NCBI RefSeq assembly: GCF_004762035.2
Contig: NZ_SIJK02000026.1
Span: 1 to 64,000, forward strand
Source: Candidatus Chloroploca mongolica
Lineage (GTDB): Bacteria > Chloroflexota > Chloroflexia > Chloroflexales > Chloroflexaceae
Length of the DNA stretch: 64,000 nucleotides
Reading direction: 5' to 3'
The notes beneath the pieces were generated by a model. That model saw nothing but the letters and a program-made list of their open reading frames with translations, searched no databases and had not been told where the DNA came from. A program made the translations under genes and the position numbers. Within the stretch, counting starts at the first letter, position 1. Each line of letters begins with the position of its first letter. This document shows positions 1-64,000 of the stretch, one piece after another.

Positions 1-2341
1 CTTCCCGCAGATCCGGGAAATCATAGAAATAGTTGCCGGTAGCGGTATTGACGGGATCACCGCAAACTGCTGAGACCGTGGGGGTGCCCTTTAACGGTTC
101 CAAGGGTGGCGGCGTTGGATTCTGAACCCGCACGTAGCCGCTTCCATTGCCAATCAAGGCGACCCATTGACCACTATTTTGATCAAAACGTTGCGCCTCA
201 ACCTCATACACACCGGGGGTAGCAAAAAAACTGGTCATATCGTAGGTGTAGCGTTCGCCTGGATTCAGCCGAATCTGGCTCGTCTCCATAAAGGAGACAC
301 TACTTCCACGCACCAGGGCCCGTAGTCGTCCTTCAGCCGGCAGTGCCCCATCAGTATTGAGAACGGTAAATTGTGCGCGGGCATTGCCCCCATCTGAGGA
401 GAGATCATTCGGGGTGATGCTCAAGGCACCTTCGAGTTGAAGTTGAGCTGGATCAACCAGATTGAGCGTTCGACATGGGCCACCATTATCGGGTGGGAGG
501 CGGTTCCACACGCCGTTGAAAAATTCGGCACAGACGTTGAAGCTGCCATTGGCGTCGAAGCGCACGGTGTTGTTGTAGGCAAAGGTGCCTCCCAACTGCC
601 CAATGCTCGCACTGATCTCGGCAAAGGTTGGTGCGCCACCCGTATTCGCCCGAATGACGCCGTTGTAATTGCCACCACCATCGTTGCGGACGACAAAACT
701 CGCTGTTACATCCGTTCCACGGGCGACGGTTGAACCTGGTGTGAGTTGGATGCCGCCGACTACCTGCAAGACGGGATTCTCACTATAGTCAATGCGTAAG
801 AATGGTCGAGGATTCGTCGCAACACTATTTGCTGACCAGAAGATACTGCCACCAGTCGCCGCTTCATTGCTCGATTGAATCAGCATGCCAAAGTTGGGCG
901 TGCCTGTTTGCCATGCTCGGGCGTAGTTCGTGATATTCCACGCTTTGTAGCCGGCACTCCCATCAACGGTGGTACAGCACTGCTCTTCGGTCACGTTCCG
1001 TTGATTATTCCAGGTCAGCGCGTTTTTGGAAGAGACCCATTCGTCAACGACCCGCGAGACGCGTGTCTGGTATGTCCCTGCTTGGGAGAAGTACTGATAC
1101 AGGTTTGCCGAGGCACTATTGATCACCGACCCTGGGGGCAGCGCCGGAAAGCCAAACTGAATGTAGGTTCGTGTGACTGCCTTCCAGTTGGTGCCATTTG
1201 GCCCATTAGGTGGATCATACCCAACATAGAGACGGGCTTGATCCCATGTTGGTACGGTTGGAAAGCGTTGCTGCACAAACGCATCCTCAACGACCCCCTG
1301 ATCATTGATGGCGGCCAATGAGGCTGCGTCACGGACAAGCTCGCCAACCAATCGCAGGGTTATGGGCAGGTCAGGCGCAAGGGTCTGTAGCCATTCAGGG
1401 TCAAGTTGAAATACCAACTGATAGCGATCTTCGCCCACGTGCGTGATCGTCGTCGTGACGATCCCAATCTGATCCTGCCCAGTGGTTGCAATGGGATGCA
1501 AATCAAGGCGCGCATCGGTATTGCCGATCTGTACGGCACCGTCAACAAGGCTGACCTGTCCATCTGGTACCTGTAACTCAAAACTGAGCGGGCGTTGGCG
1601 CGACTCTTGTGTATGGAGATCGGCCAATACGGTAACACCATTGCTGAGAGCCTCATACGTGATCGACGTATCGGCGAGCAGATCAGCAAATGTGAGTGAT
1701 GAAGACCTGACCTGTGGCTCACTGGTACGGGCTTGCGCTGGCCTCAGTGTCATACGTAGTGAGCCAAAACGCAAGCCAAGGCTGGCATGGGCAAGCGATC
1801 CGGCATCGGCCAAAACCGTCTCACGCGTGGCGATCTGTACGATGAAATCGTTCGCGGCATTGCGATACGTGCCTGGATTGTGCGGGTCAAGAATGAGCGT
1901 ATTGTCGATCGTTTCCCATTCGTCTATTTCATTGAGGTAGTGTATGGGGGCAGCATAGGCAAGAGCATAGCCACTACGGTCAGGATATTGATAGACTTTT
2001 GCATAACGATTGCGGAGATCGCGTCGCTCAACAGCCCGAGGCGCTCCATTGATGATCAGAGGGAGATAGACACGATGCACTGAATGCAGTAGCGGTGGCT
2101 GTGTTCCTGCTGAAATCAACTCAGGTTGATCTGGTACGTGGTGAGCTTGGTCAAGGCCTACCTCGCTGAGGTTCCATGCCTCGCTAACTTGCGCAGGCAA
2201 CGGTGAAGGAGCAAGCAAGACCTCTCCAGGGGATGGATCAGCGGGATGTGCCCAGACAGATTGATAACTTACAAAGGGGGCAGCGAGTTGGAGACTCAAC
2301 ATCACGAGGAGGAACCAGTGGAGGAGGGACTTCTTGTTCAT
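1..2341 (-). CDS. Secreted Rhs/WapA-like protein with DNRLRE-type domain, N-terminal part (runs off left edge)
   Basis: A single open frame of 780 codons runs from an ATG at 2341, preceded by GAGGA, to the window edge without a stop. The N-terminus is a signal peptide: basic MNKKS, then a long hydrophobic core. Next comes a stretch ending in VYLPLIING and a segment with the WapA/Rhs prelude signature (AKVYQYPDRSGYALAYAAPI, then HYLNEIDEWETIDNTL). A DNRLRE-like beta domain follows in the middle (TWDQARLYVGYDPP, TYIQFGFPALP). The last visible residues, DPVNTATGNYFYDFPDLRE, resemble the start of an Rhs/YD-repeat core. The likely role is a large secreted wall-associated protein, possibly a contact-dependent polymorphic toxin; the C-terminal tip that would prove this lies outside the window. 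Confidence 0.8.
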   Translation of the reverse strand, partial: MNKKSLLHWFLLVMLSLQLAAPFVSYQSVWAHPADPSPGEVLLAPSPLPAQVSEAWNLSEVGLDQAHHVPDQPELISAGTQPPLLHSVHRVYLPLIINGAPRAVERRDLRNRYAKVYQYPDRSGYALAYAAPIHYLNEIDEWETIDNTLILDPHNPGTYRNAANDFIVQIATRETVLADAGSLAHASLGLRFGSLRMTLRPAQARTSEPQVRSSSLTFADLLADTSITYEALSNGVTVLADLHTQESRQRPLSFELQVPDGQVSLVDGAVQIGNTDARLDLHPIATTGQDQIGIVTTTITHVGEDRYQLVFQLDPEWLQTLAPDLPITLRLVGELVRDAASLAAINDQGVVEDAFVQQRFPTVPTWDQARLYVGYDPPNGPNGTNWKAVTRTYIQFGFPALPPGSVINSASANLYQYFSQAGTYQTRVSRVVDEWVSSKNALTWNNQRNVTEEQCCTTVDGSAGYKAWNITNYARAWQTGTPNFGMLIQSSNEAATGGSIFWSANSVATNPRPFLRIDYSENPVLQVVGGIQLTPGSTVARGTDVTASFVVRNDGGGNYNGVIRANTGGAPTFAEISASIGQLGGTFAYNNTVRFDANGSFNVCAEFFNGVWNRLPPDNGGPCRTLNLVDPAQLQLEGALSITPNDLSSDGGNARAQFTVLNTDGALPAEGRLRALVRGSSVSFMETSQIRLNPGERYTYDMTSFFATPGVYEVEAQRFDQNSGQWVALIGNGSGYVRVQNPTPPPLEPLKGTPTVSAVCGDPVNTATGNYFYDFPDLRE

Positions 2342-2968
2342 GACACGTCCTCAGTTGCAGGTTTGAGGTGTTGGCAGGTATACCCCAAGCACATAGAGAT
2401 GCACCCTATTCCACGTAGGCACTCCTGCACGTTCTTATTCTACGTGTTTTCAAATCTTGTGAATAGCTAGTCTTTGGTACTAAAGAGATCTAGTACTCTA
2501 CGTTCGTTCTATGGTGATCTTGGTGCTGGTTTTGTTGCGAAAGTTTCACTTTTTCGCTTAGAAGATGCGATCCTGATCCTGTAGCTGCACAATGGATCCC
2601 GACGGACGAACCTGCGGCCATGATTGCCGCGACGATCGCGGCGCTGCGACGGCAGGGCACGCGCTCGTGGTGGGCGTGTCTGTTGGCCCGCAGGAACACC
2701 TGGCGCGGCGGGAGGGGAGTTGCGGCGCATCAGACATGCTGTTGGTTGCTTAGCTGCGCGCATTGCCGTAAGCGCTAGGGCGCGTGCGGCAGCGGACAGT
2801 GGACACGCAGCGGCGCGGGCGCTGAAACAAATAGTTACATACCCTGTCGTGATGGTAGTCTTGTGTCTAGGCACCCCCGCTGCGCGTTACACTGCATGGC
2901 GTGGTGAGCAGCAGAGGTGTTTTGCTCGGTCTCGCTGCATCAAGTGTAGTGACTGGTTTTACAACTTC
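2342..2968. other. Intergenic stretch, no supportable gene
   Basis: About 630 bases separate the Rhs-like start from the darG stop. The right-hand part (about 2610-2830) is markedly more GC-rich than its flanks. On the plus strand a stretch there reads as AAQWIPTDEPAAMIAATIAA, which has coding-like composition but no plausible start, ribosome binding site or length. It may be a gene remnant. The promoter of the Rhs-like gene must lie in the left part; I could not pick a convincing -35/-10 pair. Confidence 0.4.
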
Positions 2969-4333
2969 TTACGTCGCAGCAGTTTTAGTGCGTTTCGCTT
3001 TTTTACCGAGTGAAGGTGTATCGTTTGCTGGAACATCCATCCCTGGGATGCTCATTTGCTCAGCTTTTAGTGCTTCTTCGGGCTTTACTTGGCCCTTAGC
3101 TAGCTGCTGTTGACCTGCTGTACTGATTTCAGCACTACCAGTGGTATCCTGTTCTCTGCTTACGGTAGTATCTGGCTTTACGTTATGAGTTTCCTGAAAA
3201 AGACTAATGATAGGTTCTAAGTCAAGCATATCGTTAAGATCCGTACATTCAATTTTTCTTCCATTTACCCAATGAAACGATTTCTGTATATCGGAAGATT
3301 GAGACTGATAGCTGAGATAAAAGACTTTGGGTAATACAGCATGTCCTTGCGTATGCGCAAGACTTGGCAGCCATTCCGGATTAGGATCTGTAATTAATAC
3401 TGTTTTCGCTAAAAATAAAGCAGTATTAATTGCTTGCGAATGAAGATTTTTATTCCATGATTTCATCGGTTCGACGAAAGAGATAATGGTGATACGAGTA
3501 TCATCCCAAAGATCTTGTAAATCTTTCCGTACTCTAAAGTGATTGATACCATCAGCAATATAGATGACAACATCAAGATGTTTTTTAAGAGCAACACGAA
3601 TAAATGGACGCTCTAGGTCGGGCCCATATCCGGTTAGTAATGTGATACCGGGTCGCGTAAGTTGCTCGATACAAATTTTTGCTACCTCCATTTCACGCTT
3701 GTCGGGCTTTGGTGAAGGTAAAATGGCAAGCAACTGTTGATCAAGGCGTGCTATATCACCTTTCACATAGAGCGTTGCGGTACTTCTGCCACGAAGAGCC
3801 GCAGGGTAGTTTGGACTCTCAGGAGATATGGTTGTTATTCCTGCGGTGCGAAGCTGTGCTTGGTCTACGTCGCGACCACTTTGGTATGAGTCTAACGGTG
3901 TAAAAACCAAAATGTCCGCCTCGAGATCCTTAAGGTGTTTAACAATCATTTGTTTGACACGACTCCAGTCAAGCCCTCCGTTTCCTGCACCGAGTGCGGG
4001 AAGGACTACACGTGTTTTGCCACGCGACTCAAGGTGTTCTCGCAGTGCGACCAATCCTGCCTCAAGATCCTCGTACCGGGATGGTTGACGCCAGTGCCGC
4101 TTGGTTGGAAAGTTAATAATCTGTTCTCCGTTGCTCTCTTGCCAAACATGGAGGTGCCCAGGCTGGATGTTGCCTGCTCTACATTCCTTTTGATATGCCT
4201 TGAACATAGACGGGTATCTCGTCTTGAAGGCTAACGCAAGCCCTGCCCCCATCACACCAACACAATTAACGGTGTTAATACGAATATCAGCAGGGGTGTC
4301 GAAAAGGTCGCCAGTAAAAAATGTTAAAGGCAT
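2969..4333 (-). CDS. darG: DarG-like antitoxin: macro domain fused to a DprA/SLOG-like domain
   Basis: 454 residues. Residues 1-146 form a DarG-type macro domain: GDLFDTPADIRINTVNCVGV, MGAGLALAF, a Lys in NFPTKRHWRQPS (about 78), and PALGAGNGGLDW. DarG macro domains remove ADP-ribose from thymidine or guanosine in DNA and so reverse DarT damage. The second half (about 163-360) does not look like the usual short DarG tail. SPNYPAALRG...TLYVKGD resembles the DprA entry motif, followed by an alternating beta/alpha stretch (GITLLTGYGPDLERPF, VVIYIADGINHFR, ISFVEP, TALFLAKTVLITDPNPE) consistent with a degenerate DprA/SLOG Rossmann fold. The tail is Lys/Arg rich (GKKAKRTKTAAT). It lies 79 bp downstream of darT, in the toxin-first order. 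The locus is AT-richer than its surroundings, suggesting transfer. The macro assignment is strong; the SLOG assignment is motif-level inference. Confidence 0.85.
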   Translation of the reverse strand: MPLTFFTGDLFDTPADIRINTVNCVGVMGAGLALAFKTRYPSMFKAYQKECRAGNIQPGHLHVWQESNGEQIINFPTKRHWRQPSRYEDLEAGLVALREHLESRGKTRVVLPALGAGNGGLDWSRVKQMIVKHLKDLEADILVFTPLDSYQSGRDVDQAQLRTAGITTISPESPNYPAALRGRSTATLYVKGDIARLDQQLLAILPSPKPDKREMEVAKICIEQLTRPGITLLTGYGPDLERPFIRVALKKHLDVVIYIADGINHFRVRKDLQDLWDDTRITIISFVEPMKSWNKNLHSQAINTALFLAKTVLITDPNPEWLPSLAHTQGHAVLPKVFYLSYQSQSSDIQKSFHWVNGRKIECTDLNDMLDLEPIISLFQETHNVKPDTTVSREQDTTGSAEISTAGQQQLAKGQVKPEEALKAEQMSIPGMDVPANDTPSLGKKAKRTKTAAT

Positions 4334-4412
4334 AATGCATTCTCAATTCTACAGAGCAGATCAACTTCTCTGTTTATCAGCCTCACCTTCTGTATTTTAC
4401 CAAGCATAGTGA

Positions 4413-5186
4413 TCATCTGTATCCGCTTGAAGCCGCTAGATCGTGCTCTATCTCTTCTTCATAGGTCTGGATAAGGCTAGCGAAATCGGAGTCAATGTAG
4501 TAGTCTGAAGACCTATGGATGGCTCTTGTCTCATCCAGATCCGAGAAATAGAAATCACCGGAGTCAACCTCAATATCTGGAGGAGTGATACCCAAACGCC
4601 AGTATTCTTGGCAAACTTGACTTCGTTCGTGTTCACTCCTGACAACTATCTTTGCAAATAATTCAGAACTTACGCTCTTATGCACGAGTAGCTCGGCCTG
4701 CTTAGCTTGACGGACAGGAACGCAGCCGGGTCTATCGTACTTGCTCGCCCATCGCCAGGTATCAACCGCATCCCAGTCTATTTTCATCAAGTCACCAGGT
4801 TTATTGTAGAAATTTGGCGGCGAATTAGTATTAGCAGAAGCATCTGTAAAAACACAGAATACTTGTTCAATAATCGTTATATGAACCACAATATAGATGA
4901 TGTCACGTTGTTCAGCCCATTTGTTTTCAAGAACACGCCATAACATCGGAGAACGCGTGCAAAAATAGAAGGGAACGTAATCATGAACTTTGCCTCCTGG
5001 AGGGCAAGAGACGTTCGTTCTTGCGCGACGTTTTTGGATGTTTTGATCAGCAATAGCTGTATGTGGCATCCTTCTGTGAAGTTTTTCATTAGTTGCGAGC
5101 AACCCATGCCGCAAGATCGTAGACAAGTTGTCAATAACAGTAAAGTGGTACGCATATCGGTTGCACAGATGATTAGGAATACACAT
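4413..5186 (-). CDS. darT: DarT DNA ADP-ribosyltransferase toxin (DUF4433)
   Basis: 257 residues from the ATG at 5186, which has AAAGG eight bases upstream. A GTG nine bases further up (5195) overlaps that ribosome binding site and is less likely. DUF4433 hallmarks are present: AYHFTVIDNLSTILRHGLL (NAD-pocket His), DYVPFYFCTRSPML, and RQAKQAELLVHKSV, whose Glu matches the catalytic position. DarT enzymes use NAD to ADP-ribosylate bases in single-stranded DNA, blocking replication, and act as toxin or anti-phage effector. The adjacent macro-domain gene supports a complete darTG pair. No truncation is visible. Confidence 0.88.
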   Translation of the reverse strand: MCIPNHLCNRYAYHFTVIDNLSTILRHGLLATNEKLHRRMPHTAIADQNIQKRRARTNVSCPPGGKVHDYVPFYFCTRSPMLWRVLENKWAEQRDIIYIVVHITIIEQVFCVFTDASANTNSPPNFYNKPGDLMKIDWDAVDTWRWASKYDRPGCVPVRQAKQAELLVHKSVSSELFAKIVVRSEHERSQVCQEYWRLGITPPDIEVDSGDFYFSDLDETRAIHRSSDYYIDSDFASLIQTYEEEIEHDLAASSGYR

Positions 5187-6130
5187 AAAATGCACCTTTC
5201 TACGAACTACTCGCTCTAAGAAACGATGTGGCGGAAGGAAAACATCGAATGGTTCGGCTCAGCCACTTGCCAAGTGGATCGAAGTAATTCGGCTGACAGC
5301 GCAGGGTTGCACGGCAGTACCTGCCGACGTAACCGATCAGAATGTCTTCCTCCTATCCATCTATCCATCTCTTGTCTCCTCCAAATAAGGCCGTCCTTTG
5401 CCTTCGAGTCAAGTTTAGCTCCATTACGTAACCAAAACATTACCAGAAAGCCAAAGTCCAATGAGGAGTTTTCTATCAAGGCATATGAGCAGCGGAGAGG
5501 GCGATCGAAATACGGCCTCTATCTCGTCAGGCCCACCTGCGCCCCGGATACGTAGCTGTCGTGCTGGCGCATGGTGGGGCATGGATTCTATATTGATGCG
5601 ACCCAAGGACAAACTGGTGGTACGGCATTCCTGTCACGACCACGATCGATCTATATACCTAACCTAAGTTTTCCCTGATCCTACAGCGGGCCAAGTTCGG
5701 CTCTTTCGCTGCCAACCAGCGCCTCGCTCACATCACCCCCTTTGCTTTGCTTGGTGACGCCTCATGCCAATGAGGTTGGAAGCCAGCGCCTCACCATGCT
5801 GAGCAAAGCACGCCTCACTCGACGGTAAGCCCATATCTCAGCAACAGCTTCGGCAGATGGGCATCCACCGCAAGCTGCGAGGCATGCAGCAACGCCATAG
5901 CTTGCGGCACAGCCGTAGACGTGTGCTTGGTTGACTCCACGCACCCACACCCCGCACCCATGCCATGCCCGCAAAAGCGGGTATCCAGTGGATAGTCGCG
6001 GTTGCTCAGGCCGTTCCGGAGGAGGAGGCTACTGGGAATGCGGGCAGGTTGTCGGCGCCTGCGGCGTCGCGCTACAAGCGGTTGTTAGCCCGCAGGATTG
6101 CTGTATGGTGCCGGTTTATGTCATGCACGC
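5187..6130. other. Gene-poor intergenic region
   Basis: About 940 bases between darT and the Uma2 gene. Only short, mutually overlapping frames with no recognisable motif occur. Around 5964-5990 there is a short CCCGCAAAAGCGGG hairpin within ATGCCCGCAAAAGCGGG, a widespread extragenic repeat type often mistranslated as MPAKAGIQ. Part of 5700-5940 reads on the minus strand as VPQAMALLHASQLAVDAHLP with interrupting stops, possibly an eroded gene. I see nothing I would call functional apart from the darT promoter, which must lie at the left end. Confidence 0.35.
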
Positions 6131-6688
6131 TTAAAAAAGATCCAGCGTATTGATCTGTACCACGGGAAGCGTCGTCGCGGTAATGGAATTACCCAACAAC
6201 ACTTTATGCAATTGCGTATATTCATCCTGGAGTGGTTGCGTATACTGCTCTACAACTCGTTTCTGGACATCAATAATCCAGACTTCACTGATAGCCGCAC
6301 GTGCATAGCGCGGTAATTTTTCGTTACGATCGTACTCCAACGAGCTATCCGCAATTTCAATGATTAAAAACACGTCATCTGGAGTTGCAAGTGCGCTGGA
6401 ATAAAAATCATCGCGCGGACTCAAGATGGCAATATCGGGTTGCGGTTCACTCGAATCACTGAGTCGGATCGGATTTTGAATACTAATAATCCCGTTCTTT
6501 CCGACGGCTCCAGTCAACAACCGATTCAACTTATTGACGATCCCCACATGTAACGGGCCAATCGGACTCATAACGTAGATCTCCCCATCTAGGAGTTCCA
6601 CCCGATCATCTTCAGTAAGAATACCCGCCTGGCGCATCAGCGTATAGTCGTCTACCGTAAAATGGTGGCGTGTTACCGTGATCGTCAT
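6131..6688 (-). CDS. Uma2 family (DUF820) putative endonuclease
   Basis: 185 residues, the typical Uma2 length. The start at 6688 has AGGAGG seven bases upstream. Family motifs are clear: FTVDDYTLMRQAGILTEDDR and ELLDGEIYVMSPIGPLH near the N-terminus, then the PD-(D/E)XK-like core QPDIAIL ... DDVFLIIEIADSS ... YDRNEKLPRYA, giving the Asp, Glu and Lys of the presumed active site. EVWIIDVQ follows. Uma2 proteins are abundant in Cyanobacteria and Chloroflexota, often in many copies, and their biological role is unsettled. It stands alone here next to repeat DNA. Confidence 0.85.
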   Translation of the reverse strand: MTITVTRHHFTVDDYTLMRQAGILTEDDRVELLDGEIYVMSPIGPLHVGIVNKLNRLLTGAVGKNGIISIQNPIRLSDSSEPQPDIAILSPRDDFYSSALATPDDVFLIIEIADSSLEYDRNEKLPRYARAAISEVWIIDVQKRVVEQYTQPLQDEYTQLHKVLLGNSITATTLPVVQINTLDLF

Positions 6689-6898
6689 ATGGCGTCCTCC
6701 TCATCCCGTCCGTTTCTGCCTAGCGATTGGCAGGATATTTTACCATAGTCCACCTGTCATTGCCGCCTCTAGTTCAGACATCTCAGGGCCACCCACGTTA
6801 CGAGGCGGCATCCAATCGGCTAATCCCTCTGCTTACATTGGCGCATCTACAGGTATCGGCACACCAATTGCCTTGGCCTTGGCAATACCACTCTTCCT

Positions 6899-7043
6899 CG
6901 GGCTAGCCCCAAGACCTTGCAAATAAGGCGGCTATTTTGACGCAAAGGCGCAAAGGCGCAAAGGTTTTTGCGTAGGTGAGCTTAACCCTTCGCGCCTTCG
7001 CGCCTTCGCGTGAGCTTCTTTGCAAGGTCTTGGGGCTAGCCCA
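6899..7043. mobile_element. MITE family A copy 1 (121 bp) with decayed 12-bp target duplication
   Basis: The element spans about 6911-7031. Its ends are perfect inverted repeats (AAGACCTTGCAAA at 6911, mirrored by TTTGCAAGGTCTT ending at 7031). The interior holds GCGCAAAGG direct units on the left and CGCGCCTTCG units on the right, so it can fold as a long hairpin. The flanks CGGGCTAGCCCC (6899-6910) and GGGGCTAGCCCA (7032-7043) match at 10 of 12 positions, consistent with an aged target-site duplication. The remaining intergenic bases (6689-6898 and 7044-7215) hold nothing I recognise. Confidence 0.65.
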
Positions 7044-7215
7044 GGCTTTGATGCGGGCACGTCTGGCGCGTGTAGCGTTCATTGACCAGGCTGGTCACGA
7101 TGCCTTCGGCTTCCGCCTTCCGCACGTCTCTGAGGGCAATGTGCCCTTGCCCCCACAACGATGACTGCTACAATGTAAACGTGTTTATTGCTTCGCTGTT
7201 GTGTTGGAAAGAACT

Positions 7216-7881
7216 ATGTCATCATCAGAATCACTTGTATCTTCACCCAAGCCATTACTGCGGGGGTGGTCACATGCGGTCGGCGCCGTCGCCGCCTTGA
7301 TTGTCACGGTCATCCTCCTGATCCAGACATTTGGTGATTACCCACGTTTTTTTGCCCTGCTAATCTTTGGGTTGAGCATGATCTTGCTCTATGCTGTCAG
7401 CGCCATCTATCATCTCGGCAACTGGCCTGAGCGCCAGCGCATCTTTTGGCGCACCTTTGATCACGCGAATATTTTTGTCTTCATCGCTGGTGCCTATACG
7501 CCGATTGCGGTTATCTTGCTTGATGGCACGATGCGCATCGCCCTGCTTGTGGTTATTTGGAGCCTGGCGTTGGTGGGGGTGGCGGCCTCGTTCTTCACCC
7601 TGCGCATGCCGCGCTGGGCCTTGATCTTGCTCTACATCGGCATGGGCTGGATCTCGTTGATTCTCCTGCCCCAGATGGTGCAGGCCATCTCATTTCAGCC
7701 AGTGCTGCTCTTGATCGCTGGGGGCTTGATGTACACCATTGGCGCACTGATCTACGCCTTCCGCTGGCCCAACCCGCTGCCACGCATCTTTGGCTTTCAC
7801 GAGATCTTCCACCTGCTGGTCATCGCCGGGACGGTGGCGATTGCGACCACGATCTGGATCTGGGTGGTGCCTTTTGCGTAG
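7216..7881 (+). CDS. Hemolysin III / PAQR family membrane protein
   Basis: 221 residues from ATG 7216, chosen because GGAAAG lies just upstream; an in-frame GTG at 7201 has no such site. Seven hydrophobic segments fill the protein. The family metal-site residues are present: SAIYHL after helix 2 (Ser and His), FDHANIFVFIAGAYTP (Asp), and GFHEIFHLLVIAGT near the C-terminus (HxxxH). Bacterial HlyIII proteins are integral inner-membrane proteins with a proposed zinc-dependent hydrolase-like site; a true haemolytic role is doubtful. It appears monocistronic, with repeats on both sides. Confidence 0.85.
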   Translation: MSSSESLVSSPKPLLRGWSHAVGAVAALIVTVILLIQTFGDYPRFFALLIFGLSMILLYAVSAIYHLGNWPERQRIFWRTFDHANIFVFIAGAYTPIAVILLDGTMRIALLVVIWSLALVGVAASFFTLRMPRWALILLYIGMGWISLILLPQMVQAISFQPVLLLIAGGLMYTIGALIYAFRWPNPLPRIFGFHEIFHLLVIAGTVAIATTIWIWVVPFA

Positions 7882-7919
7882 TGAGGGTGTCAGCCTCGTT
7901 CGCCACCACTATAACATCG

Positions 7920-8043
7920 GGTCTGTAGTGCCGACTTCCGTCGGCTGAGCCGGACGCCGTCTGATGAAGATGCAATCGTCCAGCGGGTCTGTAGTGCCGA
8001 CTTCCGTCGGCTGAGCCAGAAGCCGACGGAAGTCGGCACTACC
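7920..8043. repeat. Chloroflexota-type palindromic repeats (family C) with a fragment of a MITE B end
   Basis: A 32-base unit containing TAGTGCCGACTTCCGTCGGC occurs twice in direct orientation (7920-7951 and 7986-8017). The second copy pairs with a downstream inverted copy, giving 22-bp perfect arms (7991-8012 and 8021-8042) and a potentially very stable hairpin. Between the copies, about 7967-7980, AGATGCAATCGTCC matches the terminal repeat of MITE family B with one change, suggesting nested insertion. It could act as a terminator for the hemolysin-III transcript, but no T-run follows. Confidence 0.7.
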
Positions 8044-8332
8044 TGCGGGGCGATTGCATCTTCCGTGTATGCACCCCGCGAGGGCACCCGCGAGGGGTGC
8101 CCCTACACCGGGCCCGCCCCCGCCCCGGTACGGGCACCCCTCGCGGGTGCCCCGCCCCGGTACGGGCACCCCTCGCGGGTGCCCCGCCCCGGTGTACGGG
8201 CACCCCTGGCGGGTGCCCCGCCCCGGTGTACGGGCACCCCTGGCGGGTGCCCCGCCCCGGTGTACGGGCACCCCTGGCGGGTGCCCCGTTGTATCCGATT
8301 TCGTATGATGCAATCGCCCTAGCACTCCCTGA
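8035..8332. mobile_element. MITE family B copy 1, expanded by GC-rich tandem repeats
   Basis: The element runs from about 8047 to 8320. Its outer ends are GGGGCGATTGCATC at the left and GATGCAATCGCCCT at the right. The interior carries five tandem units of 32-34 bp (about 8133-8290), each holding the small palindrome GGGCACCCCTxGCGGGTGCCC. The flanks GGCACTACCTGC (8035-8046) and AGCACTCCCTGA (8321-8332) match at 9 of 12 positions, a plausible decayed target duplication. Open frames here, rich in APARGAPTPGP-like strings, are artefacts of the repeat. Confidence 0.7.
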
Positions 8333-8390
8333 TGTCATGCGTAAAAGCCATGAGTCGGCTAAAGCCGGCGCTCCGAAGCAAACCGTAGGA

Positions 8391-8849
8391 TCACACAACC
8401 ACGTTATAGCCGGCTTCCCGCAGCAGCTTGCGCTTATTCAAGAGCCAGAGGCTCAGGCGGTCACGGATAAAGTTACGGGCATTGCGAAAGGCCCGTAGCT
8501 GCGTCGCTGCGTCGCCTTCGACTGACGACGGATCTTCAAAGCTCCAGTGAACCAACTCGGGCTCGCCAGGGAAGGTCGGACAGGTTTCACGGGCGCGATC
8601 ACAGACGGTGATGATGACATCAAACTGTTGATCGGTATACTCGCTGACGTGCTTGCTCCGTTGCCCGGTGAGGTCAATATTCACCTCTTGCATCGCCTTG
8701 ATGGCAAGGGGGTGAATGCCGCTTGGTTCGTTGCCTGCGCTATGTGCCTCGAAATCACCTTTGCCCATCGTGCGGGTCAGTGCCTCGGCCATCTGTGAGC
8801 GTGCGGAATTGTGCGTGCAGAGAAAGAGAATGCGCAACGGGTAGTGCAT
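8391..8849 (-). CDS. arsC: Arsenate reductase, low-molecular-weight phosphatase type
   Basis: 152 residues; AGGAGG lies seven bases before the ATG at 8849. The N-terminal strand and P-loop [18 protein letters not shown] is the nucleophilic CX5R loop of thioredoxin-coupled arsenate reductases, and [16 protein letters not shown] supplies the two further cysteines of the redox relay. [10 protein letters not shown] carries the general-acid region. The enzyme reduces arsenate to arsenite in the cytoplasm. No arsenite pump or arsR lies next to it; the ArsR-type gene at 35.1-35.4 kb is distant. The upstream palindrome (8871-8890) suggests repressor control. Confidence 0.9.
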
Positions 8850-8870
8850 ACCATGCCTCCTGTGAGATTT

Positions 8871-8894
8871 ATATCAACTGATATTGATATTATA
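8871..8894 (-). promoter_or_regulatory. Putative arsC promoter -10 and operator palindrome
   Basis: On the minus strand a perfect TATAAT lies at 8894-8889. The perfect inverted repeat ATATCAA-6-TTGATAT (8871-8890) overlaps its downstream edge, 21 bases before arsC. Dyads of this kind at the -10 are typical of ArsR/SmtB repressor sites. A near copy (ATCAACTGGTATTGAT, 15 of 16 bases identical to the core) occurs at 9192-9207 over the mobA stop codon. No strong -35 box is visible. Confidence 0.55.
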
Positions 8895-8925
8895 CAGGCT
8901 GCTCGGGCTTTTGTATAGGGAGGAG

Positions 8926-9172
8926 GTTTGCTTGACCAGGGCGATTGCATCATACGAAACCGGATAAAAAAATACGCTCTCTGTGGCAGCATGTGCATGC
9001 AACCAGCGGCGCAAACGGCGGCCCCGGCCCTTGTAGGGGCACCCCTTGCGGGTGCTCTGGTGGGGTACAGGGCCGGGGGCCGGGCCTGGTGTACCCCGGT
9101 GTACGGGCACCCCTTGCGGGTGCCCTGGTGGGGTGCATGCACGAAAGATGCAATCGCCCTGTTTGCTTGACT
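8926..9172. mobile_element. MITE family B copy 2 with 12-bp target-site duplication
   Basis: The element is 8938-9160 (223 bp). Its ends are AGGGCGATTGCATC at 8938 and GATGCAATCGCCCT ending at 9160, 14-bp perfect inverted repeats. The flanks GTTTGCTTGACC (8926-8937) and GTTTGCTTGACT (9161-9172) are direct repeats matching at 11 of 12 positions, a clear target duplication. The interior has two inverted modules around GGGCACCCCTTGCGGGTGC. It sits between arsC and the 3' end of mobA and encodes no credible protein. Confidence 0.85.
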
Positions 9173-9192
9173 TGCTGGGAGCATCTATAAAA

Positions 9193-9843
9193 TCAACTGG
9201 TATTGATATAAAATGATATGAGGGCCTGAAGTTCGGCGAGGTCGCTTGGCGTATTGAGGCTGCGCAGGCTATGTCCAGCGGGGTCATAGCGTTGCCAGAC
9301 TTCTGGTTCGATGCAGGTAACGTCAAGCCGAGGATAGACATCAATAATGCGGCGATGACCTGCTTCGAGCAGTTGACGCATTGGTTCACGGCAGGTACGG
9401 TGATAGATCGCGTGGAGTGGTTCGAAGCCGGCCTGGTTGCGCGTCGTGGACGGGAGGACGTGGCGCGGCACGAGCAGGTCATACTTGCGCGGCCAGGCCA
9501 GCATGGCGGCAAGCAGCGCCTGGTTGAGCAAGGGCATATCACAGGCTACGACAAGCGCATAAGGTGTGGTGATGGCCTGCAGGCCACTGTAGATGCCCCC
9601 AAGAGCGCCGCCATCGGGATAGACATCGGGGACAGTGCGCACCTTCAGGTCGGGCCAAGCCGAGGCATCATTCAACACCACGACAACCTCGGCACACAAC
9701 GGTGCCACCACCATGATCGTATGCTCGAGCAGGGTTGGCCCAGCGTCACCCCACAACCGCAAACGCCGCTTGTCCATCCCCAGGCGTCTGCTCGCTCCCC
9801 CGGCCAGCACAACTGCCGTTACCGTTGCATCTGATGTGTTCAT
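9193..9843 (-). CDS. mobA: Molybdenum cofactor guanylyltransferase
   Basis: 216 residues, normal for MobA. The nucleotide-binding signature VVLAGGASRRLGMDKRRL is at residues 11-28, followed by the GTP/metal region VRTVPDVYPDGGALGGIYSG and YALVVACDMPLL. FEPLHAIYHRTC fits the family's later substrate loop. The enzyme transfers GMP from GTP to molybdopterin to make the guanine-dinucleotide cofactor, in the cytoplasm. GGTGA lies six bases before the ATG. No other moco genes are nearby. The 3' end overlaps an operator-like palindrome (9192-9207). Confidence 0.88.
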   Translation of the reverse strand: MNTSDATVTAVVLAGGASRRLGMDKRRLRLWGDAGPTLLEHTIMVVAPLCAEVVVVLNDASAWPDLKVRTVPDVYPDGGALGGIYSGLQAITTPYALVVACDMPLLNQALLAAMLAWPRKYDLLVPRHVLPSTTRNQAGFEPLHAIYHRTCREPMRQLLEAGHRRIIDVYPRLDVTCIEPEVWQRYDPAGHSLRSLNTPSDLAELQALISFYINTS

Positions 9844-9964
9844 GTGTGTTCACCAGGTAGCGTAAACATGTACCAGGCATCTGCTAGTTGACAAAACCTG
9901 TGCATAGCGTCTACAATCAATAGAGTAACGATGCTTATGAGCTATAGATATAAGGAGCACCTTG

Positions 9965-10480
9965 ATGATCGAGCGCCCCGAAACCTTTAATTTTTTTGGT
10001 TTGCAGAGTCTGTTTGGCCCCGAGTTGAAGCCGGGTGATGCCGCGCCTGATTTCACGTTGCTCAATGCCAAACTCAAGCCGGTGACCATGGCCGCTTTTG
10101 CTGGCAAGCCCCTTGTCATCAGTGTCGTGCCTTCGCTTGATACCGGTGTGTGCAACAAGCAAACCCTGCGCTTCAACGAAGCAGCGGCCACCCTTGGGGA
10201 CAAGGTCAGTTTCATTACCGTCAGCGCCGATCTGCCCTTTGCCCAGGCGCGCTGGTGCAGTAATGCTGGTGCTGATACGATCCAGACCCTCTCGGATCAC
10301 CAGGCGATGAGCTTCGCGCAGAGCTACGGCACCTACCTGCAAGCCTTTCGCCTTGAGAGTCGGGCCGTGTTTGTCGTTGACAGCGCTGGCGTGATCCAGT
10401 ATGTTGAATATGTGCCTGCTGCCGGCACCGAGCCCGACTACGACGCCGCCCTTGCGGCACTTCACAAGCTCGTCGCGTAA
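9965..10480 (+). CDS. tpx: Thiol peroxidase (atypical 2-Cys peroxiredoxin)
   Basis: 171 residues from ATG 9965, which has AAGGAG seven bases upstream; an in-frame TTG at 9962 is less well placed. PGDAAPDFTLLNAKLKPV starts the thioredoxin-like fold. SVVPSLDTGVCNKQTLRFNE holds the peroxidatic Cys, and ARWCSNAGAD the resolving Cys at the position typical of Tpx. RAVFVVDSAGVIQYVEYVP completes the fold. The enzyme reduces hydroperoxides using thioredoxin in the cytoplasm. The FmdB-like and Fur-like genes downstream on the same strand suggest a redox/metal stress group. Confidence 0.9.
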   Translation: MIERPETFNFFGLQSLFGPELKPGDAAPDFTLLNAKLKPVTMAAFAGKPLVISVVPSLDTGVCNKQTLRFNEAAATLGDKVSFITVSADLPFAQARWCSNAGADTIQTLSDHQAMSFAQSYGTYLQAFRLESRAVFVVDSAGVIQYVEYVPAAGTEPDYDAALAALHKLVA

Positions 10481-10570
10481 TCTTTCAAAGACTCTTGCTT
10501 GTTCCGTGTTGACGGCCAAGTCGTCAGCGCGGAACAAAAAACAGGGTTTGGGGCCTGCCCCAACAAAAAT

Positions 10571-10816
10571 ATGCCACTGTACATCTACCTCTGCCCCGAA
10601 TGCGATATCGAGCTCGAAGAACGACGCGCTGCATGGCGCGTCGATGACCCCGTTGAATGTCCTATCTGTCATGGGTTGTGTCTGCGTCAGGTCGCAAACA
10701 TTGCTTCCCCTGCCCGCCAAGATCCAGCCCCTATCCGCTATGCCTCGCCTGAGCAGGTTGCACGGGCAATGCACGGTCCCGCGTGCAGTTGCTGTCGTCC
10801 ACGCCGCCGCTCGTAG
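10571..10816 (+). CDS. FmdB-type zinc-ribbon protein
   Basis: 81 residues starting at ATG 10571. The opening MPLYIYLCPECDIELEERR has the form of the FmdB/CxxC regulatory family, with zinc ligands CPEC and CPIC (spacing about 24) forming one ribbon. The tail is basic and carries extra cysteines (CSCCRPRRRS). Function is not established for most of the family; some are linked to amidase or porin regulation. It lies 90 bases after tpx and overlaps the longest frame of the following Fur-like gene, but not its preferred start. Confidence 0.7.
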   Translation: MPLYIYLCPECDIELEERRAAWRVDDPVECPICHGLCLRQVANIASPARQDPAPIRYASPEQVARAMHGPACSCCRPRRRS

Positions 10817-10842
10817 GCCAGGCATGCGATAAGCGTACCACG

Positions 10843-11319
10843 ATGAGTGATCCTTGCCATGAGGATGGTGCCGTCATTGAGTTGAGTGAGCGCGAGTGGC
10901 AGCAGCAGGTGCTGGCAGCGTTGCAGCTTGATGGGCAACGTCTGACTGCGCCGCGTCAGGCGATTGTGCGCTGGATTGCCGCGCAGCATACGCCGTTTAG
11001 CGCCGAGGCCCTGACAGCAGCGCTGAGTCCCCAACCGGCCAGCGTTGGACGAGCGACCGCCTATCGCGCCGTCGAATGGCTACGTGACCAGGGCTGGTTG
11101 GCGCGCGTTCAGACCGAACGAGGCGATTATACCTACGCCCGCACCCTACCGGGCCACCACCACCATGCCGTCTGTACCCGCTGTGGCGCTCTCTTGATGT
11201 TTGAAGGCTGCGCCATGATCGAAAGCTTGACCAGCATGTTGGAAGCCCAGGGGTTCCAGGTGCAAGGGCATATTGTCGAGCTATTTGGCCTCTGTGCAAC
11301 GTGCAAAGCCAAAACGTAG
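10843..11319 (+). CDS. Fur family metalloregulator (Fur/Zur/PerR type)
   Basis: 158 residues from ATG 10843; longer in-frame starts would overlap the FmdB-like gene. LTAPRQAIVRWIAAQHTPFS and ATAYRAVEWLRDQGWLARV form the winged helix typical of Fur proteins. GHHHHAVCTRCGALLMFEG carries the His-rich regulatory metal site and first CxxC, and LCATCKAKT the second CxxC of the structural zinc. It is probably a dimeric repressor of metal-uptake or peroxide genes. The position downstream of tpx is compatible with a PerR-like role, but the sequence does not settle which metal it senses. Confidence 0.82.
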   Translation: MSDPCHEDGAVIELSEREWQQQVLAALQLDGQRLTAPRQAIVRWIAAQHTPFSAEALTAALSPQPASVGRATAYRAVEWLRDQGWLARVQTERGDYTYARTLPGHHHHAVCTRCGALLMFEGCAMIESLTSMLEAQGFQVQGHIVELFGLCATCKAKT

Positions 11320-11419
11320 CGGCGCAGCTGTGCAACATGCCAAGCAAAACGTAGGGGCGCAGCAGCCCCTGCGCATCTGTTGGTCGCAACGTCGTCCCCA
11401 TCGCTGCTACGCCCAACCT

Positions 11420-11522
11420 TTATTGACACAAAGGCGCAAAGGCGCAAATATTGACACAAAGGCGCAAAGGCTGTGGATCCACATCCATCAAACCTCTGCG
11501 CCTTTGCGCCTTTGCGTCAAAT
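11420..11522. repeat. MITE family A-related repeat between convergent genes
   Basis: Two blocks of GACACAAAGGCGCAAAGG-like units (about 11425-11470) face an inverted block of TGCGCCTTTGCGCCTTTGCG (about 11495-11518), forming a long imperfect hairpin between the convergent Fur-like and sigma-factor genes. No clean terminal repeats or target duplication remain. It may serve as a bidirectional terminator. Confidence 0.6.
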
Positions 11523-11524
11523 CC

Positions 11525-12715
11525 CTAATCCAGATACCCGTGGAGCCGCATCCCAACGCTGGGGTGGCGCAGGCGGCGCATTGCTTCGGCTTCGATCTGG
11601 CGCGTGCGTTCGCGGGTGATGCCAAAGGCAACCCCGACCTCTTCCAGCGTGCGTCGCTGCCCATCAAGCAGGCCATACCGCAACTGGAGGATCTTGCGCT
11701 CGCGTTCGGGCAGGTCGTTCAGCGCTGCATTGAGTTCTGCGTGCAGCATATTTTGCGCCGCAATCTCGATCGGTGTCTCTAGGCTTTCGTCAGCCAGCAC
11801 TTCACTGACCCGGCCTTCACTCTCGTTGTTCAACGGTTGCTCGAGCGAGACTGGTTGGGTGGAAGCCTGGAGCAGTCGCTTGACCTTGCGCAGGCTCATC
11901 CCGAGGGCATGAGCCAGTTCGTCGGCGGTCGGCTCGCGCTCGAGTTGCTGCTCGAGCCGGTAGATCGCCCGCCGCAGATGGACAATCGACTCGCTCAGGT
12001 GAACAGGCAGGCGAATGAGCCTGCTCTGCTCGGCGATCGAGCGGGTTACCGCCTGACGGATCCACCAGGTTGCGTAGGTGCTAAAGCGGTTCCCCTTGGT
12101 ATAATCAAACTTTTCTACGGCCCGCATCAACCCGATGTTGCCCTCCTGGACAAGATCCATAAAGGCCATCGGACTCCCAATATATTTTTTCGCCACACTG
12201 ACCACGAGGCGCAAATTAGCCTGGATCAGCTTACGGCGGGCATCTTCGCCACGCGCAACGTCTTGCTCAAGTTGAAAACGTTCCCGTCCGTTGCGATAAT
12301 CTTCATTATTAATGCGCATCCGGGCTTCTTTGCCCCGGGTAATTTGCATGGCAAGCTCACGCTCTTCGACTGCGGTCAAAAGGGCAACCTGCCCGATCTC
12401 GTGAAGATAGAGTTGCACCGAGTCTTCGACAGGCTCGTTATCACTACTCTCGACTTCTTCGACTTCAACCTCTTCGAGTTCAACCTCTTCGACCTCAGCG
12501 TCCCATGCCCCGCCATCTTCCTGCACATCTTCGGAAAAGTTCTGCTCAAGAACTTCTGTACGCTCATTCATTTTTTGGAAGGTACCCACAGCATCGTCTC
12601 CTGAGTCAATGGGCGGAGCTAACACATCCTGTTGCCGTCTACGTTGTTCGCGTTTGTTGTCACCCCTGGTTGGTTGATGTGCGTGATATCGGGGTTTCAA
12701 CAATTTGTATACCAT
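11525..12715 (-). CDS. Primary-type RNA polymerase sigma factor (RpoD/SigA family)
   Basis: 396 residues at most. After an acidic, repetitive linker (EVEEVELEEVEVEEVE) come region 1.2 (DSVQLYLHEIGQVALLT), region 2 (ANLRLVVSVAKKYIG, DLVQEGNIGLMRAVEKFDY, RFSTYATWWIRQAVTR), region 3, and region 4 with its helix-turn-helix (GITRERTRQIEAEAMRRLRH). It binds core polymerase and recognises -35/-10 promoters. Start choice is uncertain: ATG 12715 gives the longest protein but lies at the predicted transcription start, whereas GTG 12589 has AGGAGA seven bases upstream. Region 1.1 is short, so it could be a group 1 or group 2 sigma. Confidence 0.88.
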   Translation of the reverse strand: MVYKLLKPRYHAHQPTRGDNKREQRRRQQDVLAPPIDSGDDAVGTFQKMNERTEVLEQNFSEDVQEDGGAWDAEVEEVELEEVEVEEVESSDNEPVEDSVQLYLHEIGQVALLTAVEERELAMQITRGKEARMRINNEDYRNGRERFQLEQDVARGEDARRKLIQANLRLVVSVAKKYIGSPMAFMDLVQEGNIGLMRAVEKFDYTKGNRFSTYATWWIRQAVTRSIAEQSRLIRLPVHLSESIVHLRRAIYRLEQQLEREPTADELAHALGMSLRKVKRLLQASTQPVSLEQPLNNESEGRVSEVLADESLETPIEIAAQNMLHAELNAALNDLPERERKILQLRYGLLDGQRRTLEEVGVAFGITRERTRQIEAEAMRRLRHPSVGMRLHGYLD

Positions 12716-12717
12716 CT

Positions 12718-12745
12718 ATTCTATACTTTGCACAGGATTTGTCAA
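12718..12745 (-). promoter_or_regulatory. Sigma-70-like promoter of the sigma factor gene
   Basis: TTGACA (12745-12740) and TAGAAT (12723-12718) are separated by 16 bases on the minus strand. Transcription would start near 12711, just inside the longest frame, so either the message is nearly leaderless or the internal GTG at 12589 is the real start. Confidence 0.55.
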
Positions 12746-12764
12746 GCCTTTGTTTGCCCCAATT

Positions 12765-13487
12765 TTAATCTTTTTCGGTTTGCCAGGTATGTGCGTCCAC
12801 GGTTTGCCCCGTCTGGCTACGGGGAGGCAGGCTCGCCAGAGCCACCGCAACCGGGCCAATTTCGTCGGGTGACAGCAGACCAGTACGGACTTCAGGCACG
12901 GTTGACCGCACCATCTGGGTATCGGCAAAGCCACCGGGATGGAGCGTATTGACGTTGATCCCGTGACGACGGAGATCTTTCGCCATAATGCGCGTCAGGC
13001 CGTCTACCCCGCATTTTGCCGCATAATAGGCCGCAAAACCTGGAGTCACGATCCGTTCGAGGGGCGCACCGACATTGATAATATTGCCGCCGCCAGATGC
13101 GATCATCTGCGGTAACACCGCACTGGCTACCAGAAAGGTGCCTTTGAGCAGTGTATCGACGACGAGATCCCACTGCGCCTCACTCGTCTCGGTGATGGGC
13201 GCACGCAGACCGACGCCTGCGCTGTTGATCAGGATCTTGATTGGTCCGAGTTGCTCGTAAACCTGTGCAACGAGACCTGAAACCTGTGCAGAGTCGCGCA
13301 CATCAACGGGTAGGGCCAACGCCCGCCCGCCCTGCTCTTCAATCAACCAGGCGGTCTCGGCAATTTCGTCGGCGGTGCGTGCGGCCACCACGACCGTCGC
13401 ACCCTCGTGCGCCAGGGCCAGAGCCATCGACCGGCCAAGCCCTCGCCCGCCTCCGGTTACCAACGCTATCTTCTTCGCCAATTGCAT
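12765..13487 (-). CDS. Short-chain dehydrogenase/reductase family protein lacking the usual catalytic Ser
   Basis: 240 residues from ATG 13487, which has AAGGA seven bases upstream; the longer frame (13529) lacks a site. LVTGGGRGLGRSMA is the TGxxxGxG cofactor loop, and VVVAARTADE with Arg after the second strand favours NADP(H). INSAGV matches NNAG. The active-site region reads IINVGAPLERIVTPGFAAYY then AAK: the Tyr and Lys of YxxxK are present, but the position 13 residues before the Tyr, normally Ser, is Ala. Activity may be altered or lost. The substrate is unknown. It lies directly upstream of the sigma factor gene, on the same strand, with about 50 bases between them. Confidence 0.82.
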   Translation of the reverse strand: MQLAKKIALVTGGGRGLGRSMALALAHEGATVVVAARTADEIAETAWLIEEQGGRALALPVDVRDSAQVSGLVAQVYEQLGPIKILINSAGVGLRAPITETSEAQWDLVVDTLLKGTFLVASAVLPQMIASGGGNIINVGAPLERIVTPGFAAYYAAKCGVDGLTRIMAKDLRRHGINVNTLHPGGFADTQMVRSTVPEVRTGLLSPDEIGPVAVALASLPPRSQTGQTVDAHTWQTEKD

Positions 13488-13589
13488 CGGTTCGTCCTTC
13501 AAGCTGTGCAATAGGTGTGCATCACGCACACTATTTGTACCATATTTGCACAGCTTTGACTAGACCGTTGCGAAAAAATGAGAAGTCTC

Positions 13590-16331
13590 TCATCTCATGG
13601 CGCGTTGCTTGATGAGTTTGAAGATCTCGAGCACGAGCAGGATGCTCAAGGCAATTGCCAGAAGCGCGAAAAACTCGGTCAGGGTCACGGGCGCGATCCC
13701 CAGCAGTCCTTGCATAAAGGGAAGGTACATCGAGAGCAGATGCAGACCGAGGGCCGCAAAGATGCCGATGATCAGCAAGGGATTGCGCTGCAACGGGATC
13801 CGGAAGGCCGAGACATACTCAGAGCGGCAGTTGAAGATATGCACATTCTGGAAGAGCACCATTAACAGCAGCAAGAGATTGCGCGCGTAATCCTGGTCGA
13901 CGCCCTGTTCGAGCAGCCAGTACCAGACCGCAATCGTAGCCCCAAACATCACCCCGGCCGAGAGCAGGGTCTGCTGGATCATCAATGGGTTGAAGACTCC
14001 CTCACCTGGATCGCGGGGTGGGCGTTGCATCGCCCCAGGCTCACCCTTTTCAAAGGCAAGGGCTACACCCTGAATGCCGTTGGTCACCAGGTTGAGCCAC
14101 AGGATCTGCACGGCGATCAGCGGCAGGGGCAACCCGACGAGCAACGCGACCAGGAAGAGCGCAATCTCGGCGGCCCCGGTTGAAATGAGCAGGTAGATGA
14201 CTTTGCGCACATTATCATAGGCGTAGCGCCCCTCTTCGACCCCCTCGACAATCGAGGCAAAGTTGTCATCGGTCACGATGATCGAAGCCGTATCTTTGGC
14301 GACATCGGTACCCGAGCCCATCGCGACGCCAATATTGGCGGCCCGCAGCGCTGGCGCGTCATTGACGCCATCGCCAGTCACGGCGACAAAATGCCCAAGG
14401 GCACGTTTTGCCTCAACAATGCGCAGTTTTTGCAGTGGCGCTACACGGGCAAAAACTTCGGCTTCGCGGACGGCCTTGACAAAGGCGGGATCGGTGCCTG
14501 TTTCAACGTCGGGCAGATCGCGGCCAACCACCACATCGCTGCGATCCCTGGCAATGCCAAGCTCGCGGGCAATCGCCAGTGCTGTCGCCGGGTGATCGCC
14601 GGTAATCATCGCCACCTTGATCCCGGCGCGTTGGCAGGTATGCACCGCGTCGATCACCTCGGGTCGCAGCGGGTCGATCATGCCAACGAGACCGAGCAGC
14701 GTCAGAGGCGGCATCGTCGCATCATCAATCGTCGTGCCATCAAGATCCTCGGGCACGTGACTCGTCGCTAATGCCAGCACCCGGTAGCCCGCATCCGCCA
14801 TCCGTGTCACCTGCTGCTCGATGGCCGTATGATCAAGCGGAAGTGCTTCACTATGCAGACCAAGGGCGTGCTGACAGAAGGGCAAGAGCCGTTCGGCGGC
14901 TCCTTTGACCGCAATCATCGTCTGGTCGCCCTCGCGATAGATCCGCGCCGCATACTGACGCTCCGACTCAAAGGGAATCTCGTGCAGGGTAGTGACTGAG
15001 GCATTGATCTGCTGAGGCTCAAACCCGACCTTATAGCCAAAGGCAAGAAACGCAATATCAACCGCATCGCCCGACGATGTCCAGCCTTGCTCGGTACGTC
15101 GCAGATCGCCCTCATTGCAAAGCACCCCGGCGCGGGCGAGACGCTCGATCCAGGTTCGTTGGGCCTCACTCACTGGTTGTTCATCAGCCCGTCGCACCTC
15201 GCCTTCGCCACTATAGCCTTCACCGGTCAGCGTGAACTGCTCGCCCGACACCGGCTCAAGCGCTTTGATCGTCTGCTTATTGACGGTCAACGTACCCGTC
15301 TTATCGCTTGCAATCAGGGTACAACTACCCAGACCTTCGACGGCGGTCATCTTGCGCACAATGACGCGGCGTTTGGCCATGCGATTCACCGCAATCGACA
15401 GGGCCACCGTCAACGCAACCGGCAGACCCTCGGGGATCGCCGAAACCGCAAGCGCGACCGCCAGGAAAAAGATCTCGGTAAAGGGTTCGCCCTGAGCCAT
15501 CGCAATCACGATCATCGCCACCATCGCCACGAGCACCGCAACGCTAATATAGCGCACAAAACGATCCATCCGGATCACCAGCGGCGCCTTGGTCGCTTCA
15601 CCGCTGGTGGTTGCCTCAGCGATCCTACCAATCTCGGTCTGGAGACCGGTGGCAACAACGACCCCCTGGGCACGCCCCGAGAGCACCGTTGCACCGGCGT
15701 AACCCATATTATCGCGGTCACTCACGGGAAGATCGGCCTCGGTGAGTGGCCCGACGCTTTTATCGGCAGCGATCGATTCGCCTGTCAGGAACGACTCGTC
15801 CACCGTCAGATTATTTGCCTTGAGGAAGCGCACATCTGCGGGCACGCGGTCACCCGACTCAAGCACAAGCATATCGCCGGGCACCAGTTCTTCGGCCTCG
15901 ATGCGTTCCTCTTTGCCATCGCGGCGTACCCGCGCATACATTTTCAAGAGGCTTTGCAGGGCGGCGGCATTCTGTTCAGCACGCCACTCTTGATAGGTAC
16001 CCAGGGCGGCATTGATCGCCAGCACGACAATAATGAAACCGGCATCGGTATATTCGCCCAGAAAGAGCGAAATCGCTGCGGCTGCGAGCAAAATATAGAT
16101 CAGCGGACTCAGGAACTGGTGGAGAATAATCTTCCAGAGGGGCATCGGCTCTTGCGAGGGAAAGGTGTTTTTACCATAGCGGGCTTGCAACTCCGCAATG
16201 CGTTCACGAGGCAAACCCTGAAGCGACGTTTCAAGACGTTGCAGCACCTGCTCTTCGTCGTCGGCATGCCAGATGATCGCCTCATCACGCTGCTTTAGGG
16301 GCAGGTTGACCTCTGTTTGTTGGGTAGACAT
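13590..16331 (-). CDS. P2-type cation-transporting ATPase (Ca2+-ATPase-like)
   Basis: 913 residues, full length. In order: cytoplasmic N-terminal cation-ATPase domain (GLPRERIAELQARYGKNTF), two membrane helices, actuator domain with LTGES, helices 3-4 with the P2-type ion site PEGLPVALTV, phosphorylation motif DKTGTLTVNKQ, nucleotide-binding domain (KGAAERLLPFC), hinge TGDGVNDAPALRAANIGVAM, and six C-terminal helices. It couples ATP hydrolysis to export of a divalent cation, most likely Ca2+ or Mn2+. It is apparently monocistronic, with a structured 5' region about 120-170 bases upstream. Confidence 0.9.
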   Translation of the reverse strand: MSTQQTEVNLPLKQRDEAIIWHADDEEQVLQRLETSLQGLPRERIAELQARYGKNTFPSQEPMPLWKIILHQFLSPLIYILLAAAAISLFLGEYTDAGFIIVVLAINAALGTYQEWRAEQNAAALQSLLKMYARVRRDGKEERIEAEELVPGDMLVLESGDRVPADVRFLKANNLTVDESFLTGESIAADKSVGPLTEADLPVSDRDNMGYAGATVLSGRAQGVVVATGLQTEIGRIAEATTSGEATKAPLVIRMDRFVRYISVAVLVAMVAMIVIAMAQGEPFTEIFFLAVALAVSAIPEGLPVALTVALSIAVNRMAKRRVIVRKMTAVEGLGSCTLIASDKTGTLTVNKQTIKALEPVSGEQFTLTGEGYSGEGEVRRADEQPVSEAQRTWIERLARAGVLCNEGDLRRTEQGWTSSGDAVDIAFLAFGYKVGFEPQQINASVTTLHEIPFESERQYAARIYREGDQTMIAVKGAAERLLPFCQHALGLHSEALPLDHTAIEQQVTRMADAGYRVLALATSHVPEDLDGTTIDDATMPPLTLLGLVGMIDPLRPEVIDAVHTCQRAGIKVAMITGDHPATALAIARELGIARDRSDVVVGRDLPDVETGTDPAFVKAVREAEVFARVAPLQKLRIVEAKRALGHFVAVTGDGVNDAPALRAANIGVAMGSGTDVAKDTASIIVTDDNFASIVEGVEEGRYAYDNVRKVIYLLISTGAAEIALFLVALLVGLPLPLIAVQILWLNLVTNGIQGVALAFEKGEPGAMQRPPRDPGEGVFNPLMIQQTLLSAGVMFGATIAVWYWLLEQGVDQDYARNLLLLLMVLFQNVHIFNCRSEYVSAFRIPLQRNPLLIIGIFAALGLHLLSMYLPFMQGLLGIAPVTLTEFFALLAIALSILLVLEIFKLIKQRAMR

Positions 16332-16452
16332 CGTAGACCATCGCTTTCTATCTTCTCTTTCTGTTGATCCTGCGAGCTATGCGTATAACATTCTTGGCAC
16401 CACACACCACAGACCCCCAAACCCCAGCCAAAAGGCATCCACGTAAAACAAA

Positions 16453-16504
16453 AGGCCGCTGGCGCACCGGAGACTCGGCCTACCGGAGGAACCAACAGCC
16501 AGCG
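16453..16504 (-). terminator. Stem-loop plus T-rich run upstream of the P-type ATPase
   Basis: On the minus strand CGCTGGC (16504-16498) pairs with GCCAGCG (16463-16457). It encloses a second stem-forming section containing CCGG repeats, and is followed by GCCTTTTGTTTT. The form fits an intrinsic terminator or attenuator 120 bases before the ATPase start. I could not match it to the yybP-ykoY manganese or other metal riboswitch consensus. Confidence 0.5.
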
Positions 16505-16562
16505 ATCATGCGCCCATGTCATGATCCATCATAGCATATCGCGCAACTTGAATTGACACAGC

Positions 16563-16766
16563 GCGGGAGAAGAAGCAGGGCGATTGCATCATACGAAATC
16601 GGATACAACGGGGCACCCGCAAGGGGTGCCCGTACAGGGCCGGGGGCCGGGCCCGGTGTAGGGGCACCCCTTGCGGGTGCCCTTGCGGGTGCCCTTGCGG
16701 GCACCCCTTGCGGGTGCCTTGGCGGGGTGCATACACGAAAGATGCAATCGCCCTAGGAGAAGGAGG
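16563..16766. mobile_element. MITE family B copy 3
   Basis: The element 16575-16754 (180 bp) has perfect 14-bp terminal inverted repeats (AGGGCGATTGCATC / GATGCAATCGCCCT). Its interior has GGGCACCCGCAAGGGGTGCCC-type palindromes and four short GTGCCCTTGCGG direct units. The flanks GGGAGAAGAAGC (16563-16574) and AGGAGAAGGAGG (16755-16766) match at 9 of 12, an eroded target duplication. It inserts between the P-ATPase leader and the tRNA operon terminator. Confidence 0.78.
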
Positions 16767-16799
16767 GAGCCATGCTAATCATTTCTGAAGGGTTGTGGG

Positions 16800-16826
16800 T
16801 CAACTCGCGGCGTGGCCGCGAGTTGA
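16800..16826. repeat. Perfect 11-bp inverted repeat downstream of tRNA-Ala
   Basis: TCAACTCGCGG (16800-16810) and CCGCGAGTTGA (16816-16826) form a perfect 11-bp stem with a 5-base loop. There is no T-run. It sits just beyond the tRNA-Ala terminator and may stabilise RNA 3' ends or be another extragenic palindrome. Confidence 0.6.
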
Positions 16827-16832
16827 CACGCC

Positions 16833-16866
16833 AAAACGCGGTACCCCACATGTGGAATACCGCGTT
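16833..16866 (-). terminator. Terminator after tRNA-Ala
   Basis: On the minus strand AACGCGGTA (16866-16858) pairs with TACCGCGTT (16843-16835), with part of the loop (TTCCACATGTGGGG) able to pair as well. A TTTT run (16836-16833) follows. This ends the tRNA-Ile/tRNA-Ala transcript. Confidence 0.65.
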
Positions 16867-16872
16867 CCAATC

Positions 16873-16948
16873 TGGTGGAGCGGAGGGGATTCGAACCCCT
16901 GACCTCCTGCTTGCAAAGCAGGCGCTCTCCCAACTAAGCTACCGCCCC
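16873..16948 (-). tRNA. tRNA-Ala (anticodon TGC)
   Basis: 76 bases including an encoded CCA. The acceptor stem GGGGCGG/CCGCTCC contains the G3-U70 pair that identifies alanine tRNAs. The anticodon loop is TTTGCAA within CTGCTTTGCAAGCAG, and the T-arm is AGGGGTTCGAATCCCCT. It is transcribed after tRNA-Ile on the same strand, 50 bases downstream. Confidence 0.97.
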
Positions 16949-16956
16949 AGATCAAT

Positions 16957-16996
16957 AGAAAATGCAAAACGCACCTTGATGCGCTTTGCATTTTTT
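16957..16996. terminator. Hairpin between tRNA-Ile and tRNA-Ala
   Basis: AAATGCAAAACGC (about 16960-16972) and GCGCTTTGCATTT (16981-16993) form a near-perfect stem with a short loop. T-runs occur on the plus strand (16991-16996) and weakly on the minus. It may be a processing or partial termination signal within the tRNA pair. Confidence 0.5.
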
Positions 16997-16998
16997 GA

Positions 16999-17075
<77 letters not shown>

Positions 17076-17135
17076 GTACAACGCTGGCTATTGTAACATG
17101 ACCACCTATCCATGTCAAATTGTCGGCAGCGTGCA

Positions 17136-18647
17136 TCACTGCTCATCCTCGGTATGCACAGCCAACCGTCGCGCTTTACCCAGCAACAACGCCTCGGCCG
17201 CCTCGCGGTCGCGATCGGGGCCGTTGCAATAACTTGCGCGCAGGTTCACTGGCAGATCCGGGACAATGCCCATCCCTTCGATTGGACGACCATCAGTGCG
17301 CCGAAAGTCAGCCGTCGAGAAACGCACAAACGCCCCACCGGTCAGATCAAAGCGAACCGGGTTACCCGACCCGCCACCCGTTGGACGCCCGACGGTAGTG
17401 GCTCGCCCTGAGTCAACCAGCGCCACGACAAATTGCTCGGTTGTGCTAAAACTTCGCTCATCAATCAGTACGGCAACTGGCCCATGATAGATCGGTGCCC
17501 GCGGCGTCAGGCGAAAACTGATCCCAGGAAGCCAGCCGCGCTGCGGCATACGCCCAGCAAAGTGGTCACGCCCATAGGTAAATGGCGCATCGAGCAAACG
17601 CGCCGCCATCTGGTCGGCGAGCAACTGGTTGCCCCCGCCATTGCCCCGCACATCAATGATGAGCCCGGGGGCCGCAAAGAGATCGTTCAACGCTGCATCA
17701 AAGGCCGCAACTAAATCGTCGTCACTCCAAAAGGCGTTGATTTTGATCAGGCCAAGGCCTGAAGGCAAGCGCTCGGTCTGAATGGCAGGGGGACGCTCAC
17801 GTGAACCCGACGCGGCTGAGGCTGCCGTCTCGGGTTGCTGGATCAGCGCGACCGTCTGCGGCTGACCGTTGGCATCAAGCACCGTGACCTCCATCTGCGG
17901 CACCGTACTGCTCAACACATTGAACGCGGCCAGCGCACGACGATTGTGCGGGGTACTACTGGCAGTCAGAATAGCGGGCACTGCATCCAAGACCTCTTCA
18001 AGCGGGCGGCCATCAACGGCCACCAGCACGGCGCACGGCTCCAGACCCGCTTGCCGGGCCGCCTGGCTCACCTGATCAACCACAACCTCTGCGCCCATCA
18101 CCCGAGCCGTACCAAAAAAGATCCGTCCCTGCTGGCGCGCCGGCGATTGAAGATTGGTGTGGCCGTCTTGCAACTCAGCCAGCATCTCAGCCACCAATTT
18201 CCAGTAGGCCGCGTCATCAGAAGCATCCGCAACCTGCGGCGCATAACGCTGATAGGCCTCGTCCCAGGCGACGCCTTTCAGGGCAAAATACGGGTAGTAT
18301 GCATCCATCGCCCGCCAGAGCCGGTCGAAATTGGCCTGGCGGTCACTCGTGGCGGGGAACACGATATTCAATCGATAGAGTGGGAGCAGCACCGCAGCGG
18401 CCCATCCAAGCACAAGCAATCCGTGCAACAGCCACAAGACCCACCGTTGACGCCGACGCGCCTCAGGTGACTTCGCTTGTTGCCACCAGCGCAACCAGCC
18501 AAACATCAATCCGACCACCACCCCAACCAGCACCGCTATCGGCCAACGACCGGCGAACGGCCCCCAGATCAGCATCCCACTTCCGAGACTCGCAAACAAA
18601 GGATGGGCGACCAAACCAATCCGCTCGAACAAGCGTAGCTGTTTCAT
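17136..18647 (-). CDS. Membrane-anchored S41 family peptidase
   Basis: 503 residues from ATG 18647 (MKQLRLFERI); longer in-frame starts lack a ribosome binding site. Three or four hydrophobic helices occupy about residues 10-100, followed by an extracytoplasmic region. MLAELQDGHTNLQSPA is the S41/tricorn core entry motif. A PDZ-like segment follows (GLEPCAVLVAVDGRPLEEVL), then GLIKINAFW, LIIDVRGNGGGN, and VLIDERSFSTTEQFVVALVD, which holds the catalytic Ser (SFSTTE). GMGIVPDLPV ends the domain. It probably trims exported or membrane proteins. It is transcribed toward the tRNA genes. Confidence 0.85.
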   Translation of the reverse strand: MKQLRLFERIGLVAHPLFASLGSGMLIWGPFAGRWPIAVLVGVVVGLMFGWLRWWQQAKSPEARRRQRWVLWLLHGLLVLGWAAAVLLPLYRLNIVFPATSDRQANFDRLWRAMDAYYPYFALKGVAWDEAYQRYAPQVADASDDAAYWKLVAEMLAELQDGHTNLQSPARQQGRIFFGTARVMGAEVVVDQVSQAARQAGLEPCAVLVAVDGRPLEEVLDAVPAILTASSTPHNRRALAAFNVLSSTVPQMEVTVLDANGQPQTVALIQQPETAASAASGSRERPPAIQTERLPSGLGLIKINAFWSDDDLVAAFDAALNDLFAAPGLIIDVRGNGGGNQLLADQMAARLLDAPFTYGRDHFAGRMPQRGWLPGISFRLTPRAPIYHGPVAVLIDERSFSTTEQFVVALVDSGRATTVGRPTGGGSGNPVRFDLTGGAFVRFSTADFRRTDGRPIEGMGIVPDLPVNLRASYCNGPDRDREAAEALLLGKARRLAVHTEDEQ

Positions 18648-18925
18648 CCTAGACTCTTGAACTCCTTCGCAATGCAGCAAGCGCAGCTTGTAAGCATGTA
18701 GCCATATTGTAGTCTGGCTATCGGCAGAATGCATCGGTCAGGTGAACGATGCCGTCCAGGTCAAGAGATCAGGCATCTGGCTAGGACTGGCGTTTGCCCC
18801 AGCCCCAGCCAGTTCGTAGGAGCTTACGTGGGTGGATGCGGCTAGACCCAATACCTTGCCCCAAGGCCCAGAGATATGCTATGCTTGCCCGCAGCAATGC
18901 CTACTATTGAACCAGAGGCCAAGCA

Positions 18926-19624
18926 ATGCCGACGATGTATGAGATCTACGCCCAGTTCGCCCCCGAGTACGATGCGCTGGTGACCCATGAGGATTATCAG
19001 GGTCAGTTGAAGGACACCTTACATAGCCTCTATGATATTACGAACAAAGATGTGGTTGAGTTTGGCGTTGGCACAGGCCGAGTGACGGCCATGTTGGTCG
19101 AAAAAGCCAGGCACATCACCTGTTGTGATCGTTCGCCCCATATGCTGGCCTATGCCCAGCAGAAGTTGCAGGCCTATGCCGACAAACTCGCGTTTGTACA
19201 GCGCGATAACCTGGAACTGAACCGGGTTGAAGGCCAGGTTGACTGCGTGATCGAGGGGTGGAGCTTTGGGCATACGGTGCTTGATCATCCTGATACGATG
19301 GACGACGTGATTGATCACCTCGTGGCAGCGTGCGCTTCGCTTGTGCGTCCCGGTGGCGTGGTAATCCTGATCGAAACAATGGGTACCATGGTCGAAGACC
19401 CGGCCCCCCCGCTCGCCGAACTCGCCCACTTCTATGCGCGGCTCCGTGACCAGCACGGCTTTGCCGAACACGTGATCCGCACCGATTATGCCTTTGCTGA
19501 TGATGAAGAGGCCGCCAAGATCATGGGCTTCTTTTTTGGCGAAGAGATGCGCGAACAGATCCTCACCACCCGTCAAGCCATCATTAAAGAGTATACCGGG
19601 GTGTGGATCAAAACGATCACCTGA
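18926..19624 (+). CDS. Class I SAM-dependent methyltransferase
   Basis: 232 residues; AGAGG lies eight bases before ATG 18926. Motif I is VVEFGVGTGRVTAML. The acidic end of strand 2 is ITCCDRSPHML, and VDCVIEGWSFGH and RPGGVVILIETMGT complete the Rossmann core. It transfers methyl groups from S-adenosylmethionine to an unknown small molecule; there is no RNA- or DNA-specific motif. It is followed by a MITE and then an SCP2 protein on the same strand. Confidence 0.82.
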   Translation: MPTMYEIYAQFAPEYDALVTHEDYQGQLKDTLHSLYDITNKDVVEFGVGTGRVTAMLVEKARHITCCDRSPHMLAYAQQKLQAYADKLAFVQRDNLELNRVEGQVDCVIEGWSFGHTVLDHPDTMDDVIDHLVAACASLVRPGGVVILIETMGTMVEDPAPPLAELAHFYARLRDQHGFAEHVIRTDYAFADDEEAAKIMGFFFGEEMREQILTTRQAIIKEYTGVWIKTIT

Positions 19625-19798
19625 CTAACGCACCAGGACTTTTGCAAAGTCGTTGGGCTTGCGCCCCAAACCCCAGTTTTTGGTTCGTGTTGGCGGCTTC
19701 GCCGCCAACACGAACCAAAAAACATCTCCGGGAGTGGCGAAGCCGCTCCACACCCCACCGCCGGAGGCGAACTTTGCAAAAGCCCTGACTGACGCACC
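19623..19798. mobile_element. MITE family D with 12-bp target-site duplication
   Basis: The element is 19635-19786 (152 bp). Its terminal inverted repeats are AGGACTTTTGCAAAG (19635) and CTTTGCAAAAGCCCT (ending 19786), one mismatch. The interior contains a GGCGGCTTCGCCGCC palindrome within mirrored TTGGTTCGTGTT arms. The flanks GACTAACGCACC (19623-19634) and GACTGACGCACC (19787-19798) match at 11 of 12: a clear target duplication. A related but decayed copy is at about 41.48-41.65 kb. Confidence 0.82.
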
Positions 19799-19869
19799 GC
19801 GTTACTTGCGTAAGCGCCGATTTCCTGCTATGATTCAGCCTATCTATACTTTACCCCATGGAGAGGCTG

Positions 19870-20301
19870 ATGACATACTTCAAAGACGAAGCCGAGTTGC
19901 AGCAGGTTCTCGGCCAACTGTACGATCTGGTCAAGACCGATGCCCGCGTTGGGCCACGAATCTGCGAGGGAAAAATCGTGATTCAGTTCCGCTATGAAGA
20001 ACCATTCGGCATAGCGACGATTGATGCAGCCCATCCACCAACCCAACCAGGGGCTTACTGTGATGTTCACTGGGGCGAGGTTGATCTCAAACCTGACGTG
20101 ACAATGTCGATGAAGGCGGATATTGCCCATCAGTTCTGGCACGGCAAGATCAACTTGATGGCAGCCCTCACCCGTAAGCAGATCATTGCCAAAGGGCCCA
20201 TTCCCAAGATTCTGAAGTTGCTCCCAGCAGTTGAACCCGTCTACAAGATGTATCCCAAGATGCTGCGCGAGATCGGCCGTGAGGATATCGCGCTCAAGTA
20301 G
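19870..20301 (+). CDS. SCP2 sterol-binding domain protein
   Basis: 143 residues from ATG 19870 (MTYFKDEAEL), with GGAGAGG just upstream; the frame begins 12 bases earlier at an ATG inside that site. The pattern matches the SCP2 fold: a hydrophobic sheet with KIVIQFRYEEPFGIATID, the polar strand PDVTMSMKADIAHQFWHGKI, and LMAALTRKQIIAKGPIPKIL. Such proteins bind lipids or acyl chains in a hydrophobic tunnel. Whether it works with the upstream methyltransferase is unknown. Confidence 0.8.
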   Translation: MTYFKDEAELQQVLGQLYDLVKTDARVGPRICEGKIVIQFRYEEPFGIATIDAAHPPTQPGAYCDVHWGEVDLKPDVTMSMKADIAHQFWHGKINLMAALTRKQIIAKGPIPKILKLLPAVEPVYKMYPKMLREIGREDIALK

Positions 20302-20343
20302 GCGAGCGTCAATCCTTCTTTACGTCCCGGTGCTGACACACGG

Positions 20344-20985
20344 ATGCAGTGCGGGCGACCTTTCGGGCATATGCCGAGCAATAGCGAGATGTATGAACGC
20401 GGCGCCCGCGACGCCGAGTTTGATGAATTAGATCTCTTTTATTACCAACATTACTACTACTATCGCCAGGGGTATAACCAGGCCCGCAAGCAGAGTACGA
20501 CGCGGGGCACGGTCTCCCCTGCGATGGTAGTAGTCTTTGTTGTGCTGATCGCGCTTAGTCTGGTGGCTGGGGGTGTCTGGTGGTTTTCGGAACGCAGTAC
20601 GCGCCCTAGTCAGGCTGGCGTTGAAGCAACCCTTATTGCTACCGCAACAGTTGTTGAACGCCCTACCAGTCGCCCTATCCCACAACCGACGGTCCTCCCT
20701 CCTGCGGCACTCGTCCCAGAGCCAGAACCTGAACTGGTGCTGGCCGTCGGACGTACGGCACGGATCGTCAATCTCAATGGCACGATGTTGCGCGCACGCG
20801 CAAGCCCCGGGTTGACCGAAGTGGTCGCACGGCTCCCTGATGCAAGTGAAGTTACACTGGTCGAAGGCCCGGTTGAGGCCGATGGGTATGTCTGGTGGCG
20901 CGTTGAAGCCGCCGCCGGCACCGGATGGGTCGCCCAGGGTTCGCCGGAAGGAACCGTCTTTCTCGAACCTCTGCCGCTCAATTGA
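20344..20985 (+). CDS. Single-pass membrane protein with extracytoplasmic SH3-like domain
   Basis: Up to 213 residues. The N-terminal cytoplasmic part has an unusual tyrosine run (LFYYQHYYYYRQGY) and is followed by one membrane helix (MVVVFVVLIALSLVAGGVWW). Then come a Pro-rich spacer (PTSRPIPQPTVLPPAALVPE) and a bacterial SH3 domain at about 145-205 (VNLNGTMLRARASPGLTEVV, WWRVEAAAGTGWVAQGS). Such domains bind cell-wall peptides or act in envelope sensing. Alternative starts at ATG 20371 or 20389 are possible; none has a strong ribosome binding site. It ends 14 bases before the glycosyltransferase. Confidence 0.75.
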   Translation: MQCGRPFGHMPSNSEMYERGARDAEFDELDLFYYQHYYYYRQGYNQARKQSTTRGTVSPAMVVVFVVLIALSLVAGGVWWFSERSTRPSQAGVEATLIATATVVERPTSRPIPQPTVLPPAALVPEPEPELVLAVGRTARIVNLNGTMLRARASPGLTEVVARLPDASEVTLVEGPVEADGYVWWRVEAAAGTGWVAQGSPEGTVFLEPLPLN

Positions 20986-20999
20986 TCACGAGTGGGTCT

Positions 21000-22046
21000 A
21001 TGAAGTTGATTGTGCAAATTCCTGCGCTGAATGAGCGTGAGACCATCGCCGCAGTCATTGCCGATGTGCCGCGCACGATCCCCGGGATCAGTGCGGTCGA
21101 GGTGCTCGTCATTGATGATGGCTGTACTGATGATACGGTCACGGTGGCGCTGCGCGCCGGGGCCGACCACGTGGTGCGCCATACGGCCAATAAGGGGCTT
21201 GCCAATGCCTATCAGACGGGCATTGATACGGCCCTCCGCCTCGGGGCCGATCTTATTGTCAATACGGATGCCGATCATCAGTACCCGGGCCACGAGATCA
21301 CCACCCTTGTGCAACCGATTATTCAAGGAAGGGCTGATATTGTCGTCGGCGACCGACAGGTGCAGCATATTGAACATTTTTCGCCACTCAAGAAGACCTT
21401 GCAACACCTCGGCAGTTCGGTGGTGCGCTGGGCCTCTGAGACTGATGTGCCCGATACGGTCAGTGGTTTCCGGGCGCTGAGCCGTGAAGCCGCCCTGCGG
21501 ACGTTTGTCACGACTGACTTCTCTTACACCATCGAAGCGCTGATTCAGGCGGGCAAACGCCGTCTGACGATTGTCGCTGTCCCAATTACGACCAATTATG
21601 TCGAGCGCCCCTCGCGTTTGCATCGCGGCAATTGGAATTTCATCAAGCGCCAGGCCGCGATCATTGCCCGTACCTATGCCACGCACGAGCCGCTCAAGGT
21701 CTTTAGTTACCTGGCCGCTTTTCTCTTTACCCCTGGTGCCCTGCTGCTGATCTGGGCCTTCTATATCTTCATTGGTCGCCGGATGGAGTGGTTCGTCCAG
21801 TCGCGCTCCAACGACCAGTCGCTGCTCGTTGGCGGCATTCTCGTCTTAATGGCGCTCTTTGTCTTCCTGATCGGCCTGCTGGCCGATCTGGTTGGGGGCG
21901 TCCGCCGGATTCAACAAGAGGTGCTCTATCGCGTACGTACGATTCAGGTGGATGATGAAGCATGGCGGCGGAACGCGAGCGCCCGCCTCGATGCGCTCGA
22001 AACCGCGTTGACCGAAGAGAGTGCCCCGACCGCGCCAAAAACGTAA
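21000..22046 (+). CDS. GT2 family glycosyltransferase, polyprenyl-phosphate sugar transferase-like
   Basis: 348 residues from ATG 21000. The GT-A catalytic domain fills 1-235: IVQIPALNERETIAAVIADV, VLVIDDGCTDDT, GLANAYQTGI, and the DxD-type metal site VNTDADHQYPG. Two C-terminal membrane helices follow (LFTPGALLLIWAFYIFIG and GGILVLMALFVFLIGLLADL), then a short coiled tail. This is the layout of dolichol/undecaprenyl-phosphate glycosyltransferases that load sugars onto a lipid carrier at the inner membrane. The nearby envelope SH3 protein fits a cell-surface role. The substrate is unknown. Confidence 0.85.
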   Translation: MKLIVQIPALNERETIAAVIADVPRTIPGISAVEVLVIDDGCTDDTVTVALRAGADHVVRHTANKGLANAYQTGIDTALRLGADLIVNTDADHQYPGHEITTLVQPIIQGRADIVVGDRQVQHIEHFSPLKKTLQHLGSSVVRWASETDVPDTVSGFRALSREAALRTFVTTDFSYTIEALIQAGKRRLTIVAVPITTNYVERPSRLHRGNWNFIKRQAAIIARTYATHEPLKVFSYLAAFLFTPGALLLIWAFYIFIGRRMEWFVQSRSNDQSLLVGGILVLMALFVFLIGLLADLVGGVRRIQQEVLYRVRTIQVDDEAWRRNASARLDALETALTEESAPTAPKT

Positions 22047-22049
22047 TGA

Positions 22050-22163
22050 CCGGCGTTGTAACGCCGGCCATTCCCTCTAAGCTACTGCTATTACCGATCA
22101 AGCTACTGCAACGTCGATGGTGTTGGCCCACAAAAGCCAGTTATCCTGGCCTTTTGTGGGTCA
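22050..22163. terminator. Two hairpins between convergent glycosyltransferase and sucC
   Basis: GGCCGGCGTTACAACGCCGG-type pairing occurs at 22051-22068 (CCGGCGTT/AACGCCGG). A longer interrupted stem lies at about 22121-22163, where GTTGGCCCACAAAAG pairs with CTTTTGTGGGTCAAC. The second has T-rich arms on both strands and probably ends transcription from both sides. Confidence 0.6.
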
Positions 22164-22170
22164 ACAGGAT

Positions 22171-23313
22171 CTACGCGGCAGCCTGCGCAGCCTCAACGGC
22201 TTTCTGGGCTGCTTCGGCGAGTGACGTGGCTGGGATTAACTGTGACTCGGCCAGGAGACGCAACCCCTCTTCTTGATTGGTACCAGTCAGGCGTGCAATC
22301 AGCGGGATAGAGGTGGGGACTTCTTCGAGGGCGGCAATAATGCCACGGGCCACTTCGTCAACACGGGTAATGCCACCAAAGATATTGAACATCACCGCCT
22401 TGACATTGGGATCAGCGAGAATGATCGCAAGCGCCGTGCGGACTTTGTTTTTATCGGCGCCACCACCGATATCAAGAAAATTCGCCGGTTCACCGCCATA
22501 GAGCTTGACCACATCCATCGTCGCCATCGCGAGACCAGCCCCATTGACCATGCACCCGATCGAACCATCAAGCTTGATAAAGGTAATATCGGCGGCCCGG
22601 GCAAGCTGTTCGGCTTCCGGCTCATCAGAGGTGTCACGCATCGCTTCAAGCTCAGGATGCCGGAAGAGTGCGCTATCGTCAATCAACACTTTTGAGTCAA
22701 GGGCAAGCAGACTGCCATCATCACGAATCACCAGGGGGTTGATTTCGACCAGTGACGCATCGCTCTTGACAAACGTCTGATAGAGCGCGGTCGCGATCTG
22801 GGCAAACTGACGCGCCTGCTTGCCATCAGTCAGGCCAATCGCAAACGCCAGTTCACGCGCCTGATACTCTTGCAAGCCAAGCTGTGGATGTGCCGGAAGC
22901 TTGATAATCGCCTCGGGATTCGTACGGGCAACTTCCTCGATCTCCACCCCACCCTCAGCCGAGGCAATCATCACCACGCGCTTGGTCGCACGATCAAGAA
23001 TCGCACTGAGATAGATCTCTTTCTGATAGCTAATCGCCTCAGCCACCAGCACCTTCTCGACCGTCAAACCTTTGATATCCATACCAAGAATCTGGCTGGC
23101 AACCTGTTCGGCGTCAGCAGGTGTATCAGCGAGCTTCACACCCCCGGCCTTGCCACGGCCACCCACAAAGACCTGGGCCTTGATCACCACGCGACGACCG
23201 AGTTCTTCGGCGATCGTGCGCGCCTCAGCCGCCGTCGTCGCGACACCACCTCCGGTAACGGGAATGCCATGCTGCGCCAGCAGGGCTCGGGCCTGGTACT
23301 CGTGCAATTTCAT
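22171..23313 (-). CDS. sucC: Succinyl-CoA synthetase beta subunit (ADP-forming)
   Basis: 380 residues from ATG 23313 ([16 protein letters not shown]), the standard SucC start, with GGAG upstream. An ATP-grasp domain covers 1-235 with [37 protein letters not shown] and LVEINPLV. The CoA-ligase flavodoxin-like domain has [27 protein letters not shown] and [11 protein letters not shown]. It forms succinate and ATP from succinyl-CoA in the TCA cycle, or the reverse in carboxylation pathways. The partner sucD is not in the window, which is less usual than a sucCD pair. Confidence 0.95.
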
Positions 23314-23450
23314 ATGAATTCTCCACGACACTGAGCGAGACCATCGGAAGCACGTGCTTGCGGTTAGCGTATAGATACCGCTTATCTATAATATGCATTC
23401 CAGATTGACCGCTTGCACGTGCTATCGTAGCATATACCACAAAGCGATGT

Positions 23451-23509
23451 CAAACCTTTGCGCCTTTGCGCCTTTGCGTCAAAATAGCCGCCTTATTTGC
23501 AAGATATTC
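23451..23509. repeat. Half copy of MITE family A downstream of purA
   Basis: On the minus strand the sequence begins AATATCTTGCAAATAAGGCGG, like the left end of family A, then TTTTGACGCAAAGGCGCAAAGG units. The right half of the element is absent. It touches the purA stop region. Confidence 0.6.
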
Positions 23510-23512
23510 GCG

Positions 23513-24805
23513 CTAAAAGACTTCGGCGGCAATGATAGTCTGTTCGCGGTCAGGGCCAACCGAGACGATACCGAGACGGGCACCGATCAACTGGCAGAGC
23601 CGGGACACATAGGCTTGCGCGGCATCGGGGAGGTCGTGGAAGTGCCGTACGTGCGTCGTCGGCGTCATCCAACCCGGCATCTCTTCATAGATCGGCTCGA
23701 CCTGGCCCAACACAGCCACCGTCGCTGGCGGATAATCGAGTTGTGTCTCGTGCAATTGATAGCCCGTACAGATTCTGATGGTCGGTGCGGTATCGAGCAC
23801 ATCAAGTTTGGTAATCGCGACCGTATCAATGCCATTGATCTGCGTGGCATAGCGCGCCAACACGGCATCAAACCAGCCGACGCGACGCAGACGACCGGTT
23901 GTCACACCGATTTCAGCCCACGGTGTACCGATCTGGCGCAGAATATCGGCTTCAGGGCCATCAACTTCGGTTGGAAAGGGACCCTCGCCAACCCGTGTCG
24001 TATACGCCTTAAAGACCCCGATCACCGAGTCGAGTTGGGTTGGACCAATGCCAGCGCCCTGGCAGGCCCCGGCGGCCCCTGGGGGCGAAGAGGTGACATA
24101 GGGGTACGTGCCGTGATCAATATCGAGCAAGGTTCCCTGCGCACCTTCAAGCAAAACCGGCAGATCTTTTTCGAGCGCACGGTGGATAATCGGATGCACG
24201 TCGGTAATATGCTCGACGAGTTGGCGACCAAACTCGAGGTAGCGCAGATACGTATCGTGGAGCGAGATAGGCTTGACATTGTAGAGCCGGGTCAAGATCC
24301 GATTCTTTTCTTCAAGCACAGCGGTCAAACGGTTGAGCAGCGTCTCTTCGTGCAACAAATCACCGATGCGAATCCCGGTACGACTCATTTTATCAGCATA
24401 GGCGGGGCCAATCCCACGCCCGGTTGTCCCAATCTTCCCGACACCACGGGCATCTTCCTGCAACTGATCAAGCAACATATGGTACGGCATCACCACGTGG
24501 GCGCGCTCGCTCACAAAAAGCTTGGCGGTACTGACCCCCGACGCGTCGAGACCGGCGATCTCTTTGATCAGCGCTTCGGGGTCAATGACAACCCCCGAGC
24601 CAATGACATTGACAATGCCAGGATCAAAGATACCCGAAGGTACGAGGTGTAGCTTGAAGGTACCCAGATGATTTACGACCGTATGGCCGGCGTTATTCCC
24701 CCCACCATAACGGATCACCAGGCGCGCTTTGTTGGCCAGGAGATCGACCAGGTGGCCTTTACCTTCATCGCCCCACTGGGCACCAATGAGCGCTACAACG
24801 GGCAT
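23513..24805 (-). CDS. purA: Adenylosuccinate synthetase
   Basis: 430 residues, full length. GAQWGDEGKGHLVDLLA is the GTP-binding and catalytic-Asp motif, RYGGGNNAGHTVV holds the catalytic His, and GTTGRGIGPAYADK and QGTLLDIDHGTYPYVTSS are classic PurA signatures. TTGRLRRVGWFDAV lines the base-binding pocket. The enzyme condenses IMP and aspartate with GTP to adenylosuccinate, the first committed step to AMP. It has the same orientation as argD upstream (62-base gap) and may be co-transcribed. Confidence 0.96.
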   Translation of the reverse strand: MPVVALIGAQWGDEGKGHLVDLLANKARLVIRYGGGNNAGHTVVNHLGTFKLHLVPSGIFDPGIVNVIGSGVVIDPEALIKEIAGLDASGVSTAKLFVSERAHVVMPYHMLLDQLQEDARGVGKIGTTGRGIGPAYADKMSRTGIRIGDLLHEETLLNRLTAVLEEKNRILTRLYNVKPISLHDTYLRYLEFGRQLVEHITDVHPIIHRALEKDLPVLLEGAQGTLLDIDHGTYPYVTSSPPGAAGACQGAGIGPTQLDSVIGVFKAYTTRVGEGPFPTEVDGPEADILRQIGTPWAEIGVTTGRLRRVGWFDAVLARYATQINGIDTVAITKLDVLDTAPTIRICTGYQLHETQLDYPPATVAVLGQVEPIYEEMPGWMTPTTHVRHFHDLPDAAQAYVSRLCQLIGARLGIVSVGPDREQTIIAAEVF

Positions 24806-24867
24806 ATGCGTTCCCTTTCAAGCTGAGCTAGCGTTGGGTAGATTGTACCATATGGTGCTTGACTGGC

Positions 24868-26067
24868 TTACACAAGCGCCCGTCGCAGGATGGTCAAGGC
24901 CTCGTCAATATGGGCTGTTTCGGTAATTAACGGGGGTACCAGACGGAGAATGTCGTCGCCCGCGGTGGCAACGAGCAAGCCCTGTTGCTGGGCTATTTCC
25001 CGTACCGGCGCAGCAGGAACATTGAGTTGAACACCGCGCATCAGGCCACGTCCACGGAGTTCACGTACCTGGCCAGGCAGATCGGCCGCGAGATCCTGCA
25101 ATGACTCGTCAAGGTAGCTTGACACCTCACGGACATGGCTCAGAAAGGCGGGATCGTTGATGCGCTTGAAGACGACGCTGCCAACAGCAGTAGCCAGAGG
25201 ATTGCCGCCGAAGGTGGTGCCATGATCGCCAACATGGATCGTATCGGCGACCTGCTGACCAAGCAAGATGGCCCCGATCGGCAAGCCACCGGCAAGCGGT
25301 TTGGCAAGCGTCATCAGATCAGGCCGTACGCCCGAAGGCTCGTGCGCCCAGAGCGTCCCGGTACGACCCATGCCACACTGGATCTCATCAAAGATCAAGA
25401 GGGCGTGGTAGCGGTCACAGAGTTCGCGCACCCCCTGGAGAAACGCAGTATCGGCAACCCGCAGGCCACCTTCGCCCTGTACCGGCTCGAGGATCACGGC
25501 ACAGACATCGTCGCCCATCACCGCTTCAACCGAGGCCAGGTCATTGTAGGTAGCAAAGCGACCCCCAGGCATCACCGGCATAAAGGGTTCACGATACTTC
25601 TCGCGCGCTGTCACCGCAAGCGCACCCATCGTGCGCCCATGAAACGAGCCATCAAAAGCAACAATCGCCGTTTTACCTTCGCCATAATGCTCACGAGCAT
25701 AACGACGGGCAAATTTGAGGGACCCCTCGATCACCTCGGCCCCGCTATTGCCAAAAAAGACCCGGTCAAGACCCGGGCTATGCTCCACCAGCAACCGGGC
25801 CAACTCGCCTGCCGGGGCTGTATGATAGAGATTCGAGACATGGATCAACCTGGCCGCCTGTTCGGCGATAGCACTGGTCACCTCAGGATCGCCATAGCCG
25901 AGCGCATTGACCGCAATGCCGGCCACAAAATCGAGATACCGCCGCCCTTCGGTATCAAAAAGATAGACCCCTTCACCACGCTCGAGGACAAAATCAGGCT
26001 TGACATAGGTCTGCAAAATGTACTCATGATCGGCCTGAATGACCCCTGCTGTCGCATCAGTTGACAT
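24868..26067 (-). CDS. argD: Acetylornithine (or related) aminotransferase, class III
   Basis: 399 residues; GAGGAG lies six bases before ATG 26067. It is a class III PLP transaminase: VYLFDTEGRRYLDFVAGIAV, FFGNSGAEVIEGSLKFAR, FDGSFHGRTMGALAVT, ILEPVQGEGG, IFDEIQCGMGRTG with the cofactor Asp, and LAKPLAGGLPIGA with the Schiff-base Lys. Length and motifs fit ArgD (N-acetylornithine to N-acetylglutamate semialdehyde, arginine synthesis). Related ornithine or GABA transaminases cannot be excluded without a tree. Confidence 0.85.
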   Translation of the reverse strand: MSTDATAGVIQADHEYILQTYVKPDFVLERGEGVYLFDTEGRRYLDFVAGIAVNALGYGDPEVTSAIAEQAARLIHVSNLYHTAPAGELARLLVEHSPGLDRVFFGNSGAEVIEGSLKFARRYAREHYGEGKTAIVAFDGSFHGRTMGALAVTAREKYREPFMPVMPGGRFATYNDLASVEAVMGDDVCAVILEPVQGEGGLRVADTAFLQGVRELCDRYHALLIFDEIQCGMGRTGTLWAHEPSGVRPDLMTLAKPLAGGLPIGAILLGQQVADTIHVGDHGTTFGGNPLATAVGSVVFKRINDPAFLSHVREVSSYLDESLQDLAADLPGQVRELRGRGLMRGVQLNVPAAPVREIAQQQGLLVATAGDDILRLVPPLITETAHIDEALTILRRALV

Positions 26068-26190
26068 ACGCTACTCCTCGCAATAAGGCAGGATGATGTA
26101 TGACGACGATTATAGCACTCTGTCATGGTATAATGCGCCAGCAATATGTACCATGTGCCGTCCCGCACCGACGGGCGCAGGAGGCTCTGC

Positions 26191-27270
26191 TTGACCTATG
26201 TGCTGACGCTCAAACCGCAAGCCCCGGGCTTGACCCGTCCTCAGCGCATCTTGCTCAAAATCGATGGCGAGCGGATTGTGGATGTCGAATATCGTCCCGA
26301 TACCGAGACCGAGACCGCGCTGACCCATGCCGCCCAGTTTACCCCGGCCCAACTCATTGCCGCCGCTGCCCAATCAGCCCCGGGCTGTGGGGTCGCCCAT
26401 GGGATGGCGCTCTGTCAGGCCATCGAACTTTTGGCGGGGATTGAAGTTCCCCCACGGGCGGCTTTTTTACGGGTTGCCGCAGCAGAACTTGAACGGGCCA
26501 GTTCGCATGGGGCCGCCGTCGCCGCGATCCTGACGACGCTGGGCCTCGCCAGTCTCGCCGAGCCCTTCACCGCCACGGCAGCACGCCTCCAGGCAACCTT
26601 GATCACGCTGACGGCAACTGAACCAGGTGACTGGCTCATCCCCGGTGGCGTAGGCTATGATAGCGATGCCTCGGTGCGCGAAGTGCTTGAGCAGACCTCA
26701 GCTGAACTTATTGCGACCCTCTTCCCTCTCGTTGACCACATGCTGAACCAGCGTTCGTTGCTCGCCCGTACGGTGGATGTCGGGGTCATTACCACTCACG
26801 CCGCAACGCAGTTTCGGCTCGAAGGCCCCCTCGGGCGGGCCTCTGGGCTCACAAGCGATCTGCGGATCGACAAGCCCTATGCAGCGTATGCGAGCCTACA
26901 GCCAGACCGTGTGACCCAGCCGAGTGGCGATGTGTATGCGCGTCTGGTCGTGCTGGTGCTTGAGTTGCTCGAGAGCCTCAAACTGGTTGGGCGGGCTTCG
27001 CGTGAGTTGCCCGGCGGCGAGATTTGTGGGGAATTGCCCGAACGCTTGCCGGCAAGTATCACCAATGCAACCGTCGAAGGGGCCCGTGGCCCCATTACGT
27101 ATCATGTCGAGAGTGATGGCCGTCGTTTGACCAGTGTCAGCTATCGGCTCGCTCCACAGGTTGAACGGTTGTTGACTCGTAGTCTCCTTGTGAATGCACG
27201 GATTGATGATGCTGCGCTCGTTTTTGTTTCAACCGATCCATGTGATACCTGTCTGGAGACAGGCTACTGA
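26191..27270 (+). CDS. Complex I 49-kDa (NuoD) / group-4 hydrogenase large subunit-like protein
   Basis: 359 residues from TTG 26191, decided by AGGAGG six bases upstream; an upstream ATG (26146) has no such site. GLTRPQRILLKIDGERIVDV is the NuoD/HycE N-terminal hairpin. APGCGVAHGMALCQAIELLA, then GIEVPPRAAFLRVAAAELER, matches the hydrogenase RxCGxC...H region, but the Arg and the second Cys are lost. The C-terminal DPCDTC keeps the second CxxC. The active site is therefore altered and Ni binding is doubtful. It is the first gene of a five-gene operon with no Fe-S subunit (NuoB, NuoI) in view. Confidence 0.75.
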   Translation: MTYVLTLKPQAPGLTRPQRILLKIDGERIVDVEYRPDTETETALTHAAQFTPAQLIAAAAQSAPGCGVAHGMALCQAIELLAGIEVPPRAAFLRVAAAELERASSHGAAVAAILTTLGLASLAEPFTATAARLQATLITLTATEPGDWLIPGGVGYDSDASVREVLEQTSAELIATLFPLVDHMLNQRSLLARTVDVGVITTHAATQFRLEGPLGRASGLTSDLRIDKPYAAYASLQPDRVTQPSGDVYARLVVLVLELLESLKLVGRASRELPGGEICGELPERLPASITNATVEGARGPITYHVESDGRRLTSVSYRLAPQVERLLTRSLLVNARIDDAALVFVSTDPCDTCLETGY

Positions 27271-29009
27271 TGTTTTTCCTTGTACCAACCATCATGCTGC
27301 TTGCCGCAGCACTAAGCTTTGGGCTTGGACAGCTTGTGCCTGCACGCCAGATCGGGTTTGGCGCGGCGCTCACGATGCTGATCACCCTTGGTATCCTTGG
27401 GATAGCACCCTTGGCAACACCTGATGAACCACCTATCGTGGTGTTGATGCTGGGAACGGTAAACGCAAGCCTCACGCCCGGTTTGCTAGCCCATGAACGT
27501 GCGCTCGCACTGGCGCTCCTGGGGGGCGGGGGGCTGACAATCCTCACGCTCGCCGCGGCCATTGCCCCGGGGGTGCGTGGATTTGGGACAATTTTTGGCT
27601 GGGCGCTGATCTGTTTGACGGCAGCCGTGACGAGCCTGGCCGCCCCCCCGTTTTCGCTTGTCCATCCGTTCGTCTGGACCGTGATGACGCTCGGTGGCTA
27701 TGCGATGCTTCAGGCCAGTGGGGTCACAACGGGCACGGCGGTTGCGCCAGAAGCAACGGTCTTGTTGCCCCGCGGCTTGATCACAGGTCTGCTGGCGAGT
27801 CTGCTGGTCGCCGCCGCCATCCTTGCCCCTGGGACGCTGATTGAAGATGGAACCCTGTCGATGTGGCCGGCCCTCGTGTTGCTGCTTGTCGCGACCTTTG
27901 CCTTTACGGGAAGCCCCCCCCTGGCCGGTGGCCGCAACGAGGCCTTTGCCTTTCCTGCGCCCCTGGCAACCCTGGTCTATGGGCTCGCTATGCCGGTGGC
28001 GGGCCTCAACTGGTTCATGGATGTCATCAGCGCTTTGCCGATTTTACCCAATCGCTGGGCGATGGCGATTGCGTTGCTCGGGACATTCGGCATGCTCGGA
28101 TGTGCCGCAGCAGCACTTGCAACCCGGCGTCTACGTCCATTGCTTGCGTTGATGCTGACGTTTCAGGTGGCCGCCATTGTGCTTAGTATCGGCCTGGCCG
28201 GGCCGCTTGCGGCGCTGGCAGGACCGGGGCAACTGGTCAGCCTTATGTTGAGTGGGGTCATTGGGGCGACAGCCGTGGCGAGCTTTGAACGCATGACGGG
28301 AAGCGACGATGTGACGGTGCCAGGCCTCGCGTTGCCCCGGCTCGTTGGGGTGATGTGGCTCGTTGCAGCAGCACTCACCCTCGGCTTGCCGCCACTGTGG
28401 GGGTTCTGGCCGCGTCTGTGGCTTTTACAAGCTATCCAGGAGCAGTACCCCTGGCTCCTTGCCCTGGTGATGGCAAGCATGGTGCTGATGGTGCTGGCCC
28501 TCCTCGTGCCCCTCGCCCGGCTCTGGGGGCAGGGCAAGGAACGCACCGGATCGGGGATGGGTTTAGTTGAGCGGCTGCTATTTGCGCTGGCTGGCGTGCC
28601 ACTGGTGCTGCTCGGGTTGGTACCGACTCTCGTATGGGAACCCTGGCTCGCCACGCTTACCTTTGCACCGGTGGACTTTCCGGTCAGCTTCGGGGCACAG
28701 CTTGCGACAGGGATCGCAGGGGGCGTCTTGGTTGTACTGACACTTATGATCGCTCGCCGCCCCAGTGTACGGACGCTCGAACGGAACCTTGATGAAGAAC
28801 CCATCTTCTTGACTGCCGAAGGGCTAGGAACGTTGTTGCAACCTCTGGCGCACCTGAGTAACCCGATCCAGGGCTGGCAAGCTATCTGGCAAGGGTTGCA
28901 AGGAGTCAGTCGGGGGTTACGCTTTCTGCTTGGATTCTTTGAACAGCGCTACTATCTGCTGGGTGTGTTGGCAGCGCTACTTACGATTATGTTGTTGATG
29001 GCACAATGA
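27270..29009 (+). CDS. Complex I / hydrogenase-4 type antiporter-like membrane subunit
   Basis: 579 residues, mostly hydrophobic with about 14 predicted helices. The start overlaps the previous stop (TGATG), implying translational coupling. LALMLTFQVAAIVLSIGLAG resembles the helix that follows the discontinuous TM segment of NuoL/M/N proteins, and LTLGLPPLWGFWPRLWLLQA matches the LsLaGlPPlsGFwaK motif. The C-terminal third (NLDEEPIFLTAEGLGTLLQP, then a last helix) resembles the tail of long NuoL/HyfB-type subunits. The conserved ion-path lysines are hard to locate, so coupling may be altered. Confidence 0.65.
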   Translation: MFFLVPTIMLLAAALSFGLGQLVPARQIGFGAALTMLITLGILGIAPLATPDEPPIVVLMLGTVNASLTPGLLAHERALALALLGGGGLTILTLAAAIAPGVRGFGTIFGWALICLTAAVTSLAAPPFSLVHPFVWTVMTLGGYAMLQASGVTTGTAVAPEATVLLPRGLITGLLASLLVAAAILAPGTLIEDGTLSMWPALVLLLVATFAFTGSPPLAGGRNEAFAFPAPLATLVYGLAMPVAGLNWFMDVISALPILPNRWAMAIALLGTFGMLGCAAAALATRRLRPLLALMLTFQVAAIVLSIGLAGPLAALAGPGQLVSLMLSGVIGATAVASFERMTGSDDVTVPGLALPRLVGVMWLVAAALTLGLPPLWGFWPRLWLLQAIQEQYPWLLALVMASMVLMVLALLVPLARLWGQGKERTGSGMGLVERLLFALAGVPLVLLGLVPTLVWEPWLATLTFAPVDFPVSFGAQLATGIAGGVLVVLTLMIARRPSVRTLERNLDEEPIFLTAEGLGTLLQPLAHLSNPIQGWQAIWQGLQGVSRGLRFLLGFFEQRYYLLGVLAALLTIMLLMAQ

Positions 29010-29731
29010 GTATCAACTGGCTTCTGCTTGGAATTGGGATTACAGCCGCAGTCATCCTGCTCTTTCGGGACTGGCGCATTACCGTCGCTGCCCTGTTGCT
29101 CAACTATGTGGCCCAGGCCTTCTTCCTCGTCGAGCAGCAGTTTATCAGCGGGGATCTGCCGATCTTTGGGTTCGCGGTGAGTACCCTGCTCGTGATCAAG
29201 ATTATTACCGGGATCAGTGTCGCGCTGATCCTGGGCATTACTGCGCTCACCTTCTCACGCGAGTATGGCCTCGAGAATCTCGATGAGTTTGGGATGGCCG
29301 AGTTGCGCCGGGCCGCTCGCGCCGCGCAACGCCAGCGCGCCAATCAACCGTTTCAGTTCAGCGAGTATGTGTTGCCCTTCTGGGCTGGCGTCCTGGCCCT
29401 GCTCGCCAGCCTGATCCTGCCACAAGTCTATGCAATTGCACCTACAGTAGCCAGTGACTTTGCCTGGTACTGGCTGGTGCTGACGGGCATTCTGACGATC
29501 GCTACGGCGGTCGATGTGTTGAAGATCGGCCTCGGGTTGCTGCTCTGTGTAAGTGCGGTTGACCTGCTCTATATGGCTGTGGTTAGTACACCTGATGCGA
29601 GTGGGCTGAATGTGATTCCACTTGCGCTCTTGAGCCTGTTCCATCTGCTGCTGGCCCTGGCCGTAGCGTATTTGAGCGGGCTCCTCTACGGACGACTCAA
29701 GACCCTCGATCTGAGTGAGCTCTATCGGTAG
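29006..29731 (+). CDS. Membrane protein, NuoK/HyfE-like position in complex I-like operon
   Basis: 241 residues with about six helices. The start overlaps the previous stop by four bases (ATGA). The sequence is not strongly diagnostic: three N-terminal helices (INWLLLGIGITAAVILLF, ITVAALLLNYVAQAFFLVEQ, VSTLLVIKIITGISVALILG) recall NuoK/HyfE, then a charged loop (ELRRAARAAQRQRANQ) and three more helices. The functional call rests mainly on position between two antiporter-like subunits. Otherwise it is an unknown membrane protein. Confidence 0.5.
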   Translation: MSINWLLLGIGITAAVILLFRDWRITVAALLLNYVAQAFFLVEQQFISGDLPIFGFAVSTLLVIKIITGISVALILGITALTFSREYGLENLDEFGMAELRRAARAAQRQRANQPFQFSEYVLPFWAGVLALLASLILPQVYAIAPTVASDFAWYWLVLTGILTIATAVDVLKIGLGLLLCVSAVDLLYMAVVSTPDASGLNVIPLALLSLFHLLLALAVAYLSGLLYGRLKTLDLSELYR

Positions 29732-29734
29732 GCC

Positions 29735-31186
29735 ATGCTCTATTTGCTTTTGATCTTTTTTCCGATCACGATGGCGATCAGTACGTTTATCCTGCGACGG
29801 AGAAGCGAACTGGTTATTTTTGCGGCGCTCGGCACGGTCCTGACGCAGGTCTGGATCGCGCTGCAATTGCCGATTGACCAGCCAACCCGGTTTCTGGGGG
29901 TGACGCTGACGCTCAGTACCCTGGGGCAGGTCTTTTTGCTGGTCTTTCTGGGGATTGGGGTGTTTGCCTTCATTGCCGCCCGCCATTTGCCGCATGGCGA
30001 GAATTTTGTGCCGATTACGCTGCTGACGCTCGCCCAGATCAGTGGCGTGCTCTTGCTGCAAGATCCCTTTATTACCACGCTCTTGCTTGCCTCCACCAGC
30101 CTGACAACCGTCCTGACGGTCGTTGATCTGCCTGTAGGCGCGAGTGCGCTCGTCAGTACACGGGTCATTGCCGCAGCCCTCAAGTATCTCGTCTTGATGG
30201 TCGTGGCTACGGTCTTGATGTATATTGCGTTTGTGCTGACTGATGTCTTCCAGCCTGGGGAACTACCCGGGCGCATTTCGCTTGCCCGTTTCATCCTGGC
30301 CCTGCTTGCGACCAGTTTCGCCCTGCGCCTGGCACTGATCCCGTTTCATACGTGGCTCACCGATCTGGTTGATCACGCCGAGGTTCTTGTTTCGGCGGTG
30401 ACGATTACCCTGCTCAATACGACGAGTCTGCTCGTGCTGATTCTCGTGTTTCAAAGCTATCCAATGCTGCTCGTCGAGAGTGCCGAAGTCCTCTTTGTGA
30501 TGCGGCTCGGGGCGCTAGTCAGCGTCATCGTCGCGGGTATCCTTGCACTGGCACCGGCATCGTTGCGCCGGACAATCGCCTACCTGATCCTCTACCATTG
30601 CGGGATCGTCTTCTATGGCCTGGCCGCCGTCTCGCAACTCGGGCTAGCCGGGGCGATCTTTGGGGCTTTTAATCAGACCCTGGCCGTGATGCTGCTCTTT
30701 GTGAGCCTCGGGTTGCTCGAACGCCCCGATGGCCGGACACCAGGGGTGCTCAGGCGGGATCTTTTGCGGCGCTGGCCGGTCGCGGCGAGCGGGTTGATCG
30801 TGAGCGGGCTCTCGCTGCTCGGGCTACCACCGCTCGGTGGGGCGATGAGCCATCTGTTGATCTATCAGGCGGCTGCCGAGAAGGGCTGGCTCGAGTTGTC
30901 GATTTTGTTGCTCGGCACGCTGCTCGCTGGGCTTGGCCTGGCACGAATCGCCGCTGAACGGTTGCTTGGCCCCGGCGAAGATACGCTTGTGGTCGAACCA
31001 CTGATGCTCGGTGAAACCGAACTCGACCGCCCGCCCCAGCGTCGCCTGGAACCCGAACCGCAGAGTGCCGCTGTGTTGACGTTGCTCTTGATGCTCATCA
31101 CCCTCGGCGTGGGCCTCTATCCGCAACCGTTGCTCGCGGTGATTGATGAGGCGATCCGTGGTCTCGCCTTTATCCAGGCTTTGTAG
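29735..31186 (+). CDS. NuoN/HyfB-like proton-translocating membrane subunit
   Basis: 483 residues, about 14 helices, starting four bases after the previous stop. ALRLALIPFHTWLTDLVDHA followed by EVLVSA is the best-preserved antiporter-subunit motif (normally K/R-PFHxWLPD), located mid-protein. RRTIAYLILYHCGIVFYGLA is the AyssisqiG motif and LSLLGLPPLGGAMSHLLIYQ the GlPPlgGF motif. This family forms ion channels in complex I, Mrp antiporters and membrane-bound hydrogenases. It is the clearest member of the cluster and supports assigning the others. Confidence 0.72.
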   Translation: MLYLLLIFFPITMAISTFILRRRSELVIFAALGTVLTQVWIALQLPIDQPTRFLGVTLTLSTLGQVFLLVFLGIGVFAFIAARHLPHGENFVPITLLTLAQISGVLLLQDPFITTLLLASTSLTTVLTVVDLPVGASALVSTRVIAAALKYLVLMVVATVLMYIAFVLTDVFQPGELPGRISLARFILALLATSFALRLALIPFHTWLTDLVDHAEVLVSAVTITLLNTTSLLVLILVFQSYPMLLVESAEVLFVMRLGALVSVIVAGILALAPASLRRTIAYLILYHCGIVFYGLAAVSQLGLAGAIFGAFNQTLAVMLLFVSLGLLERPDGRTPGVLRRDLLRRWPVAASGLIVSGLSLLGLPPLGGAMSHLLIYQAAAEKGWLELSILLLGTLLAGLGLARIAAERLLGPGEDTLVVEPLMLGETELDRPPQRRLEPEPQSAAVLTLLLMLITLGVGLYPQPLLAVIDEAIRGLAFIQAL

Positions 31187-31190
31187 ACTT

Positions 31191-32003
31191 ATGAATGCTC
31201 TTCTACTAATCATTGGCTCGGCGCTACTTTATCCTGGGGCATTGACCGCCCTTCTTGCGGGGGTGCTCTACCGGATGGTACGCCGGGGGAAACCTGGTGT
31301 CGAGGGCATGGCAGCGCTCCAAAGCCAGGAGGGACGGGCAAATCTGGCTGGGCTGGTGCTGGCGAGCCTGGGGTTGGCGTTGTTACCCTGGCCGCTGCAT
31401 CCGAGCGGCGCCACGGCGAGTTGGCTCTGGGCATGGATCGCCTTTGAACTAGCGTTTCTGGTGCCCCTTGTGCCAGCCTTGCTCACCGGAAGACCGGCGC
31501 TCGGGCGGGCGGCAATCCGCGAAGCCCAGCTTGGCACTTTTGCACGGGCCTTGTTGTGGGGTGCCCTCGCGGTGGCCTTGACCTTGCATCAACGCTGGGA
31601 TACAATCGCTCTACTTGCCCATATGCTCGCCCTGCTCGGGGCGCTGATCGCCTTCCCGGTCGCGATCGGGTGGGGGCCCTTTGGCCCTGAAGAGTTTATC
31701 ACCCCAGGGGGGGTGGCGGCCGGGCTCGATGCCGATGGGCAGGCTTTGGACAAACTAGCCCGTGATCTGCGTGCCGGAATGTTGCTAGCAGCAGTACTTG
31801 TGGCCGTGTTACCCGTCGGCCTGGTTCCAGCTTTCATCAGCTTGCCGCTGATAGTTGGCGGGATCGTGATCGGGGCACTGCTCTTGCGTAACTTTGACGG
31901 TCGCCAGGCACGCCTGACCCTGCCTGATGCGCTGCGCTTCTGTTTGATCTGGCCCCTACCGTTGACCCTAGTCGCAACTGTGGTGCTGAGTGTGGTACGC
32001 TAA
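31191..32003 (+). CDS. NuoH/HycD-like membrane subunit
   Basis: 270 residues with about eight helices; starts four bases after the previous stop. IIGSALLYPGALTALLAGVL and YRMVRRGKPGVEGMAALQSQ resemble the first helix and quinone-side loop of NuoH/HycD proteins. The end, RQARLTLPDALRFCLIWPLP, resembles the family's closing RLRiDqalrFfW...P motif. In complex I this subunit joins the peripheral arm to the membrane arm. Its presence with a NuoD-like protein argues that a reduced membrane complex is assembled. Divergent; moderate confidence. Confidence 0.6.
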   Translation: MNALLLIIGSALLYPGALTALLAGVLYRMVRRGKPGVEGMAALQSQEGRANLAGLVLASLGLALLPWPLHPSGATASWLWAWIAFELAFLVPLVPALLTGRPALGRAAIREAQLGTFARALLWGALAVALTLHQRWDTIALLAHMLALLGALIAFPVAIGWGPFGPEEFITPGGVAAGLDADGQALDKLARDLRAGMLLAAVLVAVLPVGLVPAFISLPLIVGGIVIGALLLRNFDGRQARLTLPDALRFCLIWPLPLTLVATVVLSVVR

Positions 32004-32018
32004 ATGCTTGGAGCTTCA

Positions 32019-33083
32019 GTGACAGCCGTTATTGAAATTGCTAATCTGTACAAGGCCTATGGCGATGTGTCAGTGTTGCAAGGGCTCAATCTGCGGGTCA
32101 GAGCAGGCGAGTCTTTCGGCTTGCTGGGCCCCAACGGAGCGGGCAAATCAACGTTGATCCATTTGATGCTGGGCTTTTTGCGACCTGACCGGGGACAGAT
32201 CGCCCTGCTTGGCACCACCAAGCTTGAGCAGATCCGGCTACAAGTTGGCTATCTGCCCGAACGGCAGCGTTACCATATGGCCTACAGTGCCCGTGAGTAC
32301 CTGCGCTTTCTCGGAAGTTTCAGCGGGTTGACCGGGGCAGTCATGCACGAGCGGGTTGACCGTGAATTAGCCCTGGTGGGCCTCACCGAGGTAGCTGACC
32401 GCCGCCTGGCAACCTTCTCGAAGGGCATGCTGCAACGCCTTGGCATTGCCCAGGCATTGCTGATGGATCCCGATCTCTTGCTGATTGATGAACCTACTAG
32501 TGGTCTCGATCCTGCGGGGCAGCGTGAGGTGATCGACCTGCTCAACGAGGTGCGCCAGCGCAACCACACGCTCTTTCTGTGTACCCATTATATGCACGAG
32601 ATTGATCAACTCTGTGATCGCGTCGGGATCATGGCGAACGGGCGAATTGCGGTCGAAAGAAAGGTCGCTGACCTGCAGGGCATCATGAGTAGTGTACGGA
32701 TCAAGGTGCAAGGGATGACGGCGCATGTCCATGAAGCGCTGCACAGCCTCGGGCCAGGCATCCATTGTGAAGGCCAGAGTGTGCGCATCAGCCAGAATTC
32801 ACCGCGTTTGCAAGCAGCGGTCTTGCGTACCCTGCTGGATGCGAATGTGGTCATCCTCATGCTCGAGCCGCTGGAAAACCCCATTGAACGCCTCTACCTT
32901 GAGACAATTCAAGCCACCAAGCTACCGAGTGGCCTGCACACGCCCTTGGGCATACTCAATGACCCACAGCGCCCCATCCTCCCCCGCACGCCTCCAGATA
33001 ATGTGGCGTCACCAGAGCGCCAGGGTGAGCGCGATCCTCTTTTGCATGAACTGTTGCAAGCCGGAAAGACCGAAGACAAATAA
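32019..33083 (+). CDS. ABC transporter ATP-binding protein
   Basis: 354 residues from GTG 32019, which has GGAG five to six bases upstream; ATG 32004 directly abuts the previous stop. Walker A is LLGPNGAGKSTLIHLMLGFL, the signature is FSKGMLQRLGIAQALLMDPD, Walker B is LLIDEPTSGLD, and the switch His is in LFLCTHYMHEIDQLC. The extra C-terminal 130 residues carry a small beta domain (IKVQGMTAHVHEALHSLGPG) as in ABC-2 exporters. It pairs with the permease downstream and appears co-transcribed with the complex I-like genes. Confidence 0.9.
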   Translation: MTAVIEIANLYKAYGDVSVLQGLNLRVRAGESFGLLGPNGAGKSTLIHLMLGFLRPDRGQIALLGTTKLEQIRLQVGYLPERQRYHMAYSAREYLRFLGSFSGLTGAVMHERVDRELALVGLTEVADRRLATFSKGMLQRLGIAQALLMDPDLLLIDEPTSGLDPAGQREVIDLLNEVRQRNHTLFLCTHYMHEIDQLCDRVGIMANGRIAVERKVADLQGIMSSVRIKVQGMTAHVHEALHSLGPGIHCEGQSVRISQNSPRLQAAVLRTLLDANVVILMLEPLENPIERLYLETIQATKLPSGLHTPLGILNDPQRPILPRTPPDNVASPERQGERDPLLHELLQAGKTEDK

Positions 33084-33116
33084 GGCACCGTTGAGCCACA
33101 GGAGACGAACAGAGGT

Positions 33117-33863
33117 ATGCGGCTGTTACGATTTACCGGCTTTTCGCTACTCGAATATCTACGCTCGGGCAGGGTTGCCATCGAGATCATTGCCGCACTG
33201 CTGATCTATGCGATCTTTTTGCGTCGCCCAATGGATGTGACCTACTTTTTCAATGTCGTCGGCATCTTTACGCCCCTGTTGACGCTCTATACGATGGCAA
33301 TCGTGATCAGCCTCGGGGATCGCCCCCAGGGTTACGTCGTCGTCTCACGGGGCATCGGACGAGCCACGTTTCTCCTCGGGCTCTTTTTGACGGCGTGGAC
33401 ACTTGTCGCCGGAACATATGGGCTTGTCTCGCTCATCGTCGCATTCCTCAATCCTCCCACCGAGCTTGATCTGCTCAACTGGCTGCTCGGCACCCTGCCG
33501 TTGCTCCTCAATATTGGCCTGCTCGCCGCCTTGATGCTCTTGCTGTCACCGCTGGTCTTGCCGACAGGCTGGCGGCTCTTTATCTTGAGCCTGATCGCGC
33601 TCGCTTTTTCAGGGAATTTTATCGGGGGGCAACTGCTCAATGCGCTTCCCGAAGCGGTGCGATCACTGCTCCGCGCCCTGCAGGCGCTGCTTGGTGGCCC
33701 CCTAGTGCCCGCCTTTTATGGCTTTCAACTCGCGGTCACTCGCGATTATAGTTCAGCCACAGCCCTGGCGAATCTCTTCGCCCAGGCGTCGCTCCTCGTT
33801 TCACTCCTCGGGCTTGCGATCTATGCGTTTGCCCGACGTGATCTGATCTTTAGTACACAATAA
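33117..33863 (+). CDS. ABC-2 type permease
   Basis: 248 residues with six hydrophobic segments (for example IEIIAALLIYAIFL, VVGIFTPLLTLYTMAIVISL, LGTLPLLLNIGLLAALMLLL). The opening MRLLRFTGFSLLEYLRSGRV is an amphipathic start common to ABC-2 permeases. It begins 33 bases after the ATPase gene and completes the transporter. The substrate is unknown. Similar ATPase/permease pairs help assemble membrane oxidoreductases in some systems, but nothing here proves that. Confidence 0.75.
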   Translation: MRLLRFTGFSLLEYLRSGRVAIEIIAALLIYAIFLRRPMDVTYFFNVVGIFTPLLTLYTMAIVISLGDRPQGYVVVSRGIGRATFLLGLFLTAWTLVAGTYGLVSLIVAFLNPPTELDLLNWLLGTLPLLLNIGLLAALMLLLSPLVLPTGWRLFILSLIALAFSGNFIGGQLLNALPEAVRSLLRALQALLGGPLVPAFYGFQLAVTRDYSSATALANLFAQASLLVSLLGLAIYAFARRDLIFSTQ

Positions 33864-33877
33864 GCGTAGGTGCGACC

Positions 33878-35119
33878 ATGAACGAGGTGATCATTATTGG
33901 CGCGGGCGCTGCTGGGCTCGCCGCAGGTCAGCGGCTCCGTGCGGCCGGTTGGAACGTGTTGCTGCTCGAAGCACGTGAACGCATCGGGGGCAGGATCTGG
34001 ACGGATCACCGCTATGGGCCGGTCGAACTCGGGGCCGAGTTTATTCATGGTGCGCAGGCGACAACCTGGCAGTATGTGCAGGCTGCCGGGCTACGAACCC
34101 AAGCCTGGGGAAGTGATCGCCGTTTTGCCCGCCGGGGAACCATGCTTGCCACCGACGATCCGTGCATCGCGCTGACGTATCAATTCTACGAGGCCGTCAC
34201 CACATATGCGGGCCCCGAGCGAAGTGTGGCCGACGTGATGGCGAGCCTCGCTGACCCTGACGAGCCGGCGGCTCAGATGACCCTGCGCTGGCTGGCAAAT
34301 CTCGAAGGCGCTGATCCTGCACGCTTGAGCGCGACCGCCCTGGCCCACGAGCGGCGCACCAGCACCAACGGAGAGGCCAATTTCCACCTGCTTGATGGCT
34401 ACGCAACCCTGGTGGCAGCCATGGCCGCTGGGTTGACCATCAAGACCGGCGCTCCGGTGACCAAGATCGCCTGGCAACGCGGCGAAGTAGTCGTGACCCT
34501 GATGGATGGCACCCAGCACGTCGCCCCCCGCGTGGTCATCACCGTGCCGTTGGGAGTGCTCCAGGCGGGAGCAATCACCTTCACCCCTGAACTACCCGCC
34601 ACCAAACAGGCCGCCCTTGAGCGCATCGCCATGGGCCACGTAACCAAGCTTGTGCTCTGGTTCGACCGACAGTGCTGGGAACCTTTCACCATCATGAGCA
34701 CCGATGGAAAGATCGTCACCTGGTGGCCGGTGGTGAGCACCACCACACCAGCGCTTATGGGCTATCAGGGCGGGGCGGCGGCGCTTGCGCTCGCGCACAT
34801 GAGCGAAGATCAAGTCCTCACCTTAGCCCTGAACGAACTGACGAGCTTTTTTGGCAGCGAAGTACGTCAGGCATGGCTGGGAGGCCGAATGAGTGCATGG
34901 TCCAACGATCCGTGGAGCAACGGGGCCTATAGTTACAGTCCAGTTGGCATGGGTTCAGCCCGCGCCATGCTCGCCGCACCAGTTGACGACGTGCTCTACT
35001 TTGCGGGCGAAGCGTGCGCGACGAACGGCCATCTGGCAACCGTGCATGGGGCCATCGAGAGTGGACATCAGGCAGCACAGGCGATCCTAGAAAACCAGGG
35101 CACCGAGTTGATCGCGTAG
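33878..35119 (+). CDS. FAD-dependent flavin amine oxidase family protein
   Basis: 413 residues. The N-terminal Rossmann motif VIIIGAGAAGLAAGQRLRAA, the acidic strand end LLLEARERIGGRIWTD, and the amine-oxidase motif ELGAEFIHG bind FAD. VVITVPLGVLQAGAITFTPE and the C-terminal YFAGEACATNGHLATVHGAI (GExxxxxxxGxxxGA-type) are typical of monoamine/polyamine oxidases. It oxidises an amine substrate, possibly a polyamine. It starts 14 bases after the permease stop. Its last 33 bases overlap the convergent ArsR-type gene. Confidence 0.87.
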   Translation: MNEVIIIGAGAAGLAAGQRLRAAGWNVLLLEARERIGGRIWTDHRYGPVELGAEFIHGAQATTWQYVQAAGLRTQAWGSDRRFARRGTMLATDDPCIALTYQFYEAVTTYAGPERSVADVMASLADPDEPAAQMTLRWLANLEGADPARLSATALAHERRTSTNGEANFHLLDGYATLVAAMAAGLTIKTGAPVTKIAWQRGEVVVTLMDGTQHVAPRVVITVPLGVLQAGAITFTPELPATKQAALERIAMGHVTKLVLWFDRQCWEPFTIMSTDGKIVTWWPVVSTTTPALMGYQGGAAALALAHMSEDQVLTLALNELTSFFGSEVRQAWLGGRMSAWSNDPWSNGAYSYSPVGMGSARAMLAAPVDDVLYFAGEACATNGHLATVHGAIESGHQAAQAILENQGTELIA

Positions 35120-35404
35120 CCAGGTGATTTGGACAGTATTGACTCGATAGCAGACGGCGGGACCATCTGAATAGGCTTCGAGCAACTCGGCATCACGCAA
35201 GACACGCAGATGCTGGGACAACGTTGACTGTGCATGAGGGCCTCCATCGGGGAGGTGAAGCAGGATCTCGTTCCCAATGCAATCGGGATGCCGCAACACA
35301 TACCGCAAGATCGCCAGACGAACCGGATTGCCAATTGCCTTGCACGTCTGTGAGAGCCGCTGATCCGCACCGTGCAACGGATCGGAGCCATTGCTGTTCC
35401 CCAT
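35087..35404 (-). CDS. ArsR family transcriptional regulator
   Basis: 105 residues; AGGAGG lies six bases before ATG 35404. It is a winged helix of ArsR type: QTCKAIGNPVRLAILRYVLR, then QSTLSQHLRVLRDAELLEAY as the recognition helix, then the wing SDGPAVCYRVNTVQI. The ELCVC metal box of ArsR/SmtB is absent; two isolated Cys remain, so it may sense something other than a metal. Its end overlaps the amine oxidase gene by 33 bases in convergent orientation, allowing transcriptional interference. Confidence 0.85.
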   Translation of the reverse strand: MGNSNGSDPLHGADQRLSQTCKAIGNPVRLAILRYVLRHPDCIGNEILLHLPDGGPHAQSTLSQHLRVLRDAELLEAYSDGPAVCYRVNTVQITWLRDQLGALVF

Positions 35405-35473
35405 ACCCTACCTCCTCGCTGAGGTTGCTTGGTGTAATGCTACGCCGTGCAAGGCACGCTGTCAAGACGATTC

Positions 35474-35503
35474 TTTACAATTCCGTTCAGGCTGCGCTAT
35501 AAT
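35474..35503 (+). promoter_or_regulatory. dusB promoter, leaderless type
   Basis: TTTACA (35474-35479) and a perfect TATAAT (35498-35503) are 18 bases apart. The expected transcription start, about seven bases on, coincides with the A of the dusB ATG at 35510, and no ribosome binding site is present. The message is probably leaderless. Confidence 0.65.
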
Positions 35504-35509
35504 CTAGCT

Positions 35510-36550
35510 ATGCTTACGCCAACCATCATCGAGGCACTGCCCTCGAGTTACGCTATTCGCGACATCAAGATTGCCCCAAATATCACCCTTGCCCCGATGG
35601 CAGGGGTGACTGATAGCATCTTTCGCCGGATGATCCTGCGCCTCGGTGGGTGCGGCCTGGTCAGCACCGAGATGACCAATGCGGCCAGTGTCACCCCCAA
35701 GGCCTTGAAACGCCATAAACTGCTCGATTTTTACCCCGAAGAGCGCCCGCTGACGATGCAGATTTCGGGCAATGATCCCGATCTGATTGCCGAAGCGGCC
35801 CGTACCGTCGCAGGGTTGGGGGCCGATATTCTCGACATCAACTGCGGCTGTCCATCGCCCAAAGTCACCGGTGGCGGTCACGGGGCCTCATTGCTGCGCG
35901 ACCTGCCCAAGATGGAACGGGTCTTGCGAGCGGTGACGGCAGCCGTCACGATCCCGGTGACGCTCAAATTTCGGGCCGGGTGGGACGAGCACAATCTCAA
36001 TTTTCTTGAGACAGCCCGGCTTGCCGAGGATGCGGGCATTGCGGCACTCGCTTTGCACCCACGTACCCGCGAGCAAGGCTACAAAGGGAGTGCCGATTGG
36101 AGTCGGATCGCCGCCGTCAAGCAGGTCGTGACCATTCCGGTCATTGGCAGTGGCGACGTAAAAACCGCTGAAGACGCACTGCTCCGTCTCTATGAGAGTG
36201 GGGCGGACGGGGTCATGATCGGGCGCGGTGCCATGGAAAACCCCTGGATCTTTGTCCAAATCGCGCAGTTGCGCCGGGGCGAACCGGTCTTTGAGCCGGG
36301 GCCGACCGATAAGCTCGATTTTCTGGTGCGCTATATGGGGATGTGTGGCGAAGAGATGCCCAATCGCCTGGCGCTCAACAAAATCAAGCAGTTGATCGGC
36401 CAGTTTGCCCTGGGCATGCCCAACAGCAGCCACCTGCGCGTCGCCGTGCATCACTCAACCACACTTGACGAAGCGCGGAGCCATATTGAGACGTTCTTCC
36501 ACCGCGAGGCCCATCCAGAGCGCTGGGCTGACCAGGTAAGCACAAGGTAA
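35510..36550 (+). CDS. dusB: tRNA-dihydrouridine synthase
   Basis: 346 residues from ATG 35510 (MLTPTIIEAL); a longer frame upstream would run through the promoter. It is an FMN TIM barrel: LAPMAGVTDSIFRRM, DINCGCPSPKVTGGGHGASL with the catalytic Cys, TLKFRAGWD, ALHPRTREQGYKGSADW, IPVIGSGDVKTAEDAL and VMIGRGAMENPWIF for FMN phosphate binding. The C-terminal helical domain (RLALNKIKQLIGQFALGMPN) binds tRNA. It reduces specific uridines in tRNA D-loops with NADPH. It is followed after four bases by a flavodoxin-like gene. Confidence 0.92.
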   Translation: MLTPTIIEALPSSYAIRDIKIAPNITLAPMAGVTDSIFRRMILRLGGCGLVSTEMTNAASVTPKALKRHKLLDFYPEERPLTMQISGNDPDLIAEAARTVAGLGADILDINCGCPSPKVTGGGHGASLLRDLPKMERVLRAVTAAVTIPVTLKFRAGWDEHNLNFLETARLAEDAGIAALALHPRTREQGYKGSADWSRIAAVKQVVTIPVIGSGDVKTAEDALLRLYESGADGVMIGRGAMENPWIFVQIAQLRRGEPVFEPGPTDKLDFLVRYMGMCGEEMPNRLALNKIKQLIGQFALGMPNSSHLRVAVHHSTTLDEARSHIETFFHREAHPERWADQVSTR

Positions 36551-36554
36551 GGAC

Positions 36555-37070
36555 ATGCACGACGGCTACATCTTTACCCTCGGCATCTGTGGCAGCACAA
36601 TGGCAAGTGGCCCGGCACCCGCCAGCCTCGATCTGATGCTTGCGGCCCTTTCGCCCGTCAAACGTGCGGCCTATTTCGGTGAAGTCCTGATCACAACTGA
36701 TCTTCCTTCGCTCGATGACCCACTGACTACGCCAGTGCTCAACGACATTGTCGACGCCGATATCTTGCTTATTACAACGCCCTTGCCTGGAGGAAAATTG
36801 CCAGCGCGCATGCATGCGCTCGTGCGTCTGGTCGAGCAAGCCGCCCCGGTACGCCGACGGCGTTTTGCGGCAATCGTCGCGTTTACCGATGGCACGACTG
36901 AAGGGCTATGGCCGCTGCGCCATGCGTTGGAATCTGCGGCAATTGAAATCCTCGGCGAGATCTATGCGCCCGCCGAGGCTGACCTCGACGAACTTGCGCC
37001 TGATCTGGTCAGCCTGGCGCACATGGTCTATGGACGTGCGCACGCATTGCACCCCGAGGCCCTGACGTGA
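36555..37070 (+). CDS. Flavodoxin-like / NADPH-dependent FMN reductase-like protein
   Basis: 171 residues. TLGICGSTMASGPAPASLDL is the phosphate-binding first loop of the flavodoxin-like fold, and DIVDADILLITTPLPGGKLP followed by ARMHALVRLVEQ matches the 'aDaiiivtPeYngs.p..lKn.iD' loop of NADPH-dependent FMN reductases. RRFAAIVAFTDGTTEGLWPL continues the fold. It may supply reduced flavin or be a redox regulator; function is not certain. It is coupled to its neighbours: four bases after dusB and a four-base overlap (GTGA) with the acyltransferase. Confidence 0.6.
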   Translation: MHDGYIFTLGICGSTMASGPAPASLDLMLAALSPVKRAAYFGEVLITTDLPSLDDPLTTPVLNDIVDADILLITTPLPGGKLPARMHALVRLVEQAAPVRRRRFAAIVAFTDGTTEGLWPLRHALESAAIEILGEIYAPAEADLDELAPDLVSLAHMVYGRAHALHPEALT

Positions 37071-37846
37071 GCGATACGCCGCTCCCCAGGTTTCCAGCCG
37101 CCAAAAACTGGCTCGGCGACGAACTCCTCTACCGGTTTTTTGCGCGCTGGTCGCTCTGGAGCAGCTTTGACCGGGTCTGGCTGCAGAGTCACGGCCCTCT
37201 TCCCGACCCTGAGGACGGGCCGCTTATCCTCTATCTCAACCACAGCGCATGGTGGGATGGCTATCTAATGTATGTCATCCACCGCATCGTCTTGCGGGGA
37301 CGTTTCGACGCGCACCTGTTGATGGAAGAGAAGCAACTGCGTGCGTACCGCTTCTTCACCTGGTCAGGGGCCTTCGGGCTCAACCGCAGCAACCCCGAAG
37401 AGACCGAGCGTGCGCTGGCCTACGCGGTCAATCTGTTGCGCCAGCGCAAGGGGCCGCAAGCGCGCTCAGTCTTTATCTTCCCGCAGGGGCGGATCGTACC
37501 GCAGGATCAGCGCCCCCTGGTTACTTATCCGGGGATTGCGCGCATCATTACGGAACTCAACGGCGAAGTTAACCTCTGCCCGGTGGCCCTGCGCTATGAA
37601 TTTTTAGGAGAACAGCGCCCACACGCCTTTATCCGCATCGGGCCAGTGCATCGAACGCCCGCTCCAGACTCAGCCCGCGCAACGATGCGCGACCTCAACA
37701 AGCGCCTGACGCAGGCGTGTGACGCCTTGCGCGACGACGTTGTGGGTGAGGATCGCGACCGCTTTGCCGTCATCTTGCATGGACAACGCGGCATTGACCA
37801 GCAATTCGACAGGTTTCTCCACTTCTTCCGGCGCACCCGAAGGTAA
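37067..37846 (+). CDS. PlsC-type acyltransferase
   Basis: 259 residues; GTG 37067 overlaps the previous stop. Acyltransferase block I is LILYLNHSAWWDGYLMYVIH (NHx4D catalytic pair), block II FFTWSGAFGLNRSNPEE, block III VFIFPQGRIVPQDQRP, and block IV NLCPVALRYEF. It transfers acyl groups to a hydroxyl. A lysophosphatidic-acid role is possible, but convergence with cruF raises the alternative of a carotenoid glycoside acyltransferase (CruD-like). That is a guess from context only. Confidence 0.8.
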   Translation: MSDTPLPRFPAAKNWLGDELLYRFFARWSLWSSFDRVWLQSHGPLPDPEDGPLILYLNHSAWWDGYLMYVIHRIVLRGRFDAHLLMEEKQLRAYRFFTWSGAFGLNRSNPEETERALAYAVNLLRQRKGPQARSVFIFPQGRIVPQDQRPLVTYPGIARIITELNGEVNLCPVALRYEFLGEQRPHAFIRIGPVHRTPAPDSARATMRDLNKRLTQACDALRDDVVGEDRDRFAVILHGQRGIDQQFDRFLHFFRRTRR

Positions 37847-37873
37847 CGGGTCGGAAAACTTCGTTGACATGCT

Positions 37874-37998
37874 GGAGTGCTGGCTTTAGCCGGCTGAAGC
37901 CGGCACTCCCTTCTTACGCTGACGTTGGGGCGCCTGCGGCCCTTCGTTGCACTCCTAAGCAACAAGACCTCACAGGGCTTGAAGCCCTGTGAGGTCTT
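37874..37998. repeat. Two extragenic palindromes between acyltransferase and cruF
   Basis: The first (37874-37909) folds GGAGTGC/GCACTCC around GCCGGCTGAAGCCGGC and belongs to family C. The second (37964-37998) has 17-bp perfect arms, AAGACCTCACAGGGCTT and its complement, separated by one base. Both sit between convergent genes and could end transcription or stabilise 3' ends. No T-run is present. Confidence 0.7.
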
Positions 37999-38054
37999 GC
38001 GCAGCCGCTCACCCTGTTTCGCTCGGTGTCACTGGCCTGCGGGCTTGGGAGCCG

Positions 38055-38942
38055 TCACGCCCCCGACTCCTGCTCGGTCTCACGCATGCGGCGAGCCAGA
38101 CGGGGCAAGGCCCAATGAAAAGCAAGTGCCAGCATGATCAAACCACCGACCAACGCAGCGAACTCTTGCCCACGCGACAGATTGACGAGGACAAACATCG
38201 TCAAATTGGTCAAATAGAGGGTCACCGGCAACCAGGGCCAGAAGAACTGCGCCGCATCGCGTTGCACATCATCGAGCGCATAGGCCGCATCGCGCCGACG
38301 CGCGGCCTTGGCGCGATAGAGTAACAGCACCCAACTCAGCAGCAGACTGGTCACAAACCAGGCAACAAAATTGGAAAGCGGAATGCCATAATAGATATCA
38401 TCTGGCGTCCCACTCCAGACCCAGTAACCATTGATATGCACCGCAAACGGCTCGATCGTCACATCGAGCAAGAGGGCAAAGACCGCCGCCATCAAGACCT
38501 TGGTACTGCTCACCTGCTGATCCTCGGCCATCGGGCGATTTTCACGACCCAGGATCAATTCACCGACACCCATTGCAGTCGTCACCACCAGCAGCCATGC
38601 AAATGGGATCGCGAGCGGCACAACGCCAAAAATCTGGGGCTGCAACACCTCGGTATACGAAAATGCCCCAAAGGGAAAGCCCGTTGTAGCCCCGGTATGT
38701 TCAACCAGCCACGAAAGAAAGAGGATCCAGAGCGAAGCGAACGCACCCCACCGTCCAAAATTGACAATGAGCCAGAGCCCCATCAACGAACCCTGCAGCA
38801 AGAGCAGCACCCCACCCATCCATGTGCCCCAGACAGGCACCCGATCAAGCGCGATAAGGGCAATCGACCAGGGATAGATAAAAAGGTACGAAGCGAAAAG
38901 CGCGGCTACTCCCTTACGGAGGCGCGTGGTCTGGTGTAACAT
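38055..38942 (-). CDS. cruF: CruF-like carotenoid biosynthesis protein
   Basis: 295 residues from ATG 38942 with AGGAAG upstream; a TTG 39 bases earlier has none. It is an integral membrane protein of about eight helices. The family signature LVEHTGATTGFPFGAFSYTE is mid-protein, followed by IPFAWLLVVTTAMGVGELIL, LLLDVTIEPFAVHINGYWVW and YYGIPLSNFVAWFVTSLLLS. CruF adds water at C-1',2' of gamma-carotene or lycopene, a step toward hydroxy- and glycoside carotenoids in green bacteria and cyanobacteria. This is the strongest phototroph-like marker in the window, though non-phototrophs also carry homologues. Confidence 0.85.
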   Translation of the reverse strand: MLHQTTRLRKGVAALFASYLFIYPWSIALIALDRVPVWGTWMGGVLLLLQGSLMGLWLIVNFGRWGAFASLWILFLSWLVEHTGATTGFPFGAFSYTEVLQPQIFGVVPLAIPFAWLLVVTTAMGVGELILGRENRPMAEDQQVSSTKVLMAAVFALLLDVTIEPFAVHINGYWVWSGTPDDIYYGIPLSNFVAWFVTSLLLSWVLLLYRAKAARRRDAAYALDDVQRDAAQFFWPWLPVTLYLTNLTMFVLVNLSRGQEFAALVGGLIMLALAFHWALPRLARRMRETEQESGA

Positions 38943-39212
38943 ACGTGATAACTTCCTATCGACAGAATGAAAACATCGCAAGCACCTGAATTATTATAAA
39001 TTCGTGTTTTTTGCTTGTCAAAGCCGCATAATTCCATTCCTGTTTTGTATTTTTATTAAATCTTTCCTCTGTTTAGGATGAGCGCCCTAAAACCGATACG
39101 TAGGCCAGCGGAAACGACCAGCTGCGCTGGTCGTTTCCGCTAGCCAAGCGAGCTTGCTGACGTACATGCATGCGGTAGCAACGGGCGACCTACGGTCGCC
39201 CGTTGCTACCGC
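38943..39212. repeat. AT-rich spacer with two strong hairpins
   Basis: The spacer before cruF (about 38985-39070) is AT-rich and should hold its promoter. Two long palindromes follow. AGCGGAAACGACCAG (39107-39121) pairs with its complement at 39127-39141. A 19-bp arm beginning GCGGTAGCAACGGGCGACC (39172-39190) pairs with 39194-39212. The second overlaps the last codons of the slipin gene, so the palindrome contributes its C-terminus. Confidence 0.65.
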
Positions 39213-39988
39213 AACGTCTTATCCTCGGTAGGCAGAAACTGCTTGATCGTCTCGATCGGCAACGGGAAGATAATCGTACTATTCTTCTCGACAGCGATCT
39301 CAGTGAGCGTCTGGAGATAACGCAACTGGAGGGTAACCGGCTCACTAGCAATAACTGCGGCAGCATCGGCGAGGGCCCGACTGGCCTGCAATTCACCCTC
39401 TGCGTGGATCAGCTTGGCGCGCTTCTCACGTTCAGCCTCGGCCTGCTTGGCCATCGCCCGTTGCATATTCTGGGGCAACTCGACATCCTTGACCTCAACG
39501 ATCGTCACTTTGATGCCCCAGGGTTCAGTCTGTTCATCAATGATCTGCTGGAGCTTCTGATTAATCAGTTCACGCTTGGCCAGCAACTCGTCAAGCTCAC
39601 CCTGGCCAACAACCGAGCGCAGGGTTGTCTGGGCAATCTGCATCGTCGCACGGATATAGTCCATCACTTTGGTGACCGCCCAGTTGGGATTGATCACCTG
39701 AAAATAGAGCACCGCATTGACCTTGATGGTGACGTTATCCAGGGTAATAACTTCTTGCGCCGGCACGTCCATCGTAATGACACGAGTATCCACGCGCACC
39801 ATACGCTCGAAGACCGGAACCACAAAAAAGAGGCCGGGACCACGGGCGCCAACCAGACGGCCAAGGCGAAAGATCACCCCGCGCTCATATTCAGGCACAA
39901 TCTTGATCGACGAAAGCAAGACCATCAGGGCCACAAAACCGAGCACGCCCAGACAGGCAAGCAAAAAAAGACCACTTCCACCACCCAT
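39206..39988 (-). CDS. Slipin (stomatin-like SPFH protein)
   Basis: 260 residues. One N-terminal membrane segment ([20 protein letters not shown]), then the SPFH domain ([60 protein letters not shown]), and a coiled segment ([20 protein letters not shown]). Slipins oligomerise on the inner membrane face and organise membrane microdomains. The gene lies 22 bases downstream of an NfeD-family gene, the classic NfeD-slipin pair in which the protease may cleave the slipin C-terminus. Confidence 0.92.
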
Positions 39989-40010
39989 TATCGCACTCCT
40001 TCAGACTAAC

Positions 40011-41408
40011 CTACTTCGTTGGGTTTGGTTCGTGCGGGCGCTCACCCGTGGTCGCCGTCGGCGCAAGACGTTTCACCGTCAAGCGCAGGTCATAGACCCC
40101 GGTAACCCGCACCCACTCACCAATTTCGATCTCACCATCTTCGCTGAGCGCACGCCAGAGCGCACCCTCAACAAACACCATCCCCTCGGGTTCGAGGCGT
40201 TTACGGACTTCAGCAAGCCGCCCGACCAGGCCCTCCTGGCCAGTTGTAACCGGTGCATTGCGTGCCCGCACTGCAAGCAACACACCCACCGTCGCAAACG
40301 CGGCAATCAAGATCGCCACCAGTAAAATCGCCCAGAACGCCACCGCCACACCCGGAGCCTGCGCATTATCAAACATCATCATGGCGCTCACTACAAGTAA
40401 GACCAGACCAAGCACCGTAACAGTGCCCTGGGAAGGCAAAAAGAGATCAGCGGCAACGAGCCCGAACGCAAGAAAGAGCCCCAGCACCGCCAACCACCGC
40501 ACGGGCAACGCAAAGAGGCCAATCAGCGCCATCATGAGCAAGATCAAGGCCAGCCCAGCCAGCACACCGAGCGTCGGTGTCACGAGTTCGGCATAGGCTG
40601 CAAACCCCGCCATGATCAGCAACAGAAAGGCCACGGTAGGATTGGCGAGAAGCATCAGGATTATTTCCCACAGCGTCGGCTCGAGGGGCATGGTAGGTTG
40701 CCCAAGCGTACGCAGTGTACGAGTCTCGCCATCGACAAGCACAACAACCTGCCCTTCCAGCAGGGTCAACAACTCCTCACGGTCACGTGCAACCAGGTTA
40801 ATTGCCGGTGGAGTAAGTTCAATTGCCTGAGCATTGCTGAGGACAATGCCCTCACGGACAGCAGGTTCAACCCAGCCATCGTTCCGTCCCCGCTCGCGGC
40901 TCCAGGAACCAAGCTGGAGGATCGCCTCGTTGAGCAACAACTCGCGTGCCTGCTCGCCAAGGTTGGCATTGGCTTCGATCAGAGGCACCGGAACCCCAAA
41001 AGAGGTATTCGGGGCCATGGCAGCAACATGCGAGGCGGCTAACAGCCACGAACCTGCGGCCCCGCTTGTTATCCCGGGCGGAACAAAAACCACAACAGGC
41101 ACACTGGCATTCGCAAGATCGGCTGCAACCAGACGTACATCACGTAACACAGCACCCGTCACACCGAGCTCAATCAGCAAGAGCTCGGCGTCATTCGCTT
41201 CGGCTTCACGCAACGTGCGCCGGAGATAATCAACCGTGTGGGTACTGACGACACCACTCAACTCGACCGTAAAGAGTGGTCCACGAGCCTGTGCTGCGAC
41301 AGGCTGCACAAGGGTACTAACAAAATGGAGGAGGAGGACACCAAAAAAACAGAGGCGCCCAAGACGCCCAAGCCTCCACTGACGAAGAATACGCTTCATA
41401 CGAATCAT
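40011..41408 (-). CDS. NfeD-family (1510-N type) membrane protein, apparently missing the catalytic Lys
   Basis: 465 residues from ATG 41408; the longer frame translates a repeat element and is rejected. Signal-like segment (LCFFGVLLLHFVSTLVQPVA), ClpP-like domain with VVVFVPPGITSGAAGSWLLA, where the Ser matches the nucleophile, then five helices and a C-terminal OB-fold NfeD domain (GLVGRLAEVRKRLEPEGMVF). In active homologues a Lys precedes the asparagine of the next helix (KxxN); here it reads LLLNEAILQLGSWSRERGRN, so Leu replaces Lys. It may be a catalytically dead partner of the slipin. Confidence 0.85.
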   Translation of the reverse strand: MIRMKRILRQWRLGRLGRLCFFGVLLLHFVSTLVQPVAAQARGPLFTVELSGVVSTHTVDYLRRTLREAEANDAELLLIELGVTGAVLRDVRLVAADLANASVPVVVFVPPGITSGAAGSWLLAASHVAAMAPNTSFGVPVPLIEANANLGEQARELLLNEAILQLGSWSRERGRNDGWVEPAVREGIVLSNAQAIELTPPAINLVARDREELLTLLEGQVVVLVDGETRTLRTLGQPTMPLEPTLWEIILMLLANPTVAFLLLIMAGFAAYAELVTPTLGVLAGLALILLMMALIGLFALPVRWLAVLGLFLAFGLVAADLFLPSQGTVTVLGLVLLVVSAMMMFDNAQAPGVAVAFWAILLVAILIAAFATVGVLLAVRARNAPVTTGQEGLVGRLAEVRKRLEPEGMVFVEGALWRALSEDGEIEIGEWVRVTGVYDLRLTVKRLAPTATTGERPHEPNPTK

Positions 41409-41480
41409 TGATGCTGTTGCCTCAAATGTACAGACCAACTTCAGTATAATACGTTTTTGGACAAAAAATACCAACTTTGC

Positions 41481-41650
41481 GGGACTTTCCTGCAAAGAGG
41501 AGATTTCTGGGGCTTCGCCCGTGCCGTGGGCGGCAACCCTGGGTGCCCGCGTGCGCGGGCACCCAGGCTGTTGGGCTTGCGCCCCACACCCCAGGTTTTG
41601 CTTTGTTTTGGCGGCTTCGCCGCCAAAACAAAGCAAAAATCTCGTAGAGC
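41481..41650. repeat. Decayed family D element upstream of nfeD
   Basis: GGGACTTTCCTGCAAAG (41481-41497) resembles the family D terminal repeat. The interior shares GTTGGGCTTGCGCCCC and the GGCGGCTTCGCCGCC palindrome, with mirrored TTTTGCTTTGTTTTGG arms, and adds a GGGTGCCCGCGTGCGCGGGCACCC hairpin-like block. No target duplication remains. It lies between divergent nfeD and the deoxyhypusine-synthase-like gene. Confidence 0.6.
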
Positions 41651-41684
41651 GGTGCTTTGACCCTACGAATGTGATATACTATAT

Positions 41685-41783
41685 GTATTAGCCACGTTGG
41701 GAATTGATGGCGGGCGCACAGGCGTACCGTAGATTCCTTAGCCGGGGCTTTTTTTATGGCCTTGAGATACCAGAAGGAGGGTT
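41685..41783 (+). promoter_or_regulatory. Possible structured leader of the DHS-like gene
   Basis: A TATACT-like box near 41675 is followed by about 90 untranslated bases. GGGAAT (41708-41713) can pair with ATTCC (41734-41738), with an internal GGCG/CGCC-type pairing. AGCCGGGGCTTTTTTT ends this section like a weak terminator before AGGAGG of the gene. It is compatible with an attenuator; I recognise no known riboswitch. Confidence 0.3.
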
Positions 41784-41786
41784 GTG

Positions 41787-42851
41787 ATGGCAAAAGAAGA
41801 ACTGCTACATACGATGGTCGAGCATCTTGATATTAAGCGTGTGAATGTGGTTCCGCTGATCGAGATGATGGGGCAAACAGCATTTCAGGCCCGCAATCTG
41901 GCGCGTGCGGCGCAGATTGCCGATGCAATGGTTGCCGATCCAGAGGCGACCGTGATCCTGACGCTCGCCGGGAGCCTGATTTCAGCCGGGCAAAAGGGCG
42001 TTATCCTCGATCTGTTGCGCTGCAATGCGGTTGATGCAATTGTTTCGACCGGGGCCAATATTGTTGACCAGGATTTCTTCGAGGCGCTCGGTTTTCGGCA
42101 TTACCAGGGCAACCCCTTCGCCGATGATAATGCGTTGCGCGAGCAGATGATTGACCGTATCTATGATACCTATATTGATGAGGAAGAGCTGCGTATCTGC
42201 GATGAGACGATCCGTGTGATCGCGGACACGCTGGAACCCGGGGTCTATTCGAGCCGCGAGTTCATTCAGGCCATGGGCGCATACCTCGCCGAGCACCATC
42301 CCGACGCCGAGAGCATTGTGCTCGAGGCATATCGCCGCGACGTGCCGATCTTTGTACCGGCGTTCTCGGATTGCTCGGCTGGCTTCGGGCTCGTTGCCCA
42401 CCAGGTTGTCCATCCCGACCGCCATGTGAGCATTGATAGTGTCAAGGATTTCCGTGAACTCACGGCGATCAAGGTCTGGGCTGGCACCACCGGATTGCTG
42501 ATGATCGGCGGCGGTGTGCCCAAGAATTTTGTCCAGGATATTGTCGTTTCCGCCGAGTTCCTTGGCTATGAGGCCGCAATGCACCAGTATGCGGTACAAT
42601 TGACGGTGGCCGATGAACGTGATGGGGCGCTCTCGGGGTCGACCCTCAAAGAGGCCAATTCGTGGGGCAAGGTGAGCCTTGCACAAGAGCAGATGGTCTT
42701 TGGTGAGGCGACGGTGACCTTCCCGTTGCTCGCCGGGTATGTGTACCACAAGGGCAATTGGCGCGAGCGCCAACCTCGTTCATGGGCACGGGCACTCGCT
42801 AGCGGGCGGCTGCTGGACTATGCTGCGGCGACGGCACACGCTCAGAAGTGA
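41787..42851 (+). CDS. Deoxyhypusine synthase family protein (bacterial type)
   Basis: 354 residues from ATG 41787, with AGGAGG six bases upstream. It is an NAD-dependent Rossmann-like fold typical of the family: PEATVILTLAGSLISAGQKG, VDAIVSTGANIVDQDFFEAL, YRRDVPIFVPAFSDCSAGFG, and GLLMIGGGVPKNFVQDIVVS, where the Lys aligns with the aminobutyl-carrying residue. EANSWGKVSL closes the site. Bacteria lack eIF5A; many such proteins act as homospermidine synthases or on unknown polyamine substrates. A polyamine link to the amine oxidase 7 kb upstream is speculative. Confidence 0.85.
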   Translation: MAKEELLHTMVEHLDIKRVNVVPLIEMMGQTAFQARNLARAAQIADAMVADPEATVILTLAGSLISAGQKGVILDLLRCNAVDAIVSTGANIVDQDFFEALGFRHYQGNPFADDNALREQMIDRIYDTYIDEEELRICDETIRVIADTLEPGVYSSREFIQAMGAYLAEHHPDAESIVLEAYRRDVPIFVPAFSDCSAGFGLVAHQVVHPDRHVSIDSVKDFRELTAIKVWAGTTGLLMIGGGVPKNFVQDIVVSAEFLGYEAAMHQYAVQLTVADERDGALSGSTLKEANSWGKVSLAQEQMVFGEATVTFPLLAGYVYHKGNWRERQPRSWARALASGRLLDYAAATAHAQK

Positions 42852-42857
42852 TACCTT

Positions 42858-43493
42858 ATGTATCAGGTTGCGGTTTTGCTTAGTGGCACAGGCTCGAATC
42901 TTCAGGCGCTCTTCGAGGCCGAAGATGCCGGGCAGCTGGGGGCGCAGGTGAGCCTGGTCGTAAGTGACCAGGCTACCGCATATGGGCTGCAACGTGCGCT
43001 GCAGCGCGGGGTAGCAACGGCGCATGTGCCGTTGCCCGCCGCGCCGCGTGGCCCGCAACGGGCGATGGTGCGCGCCGCGTGGGAGCAACGCCTCGCGGGG
43101 GTAACGGCGACCTTTACCCCCGATCTCGTGGTGCTCGCGGGCTTTATGCGGATTCTTTCGCCAGCCTTTTTGAACTGGTTCCCGCAGCGGGTGATCAATC
43201 AGCATCCTGCGCTTTTGCCCGATGATAGCAGCGATACCGTAACAACAAGCACGGGCCTGGTCATACCCGCCCTGCGTGGCGCACACGTGGTTGACGAGGC
43301 GGTGCAACGTAGGTTGCCGGTGAGCGGCTGTACGATTCATCGGGTGACGCCCCGGGTGGACGATGGGCCGGTGCTTGCCCGCGCCGAAGTGCCCCTGCGC
43401 CCCGATGATACCCCCGCAAGTCTTCACGAACGAATCAAGGTTGAAGAGCGCCGCCTGATTGTCGAGGTGGTGCGAAGTCTGGCCCAACGCTGA
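42858..43493 (+). CDS. purN: Phosphoribosylglycinamide formyltransferase
   Basis: 211 residues. VAVLLSGTGSNLQALFEA binds the phosphate; LVVLAGFMRILSPAFL, NQHPALLP (catalytic Asn and His) and SGCTIHRVTPRVDDGPVL (catalytic Asp) define PurN. The loop after the HPALLP motif (DDSSDTVTTSTGLVIPALRG) is longer than in the usual AFPGLHA form, a lineage-specific insertion. It uses 10-formyl-THF to formylate GAR in purine synthesis. It starts six bases after the DHS-like gene and overlaps the next start (TGATG). Confidence 0.9.
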   Translation: MYQVAVLLSGTGSNLQALFEAEDAGQLGAQVSLVVSDQATAYGLQRALQRGVATAHVPLPAAPRGPQRAMVRAAWEQRLAGVTATFTPDLVVLAGFMRILSPAFLNWFPQRVINQHPALLPDDSSDTVTTSTGLVIPALRGAHVVDEAVQRRLPVSGCTIHRVTPRVDDGPVLARAEVPLRPDDTPASLHERIKVEERRLIVEVVRSLAQR

Positions 43494-44314
43494 TGTATGA
43501 TCTTGCGCCCCACAATCCGTATACACTCAGCCTGGCAACGCCCCTCGTAGCGGGTGCGGGCAGCGTCGGCTATGGCGTTGAAGTCGCCCGCCAACTCGGG
43601 TTGACCAGTCAACCAGCGCCCCACGGGCTCGGTGCATTGATCACCCGCACCACGACGCTGCGCCCAATCCGTACACACCCGCAGATCCACGAGACCCCGG
43701 CGGGCCTGCTGCTTGCTGATCAACAGGCCAATCCCGGGGTTCGTACGGTACGCGAGCGCTTTGCTCCACTCTGGCGGAACTGGAATCTGCCCGTCATCGT
43801 GAGTGTCGCCGCCGAACATCCGGCGGAACTCGAACGCCTGCTGACTGAACTTGAGGCGAGCGAGGCCGTGCGCGGGATCGAGCTCGCCCTTGCTGCCTCT
43901 GAAGCCCTGACACCACACGCAGCACAGAGTCTGATCACGGCAGCGCGGGCTACAACACCCTTGCCATTGATCGCCAGATTGTCAGGCGAAATGGCAACGA
44001 TGCTTGCCATCGCCGAGGCTGTCGTTGCGGCCGGGGCCGACTGCCTGGCCCTGACTGACGGCCTGCCCGCTGCCGTCGCAAGCGCAACTGGCTACCGTGA
44101 AGGCTTGCTCTACGGGCCAGCGGTACACCCCATCGTCTTACGCCAGCTCACCGCGCTCGCCGAAGCCGTGACCGTGCCCATCATTGCCGGCGGCGGCGTC
44201 ACGAACCTTGCCGCCGCACGCGCCTTGCTCGAGGCCGGGGCCACCGCCGTCAGCCTCGACACCGTGCTACTCACCGATCTGCATGCGCCGGCGCGTTGGG
44301 AGGTCTGTGGCTAA
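43493..44314 (+). CDS. Dihydroorotate dehydrogenase-like protein, degenerate active site
   Basis: 273 residues in the PyrD class 1 fold: GALITRTTTLRPIRTHPQIH, then ETPAGLLL and QANPG, align with the 'KT.T..pr.GNp.PR..e...g.lN..GLqNpG' region. IIAGGGVTNLAAARALLEAG, then ATAVSLDT, is the FMN-phosphate loop. The segment that should hold 'NxSCPN' with the catalytic Cys or Ser reads IELALAASEALTP, so the proton-abstracting base is missing. Activity on dihydroorotate is unlikely. It is translationally coupled to purN. Confidence 0.7.
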   Translation: MYDLAPHNPYTLSLATPLVAGAGSVGYGVEVARQLGLTSQPAPHGLGALITRTTTLRPIRTHPQIHETPAGLLLADQQANPGVRTVRERFAPLWRNWNLPVIVSVAAEHPAELERLLTELEASEAVRGIELALAASEALTPHAAQSLITAARATTPLPLIARLSGEMATMLAIAEAVVAAGADCLALTDGLPAAVASATGYREGLLYGPAVHPIVLRQLTALAEAVTVPIIAGGGVTNLAAARALLEAGATAVSLDTVLLTDLHAPARWEVCG

Positions 44315-44427
44315 GGGCAATCGGTTGATACCGTCGGGCAAAACCCTCGGCTATGGGAGGCGAGGCCTGCGTTGGCGGGCTCACTCAAGTCACGCAGGTG
44401 GCCTTTGCTCTCCAGAAGCCGAGCGCA

Positions 44428-44565
44428 TCAGGACGCAAATGAACCATACGGATCAGTCTGCGTTTCTTGGATTAAACGAATAAGCCGCAAAGCTTTTTTG
44501 CGGTCTTGCTGCACCCACCAGGCGAGATCCTCAAATGCGGCGGGGTCAAAGATTAAGCTTCGCAC
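44428..44565 (-). pseudogene. Truncated Txe/YoeB-type toxin remnant
   Basis: About 45 residues from GTG 44565: RSLIFDPAAFEDLAWWVQQD, then RKKALRLIRLIQETQTDPYG, matches the first half of YoeB ribosome-dependent endoribonucleases, usually 85-90 residues. A stop follows shortly after. In another frame HLRPDALGFWRAK recalls the later L-x-GFWSRR motif, so the 3' half looks frameshifted and eroded. The catalytic Glu/Arg/His region is lost. The GTG overlaps the antitoxin stop, the normal toxin-antitoxin arrangement. Confidence 0.65.
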
Positions 44566-44661
44566 GTGCGTCCTCAAGCGTGATGCCACCACTCCGCTCT
44601 TTTGCCTCAAGCAACCTCTGGCGCATTGTCGGACTGTTCAACAAATAGGCGGTCTCGCGTT
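44546..44661 (-). pseudogene. Phd/YefM-type antitoxin remnant (C-terminal part)
   Basis: The frame ending at 44546 reads ERETAYLLNSPTMRQRLLEA followed by KERSGGITLEDARAKLNL, the C-terminal toxin-binding segment of YefM/Phd antitoxins. The DNA-binding N-terminus is missing: upstream the frame runs straight into a family B repeat element (44662 onward). It therefore has no credible start or promoter of its own. Confidence 0.65.
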
Positions 44662-44812
44662 CAGGGCACCCGCAAGGGGTGCCCCTACAGGTCGGCCGGG
44701 CCGTCGTGGTGGTGTGCGCGGCCCCGGCGCACCCCGGCGGGGGCCGGGCCCGGTGTACGGGCACCCCTTGCGGGTGCCCTGGCGGGTGCATACACGGAAG
44801 ATGCAATCGCCC
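44662..44812. mobile_element. MITE family B copy 4, one end missing
   Basis: The right terminus is intact (GATGCAATCGCCC, 44800-44812), preceded by the family's GGGTGCATACACGGAA. The interior has GGGCACCC palindromes from 44663. The left terminus with AGGGCGATTGCATC is absent; the element abuts the antitoxin remnant directly, so a deletion joined the two. Confidence 0.7.
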
Positions 44813-44829
44813 AAACCTGTCAAGACTGG

Positions 44830-45879
44830 CTACGGCGTTGACGAACGCGCCGATGCGGCAGATCCGCGCATGCTCAGCGCTTCCTGGAGCTTGGTGCGTT
44901 GTTCGGGTGGGGCGAGCATGTGGAGGCCGAAATGATCCGCGAAGGCCTCGCAGGTCTTGATTCCACGCAGGCTGTGGCCCTGGTCATTCAGCAGCGGCGA
45001 AAAGACCGCCAGGCCCAATTGCCCTGGTACCACCAACATGATCGCCCCGGCGCTACTACTCTCGGCGGGCAAACCGACCCGATAGGCCCACATCCCTGCC
45101 GTGGTGCGCATCCCGCAGGTATACATCACACTGAGGATATCACGCACATACTGCGGCTCGATCACCTCATCGTTGCTCACCGGATTGCGCCCATGATGCG
45201 CCAGGGTAGCCGCCATCATCGCCAGATCACGGCAGGTCACCAGCAATGCCTGCTGCTGAAAGAAGAGATCGAGCGTCGATTCAATGCCGTCAGACAGCAT
45301 GCCACGGTCGCACATTAAATGAGCCAGCGCACGGTGGCGATGGCCTGCGGCACGGGCTGCCGTAAACATCGTGGCATCCGATACCATCTCGCGGTTGGCT
45401 AGGCGGCGAAAAAAGGCAAGATTCTTCTCGAGGCGCTCGGTCACACTGGCCCCCCGTAACAGGGCCAGCAGGCCAAGCGCCCCCGAGGGAACCAGTGGAT
45501 TGGGCAAAGGGAAGACAGCGTTATCACTCAAGAGAAAACTCTCGTGCGCTGGCTCGACCCCAACATGGGCCAAAAGGCGCTCGCGGCCCTCTTCCATCAA
45601 CGCCAGACCATAGATAAACGGATGCGCCAGCGCCTGAATGGTAAAAGCCTGCTGGCTATCACCGATTTCATACATCCGCCCTTTGGTATCAACCACACAA
45701 ATAGCAAACCAATTCGGATCGGCCCGCATCAACTCGGGCAGAGTCGCAGCAAGATGGCCTTCAGACAACGGGGCCAGTTTGCGGTGCAGATCGGCAAGCA
45801 ACGCCCGCATCGGGGACGTAACCGTTTTCATCCCACGAACGAGAGCCGTCAAATCATCAGAGTCGGTTTCGCTGCTCAT
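44830..45879 (-). CDS. Glutaminase-fold protein lacking catalytic Ser and Lys
   Basis: 349 residues from ATG 45879, overlapping the PaaK-like stop (ATGA), with GAGGAG upstream. It aligns along its length with serine-dependent GlsA glutaminases: IGDSQQAFTIQALAHPFIYG, LLAHVGVEPAHESF, VPSGALGLLALL, MYTCGMRTTAGMWAYRVGLP, and MLVVPGQLGLAVFSPLL. In GlsA the nucleophile motif is QSxxK; here it is QALAH, so Ser is Ala and Lys is His. It is therefore probably a pseudoenzyme with a binding or regulatory role. It is the last gene of a long signalling operon. Confidence 0.78.
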   Translation of the reverse strand: MSSETDSDDLTALVRGMKTVTSPMRALLADLHRKLAPLSEGHLAATLPELMRADPNWFAICVVDTKGRMYEIGDSQQAFTIQALAHPFIYGLALMEEGRERLLAHVGVEPAHESFLLSDNAVFPLPNPLVPSGALGLLALLRGASVTERLEKNLAFFRRLANREMVSDATMFTAARAAGHRHRALAHLMCDRGMLSDGIESTLDLFFQQQALLVTCRDLAMMAATLAHHGRNPVSNDEVIEPQYVRDILSVMYTCGMRTTAGMWAYRVGLPAESSSAGAIMLVVPGQLGLAVFSPLLNDQGHSLRGIKTCEAFADHFGLHMLAPPEQRTKLQEALSMRGSAASARSSTP

Positions 45880-47249
45880 GATGTGGTTTCTCCTCTGGCC
45901 ATCGATCCTGCCGCCACGCCCGCCCCAGAGGCAGCGCCCAGCAGCGACTGAATCGGAATATGTTTGCCCGAACGTGTCTTGGCAATAGACGGCACACATT
46001 CAACGCGAACCTGAAAATGGTGGCCGAACGTCTGGCAAAAATGCTGGGCGACAAGGACATTGTCACGCTCAGCCCGATAGTGCTGGCCGGTGACAAGCCG
46101 TACCCTGACCGTATGGAGCTCTTCCTGGATGATCTGGAACTCACGAACATCAAGTGCCAGCTTCAGCACCAGATCGTACGACCAGTCGAGGATACGCCCC
46201 GACGGGATATCGGGGGCATTGGCTTGCTTGAAGGCCGTATTTTTGCGTCCCGACAATTCAGCCAACACCGGAGCCGTCTTGCCACACGAACAGGCGTCAT
46301 CATCAGCCGCGATCGCCATATCGCCCTGACGGTAGCGAATAATCGGCATCGCCGCATTGATCAAACAGGTTCCAACAAGCTCGCCAAGTTGACCAGGCGC
46401 CACCGGGCCATCACAATCGGGATGCAGCAACTCGATATAGGAACAATCCTGGACAAGATGATAGCGTTTGTGAACACACTGCTGGGCAATGCTGGCGAGT
46501 TCTTCGGATGAATACTCATCGAAGACCGGGCAGCCAAAGACTGAAGCAAAATAATCGCGTTCCTCTTGCGTCGCGTGTTCCGAATTGGTGACAATAACCT
46601 TGAGGCCCAGGGTGGCACACTGCGCCCCATAGAGCGTAACAAGCTCGCGCAGGATCGAAGGATAGATCGCCAGAATCGCCGGGCGCAGGCGGCGCATCGT
46701 AGCGAAGATCTCGGCGGCTGGGCAGAGATTATGGACATAGTAAACCCGGTAAAAGCCACCCAGCGAGCGCACCGGATACGGCGACGTATAGACAAGCAAC
46801 TCGCGATCGGTTGGGCGATAGGCAGGATAAAACTCTTTGAGCATACGCATAACCTGCAACGCTTGCGTAATAAAATTCTGGCTATCGAGGTAGACAGACA
46901 CAAACTTCCCCGACGATCCCGAGCTTCGCGAGACGATCAAGCGGTCGCGCCGGATACGCCGATCAATCATCGCCTCGCCATGGGCAATCAACTCGTCCTT
47001 GGTCACCGTCGGCAAGGACTTGAAATCCTCAAAGCTCTGGATATCCGAAGGATGCATACCTGCGGCTGCATACTTTTGATGATAAAACCATGTATGATTA
47101 TAGGCAAGCGTAACCAGTTTTTGAAGTCGTTTCAATTGATATGCTTTCACGATTTCTTGATCAAGAAAAGGAAAGCGTGCCACAGCCGGAGAGAACAGGG
47201 CAAACTGAATCATCAAGGCCAGGTGTTCACGCCATGAAAGTGCGCGCAT
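45876..47249 (-). CDS. Phenylacetate-CoA ligase (PaaK/CapK) family protein
   Basis: 457 residues. LIVSRSSGSSGKFVSVYLDS is the AMP-binding P-loop of the ANL superfamily. VFDEYSSEELASIAQQC is the core motif carrying the aromatic/EY position, and GELVGTCLINAAMPIIRYRQ then GD the hinge region, with zinc-like Cys in DDDACSCGK. It adenylates a carboxylate. The substrate is unknown; CapK-like members act in polysaccharide modification and PaaK in phenylacetate activation. It starts six bases after the transporter gene, in the same operon. Confidence 0.82.
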   Translation of the reverse strand: MRALSWREHLALMIQFALFSPAVARFPFLDQEIVKAYQLKRLQKLVTLAYNHTWFYHQKYAAAGMHPSDIQSFEDFKSLPTVTKDELIAHGEAMIDRRIRRDRLIVSRSSGSSGKFVSVYLDSQNFITQALQVMRMLKEFYPAYRPTDRELLVYTSPYPVRSLGGFYRVYYVHNLCPAAEIFATMRRLRPAILAIYPSILRELVTLYGAQCATLGLKVIVTNSEHATQEERDYFASVFGCPVFDEYSSEELASIAQQCVHKRYHLVQDCSYIELLHPDCDGPVAPGQLGELVGTCLINAAMPIIRYRQGDMAIAADDDACSCGKTAPVLAELSGRKNTAFKQANAPDIPSGRILDWSYDLVLKLALDVREFQIIQEELHTVRVRLVTGQHYRAERDNVLVAQHFCQTFGHHFQVRVECVPSIAKTRSGKHIPIQSLLGAASGAGVAAGSMARGETTS

Positions 47250-47255
47250 AGACGT

Positions 47256-48602
47256 TTAGAATTCCAGTTGATCGAGCACACTCCGCCGATGCTGGCGCCG
47301 CTTGAGCCGCCAATTGAGCATACTCTGGTCATAACTGAGATAGAGCTGCCGCGCCAGGATGAGCGCAACCAGCGCACTGATCGTCGCAACCCCGAGATAG
47401 AGACTACGCCCCACCAGAGGAGCAAGCCAACCCTGCTGCATCAGCAGCACCACCCCTCCTGTCACGAGACAACTCAGGATCGACCCCGCCGGATAGAGAT
47501 AGCCCTCCATAAAGGTACTGACGCGACCACGGCGTTGATCAGGGATCAGGCCCTGGAAGGCCTGCCGCGCCGGCTGATCAATGCCCGTCAGCACGAGGCG
47601 GATGAGGTAGTTGCCAATGATGGCGCCGGTCAACATCAAGCCACCCACGGGCGCAATCCAGAAGAGCATAAGCAGCAACGCCAGGAACATACTGCCGGGC
47701 ATCACAGCAAAAATCCCTTTGAACCCGGGTTGCTTGAGCAGCCAGGGCGTCAGGAAGGCCTGGATCACGAGCAGCACCGGAACGCTGGCGATTTTGAAAA
47801 GCCCATAAAAAGTCTGCAACTGGCCCGGGCCGGTATAGTGCGCCGCCAGGTCAACAAGAAATTGATACTGGATCGTATTGAGTGCAAACCCCATCAAAAT
47901 CATGATGAGCGCAAGAAAGCGATAGGCCGGCACCTCGCGGACAAACTCGAAGCCCTCTTTGACCATATCTCTCACGTGATCACCGGCCTCCGCAGAGGGT
48001 GGGGTCAGCGTCAGACGGGGGCGTATCACCGCGAGCGCCGCTGCCCCGAGCAACAGAAGCCCCCCATTGAGCAGCAGCAGCAGATGCGTCGCCTCACCAA
48101 GCCACTGACCAAGAGCGGCGGCCAGCGCATTGCCAACCACGCCACCGATAATCACCGACGCCGACAGGAGCGGGAAGAGCCGCTTGGCGGCAGCGACAGA
48201 AAAGAGGTCATTCGCGAGCGCCCAGACCAGCAAGGGCAGCAGTGTCCACTGCTGTTCGGTAAAGATCGCCAACAGGCCATAGGCAAGAAACGAAGGCACA
48301 TCGGCGACAAAGAGCGCATACAACCCCAGATAGACCAGGCTGGCCCCAAAAAAGAGGGCCACACCGAGCCAGATACGGTCAACGCGATCAACCACGAGCG
48401 CATAGAGACTCGACGTCACCATCGCCACCAGCATGACCATTGCCCAGACGACCAGGATCTGATCAACGCCCACCTGGCTCACAAAGCCACTCGTTGCAAT
48501 CACCTCGCTCGACTCGAGCACCAGCGTATTCGTAAAGAGCAAAAAAGCCAGCAAGCCCACCCGTCCAAATTCACCAGGGAGGAGCAGTTGTCGTTTCAGC
48601 AT
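47256..48602 (-). CDS. MFS-like multi-pass transporter
   Basis: 448 residues from ATG 48602 (MLKRQLLLPG), with AGG six bases upstream. Twelve hydrophobic segments with a central loop (AEAGDHVRDMVKEGFEFVRE) give the MFS 6+6 layout. RLFPLLSASVIIGGVVGNAL and IDQPARQAFQGLIPDQRRGR recall the motif-A-like loops of MFS proteins and of nucleotide exchange (AAA/TLC) transporters. The substrate is unknown. It sits between the sensor-like membrane protein and the ligase, so transport may be linked to the signalling genes. Confidence 0.75.
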   Translation of the reverse strand: MLKRQLLLPGEFGRVGLLAFLLFTNTLVLESSEVIATSGFVSQVGVDQILVVWAMVMLVAMVTSSLYALVVDRVDRIWLGVALFFGASLVYLGLYALFVADVPSFLAYGLLAIFTEQQWTLLPLLVWALANDLFSVAAAKRLFPLLSASVIIGGVVGNALAAALGQWLGEATHLLLLLNGGLLLLGAAALAVIRPRLTLTPPSAEAGDHVRDMVKEGFEFVREVPAYRFLALIMILMGFALNTIQYQFLVDLAAHYTGPGQLQTFYGLFKIASVPVLLVIQAFLTPWLLKQPGFKGIFAVMPGSMFLALLLMLFWIAPVGGLMLTGAIIGNYLIRLVLTGIDQPARQAFQGLIPDQRRGRVSTFMEGYLYPAGSILSCLVTGGVVLLMQQGWLAPLVGRSLYLGVATISALVALILARQLYLSYDQSMLNWRLKRRQHRRSVLDQLEF

Positions 48603-48633
48603 AGGCACCTGGCTTTAGATATGTCATATTCAA

Positions 48634-49791
48634 CTATTCGTTGGTCGAGGCAGGCTGCGCCTTGCCACGTTCACGCATCTCGCGGGCCTTTTGCTTCAGA
48701 TCACGGAAAAAGTCAGTCTCAACAATCTCCTTGACCTGATCGGTGCGTTTATGTTCGTCAATCATGATCTGGAGTTCCTGCACATGCTTGCGCAGCTCCT
48801 GCTCGCGTTGGATCACCTCCTGAGCCATCGTGCCAAAGACCCGGCTCAACTGGGCAATCTCATCGTCACCTGCGGCTGCTTTCAACGTCTCGGCCTGGGC
48901 CACCGTGAGCGTATTCTTTTCCATCGCACGAGCGGCCTCGCTCAACTCAATCAGCGGCCTCGTCATACTCTGAGCCATCAACGCCGCATTCGTAATAATA
49001 AAGACCGTCGTCATCAGAATGGTAATCACCAACTGAAAGAAAACACCGCCAAAGGCGCCTGCCCAACCTCCATTGAGGCGCGCATTTGCCTCAAGAAGAA
49101 AGAGGCTGAGCATAATGATCGGCACAGCCGCCGAGATCACAACGGTCAGCAAGACGCGCTGCATCAAACCAGCACGAAAGATCGCTGGCCCATAGAGGTG
49201 ACGATACGCATAGTTAAAGAGCAGGATCGGCACAATGACGGCCGCATAGATCCAATTAATCAGCACCAGAGGAAGATTGTCACGCGCCACCGTCTGCCAG
49301 ATCGTCGTCTGATCCTCATAGACAAAGACAAATGGATCGAGCACCGCCGCAAAGAGACCCGCCGTCACCACGGCAAGCGAGGTCAACCCGAGCGCTTTCA
49401 GCAAGCCTTCCCGCGTCTGATAACACCACTGACGCAGCACGGCAAAACCAGGAATCAGGCCCAGCAGACCATTCGCAACTTGCCAGTTGATCTGCAGGCT
49501 CGCCGCAAGTGCCTGAGGCGAGGAAGCATCAAGGGGAAACTGGACGAACCCGGTGAGCGTATCAGCCAGCAGATTGCCCCCAAAGCCCACCACAAACCCG
49601 ACCAGCGGGCCAAAGGCAAACCCGAAGAAGATCGGGATCGCCACGCCAGGGCGCAGATTACCTGCAATCGCACTTGAACTCGTCGTCGCAAAGACGGTCA
49701 CCCACGAGGTAGCAGCATAGAGGACAGCACCGAGAAGGGCCATCCGCACCAGAAACCACCATCCAGGTTGTATTGCAGGGCGATCCATCAC
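48634..49791 (-). CDS. ECF-S-like membrane domain fused to HAMP-like linker and coiled coil
   Basis: 385 residues. The N-terminal 200 residues have about six helices, and GNLRPGVAIPIFFGFAFGPL followed by VGFVVGFGGNLLADTL is the hallmark of ECF-transporter substrate-binding (S) components. Two further helices lead to a HAMP-like stretch (MTRPLIELSEAARAMEKNTL) and a coiled coil (IQREQELRKHVQELQIMIDE) ending at the C-terminus with no catalytic domain. I infer a membrane sensor that reports ligand binding to cytoplasmic partners. Its neighbours are MinD-like ATPases and a PP2C phosphatase. Confidence 0.75.
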   Translation of the reverse strand: MMDRPAIQPGWWFLVRMALLGAVLYAATSWVTVFATTSSSAIAGNLRPGVAIPIFFGFAFGPLVGFVVGFGGNLLADTLTGFVQFPLDASSPQALAASLQINWQVANGLLGLIPGFAVLRQWCYQTREGLLKALGLTSLAVVTAGLFAAVLDPFVFVYEDQTTIWQTVARDNLPLVLINWIYAAVIVPILLFNYAYRHLYGPAIFRAGLMQRVLLTVVISAAVPIIMLSLFLLEANARLNGGWAGAFGGVFFQLVITILMTTVFIITNAALMAQSMTRPLIELSEAARAMEKNTLTVAQAETLKAAAGDDEIAQLSRVFGTMAQEVIQREQELRKHVQELQIMIDEHKRTDQVKEIVETDFFRDLKQKAREMRERGKAQPASTNE

Positions 49792-49813
49792 GTCACGTCC
49801 CCTTGAAAGTTAT

Positions 49814-50578
49814 CTACGCGATGAGCAACGATGCCAGCCGTTCGAGGCGCGCCGTCATTGGGTGGTCGGGATACTTCAAGACAAAAATGCCTGAACTCGA
49901 CAAGACCATCATCTCGTCAGAGTGGGGCAGAATTGCGCCGACACGACAGTTATAGGTCTGCTCGATCTTCTGCTGCACATGGTCAAAGTCAAAGACCGGC
50001 GGCACTTTGTTGACCACCAAGAGCAGATTGGGCACCTCAAGCTTGCGGGCAACCTCGACTGTCACACTGGTTCCCTGATAATCCTGGTTATCGGGGCGCA
50101 TAATGATCGCCAGCGCATCCGAGATCGCAATCGAGAGCAACGTCTCTTCATTGAGCCCGGGGTGGGTATCAATCATCAACACATCGAGTTGCAGGTCTTC
50201 GAGCAATTGTTGAAACCCATCATTGAGCAAGCCTACATCATAGCCCTCGCGGAGAATCTTGGCGATTTCACCTGCCTTGATACTCGACGGAATCAAGAAG
50301 ACCTGCCCCTTGAGACCAGGCTTGAACTGTTGCAAAATCGAGGTCACATCCATCGCCGCGTCTTTAATTTCGCACTTCCCCCAGAGATAATCGTTCAGCG
50401 AGCGGCTGATATGCTCTTCATCCAGGCCAAAGAGCACATGGATGCCCGGTGACTGAATATCAGTGTCCACCACCCCAACCCGTAGGCCACGCTGGGCCAG
50501 GAGTGCGGTGATATTCGCCGTCGTATTCGATTTACCGGTGCCACCACGAAACGAGTGGATCGAGATAATCTTTGACAT
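49814..50578 (-). CDS. MinD/ParA-like ATPase (second of pair)
   Basis: 254 residues. IISIHSFRGGTGKSNTTANI is the deviant Walker A, but the signature Lys of KGGxGK is Arg. VGVVDTDIQSPGIHVLFGL is the switch I/A' motif and LDVLMIDTHPGLNEETLLSI Walker B/switch II. The C-terminal HPMTARLERLASLLIA may form an amphipathic membrane-targeting helix as in MinD. It lies 27 bases after its paralogue. A role in positioning or switching a membrane signalling complex is inference. Confidence 0.85.
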   Translation of the reverse strand: MSKIISIHSFRGGTGKSNTTANITALLAQRGLRVGVVDTDIQSPGIHVLFGLDEEHISRSLNDYLWGKCEIKDAAMDVTSILQQFKPGLKGQVFLIPSSIKAGEIAKILREGYDVGLLNDGFQQLLEDLQLDVLMIDTHPGLNEETLLSIAISDALAIIMRPDNQDYQGTSVTVEVARKLEVPNLLLVVNKVPPVFDFDHVQQKIEQTYNCRVGAILPHSDEMMVLSSSGIFVLKYPDHPMTARLERLASLLIA

Positions 50579-50605
50579 TGGTTGCCCTTCTCTGTTTCAC
50601 TATGA

Positions 50606-51430
50606 TCAACCGGGCGGTTGTTCGATGGCCTGGAGCGGATCAACGCGGGTGAGCAAGGCCTCGGCGAGATGTTCAAACACACGGGTGATGGCATGCTCGG
50701 GATAGCGCAGCACAAAGAGGTCGGCACTCCCCAGCGCGGCAAGTTCGGGATGATAAGGAAGCAACGCCAGCACAGGATGGTGGTAGGTCTGAGCTAACTC
50801 TTGGCTGACCCGTACCGGATCAAAAAGCGTACTAATCTGATTGACCACCTGCACAATCTGCGGTACCCGCAGCGTCTCGGCAATATCAACCGCCACCGCC
50901 GTCCCCGCATAATCGGGCTGATCAAGCCCAAGCACCACTACCAGCGTCTGGGCAACGGCCAGCGAATGCATCGCCAGCATGCTCTCTTCTTGAATGCCGG
51001 CATGCGTATCAATCAAGAGTGTGTCAAGCTGCAACGCCTCTGCCGTCGCGATCAGATCATCAGTGATCCGCTCGATACGAAAGCCGGTCTGCAACAAGGC
51101 TGCCCGATCACGAAGCCGTGGACTGGCCGGCATCAGCCAGATGGAACCTGCCTGAGGCATGATAACAGACGCAGGCGCAAGCTGCCAGTTGGGGGTAACA
51201 TCATACCAGGCCTCCAGGCCTTCGCAGCGCTCAAGCAAGAAGTCGTTGAGGGTGGAGCCAATGGCTTTCGCCCCGAGTCGAAAAAAGGAGGTCAACCCAC
51301 CCTCCTGCACATTGGCATCAAGCAGGCCAACCCGTTGACCACGCCGAGCGAGCAGGGCGGCTGTATTGGCGGCGAGCGTCGATTTGCCGATACCCGCACG
51401 TGCCGAATGAAAGACGACACACTCAATCAT
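50606..51430 (-). CDS. MinD/ParA-like ATPase (first of pair)
   Basis: 274 residues from ATG 51430. CVVFHSARAGIGKSTLAANT is a further diverged Walker A (RAGIGKST; signature Lys replaced by Arg). VGLLDANVQEGGLTSFF and LQLDTLLIDTHAGIQEESML follow as in MinD. It is clearly homologous to the next gene (shared LNDFLLERC/LNDYLWGKC, LRYPEHAITRVFEHLAE/LKYPDHPMTARLERLAS), so the pair arose by duplication. Possibly a heterodimer. Confidence 0.85.
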   Translation of the reverse strand: MIECVVFHSARAGIGKSTLAANTAALLARRGQRVGLLDANVQEGGLTSFFRLGAKAIGSTLNDFLLERCEGLEAWYDVTPNWQLAPASVIMPQAGSIWLMPASPRLRDRAALLQTGFRIERITDDLIATAEALQLDTLLIDTHAGIQEESMLAMHSLAVAQTLVVVLGLDQPDYAGTAVAVDIAETLRVPQIVQVVNQISTLFDPVRVSQELAQTYHHPVLALLPYHPELAALGSADLFVLRYPEHAITRVFEHLAEALLTRVDPLQAIEQPPG

Positions 51431-51471
51431 CAATGCACAGTCTCCCTTTGGGGATGGATCATGATCAAGCC

Positions 51472-52734
51472 TCAGGAAGCGATCCGTTGAATCGCCAGCA
51501 TGGTAATGTCATCGAACTGGTCAGCACTGGCAATATGGGCCTGGAGATTGCGTTCGAACCGATCGAGCACCTCGGTCGCCGACGCGGCTGGCTGGGCCAG
51601 GAGTTGGAGCAGGCGCTTTTCGCCAAAGAACTGGCGCTCGGGGTTACGGGCATCAGTGACCCCGTCACTATAACAGAAGAGGATCTCGCCCGGCTCGATC
51701 TGGGCATGGGCAATGTTAAAATCGGCCCCGGGGATCAAGCCTACCGCCGGCCCGGTCATCGCAAGTTTCGTGCGGATCCCATCAGGACCAACGATCAACG
51801 GCGGACAATGGCCCCCGTTCGCATAGATCAGCGCACCGGTCACTGGATCAAAGACGCCGAAAAAGAGCGTGACGAACATATTCATATCCAGATGGTTGTC
51901 GGTGATATAGTTGTTCGTCAGTACCATCGCATTCTTGAGCGAGGCCGCCCCAATCGTTGGGAGAGCCTGCCGCCCCTTTTCGCGCCGCGAGACAGGAGCA
52001 AAGGCATCCCCCGAACCCCCAAGCACGTTGGTCCAGTCACTCAAGCTATAGTGCTGCTGGGCAAAAGCCCGCACCAGGCTGCGCGACAAAGACATAAAGA
52101 GCGCGGCTCCAACCCCCTTGTCACACACATCGGCAATCACAAAGCCAACGCGCCGATTCTGGGTGAGCATGAAAGCATCATAAAAATCGCCCGCTACTTC
52201 ACGCGCCGGATGAAATCGTGCAGCGATCTCCCACCCTGTGAGTTGCGGCAACTGACTCGGCAGAAAACCGAGCTGGATCTGGCGGGCAATCTGGACATCA
52301 CGCTCGATCTTCAACAAGGTCTCTTGCTGATCATCATTCTGTTGATGTTCAAGCAAGGTGCGTTGTGCCAGCATGCCCTGCACCCGCGCCTTGACGACCG
52401 GGGGCAAGCACGAAGCCGGGATATAATCAATGGCCCCCATCTCGAAACAGCGTACAAGGCCAGGGTCACTATCATCAGGCGCAATCATGAGCACCGGTGT
52501 CATCATAAGCGCACCAGTGGCACGCATCCGATCCAGAACCTGGTAGCTATTGATCGCCCCCCATAAACCAAGCTCAAGCAGCGCCAGATCAAAACGCTGG
52601 GTCTTTAATAAATCAAGCGCTGCGCGTCCATTGTCGAGGGCCGTCACAACATAACCGAGGGTTTCAAGCTGGCCGCGGAGCAGATTGCGTCGCTCGGCTT
52701 GTTCGTCAATGATCAGGATCGTCTGGGCCGCCAT
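51472..52734 (-). CDS. Receiver-PP2C (RsbU/SpoIIE type) protein with Glu at the phosphoacceptor site
   Basis: 420 residues from ATG 52734 with GGTGGAG upstream. The receiver domain (1-120) begins ILIIDEQAERRNLLRGQLET, but the strand-3 phospho-Asp position reads LALLELGLWG, so Glu replaces Asp. A linker helix (QQETLLKIERDVQIARQIQL) leads to the PP2C phosphatase: AGDFYDAF, VIADVCDKGVGAALFM, FCYSDGVTDARN and FDDITML hold the metal Asp residues. It would dephosphorylate a phospho-STAS protein. It starts ten bases after the RsbW-like gene. Confidence 0.9.
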   Translation of the reverse strand: MAAQTILIIDEQAERRNLLRGQLETLGYVVTALDNGRAALDLLKTQRFDLALLELGLWGAINSYQVLDRMRATGALMMTPVLMIAPDDSDPGLVRCFEMGAIDYIPASCLPPVVKARVQGMLAQRTLLEHQQNDDQQETLLKIERDVQIARQIQLGFLPSQLPQLTGWEIAARFHPAREVAGDFYDAFMLTQNRRVGFVIADVCDKGVGAALFMSLSRSLVRAFAQQHYSLSDWTNVLGGSGDAFAPVSRREKGRQALPTIGAASLKNAMVLTNNYITDNHLDMNMFVTLFFGVFDPVTGALIYANGGHCPPLIVGPDGIRTKLAMTGPAVGLIPGADFNIAHAQIEPGEILFCYSDGVTDARNPERQFFGEKRLLQLLAQPAASATEVLDRFERNLQAHIASADQFDDITMLAIQRIAS

Positions 52735-52744
52735 AGCTCCACCC

Positions 52745-53167
52745 TTATGCTTGTAGAGGCCGATACATGACAAAAATATTGCGGTTCATCTGATCAACAT
52801 ATTCGTAGTTAAAGTGATCGACTCCTTTGAGCGCGAGATAGACCCCGAGACCACCAATGTTCCGCTCTTCGAGGGGGCGATCCAGATCTTCGGGTTCGGG
52901 CCGTTCGCGGGGGTCAAAGGGTCGCGCCCGATCTTCCAGGATGATGGTCAATTTGTCAGCTTCAATCGCCGACCGCACGGTCACGTCACCCGTAAGCCCG
53001 ACCTCGGTGTGGCCGTAGTTAATAATATTCGTCATAATCTCGTCAACGGCCAGGCGCAGCCGATAGGCCGCTTTGCGGTCAAGCCCGGCCTGAGATGCTG
53101 CCTCAACCACATATTTGCCGACATCATCCAGTGAATCAAGATCGGCTGGTACAGTGAGCACGTGCAT
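52745..53167 (-). CDS. RsbW-like anti-sigma/Ser-Thr kinase (HATPase_c_2)
   Basis: 140 residues. The GHKL ATP-binding fold is seen in AYRLRLAVDEIMTNIINYGH (N-box), LEDRARPFDPR (G1 region), and ERNIGGLGVYLALKGVDHFN (G2 box). Such kinases phosphorylate STAS antagonists and sequester sigma or other targets. With the STAS gene upstream and the PP2C phosphatase downstream this makes a complete partner-switching trio. No dedicated sigma-B-like factor is adjacent, so the output may not be transcriptional. Confidence 0.88.
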   Translation of the reverse strand: MHVLTVPADLDSLDDVGKYVVEAASQAGLDRKAAYRLRLAVDEIMTNIINYGHTEVGLTGDVTVRSAIEADKLTIILEDRARPFDPRERPEPEDLDRPLEERNIGGLGVYLALKGVDHFNYEYVDQMNRNIFVMYRPLQA

Positions 53168-53260
53168 AGGTTGCTCTCTTGAGCGAGGCTACCCCAGGTG
53201 ACCACACCGGCGCAGCCTCCACTCGGTATCGCTCACGCAGCAAGCGTCGTCGCATTGCCC

Positions 53261-53584
53261 TTACGCTTCATCATAGCTTTCGACCATGATCACGCTGTTG
53301 TGAAAGCCGGTCATCGTGATTGTTTCGGCGACCGTCTCTTGCACGCTAACCATATAAATATCGACATTCGCACCCATTTTCTGCTTGGCAAAAGCAAGCG
53401 AACGAAGTCCCGCACTCGCCATGTATTCTAATTCGCTCATAAAGAGCACAAGGCGCGTGACCTTGGCCGCAGCGGCTTCTTCGATCTTCGCCCGAAATTG
53501 CGGGGCGACCGCAGCGTCCAGTTCGCCAGCCAGCGTGATATGGGCAACCTCGTTGTTCAGGGTGAGGGTACAAGTAAAGGCCAT
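53261..53584 (-). CDS. STAS domain anti-sigma factor antagonist
   Basis: 107 residues from ATG 53584 (MAFTCTLTLN), with AAGGAAG upstream. ITLAGELDAAVAPQFRAKIE and LVLFMSELEYMASAGLRSLA are RsbV/SpoIIAA signatures; the Ser in MASAGL is the phosphorylation site. AETITMTGFHNSVIM ends the fold. It begins 11 bases after glgX, placing a signalling antagonist in the same transcript as a glycogen enzyme. Confidence 0.88.
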   Translation of the reverse strand: MAFTCTLTLNNEVAHITLAGELDAAVAPQFRAKIEEAAAAKVTRLVLFMSELEYMASAGLRSLAFAKQKMGANVDIYMVSVQETVAETITMTGFHNSVIMVESYDEA

Positions 53585-53595
53585 GGTTCTTCCTT

Positions 53596-55722
53596 TCATT
53601 CGTGTCCAACCAGAATGACCACACTCCGTCCGCCAACCAGCAGTTCGTGCTGCGGCTCAAGCCGTGGTTCGCTGCCGGGTTCATACGCATCAGGGACAGC
53701 CCCCGTATTGGCAAAGAGATGCCAATGCATCCCTTCGGGCAGACCGGGCAACTCAAATGGCAACGCATCCCAATACATATTCGCCGCCACATAGATATAG
53801 TTGTCAGTGACCGTCCCGCTCTTCGCATGTTTGCCGCAGAGCATAAAGGCGATGATGCGACTCGTGCCCGACCAGTCGGCCTGCCAGGCGCGGGTCCCGT
53901 GCCAGGTAATGTCGGCATACCCGCTGCCAACATAGTCGTAGTTGCGCAGGTGCTCGCGGTTGCGCAGGACAGGATGGGCATGCCGAAAGGCAATGCACCG
54001 CTGGACAAAGCGCAACAGTTCGGCATTGCGTTCGACCAATCCCCAGTCAAGCCAGTTTAGCTCGTTGTCCTGGCAATAGGTGTTATTGTTGCCCTGCTGG
54101 CTATGCCCAATCTCGTCACCCATGAGGAACATCGGTACCCCATGGCTCACCAGCAGCAGCGCAAAGGCGTTCTTCATCTGACGCATCCGCAGGGCATTGA
54201 CCTCGGGGTCATCAGTTGGCCCCTCGACCCCACAGTTCCAGCTATGGTCGTCGTTGCCCCCATCGGTATTGCCCCAGCCATTGGCCTCGTTGTGCTTGTC
54301 GTTATACGAGACCAGATCGGCAAGGGTGAAACCATCGTGGCAACAGAAGAAATTGACCGACGCGGTCGGCCCACGCCACGCATACAGGTCAGGAGAACCC
54401 TGAAGGCGCTGGGCGACGGCGCCGATGAGATCCATATCGCCCTTGAGAAAGCGGCGCATATCGTCGCGATACTTGCCGTTCCACTCGGCCCAGCGCCCAT
54501 ACGCGGGGAAGGAACCGACCTGGTAGAGACCACCGGCGTCCCAGGCTTCGGCGATCAATTCACACTTGGCCAGGATCGGGTCATACGCCAGGCTCTCTAG
54601 CAACGGCGGGTTTGAGAGCGGAATGCCAATCGGGTCACGCCCCAGAATGGCTGCCAGGTCAAACCGGAAACCATCAATATGGTATTCCGACGCCCAGTAG
54701 CGCAGACAGTCGAGCACCATGTTGCGCACGAGCGGATTGTTGCAGTTCAACGTATTGCCGGTACCACTGAAGTTCCAGTAGTAACCATCGGGCGTGAGCA
54801 TATAGTAGGTTTTGTTATCAATGCCACGAAACGAGATCATCGGCCCCATTTCGTTGCCCTCGGCGGTGTGGTTAAAGACGACATCAAGCAAGACCTGAAT
54901 GCCATTGGCGTGCAACTCACGCACAAGCGCTTTGAACTCGTCGACTTGCATGCCCAGCCGCCCGGTTGCCGCATATGCCGCTTTGGGGGCAAAAAAGCCG
55001 ACCGTGCTATAGCCCCAGTAGTTCAACAGAAGCTTGTCCTCTTCCCAGGGATGAGGACGGCTCCCGTCAAATTCATCAAACTCGTAGATTGGCAGCAATT
55101 CGACGCAGTTGACCCCCAGCGCTTTGAGATAGGGGATCTTCTCGCGAATGGCGGCGAAGGTACCAGGGTGCTTGACGCCCGACGAAGCATGACGAGTAAA
55201 ACCGCGCACATGCATCTCGTAGATCACCATGTCTTCGCTGGGAATCTGCAACGGGCGGTCGCCCTGCCAGTCAAAATCATCAAAGGTGAGTCGGCCCCGA
55301 TAGTGATAGATATTGTTCCAATCGGGAGGCACACCCCAGACATCACGCCCGCCAATCGCCTTGGCATACGGATCGAGCAGAATCTTGCTCTGGTCAAACC
55401 GATGGCCGACCGACGGATCAAACGGGCCATCCATGCGATAGCCATACTCGATATTTTCATAGTCAAGATCAAAGACTACCATCGCATAGACATTGCCAAT
55501 CCGAAACTCCTCGGCAAAGGGAATCTCGGCATAAGGTTGCGGCTGACCCTTGACAAACAGCACCAGGGTACATGCCGTCGCATGACTCGAATAGATCGAA
55601 AAATTGACGCCGCCCGGCACCAGCGTTGCGCCAAACGGCAAGGGCTTGCCGGGACGCAACCTGAAGCCATTGTAGGTATGGGTCGGATTAATATCAATGC
55701 GTTGCAGATCTGCATTACTCAT
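53596..55722 (-). CDS. glgX: Glycogen debranching enzyme (GH13, GlgX/TreX type)
   Basis: 708 residues. N-terminal CBM48 (LPFGATLVPGGVNFSIYSSH), then the GH13 barrel: IYEMHVRGFTRH, VELLPIYEFDEF, VLLDVVFNHTAEGN, GFRFDLAAILGRD (nucleophile Asp), CELIAEAWDAGGLYQVGSFP (acid Glu) and FCCHDGFTLADLVSYNDKHN. A beta-sandwich closes the protein. It hydrolyses alpha-1,6 branches of glycogen or limit dextrin in the cytoplasm. It is flanked by two STAS genes on the same strand. Confidence 0.93.
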   Translation of the reverse strand: MSNADLQRIDINPTHTYNGFRLRPGKPLPFGATLVPGGVNFSIYSSHATACTLVLFVKGQPQPYAEIPFAEEFRIGNVYAMVVFDLDYENIEYGYRMDGPFDPSVGHRFDQSKILLDPYAKAIGGRDVWGVPPDWNNIYHYRGRLTFDDFDWQGDRPLQIPSEDMVIYEMHVRGFTRHASSGVKHPGTFAAIREKIPYLKALGVNCVELLPIYEFDEFDGSRPHPWEEDKLLLNYWGYSTVGFFAPKAAYAATGRLGMQVDEFKALVRELHANGIQVLLDVVFNHTAEGNEMGPMISFRGIDNKTYYMLTPDGYYWNFSGTGNTLNCNNPLVRNMVLDCLRYWASEYHIDGFRFDLAAILGRDPIGIPLSNPPLLESLAYDPILAKCELIAEAWDAGGLYQVGSFPAYGRWAEWNGKYRDDMRRFLKGDMDLIGAVAQRLQGSPDLYAWRGPTASVNFFCCHDGFTLADLVSYNDKHNEANGWGNTDGGNDDHSWNCGVEGPTDDPEVNALRMRQMKNAFALLLVSHGVPMFLMGDEIGHSQQGNNNTYCQDNELNWLDWGLVERNAELLRFVQRCIAFRHAHPVLRNREHLRNYDYVGSGYADITWHGTRAWQADWSGTSRIIAFMLCGKHAKSGTVTDNYIYVAANMYWDALPFELPGLPEGMHWHLFANTGAVPDAYEPGSEPRLEPQHELLVGGRSVVILVGHE

Positions 55723-55744
55723 GAGCGTCCCTTTGCCTCAAGCG

Positions 55745-56080
55745 TTACTGACCGAGCGCTGCCTCAGCCGCCTCGACGGTGTCGTAGACCGTAAAGTAGG
55801 TCAAAAAACCGGTGGCCGACATCGTATCCTGCAGATCCTCTGAAAGCCCGGCCAGCGCAAGCGTTGCACCCGTGCCGGTGGCCTGACGATAGAGCAAGAG
55901 CATCAGCCGTAGACCGGCGCTCGACATATAGGTCACCTGGCTCATATCGAGCAGCACACGACTACCCCCTTGACAGAGCGGCACAATCCGCTCTTGAGCC
56001 GTCGGCGCAGTCTTGCCATCAAGTTCGCCCACAAGTGTGGCAAGGGTAAGCTGGTTGCGTGTCGTAATCGTGATTTCCAT
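55745..56080 (-). CDS. STAS domain protein, second copy
   Basis: 111 residues from ATG 56080 (MEITITTRNQ), with AGGAG upstream; the longer frame has no site. LATLVGELDGKTAPTAQERI and VLLDMSQVTYMSSAGLRLML contain the phosphorylatable Ser in MSSAGL. It resembles the first STAS protein but has a different C-terminus (FLTYFTVYDTVEAAEAALGQ). It sits 22 bases before glgX. Two antagonists may allow two inputs to one RsbW-like kinase. Confidence 0.88.
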   Translation of the reverse strand: MEITITTRNQLTLATLVGELDGKTAPTAQERIVPLCQGGSRVLLDMSQVTYMSSAGLRLMLLLYRQATGTGATLALAGLSEDLQDTMSATGFLTYFTVYDTVEAAEAALGQ

Positions 56081-56208
56081 GAGACTCCTATACATTGAGG
56101 GCTGACACCCTGCAATCCGGTGCTTCACCGGTCACACAAGCGAGCCACGCTGACGTGTGCGACCAGTGAACCAAAGGCCTGAGGGCCAACCCCCAGCCGG
56201 TCAGAGGC

Positions 56209-58029
56209 TTAGACAGGTACCACCGTCACCTTCACCCGCAGCGCGGTCTCACTAGCTGGCAAGGTAACCGTCAGGGCAGCCGCATCAAAATTGGCGTACG
56301 GCGCATCATCAATCCAGACCTGGTCAAGCCGAATGCTGCCAGGGGGCAGAATGTCGGGCTGCACACGCAAGATATTATCTTTGAAGCCGCCCGGTTGCGG
56401 CTTGAAGTAGAGCGTCAAGGGCTGCTTGGTGATCAGCAGATTGGTATAGACCGCCGAGAGGTAACAGAGTTCGGTGGAGTGGTACGCACTCATCGAGTGG
56501 CTTCCCTTGAGGCGTTCGGTCCCCGTCAGGTACGGCAGGCCATTGGCAAGCACATTGAAGTAGACGCCGCCATCGTCGTGATCGAGGAAGAAGGCATTGT
56601 AGAACGAGGCCGACTCACGGGCGAGGTTCAGGTATTCGTCATCTTTCAGGATGCCGTGGAGAATCAGGTAGGCGAGAATGGCCTGTTCTTGCTGCCACCA
56701 GGCTTTGCGGTCGTGCCAAACATGGCGGTAGTGCTCTTCACCCGGGCGGAGCACCCGCTCAACCACGTCATACCAGCCACCACGCTGCTGGTCACTGCCC
56801 GCCGCTGGCATCAACTCGGCAATCTTGCGCGCCAGAGCTTCATACTCCTCTTTGGGCTTGAGGCTCTGCATCCGCATCAGGTTCCAAGCGATCTTCAGGT
56901 TGTGCCCAACCACCGCACGATTTTGCTGCCAGCCCCAGGCGGTATCGTGGCTCCAATCCTCAAAGAATTTTTCCTGCACAAACGGGCTATGCTCGTAGTC
57001 AGGGAAGTAGCGCGCAATTGTATCAAAGGTGTTTTCGAGGAAATCGGCATAGCGCTGCTCACCCGTCGCGAGATAGAGATTGATCAGGTACGCTGGGGCG
57101 TGATCGCCGACCGAGTTCCAATTCTTGCGCGCCCGGTTGTGGTTAAGCGTCTCGGCACGTGGGTCAAGCGAAATCGGGTCAATATGTGAGAAGTAACCGC
57201 CTTGCTCGCGGTCAATATAGTATTTATCAAAGAGATCAATTGTCTTTTCGGCATCATAGAGGATCCGCGGATCACCCGTGATGCGATAGGTCTGAATAGG
57301 TCCGGCCAGCGCGTAGATCTGCTCGTACATCGGAAGCGAGTCGTAGTCGTCGCCAAATTCCGAGGTGAGCAACTTCTGCTCGCGGTTGCCGGTCACCTGA
57401 ATGCCGTGGTACCAATAGACCAGATCCTCGTCGGGATCATAGAAACGCATATGCTCGCGCAAATAGACGGTACCCTTCTCAGCGGCTTCGAGGAAATGCT
57501 CCTGGCCCGTCAACATATAGGCCGAGGCCAGACCATAGACCATCCGCGAGATAGTATCGGTCTCTTGCAAAAAGTCACCCTTTTTGGTACCCCCGAGGTG
57601 CAAGAAGGTACGATAGTTGCGGTAGTCAATCGCTTCGTTGGGATAGTTGAATTGCCAGCGCACATAGCTATCGGCGATCGAACGGATCTGATTGATCCAC
57701 CAGTCTGGTTCTTCCTGGCGGTACGCGGTCGGGTTATCACCCGGAAAGACAAGGAACTTGGCCTCGAAGGTATAACTATCCCCCTTGGGATAGAAGATCC
57801 CGTGGACATGCAAAAACTGACCAGGGGCAAGCAAGCTCCCAAAGCGACCCGTACAATCCATGTACGACTCTTCGAGATTCTGCATAATGCGCCCGTAGGC
57901 CGCCGGAGTCAGCACAACATTGAATTCACGTCCATCACTCGTCTTGAGCGTAAAGCTCTTTTCGCTTCGATTGAACTGCGTGACATAGCCCGAGATTGTA
58001 TCGGCAAACGAAAACCGCATACTGTCCAC
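56209..58029 (-). CDS. AGE (N-acylglucosamine 2-epimerase) superfamily protein with N-terminal extension
   Basis: 606 residues from GTG 58029, chosen because AAGGAG lies six bases upstream; ATG 58047 contains that site. The first 110 residues are a beta-rich domain (FADTISGYVTQFNRSEKSFT). The rest is an alpha/alpha barrel (TISRMVYGLASAYMLTGQEH, EFGDDYDSLPMYEQIYALAG, VGHNLKIAWNLMRMQSL, KAWWQQEQAILAYLILHGIL), as in AGE epimerases/isomerases and GH-like relatives. The longer than usual 400-residue form suggests a sugar isomerase or an unusual hydrolase. A role in storage-sugar metabolism with glgX is inference. Confidence 0.75.
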   Translation of the reverse strand: MDSMRFSFADTISGYVTQFNRSEKSFTLKTSDGREFNVVLTPAAYGRIMQNLEESYMDCTGRFGSLLAPGQFLHVHGIFYPKGDSYTFEAKFLVFPGDNPTAYRQEEPDWWINQIRSIADSYVRWQFNYPNEAIDYRNYRTFLHLGGTKKGDFLQETDTISRMVYGLASAYMLTGQEHFLEAAEKGTVYLREHMRFYDPDEDLVYWYHGIQVTGNREQKLLTSEFGDDYDSLPMYEQIYALAGPIQTYRITGDPRILYDAEKTIDLFDKYYIDREQGGYFSHIDPISLDPRAETLNHNRARKNWNSVGDHAPAYLINLYLATGEQRYADFLENTFDTIARYFPDYEHSPFVQEKFFEDWSHDTAWGWQQNRAVVGHNLKIAWNLMRMQSLKPKEEYEALARKIAELMPAAGSDQQRGGWYDVVERVLRPGEEHYRHVWHDRKAWWQQEQAILAYLILHGILKDDEYLNLARESASFYNAFFLDHDDGGVYFNVLANGLPYLTGTERLKGSHSMSAYHSTELCYLSAVYTNLLITKQPLTLYFKPQPGGFKDNILRVQPDILPPGSIRLDQVWIDDAPYANFDAAALTVTLPASETALRVKVTVVPV

Positions 58030-58069
58030 ATCAAGCTCCTTGCACATTAGACTCGGGTGTTGCTACCCC

Positions 58070-58282
58070 TCACACCTCGGGGTTCTTCTCTTCACCGTCA
58101 GAACCACAATCCAGCTGTGTCTTGAGAAAGGCTGTCAGGCTATCAAGGTCAGGGAAACCATGGCGCTGCCTGGTCTTGGGATCTTCAATGGTGAAGTTCC
58201 ACTTCCCCTGCGATGGCTCCTTCTGACTGCGTTCTTGCCAGCAGCGGAGCAGATAGACCCGGTACTCTGGTAGTTTTTCCAT
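58070..58282 (-). CDS. Small conserved-looking hypothetical protein
   Basis: 70 residues from ATG 58282 (MEKLPEYRVYLLRCWQERSQ). The pattern of an initial YRVYLLRCWQE strand, then KWNFTIEDPKTRQRHGFPDL followed by DSLTAFL, looks like a small two-layer beta-alpha protein; such short proteins occur in Chloroflexota and Cyanobacteria, function unknown. The ribosome binding site is weak. It lies about 40 bases upstream of the AGE gene on the same strand and may lead that operon. Confidence 0.55.
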   Translation of the reverse strand: MEKLPEYRVYLLRCWQERSQKEPSQGKWNFTIEDPKTRQRHGFPDLDSLTAFLKTQLDCGSDGEEKNPEV

Positions 58283-58360
58283 AGGCGCTATCTGGCGGCT
58301 GTTCATACATACGAGATACACGATGCAAACGCATTTCACAGCCCTCAAGGAAGGCGGCAT

Positions 58361-58848
58361 TTTCTTGCTGCAACGTAAGCCATGCCCTGGCCGAGCAATC
58401 AGGGTTAGTATGGCGAGAAGCCGTTAAGTGATCGTTCAGACCATCTCGCTCGATCGGCCAGAATCGTTAAGAACAAACTGCGCTTCTTCTTAACGATTGC
58501 GCCGCAAGACCAGCCAACCAATTAATGCTGGTTTAACGCTCACAGAACTATAGTAGGCCAGGCATCCCAATGTACTGCAATGCGCGTGTGTGCCCTGGCC
58601 GGGCCGAGCAATGCCATCGCTGCGAACCGTTTCCACGAGGGTCGCGCCAGTTCCTCCAGAATGTGCTGGCCCGTCTTCGCGGAAGCATGCGCTACGCGTT
58701 GGCAAAGATGTCCTAGCCCACCATAAGCGTGACCGACCTTTTCCGGGAAGGTCGCTTGAGCCAACAACCATGCTGACGTCAACGTTCCAGGCGAGACTGG
58801 GGCAAGGATTGATGAGGGGACGCTGCTTACTTTACGAGGAGGTTCATT
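58361..58848. other. Intergenic region between divergent gene groups
   Basis: About 490 bases separate the minus-strand signalling operon from the plus-strand DJ-1 cluster, so promoters for both must lie here. GCCCTGGCCG-RGCAAT occurs twice (about 58384 and 58590), perhaps a repeated regulatory site. AACGATT flanking 58466-58500 also repeats. No gene is supportable; frames seen here are too short or shadow the DJ-1 gene. Confidence 0.4.
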
Positions 58849-59673
58849 GTGACCAGGAAGATCTTGGTTGTCCTTTCGGAGTACGGGTATTGGGGCGAGG
58901 AACTGATTGGCCCGCTTGATGTCATTGACGAGCATGGCTACGAGGCGACCTTTCTGACGCCGACGGGCAAGCGCCCGTATGCCCTGCCACCCAGCAAAGA
59001 GCCGGGCTTTTTCGATCCGCCGCTCGATAAGGTGGTCGTTGACGAGTACTATGCCCGCAAGACCACCGAGGTTGATGATTCGGGTCGTCTTGCCAATCCG
59101 CTCAATCTTGAAGCCTGGTTCCCCGAACGGCCTTACTTCAACTCGACCAACTTTGGGCATGCCCTCGAGGAGTACTACACCAAACGGGATGCTTGTTGGA
59201 AAGAACTCGAGCAGTACGATGCCCTCTTGATGGTGGGCGGCAGCGGCCCGATGATCGATATGTGCAACAACATTCGTTTGCACGATGTCATTCTCGGCTT
59301 CCTCGCCCAGGGCAAGCTCATTGCCGCCGAGTGTTATGCCGTCACCACGCTCGCTTTTGCCCGCGACTTCACCGAGCGCAAGAGCATCATCTGGGGCAAG
59401 CACGTCACCGGCCACGCGATTGAGTACGATTGGCACGATGGAACCGGCGTGCTTGGCATTGACCACAACTTCAAGTGGGCCTTCTATCCACTCGAGTTCA
59501 TCCTCCGCGATGCCACCGGCCCCGCTGGGCAGTTCCACGGTGGCGTGGGCCGTACGATTTCGACCATCCTGGATTATCCCTTCCTGAGCGGACGTTCGAC
59601 CCAGGATTCACGCCTCGTTGGCGAGTTGATGGTTCAGGTGCTCGAACATGGTCTGCGCCGCTACGGTTGGTAA
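58849..59673 (+). CDS. DJ-1/PfpI superfamily protein
   Basis: 274 residues from GTG 58849, with GAGGAGG about six bases upstream. ILVVLSEYGYWGEELIGPLD starts the Rossmann-like fold, YDALLMVGGSGPMIDM precedes the nucleophile elbow, and KLIAAECYAVTTLAFA contains the Cys at the elbow. Longer than PfpI (about 170) because of insertions (PSKEPGFFDPPLDKVVVDEY), closer to Hsp31/ThiJ-like glyoxalases or amidohydrolases. Likely a cysteine-dependent hydrolase or isomerase acting on an intermediate of the cluster. Confidence 0.82.
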   Translation: MTRKILVVLSEYGYWGEELIGPLDVIDEHGYEATFLTPTGKRPYALPPSKEPGFFDPPLDKVVVDEYYARKTTEVDDSGRLANPLNLEAWFPERPYFNSTNFGHALEEYYTKRDACWKELEQYDALLMVGGSGPMIDMCNNIRLHDVILGFLAQGKLIAAECYAVTTLAFARDFTERKSIIWGKHVTGHAIEYDWHDGTGVLGIDHNFKWAFYPLEFILRDATGPAGQFHGGVGRTISTILDYPFLSGRSTQDSRLVGELMVQVLEHGLRRYGW

Positions 59674-59682
59674 CCAGTTCAC

Positions 59683-59718
59683 GCTCTGGCTGGCCGGCCA
59701 TCCCGGCCGCTAGCCAGA
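59683..59718. repeat. Inverted repeat between DJ-1 and ThDP enzyme genes
   Basis: CTCTGGCTGGCCGGCC pairs imperfectly with GGCCGCTAGCCAGAG around a short loop. There is no T-run. It may stabilise or separate segments of the polycistronic message. Confidence 0.5.
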
Positions 59719-59739
59719 GCTCAGGGAGAGATCGAGCGT

Positions 59740-61449
59740 ATGCGCAAACGTACTGGCAATCAAGCCATTATTGAACAGTTTCTTGCCGATGGCATGAACT
59801 TCATGTTCGGCAACCCCGGCACCGTTGAGCAGGGGTTCCTTGATGCGGTCTCGGACTATCCCGAGATGCGGTATATTCTGACGCTCCAGGAGTCAGTCGC
59901 GGTCATGGCCGCCGATGGCTATGCCCGTGCAACCCAGCGCCCGACCCTGGTACAGATGCATAGTTCACCAGGGCTGGGCAATGCGATCGGCGCACTCTAC
60001 CAGGCTAAACGCGGTCATTCGCCCCTCGTGGTGATCGGCGGCGATGCCGGGCTGCGCTATATGAACACCGAGTCGCAGATGTATGGCGATCTGGTCGCCT
60101 TCGCCGAGCCGGTGACCAAATGGTCAACGATGGTGCTCGAACCGGCCAATTTGCTGCGCGTGATCAGACGGGCCATCAAGATTGCCGCAACCCCCCCTAT
60201 GGGGCCGGTCTATGTTTGTGTCCCCGCCGATGTGCTCGATGCACCCGCCGTCGAGCCGGTCATGCCTACGTCGCTCTTTTCGACCCGGGTTGCGCCAGCT
60301 GGCGAGATGATCGCCGAAATGGCCCAGATGCTGGTTTCCGCGGCCACACCGATCATCTTTGTTGGCGACGGTGTAGCCTACTCGGGTGCCCAGGCCGAAC
60401 TGACGCGGGTCGCCGAATTGCTCGGCGCGGAAGTCTGGGAAGCCGATTCGGGCGAGGTCAACATGGCCTACGATCATCCGCTCTACCAGGGCATGACCGG
60501 CCATATGTTTGGCTTTGCCAGCAAGCCCATCACCCAGAAGGGCGATGTCAATCTGGTCTGCGGCACCTATATGCTGCCCGAGGTCTTTCCCGAGCTTGGG
60601 TCGATCTTCGCCGAAGGCGCCAAGGTGATCCATATTGACCTTGATCCGGGGGCTATCGCCAAGAACCACCCAGTCGATCTCGGGGTGCTCGCCGATCCCA
60701 AGCTTACCCTTGGGCTGCTCGCCGAAGCAATTGACGCTAGCTTCTCAAGCGAACAACGCGCCGCCGCCCAGGCTCGCGCCGCCGCCATCGGGCAGCGCAA
60801 TGCCGAAAAACGGGCCAGCCAACTCCAGGCCGATCAGGCTGTCCGCGAGGCAACGCCGCTCAAGATGAGCCGCTTTATGGAAGAACTGGTCGCCCAGTTG
60901 CCCAGCGAAGATGTGATCATTGTTGATGAAGCCCTGACGTCGTCACCGGCGCTCGTACGCTACTGGCCGCCCCAGCGCACCGGCGAATACTTCCTGACCC
61001 GCGGTGGCTCGCTCGGCATCGGGTTCCCCGGGGCCATCGGAGCCAAACTCGCCAATCCCACCAAGACCGTGCTTGGCTTTAGTGGCGATGGCGGCTCGAT
61101 GTATACGATCCAGTCGCTCTGGAGCGCCGCACGGCACAACCTCAACGTCAAATTTATCGTCTGTAACAACTCGTCCTACCGTCTGCTCCAGCTCAATATT
61201 GACCAGTACTGGAAAGACCAGGGCCTGCCCAAACGTGACTACCCGCTCAGCTTTGACCTGTCGAGTCCACCGCTCGGCTTCGTTGACATGGCCCGAGGGA
61301 TGGGTGTTGCGGGCATACGGGTCGAAAAACCGGAAGAGGTCGCCGGGGCGATCAAGCAGATGCTCGACCATCCGGGTCCGTTCCTGATTGACCTCGCGCT
61401 TGAAGGCGATGTGCATCCCGAACGTGTTGGCGCAACCTGTGGGCAATAA
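59740..61449 (+). CDS. Thiamine diphosphate enzyme, benzoylformate decarboxylase-like
   Basis: 569 residues. Pyr domain: GMNFMFGNPGTVEQGFLDAV, then LQESVAVMAADGYARATQRP with the activating Glu, and MHSSPGLGNAIGALYQA as in benzoylformate decarboxylase. A central TH3 domain (AATPIIFVGDGVAYSGAQAE) follows. PP domain: GGSLGIGFPGAIGAKLA and SGDGGSMYTIQSLWSAARHN up to NNSSY form the GDG-NN ThDP/Mg motif. It decarboxylates or ligates a 2-keto acid. Acetolactate synthase is less likely. The substrate is unknown. Confidence 0.87.
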   Translation: MRKRTGNQAIIEQFLADGMNFMFGNPGTVEQGFLDAVSDYPEMRYILTLQESVAVMAADGYARATQRPTLVQMHSSPGLGNAIGALYQAKRGHSPLVVIGGDAGLRYMNTESQMYGDLVAFAEPVTKWSTMVLEPANLLRVIRRAIKIAATPPMGPVYVCVPADVLDAPAVEPVMPTSLFSTRVAPAGEMIAEMAQMLVSAATPIIFVGDGVAYSGAQAELTRVAELLGAEVWEADSGEVNMAYDHPLYQGMTGHMFGFASKPITQKGDVNLVCGTYMLPEVFPELGSIFAEGAKVIHIDLDPGAIAKNHPVDLGVLADPKLTLGLLAEAIDASFSSEQRAAAQARAAAIGQRNAEKRASQLQADQAVREATPLKMSRFMEELVAQLPSEDVIIVDEALTSSPALVRYWPPQRTGEYFLTRGGSLGIGFPGAIGAKLANPTKTVLGFSGDGGSMYTIQSLWSAARHNLNVKFIVCNNSSYRLLQLNIDQYWKDQGLPKRDYPLSFDLSSPPLGFVDMARGMGVAGIRVEKPEEVAGAIKQMLDHPGPFLIDLALEGDVHPERVGATCGQ

Positions 61450-61523
61450 GATACAGCCCAGGGGAGGCATAGTTTCGTCATGTCTCGCCTCGGGCTGAAG
61501 CAAGCTAAAGGAAGATAATCCCA

Positions 61524-61976
61524 ATGAGTGACTCAACAACCCTGACCGAAGCCGCCATCAGGCGCTTCGTCGCGGCCTGGTACGAAGCCCTCGACTTCCA
61601 TGTACCCATCGAACAGGCCTATGCCCTGCTCGCCGACGAGGGACTCAATATGCAATTCCCCGACGGCGACATCCGCGACTACAACAGTTTCAAAACCTGG
61701 TACGACCGTGTCACCAACCTCTTCTTCGACGAAAACCACTACGTGCAACAGGTCGAGATGCAGATCGACGGCGATACAGCCGTGCTCGACGTTATTGTTG
61801 GCTGGCAGGCAAGCTGGTGGGAAGCGCCCGCCGCCAAGAGCAAGCGCGTCTCGATGGACGCAACGCAGCGCTGGACGGTACGGAGCTCGGACAAGAATGC
61901 CTTTGGCATGGTGATCGAGATCTATAACGCCACGGTCGAACCCTTCAAGTATGCACCCGGCTTCGCACGGCTGTAG
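61524..61976 (+). CDS. NTF2-like / SnoaL-like protein 1
   Basis: 150 residues. An N-terminal helix with AAIRRFVAAWYEALDFHVPI, a curved sheet (LNMQFPDGDIRDYNSFKTWY, VEMQIDGDTAVLDVIVGWQA) and WTVRSSDKNAFGMVIEIYNA give the cone-shaped NTF2 fold. Such proteins are small enzymes (isomerase, dehydratase, cyclase) or binding subunits. GGAAG lies upstream. It belongs to the DJ-1/ThDP operon and a MITE separates it from the next NTF2-like gene. Confidence 0.75.
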   Translation: MSDSTTLTEAAIRRFVAAWYEALDFHVPIEQAYALLADEGLNMQFPDGDIRDYNSFKTWYDRVTNLFFDENHYVQQVEMQIDGDTAVLDVIVGWQASWWEAPAAKSKRVSMDATQRWTVRSSDKNAFGMVIEIYNATVEPFKYAPGFARL

Positions 61977-62121
61977 CCCTTAGACGCAATACCTTGCAAA
62001 GAAGGCGGCTCTTTTGACGCAAAGGCGCAAAGGCGCAAAGGCGCAAAGGTTTTTGCGTAGGTGAGCTTAACCCTTCGCGTCTTCGCGTGAGCTTATTTGA
62101 AAAGTATTGCCCTTAGACGGA
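61976..62121. mobile_element. MITE family A copy 2 with 12-bp target-site duplication, inside an operon
   Basis: The element is 61988-62109 (122 bp), with imperfect terminal repeats AATACCTTGCAAAG and TTTGAAAAGTATT. The interior has four GCGCAAAGG-type units and inverted CGCGTCTTCGCG units. The flanks GCCCTTAGACGC (61976-61987) and GCCCTTAGACGG (62110-62121) match at 11 of 12: a clear target duplication. The duplication begins at the last base of the NTF2-like gene 1 stop codon. Confidence 0.8.
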
Positions 62122-62131
62122 GAATGACAGC

Positions 62132-62521
62132 ATGAGCAATCGCGAGATTCTCGAAAAGTACTACGAATACGCCAATGCAGGCAACTGGGATGCCTGGTGT
62201 GATCTCTTCACCGATGATCAAGAGATGGACGAGCAACTCGCCGGGCATATTGCGGGACTCACCACCCTGCGTGGCATGATGGCAGGCATGGGCCAGGCCT
62301 ACGCCAAATTCCAGAATGTGCCCAAAACGATCTTTGTCAGCGGCGACGAAGGTGCCGCCGTCTCGCACATCTCGGCCCTGGCCGCCAAATACCCCGACGA
62401 AGCCATCGAGGCTGAAGTGATGAACTACTTCAAGTTCCGCGACGGCAAAATCGCGTATATGGCCAACTTCCACGACTCGAAACCATTCGAACCCTTCCTC
62501 CGCCAGATCAGCGAAGGGTGA
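62132..62521 (+). CDS. NTF2-like / SnoaL-like protein 2
   Basis: 129 residues. ILEKYYEYANAGNWDAWCDL followed by FTDDQEMDEQLAGHIAG is the standard SnoaL-like opening, and EVMNYFKFRDGKIAYMANFH the central strand pair ending the cone. Compared with NTF2-like protein 1 it is shorter and not closely similar. It may act on or bind the same intermediate, possibly as an isomerase or dehydratase. ACGGAGAATGACAGC before the ATG gives GGAG at about nine bases. Confidence 0.78.
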   Translation: MSNREILEKYYEYANAGNWDAWCDLFTDDQEMDEQLAGHIAGLTTLRGMMAGMGQAYAKFQNVPKTIFVSGDEGAAVSHISALAAKYPDEAIEAEVMNYFKFRDGKIAYMANFHDSKPFEPFLRQISEG

Positions 62522-62535
62522 GGCTGTTTGCTTCA

Positions 62536-62567
62536 TTGGACAAAAGCCCGCTACGCGGGCTTTTGTC
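62536..62567. terminator. Strong hairpin between NTF2-like 2 and MBL genes
   Basis: GGACAAAAGCCCGC (62538-62551) and GCGGGCTTTTGTCC (about 62556-62569) form a perfect 14-bp stem with a short loop. The 3' arm is T-rich but no T-run follows. It may partly terminate or buffer expression of the downstream MBL gene. Confidence 0.55.
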
Positions 62568-62608
62568 CCGCGCAAAGAACGTCATCTTTAACCAAGGAGT
62601 ACCCACAT

Positions 62609-63457
62609 ATGTCCACCTACCCAATTGTACACACGTTTGACGGCAAATTTGTCGAACTGCCACGCGATCACGTTCATGCCTACATCGTTGAGTTGGAAAA
62701 CTCGGTGGTGCTGGTTGATGCCACGCTGGCCCTCTCGAGCGCCAGTGAATTCCGGGCCAAAGCCGAGGCGCTTGGCAAGCCACTCAAGGCGGTCTTGATG
62801 ACCCACGGCCACCCCGATCACTACGTTGGCCTGGCGAAATTTGCCGACCTGCCCCGCTACGGCTCGCAGGGCTGCCTCGATTTTGCTATCCGCGAAGACG
62901 TTGCCAAAGCCGCGATCGCCAAGTACCTCTTTGGCGACGACTTCCCCGACGAGCGCGTCTTCCCTGATCAGATCATCAGCGACGGCTTTACGATCACCTT
63001 CGATGGCGTCACCTTCACCTTCACCGATCTCGGCCCGGCTGAATCCGATAGCGACGGCATGTGGTCCTTCGAGAAAGACGGCGTCTTGCACGCCTTTGTG
63101 GGTGACACCGTCTCTAATCATACCCACTGCTTCTTCCGCGATGGACACACCCCCAACTGGCTGCGTGCACTTGATCGGCTCGAAAAAGAACTCCCCGACG
63201 ATGCTCTGCTCTTTATTGGACACGGGCCAACACCCTCGTCCAAAGAGATCATTGCCTGGCAGCGCGGCTACATCCACACCTTCCTTGATGCCGTCAAGCA
63301 ACTCACGTCCATCGAAGCCCTGGCCGCAACTCGTCCCACGCAGGAGAAGATGATCGCTGCCGTCAAAGAATATCTGCCCAACGAGGTGACGCTCTTCCTG
63401 CTTGACTACGAACTGCACCACTCGATCCCCGAAACCTGGAAGCAATTGCAGGTCTAA
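62609..63457 (+). CDS. Metallo-beta-lactamase fold hydrolase
   Basis: 282 residues from ATG 62609, with AAGGAG upstream. VLVDATLALSSASEFRAKAE leads to the metal motif AVLMTHGHPDHYVGLAKF (HxHxDH-type; here HGHPDH). FVGDTVSNHTHCFF provides the bridging Asp and LLFIGHGPTPSS a later His. A C-terminal helical part (WQRGYIHTFLDAVKQLTSIE) is as in lactonase and glyoxalase II-like members. It probably hydrolyses a thioester or lactone product of the cluster. Zinc or iron dependent by family. Confidence 0.82.
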   Translation: MSTYPIVHTFDGKFVELPRDHVHAYIVELENSVVLVDATLALSSASEFRAKAEALGKPLKAVLMTHGHPDHYVGLAKFADLPRYGSQGCLDFAIREDVAKAAIAKYLFGDDFPDERVFPDQIISDGFTITFDGVTFTFTDLGPAESDSDGMWSFEKDGVLHAFVGDTVSNHTHCFFRDGHTPNWLRALDRLEKELPDDALLFIGHGPTPSSKEIIAWQRGYIHTFLDAVKQLTSIEALAATRPTQEKMIAAVKEYLPNEVTLFLLDYELHHSIPETWKQLQV

Positions 63458-63520
63458 CCGAGCAAAGATGAGAAGCCATCAAGCAGTGGGCTCCGTCAGC
63501 GGGGCGAAAGGTGACGAAGG

Positions 63521-64000
63521 ATGAAGCTGCAGGGTCAGAAGGTCGGCGTCTTGATCGAAAGCGATTTCTATGAAGACGAGATCTTCTATTATAAGCATCG
63601 TTTTGTTGAAGAAGGGATGGAGTTGCATTTCCTCACCCGACTGTGGGGGCAATCTTCATTGACCTTCCTCGGGCACGAGTATCGTGCGCCGTTGACCGCC
63701 CACGAGACGTTTGAGGGCATGAGCGATGAGGAGTTGCGCAGTTACGCGGCAATCATTGTGCCATCGGGCATTGTCTCGGATCGCCTGCGTTACACCGAGG
63801 ATCCCGCGAAGATCCCGCCCGCCACGGAATTTCTCAAACGCGCCTTTGCCGAGCCGGGCATCATCAAGGGCATCATCTGCCATGGGATGTGGCTCGTTGC
63901 CCCGGCCCCAGAACTGGTGCGCGGGCGCCCAGTCACCGTGCATAACAACCTGATCAGCGACGCCAAAAATATGGGTGCCCTCTACACCAATCAGGATCTC
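63521..64000 (+). CDS. DJ-1/PfpI superfamily protein 2, 5' part (runs off right edge)
   Basis: 160 codons from ATG 63521 to the edge without a stop; AAAGG lies eight bases upstream. KVGVLIESDFYEDEIFYYKH with its family Glu, LRSYAAIIVPSGIVSDRLRY, and GIIKGIICHGMWLVAPAPEL, the nucleophile elbow with Cys-His, match PfpI/glyoxalase III-type proteins more closely than the first DJ-1 gene. VRGRPVTVHNNLISDAKNMG continues the fold. It is part of the same plus-strand cluster. Confidence 0.83.
   Translation, partial: MKLQGQKVGVLIESDFYEDEIFYYKHRFVEEGMELHFLTRLWGQSSLTFLGHEYRAPLTAHETFEGMSDEELRSYAAIIVPSGIVSDRLRYTEDPAKIPPATEFLKRAFAEPGIIKGIICHGMWLVAPAPELVRGRPVTVHNNLISDAKNMGALYTNQDL

Follow-up and report, generated by a model that had tools for sequence, protein, structure and literature searches.

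Do three MITE families that share one size of target duplication also share one transposase? The question is raised by a 64,000-nucleotide stretch of Candidatus Chloroploca mongolica (the window, meaning the whole stretch analysed here), for which an earlier note had described families A, B and D as unrelated MITEs with 12-bp direct flanks and had proposed a single, perhaps IS4-like, transposase type for all of them. We followed the three families through the host genome, a 6.3-Mb draft assembly of 160 contigs, and into related genomes.

MITE families A, B and D and their flanking duplications

The window copies of all three families have terminal inverted repeats at their ends and direct repeats on either side, which bears out their description as MITEs. 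The family D copy (positions 19634-19787, plus strand, 154 bp) has the ISAs1-type ends CAGGACTTTTGCAAAGTC / CAGGGCTTTTGCAAAGTT and lies between the duplications actaacgcac (19624-19633) and actgacgcac (19788-19797), which agree at 9/10 positions. Family A is represented by two plus-strand copies of 123 bp. The copy at 6910-7032 has IS4-type ends (CAAGACCTTGCAAA..) and is flanked on both sides by gggCTAGccc (6900-6909 and 7033-7042), while the copy at 61987-62109 has ends CAATACCTTGCAAA.. / CAATACTTTTCAAA.. and is flanked by cccTTAGacg (61977-61986 and 62110-62119), so that both show a 10/10 flank match (GGGCTAGCCC; CCCTTAGACG). Three family B copies retain both ends: 8937-9161 (plus strand, 225 bp, ends CAGGGCGATTGCATC; tttgcttgac at 8927-8936 and 9162-9171), 16576-16755 (plus strand, 180 bp; ggagaagaag / ggagaaggag at 16566-16575 and 16756-16765) and 8046-8321 (minus strand, 276 bp; gcactacctg / gcactccctg at 8036-8045 and 8322-8331), with flank matches of 10/10, 9/10 and 9/10, respectively. 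The last of these contains internal tandem GGGCACCC hairpin units. In addition, the window holds a truncated family B copy lacking the left end (44664-44813, plus strand) and an interior stretch of a family D relative, without ends (41570-41639, plus strand). Family B interiors consist of units of about 34 bp (GTACGGGCACCCCTGGCGGGTGCCCCGCCCCGGT) in tandem, which form a hairpin-forming GGGCACCC array whose unit number differs among copies; in the window, such stretches occupy 8090-8290, 9030-9130, 16610-16720 and 44664-44790. The earlier note had stated that the window holds no transposase; a genome-wide search with the DDE_Tnp_1 profile gave no match to that one profile on its contig, C79.

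Each family is dispersed genome-wide. Among the matches listed, which derive from the best 40 candidates scored and for A and B are lower bounds or include several pieces per copy, scored matches number at least 45 for A, at least 77 for B and 38 for D. Genome-wide searches with the end patterns (≤2 mismatches) returned 172 A, 316 B and 226 D hits, whereas the reversed control gave 13, 15 and 41, respectively. The three families resemble bacterial MITEs in being short, non-coding and present in many copies, in having terminal inverted repeats and a target duplication, and in sharing their ends with a full IS; we saw no difference in kind. A tandem pair of family A MITEs occurs on contig C149, with about 20 bp between the two and a separate 10-bp duplication for each (L035 1501-1767; C149:142826-143091). 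Our literature search, whose coverage was incomplete, turned up no account of MITEs from Chloroploca, Roseiflexus or Chloroflexus.

We then compared unique copies with both ends flank to flank (32 A, 29 B and 26 D among the matches listed, which came from the best 40 candidates scored and from pattern listings of up to 100 places). At a length of 10 and with at most one mismatch, the flanks of 22 A, 14 B and 9 D copies matched in the genome-wide length scan, versus 2/992, 2/812 and 0/650 mis-paired flanks; scanning lengths 6 to 14 gave matches at 10 alone and none at 9, 11 or 12 in any of the three families. Position-wise comparison gave the same picture, in that the inner 10 positions agree between flanks in 79-100% of copies in every family, while positions 1 and 12 of the earlier 12-bp frame agree in just 39-50%. 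The outermost bases are fixed per family (C/G in 27/28 A and 10/12 D copies, Y/R in 19/19 B copies). In the 12-mer, the outer two bases belong to the element, as its terminal pair (C...G, or Y...R in B). Inclusion of this terminal pair, together with targets that happen to continue it, accounts for the apparent 11/12 and 10/12 matches. The 12-bp flank is thus a phasing error, and both the position-wise matching and the length scan rule out a 12-bp duplication; A, B and D all duplicate 10 bp of target. What stands of the earlier claim is that one length is common to A, B and D, far above chance, and that it does not vary between families genome-wide.

The targets themselves differ. Family A inserts at a palindromic core, Y-T-A-R, at positions 4-7 of the duplication (nnnYTARnnn; 1.1-1.7 bits per position). 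Family B has no strong preference; in family D, a weak preference falls on positions 2 and 9 (0.62 bit, only 12 copies).

Probable ISAs1-type partners of families B and D

The view of the three families as unrelated held for A, which is separate, but not for B and D, whose ends are both of the ISAs1 type (CAGGGC...). ISAs1 elements are described as having inverted repeats starting with CAGGG and 10-bp direct repeats, the latter observed at new insertions in Frankia (PMC11946415). For family B, the matching ISAs1 carries YAGGGCGATTGCATC at both ends. We found it in both relatives of the host's genus, as a 1233-bp element with one stop in the gene (G015; L297) and as a broken element of about 0.77 kb (G014; L317), and in G023 with a 9/10 duplication (L298). 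Related ISAs1 elements in other relatives have 10/10 duplications (L293, L294, L299, L310 and L313).

For family D, the end-types assigned to the partner are CAGGGCTGATGCAAAGTC / CAGGGCTTGAGCAAAGTC. Thirteen host contig ends break off about 35-55 bp into an element whose end, CAGGGCTGATGCAAAGTC, occurs in two versions, and two further contig ends break inside a related end, CAGGGCTGATGCAAAGTCCCGAG. Of these 15 contig ends, 14 can be joined into seven paired insertions, all with perfect 10-bp duplications. Judged from these contig ends, D-type ISAs1 is multicopy in the host genome but unassembled. One version of the end codes for ..AAIDRLLFRA* at the contig edge, and in relatives D-type ends bound an IS of about 1310 bp whose transposase has the C-terminus AAIDRLLFR and belongs to ISAs1 by NF033564. 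The host genome also contains a complete D-like ISAs1 (C84:7160-8486; ends CAGGGCTTGAGCAAAG; duplication ctgccgcgtg, 10/10). The window D ends agree with both end-types at just 15/18 positions. As a D partner, we also considered an IS1182-type open reading frame beside a D-type end (C69:70448) and rejected it, its own ends (GATACTGCTGGCAA) looking inserted within the D-type end. This IS1182-type element and a short relative, both with GATACTGCTGGCAA ends, lie inside or against D-type ends and are apparently nested there (L322 949-976 on C69; L324 1471-1677 on C139).

The partners of B and D thus resemble the ISAs1 family in their CAGGG ends, in the domain pair DDE_Tnp_1_assoc and DDE_Tnp_1, in their 10-bp duplications and in transposases scoring above the NF033564 cut-off (183-350 bits; cut-off 70). 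They differ in that the B end-type takes C or T as its first base, and the B and D MITEs differ from ISAs1 in carrying no gene.

In the host draft genome, we found no complete B-type ISAs1 and no B-type transposase; because of this, family B may be an orphan there, or may be moved by another ISAs1. Such a role might fall to the host's multicopy D-type element, with one ISAs1 transposase moving both B and D: the ends of the two families have their first six bases, CAGGGC, in common, and only D-type and C84-type ISAs1 were seen in the host genome. We nevertheless consider one enzyme for both families unlikely, since in same-genus relatives the B ends are matched over 14-15 positions by an ISAs1 end-type distinct from the one that matches the D ends. 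We favor two ISAs1 end-types, one for B and one for D.

A probable IS4-type partner of family A

The family A ends (CAATACYTTKCAAATAAG) are matched by an IS4-family IS, which is intact in two relatives and a relic in the host genome. In G030 it is 1482 bp long, with ends CAATACCATTCAAATAAG and the 10/10 duplication tctttacgac (L247); a second 1482-bp copy with the same ends occurs in G004, with the 9/10 duplication gttctaaagc / gctctaaagc (L276). The G030 transposase has 483 aa, contains Nterm_IS4 (PF13006, 72 bits) and DDE_Tnp_1 (PF01609, 52 bits), and belongs to the IS4 family by NF033592 (198 bits; cut-off 115). The window family A ends agree with the IS4-type ends at 14-17/18 positions. 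A-type ends are widespread in the family, with matches in 27/41 genomes at a permissive threshold (E ≤1).

The IS4 subgroup is described as having -AATR--------WTW ends, a length of 1400-1650 bp, direct repeats of 10-13 bp and the transposase motif Y-(2)-R-(3)-E-(6)-K (PMC2266710). The A partner fits in its ends (CAATA...ATA), its 1482 bp, its Nterm_IS4 and DDE_Tnp_1 domains and its 10-bp duplication, a length that 28 family A MITE copies also show. It departs from the subgroup in the YREK motif region (YHERWESELVIDEIA), where Y, R and E are in place and A stands instead of K, and in the YTAR core within the duplication. The family A copies, moreover, carry no gene.

The host draft assembly contains no intact A-type IS4 transposase, only a relic and unassembled ends. 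The relic, on C156, is the N-terminal part of an IS4 transposase adjoining an A-type end in a YTAR target. Three contig ends (C102, C111 and C146) break inside an element with CAATACCTTTCAAATAAG ends beside YTAR targets; C111 and C146 have the common 10-bp target GATCTAAACC next to an A-type element, one end of which shares CTGTGGCATACT..GAGTGCT with the G030 IS. G014 contains a 188-bp deletion derivative that joins both A-type IS ends, and the element at C111/C146 could be a similar derivative of about 188 bp. A 797-bp element with A ends on C74 (L118) was discarded as a partner, as by eye it contains low-complexity repeats only and no transposase-like frame.

An IS701-like element on C117 starts with CAATACCTT, its first nine bases being identical to the A ends, and might be taken for the enzyme source of family A. 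The ends diverge past base 9, however, and the IS701-like copies lack both a YTAR flank and any 10-bp duplication. IS701 produces 4-bp duplications (PMC2266710), in contrast to the 10 bp of family A, and we regard this assignment as very improbable compared with the IS4-type partner.

The core of the A-type target varies between two relatives of the same genus. In G039, A-type elements with identical 18-bp ends lie in CATG cores (13 exact and 17 CATG-like, of 25 ends) and in YTAR cores (6), while in G040 they lie in YTAR cores only (9/9). The loci are L238, L255-L262 and L326-L339 in G039 and L235, L269, L274 and L340-L344 in G040; some G039 duplications look 11 bp long. Tentatively, the A-type IS4 might be a transposase with a strict palindromic nnnYTARnnn core that in G039 uses both YTAR and CATG cores as if its target specificity had changed and its end recognition had not, a reading that we hold to be possible rather than probable.

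Transposase families behind a common duplication size

The idea that one IS4-like transposase moves A, B and D drew on the duplication size, which is indeed equal in all three families, and the host genome does have IS4-family transposases. Yet the ends are wholly different, CAATAC in A versus CAGGGC in B and D; each end set has its own full-length IS, of a different family; and the target preference differs, being a strict YTAR in A and almost none in B and D. The earlier note had itself named separate matching autonomous elements of different IS families as what would speak against a single transposase type, and such elements are what we found, by NF033592 for A and by NF033564 for B and D. 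By this measure, one IS4-like enzyme for all three families is already refuted, and we give it hardly any probability. The part of the proposal that survives is the involvement of an IS4-like transposase in family A; for B and D, the matches are to ISAs1.

Movement of family B by an IS4-type, IS10-like transposase on C21, where a PF01609 open reading frame is flanked by a left and a right B end, is scarcely credible, as this frame belongs to a distinct 1227-bp IS with ends CTCAAAGGGTTTCACC, which lies within the B element and has a duplication of 11 bp there (AGGGGTGCCCC); in Ca. Chloroploca sp. Khr17 and Ca. Viridilinea, this IS occurs with no B element around it. We therefore rejected the element at C21:813-2214 as the B partner; its own CTCAAAGGG ends and its own duplication show that an IS has become nested within a B MITE. 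This IS10-like member of the IS4 family (ends YTCAAAGGGTTTCACY) sits in a hairpin arm of the B MITE (L096 882-2108), with further loci at L291 1439-2665 and L290. Its transposase is 98% identical to the host copy in Candidatus Chloroploca sp. Khr17, where the IS has a 10-bp duplication, and 94% identical in Candidatus Viridilinea mediisalina. Another IS4-family IS of the host genome, with TATAGGCGCGAACTTA ends and the 11-bp duplication gtacgctggcc, lies across a sigma-factor-like open frame (L092 1192-2670 on C68).

A, B and D are thus very probably non-autonomous MITEs that depend on at least two different DDE transposases acting in trans, IS4 for A and ISAs1 for B and D. This model is built on sequence comparison, with shared ends and duplications as the basis for mobilisation in trans, presumably by cut-and-paste. 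Each enzyme would recognise its own ends of about 15-18 bp, and the target strands to which it joins the element would be cut with a 10-bp stagger. Family A would be moved by an IS4-family transposase of the IS4 subgroup into nnnYTARnnn targets, and families B and D by ISAs1-family transposases with two end-types (YAGGGCGATTGCATC; CAGGGCTGATGCAAAGTC / CAGGGCTTGAGCAAAGTC) and little target preference.

That the three families agree in duplication size is a coincidence, two enzymes each giving 10 bp, and not the mark of one transposase. Because IS4 and ISAs1 are both known for duplications of about 10 bp, equal duplication size does not imply a common enzyme. For three MITE families that are abundant in a Chloroflexota lineage, our analysis names partners, and it illustrates that contig breaks in a draft assembly can be paired by their 10-bp duplications, which places an unassembled IS. 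Finally, the contrast between YTAR and CATG targets among sister species could offer a way to locate the determinant of target choice in IS4 transposases.

Follow-up and report, generated by a model that had tools for sequence, protein, structure and literature searches.

A complex I-like membrane module of Chloroflexales, related to group 4 [NiFe] hydrogenases and probably retained for a non-redox function

The window analysed here is a 64,000-nucleotide stretch of contig NZ_SIJK02000026.1 from Candidatus Chloroploca mongolica, and all positions follow its numbering. The module under study occupies positions 26191–32003, where a check of open reading frames (ORFs) revealed five consecutive, adjacent genes on the + strand, in agreement with the five-gene module described in the initial annotation. 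These genes (A–E), an empty site between D and E and the two genes that follow are:

26191..27270, + strand: A, NuoD/HycE/MbhL-like large subunit, 359 amino acids (aa); Ni motif degenerate, C-terminal DPCDTC present
27270..29009, + strand: B, NuoL/HyfB/MbhH-type antiporter-like subunit, 579 aa; lacks TM5 Glu, TM7 Lys and TM8 Lys
29006..29731, + strand: C, HyfE/NuoK-like membrane subunit, 241 aa; assignment tentative
29735..31186, + strand: D, NuoN/HyfF-like subunit, 483 aa; TM7 Lys replaced by Arg, TM12 Lys by His
31187..31187, no strand: empty site of NB, a NuoB/MbhJ-like gene of ~125 codons in relatives; no remnant in the window
31188..32003, + strand: E, NuoH/HycD-like subunit, 271 aa; start TTG 31188 or ATG 31191
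32004..33083, + strand: F, ABC ATPase, 359 aa; a conserved neighbour with a linker and an LLxELL tail at its C terminus
33117..33863, + strand: G, ABC permease-like membrane protein, 248 aa; no Pfam match, strong matches almost only within the order

Gene A starts with TTG, and an alternative upstream ATG at 26146 is possible. The overlaps of one to four bases claimed earlier hold for A–B (one base, at 27270) and B–C (four bases, at 29006–29009), but C and D are separated by a 3-base gap and D and E by a short gap. No fusions among the module genes were found.

The best or near-best solved relatives of A, B, E and the NB proteins of related genomes belong to group 4 [NiFe] hydrogenases (MBH, FHL/Hyc and Hyf). 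A matches the Pfam family Complex1_49kDa (1.9e-28), and its best PDB sequences are HycE (6.6e-25) and MbhL (3.3e-24); D matches Proton_antipo_M (1.3e-17). As a single sequence, B has no Pfam match; its family profile matches MBH subunit H at 4.1e-21, and its AlphaFold model resembles NuoL chains. E matches neither Pfam nor, by sequence, any solved structure. Its model (pLDDT 87; all models are of single chains) has the NuoH fold, matching HycD of formate hydrogenlyase (7z0s_D) with Z 20.4 over 258 residues at 3.4 Å and the H chains of complex I with Z 18–20, and the E profile gives a borderline match to HyfC (7e-4). The Hyf proteins of E. coli match the A, B, D and NB profiles. Four of the subunit types originally named (NuoD-, antiporter-, NuoN- and NuoH-like) are therefore retained, whereas the NuoK-like assignment of C is tentative. 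It is drawn from size, place and a very weak best match among solved structures (MBS antiporter subunit C, E 6.4), so a NuoK identity is not proven; a comparison of C with E. coli HyfE by hhalign gave a probability of about 1%.

The module had been regarded as an orphan without Fe–S subunits. In origin it is no orphan, because relatives carry NB between the N-like and H-like genes. The NB protein (~120–130 aa) has the pattern CxxC..C..C, belongs to Pfam Oxidored_q6 and has MbhJ as its best PDB match (1.2e-18). A profile search of the 82 genomes of the order identified a dedicated copy (profile E below 1e-30) in 44, and none in the clade of the window, which comprises 26 genomes, Chloroflexus and three single-contig genomes included. 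In a quick maximum-likelihood tree of genes A–D from 66 genomes, in which some branches are long, the loss of NB is a single event in the 26-genome clade (SH-aLRT 100), with further losses in the genomes G003 and G061; G060 also lacks NB, but its genome is only 76% complete. The earlier statement that the Fe–S subunit is missing thus stands for the window's clade and two further lineages and fails for the origin of the module, since a NuoB-like gene is clustered with it in relatives, a finding that the initial annotation had named as a refutation.

Because most of the genomes are drafts, an assembly artefact was considered as the source of the missing NB. However, 29 NB-less loci, among them those of the three single-contig genomes, have D and E as close neighbours within a contig, and this adjacency led us to reject an assembly gap; the probability of an artefact is negligible. 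The D–E spacing is 9–474 bases in 28 of these 29 loci and 735 in G007, where the D and E frames are split, and no remnant of NB was found in any of the 29 gaps. The window genome also contains two complex I sets (two complex I NuoD loci) and two weak matches to the NB profile, the better of 46.5 bits at C81:73131. Both complex I loci give matches of this strength, so the genome is taken to lack a NuoB-like protein dedicated to the module.

The large subunit has changed as well. Group 4 [NiFe] hydrogenases carry the motifs L1, C[GS][ILV]C[AGNS]xxH, and L2, [DE][PL]Cx[AGST]Cx[DE][RL] (PMC7886697). In the window, L1 reads A-P-G-C-G-V-A-H, with the first Cys and the Gly gone, and L2 reads DPCDTCLE, so the hydrogenase pair is incomplete. 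Alignment shows Arg replaced by Gln, the first Cys by Ala and the Gly by Pro, with the second Cys present and the C-terminal DPCDTC intact. This bears out the original reading, in which one N-terminal Cys and DPCxxC were kept while the Arg and a Cys were lost. Across the order, the hydrogenase-type Arg-Cys-Gly motif (R-x-C-G) is broken in 33 of 34 cluster-less genomes. The Gly has become Pro in 25 genomes of the NB-less clade and Ser in 1; it is Arg in G003, which has further losses, and Lys in G061, which has also lost one C-terminal Cys. Within the clade, change in A is concentrated at residues near the N terminus and the site. Most other positions are fixed; R96, E101, E103, R104, G156, D226, R254, E261, C354 and C357 are unchanged in 26 of 26, as is the C-terminal CxxC. 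All four former Ni-site cysteines are present in 21 of 27 NB-less genomes of the Chloroflexaceae (family f1, that of the window), and some metal chemistry may therefore survive there.

HypD was found in 50 of the 82 genomes and is absent from 32. The window genome has it, where other hydrogenases may need it. HypD is missing from all 11 g21 genomes. The ten g21 large subunits that could be read keep all four cysteines, but without HypD the usual Ni-Fe(CN)2CO centre is unlikely at these sites. The reading as a functional hydrogenase was rejected on the motifs and the HypD pattern.

The NB proteins that remain are of two kinds. Outside the Herpetosiphon-like family (f3), all four cysteines are present in 35 of 36 copies and three in the other; in f3, all four cluster cysteines are absent from 8 of 8 copies. 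The five f3 copies tested are nevertheless recognised, at 2.4e-32 or better, by a profile from which the f3 copies had been left out. The NB of the outgroup G335 also has no cluster cysteines. With that protein counted as cluster-less and G060 left out, the state of the cluster agrees with that of the Arg/Gly motif in 62 of 65 genomes. The exceptions are G057 (f3), with an intact Arg-Cys-Gly and no cluster, and G016 and G049, with intact cluster cysteines and all four Ni-site cysteines gone. An independent-pairs test on the tree found only 3 pairs and gave no significance, the events being few.

These data bear on whether the module still performs redox chemistry, with the NuoB of complex I or an unlinked Fe–S protein docking to the NuoD/NuoH pair and feeding electrons into it. 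The two complex I sets of the window genome could in principle supply such a NuoB, and the invariant C-terminal CxxC, together with the four cysteines kept in most NB-less genomes, would suit this explanation. By contrast, the Arg, the Gly and neighbouring conserved residues decay in every lineage that lost NB. Moreover, strong selection acts on the Cys-less NB of f3 and speaks for a cluster-free, structural role. A ferredoxin motif scan of 77 loci gave 6 matches and no recurrent gene, and no NuoI/HycF-type ferredoxin subunit was found nearby. We consider continued redox chemistry improbable. With NB lost and the active-site motif decayed, the complex of the window lacks the electron path of its relatives, and the earlier remark that electrons have no evident route is upheld.

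The module is nevertheless maintained. Gene A places the window genome close to Candidatus Chloroploca (95%), and gene C, used as the marker for counting the module, is present in 74 of the 82 genomes of the order and in 55 of the 56 of high quality. Of 400 genomes sampled across the phylum, 68 matched gene C: 40 in the order, 27 weak ones and a single strong one outside it (G335, same class, 2.2e-36). As to the synteny check proposed at the outset, the gene order A-B-C-D-[NB]-E-F-G recurs in f1 and in family f4. F and G are not beside E in family f2. In f3, A-B-C-D and NB-E-F-G lie at separate places wherever both could be read, except in G057, in which all are together.

All module genes are under purifying selection. 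Nei–Gojobori dN/dS values for A–G are 0.07–0.21 between the window and two Chloroploca-like genomes of its genus, and 0.03–0.14 for two pairs in the genus Chloroflexus (g9), with F and G of one pair saturated. For close f3 pairs they are 0.016–0.07, the lowest belonging to the Cys-less NB (0.016, one pair), and for G053/G054 they reach 0.31. Values well below 1 for every gene contradict pseudogene decay. The successive losses of Ni ligands, NB and the TM12 Lys, as well as the split D and E frames of G007, might be read as a remnant on its way out; yet A–E are intact and in order in several families, dN/dS is low and the marker gene is almost universal in high-quality genomes, and such a fate is very unlikely. 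Since an electron route is lacking and retention is long-term, repurposing is likely; and since the electron-handling parts were lost repeatedly while strong selection persists, a job without electron transfer is probable.

Residues of TM5 and TM7 have channel roles in complex I. Channel-residue roles were assigned here from the complex I literature (PMC9271201), and module proteins longer than a set cut-off were scored against five complex I proteins from the window genome. Across the order, none of the 64 D and 65 B proteins scored has the TM5 Glu. The TM7 and TM8 Lys are likewise missing from all 65 B proteins, and in 63 of the 64 D proteins Arg stands in place of the TM7 Lys. The Lys at TM12 of D persists in 20 of 20 f4 and 6 of 6 NB-containing f1 proteins, but in only 1 of 27 NB-less f1 proteins. 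It is variable in f2 and f3, and its presence in the NB-less G003 and G061 argues against a simple link between this residue and the cluster. The antiporter-like protein of G335 retains the TM5 Glu and the TM7 Lys. The canonical Mrp/complex I set (TM5 Glu, TM7/TM8 Lys, TM12 Lys/Glu) is thus incomplete in the window. With the TM5 Glu and TM7/TM8 Lys missing throughout the order, ordinary proton pumping by the module is, as judged from the sequences, doubtful. Conserved Arg and Glu residues are still present, and the complex may yet move ions. Of the proposal of a repurposed ion-translocating complex, which called for channel Lys and Glu residues to be compared, repurposing gains support, while ion translocation is weakened by the lost residues.

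The same comparison bears on the view of the module as an ordinary ion antiporter of the Mrp/DAB kind, or as a proton-driven transporter, in which NuoD/NuoH would form the cap that provides coupling. Its antiporter-like, N-like and HyfE-like proteins are retained and selected, and NuoL homologues free of redox partners do exist, for example DAB2 (PMC13144422, in the part available). Weighing against it are the order-wide absence of the TM5 Glu, a B subunit without TM7 and TM8 Lys, the loss of the TM12 Lys in the window's clade and the lack of a DUF2309 (DabA) partner in a Pfam scan of 19 flanking ORFs at 19858–40006. This possibility is, on balance, unlikely.

The neighbouring ABC genes offer another lead. 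F directly follows E in 57 of 62 checkable loci; among all 67 E loci, 57 have F, 5 are cut off by a contig edge and the 5 without F are all from f2. An LLxELL-type match is found in the tail of F in 29 of 34 f1 and 8 of 9 non-g21 f4 orthologues, against a frequency of 0.02–0.04 in shuffled sequences; in f3 and g21, some of the matches to the pattern lie within the domain instead of the tail. Among 301 genomes sampled from the phylum, 37 have the permease G. They include all 29 that were listed for the order, in one of which, from f2, the gene is unlinked; the other 8 lie outside the order and match more weakly, at best with 9.8e-28. Order-wide linkage, the conserved F tail and the persistence of F and G with NB-E in f3, where the module is split, make this pair the best candidate partner of the complex.

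Taken together, the module probably derives from a group 4 [NiFe] hydrogenase or Ehr-type membrane complex and is specific to the order; it would have turned redox-inert on several occasions and been kept for a non-redox membrane function. Its redox inertness is well supported by the sequences; the membrane function may involve the ABC transporter. As the sequences show, the complex in the order comprises the large, antiporter-like, HyfE/NuoK-like, N-like, small Fe–S (NB) and H-like subunits, with the ABC pair behind them. In the window's clade, NB has been lost and the active-site motif and several conserved residues near the N terminus of the large subunit have decayed, the rest staying under purifying selection. 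In one tentative elaboration, the large subunit no longer catalyses a reaction and caps the H-like subunit on the cytoplasmic side, with the membrane arm gating an ion or substrate through re-wired conserved Arg and Glu residues, or anchoring and regulating the ABC transporter. A more specific and rather improbable version holds that this complex I-type machine gave up redox chemistry on four or more independent occasions and that its energy input was replaced: the ABC ATPase with its LLxELL tail would dock on the complex, and ATP hydrolysis and the membrane arm would drive either one another or a shared substrate. The suspicion of repurposing is thereby supported and sharpened, with an Fe–S subunit placed in the module's history and ion translocation left doubtful.

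Comparison with known systems places the module among several of them. Unlike group 4 hydrogenases, it has incomplete L1/L2 motifs, no HypD in many bearers and no ferredoxin subunit nearby, and the small subunit with the four proximal-cluster cysteines, present in relatives, is absent from the window genome. Ehr complexes combine a hydrogenase-like large subunit lacking the full Ni ligands with antiporter-like subunits (available text of PMC6349859), and the module shares both features. They are, however, proposed to couple a redox reaction, whereas the window module has no NB and the f3 NB has no cysteines. Complex I (NuoD, H, L/M, N, K and B) is alike in its subunit folds and differs in possessing the N2 subunit NuoB, the NADH module and canonical channel Lys and Glu, all missing from the cluster in the window. 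DAB2 and Mrp show that NuoL-type proteins function without electron transfer (PMC13144422 and PMC7419157, both as far as available); the module would resemble them in this respect, but has no DabA nearby, keeps NuoD and NuoH and lacks the channel residues.

A literature search found no title or abstract describing the module, in a coverage that takes in few subscription journals. It occurs in the model phototroph Chloroflexus aurantiacus; the genome paper of this organism gives two nuo clusters, and the module is absent from the list in its available text (PMC3150298), as it is from that of the proteome paper (PMC9316378). The mechanism of complex I hinges on the coupling of NuoB/NuoD chemistry to the membrane arm. 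Within a single order, the module provides a natural series in which cluster, active-site and channel residues vanish stepwise while the genes are still selected, and which separates the requirements of the NuoD–NuoH–membrane arm assembly for redox coupling from those for another role.

In two genomes (G049, locus L071; G016, locus L041), none of the four metal-site cysteines remains in the NuoD/HycE-like large subunit, being replaced by Ser, Ala, Asp and Asp, and the small NuoB/MbhJ-like protein (NB) retains all four of its own cysteines. The gene set for the large subunit, the antiporter-like protein, the HyfE/NuoK-like protein, the NuoN/HyfF-like protein and NB (A-B-C-D-NB) was also observed beyond the order Chloroflexales, in an outgroup of the same class (G335, locus L107). 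There, the large subunit contains the four cysteines, NB is devoid of cluster cysteines, and the antiporter-like protein has both the TM5 Glu and the TM7 Lys; no gene for the NuoH/HycD-like protein (E) was found within the 19 kb of this locus.

In a Herpetosiphon-like genome (G058; loci L085 and L102), the module is divided into two parts, A-B-C-D and NB-E-F-G, which lie approximately 2.4 Mb apart on the same contig; F and G denote an ABC ATPase and an ABC permease-like protein. In G007 (locus L069), D and E each occupy two frames, reflecting either an assembly error or a young pseudogene.

In the window, F corresponds to the following feature:

32004-33083, ABC ATPase with a linker and LLxELL tail

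Five copies or fragments with lower scores lack this linker and tail.

Elsewhere in Chloroflexota, antiporter-like, HyfE-like and N-like genes occur as an orphan trio (L108, L110 and L111), near which no NuoD, NuoB or NuoH homologues were detected; its flanking genes resemble lgt and ffh. At L113, only the C-like and D-like genes remain together, adjoining what is presumably a translation/ribosome maturation operon.
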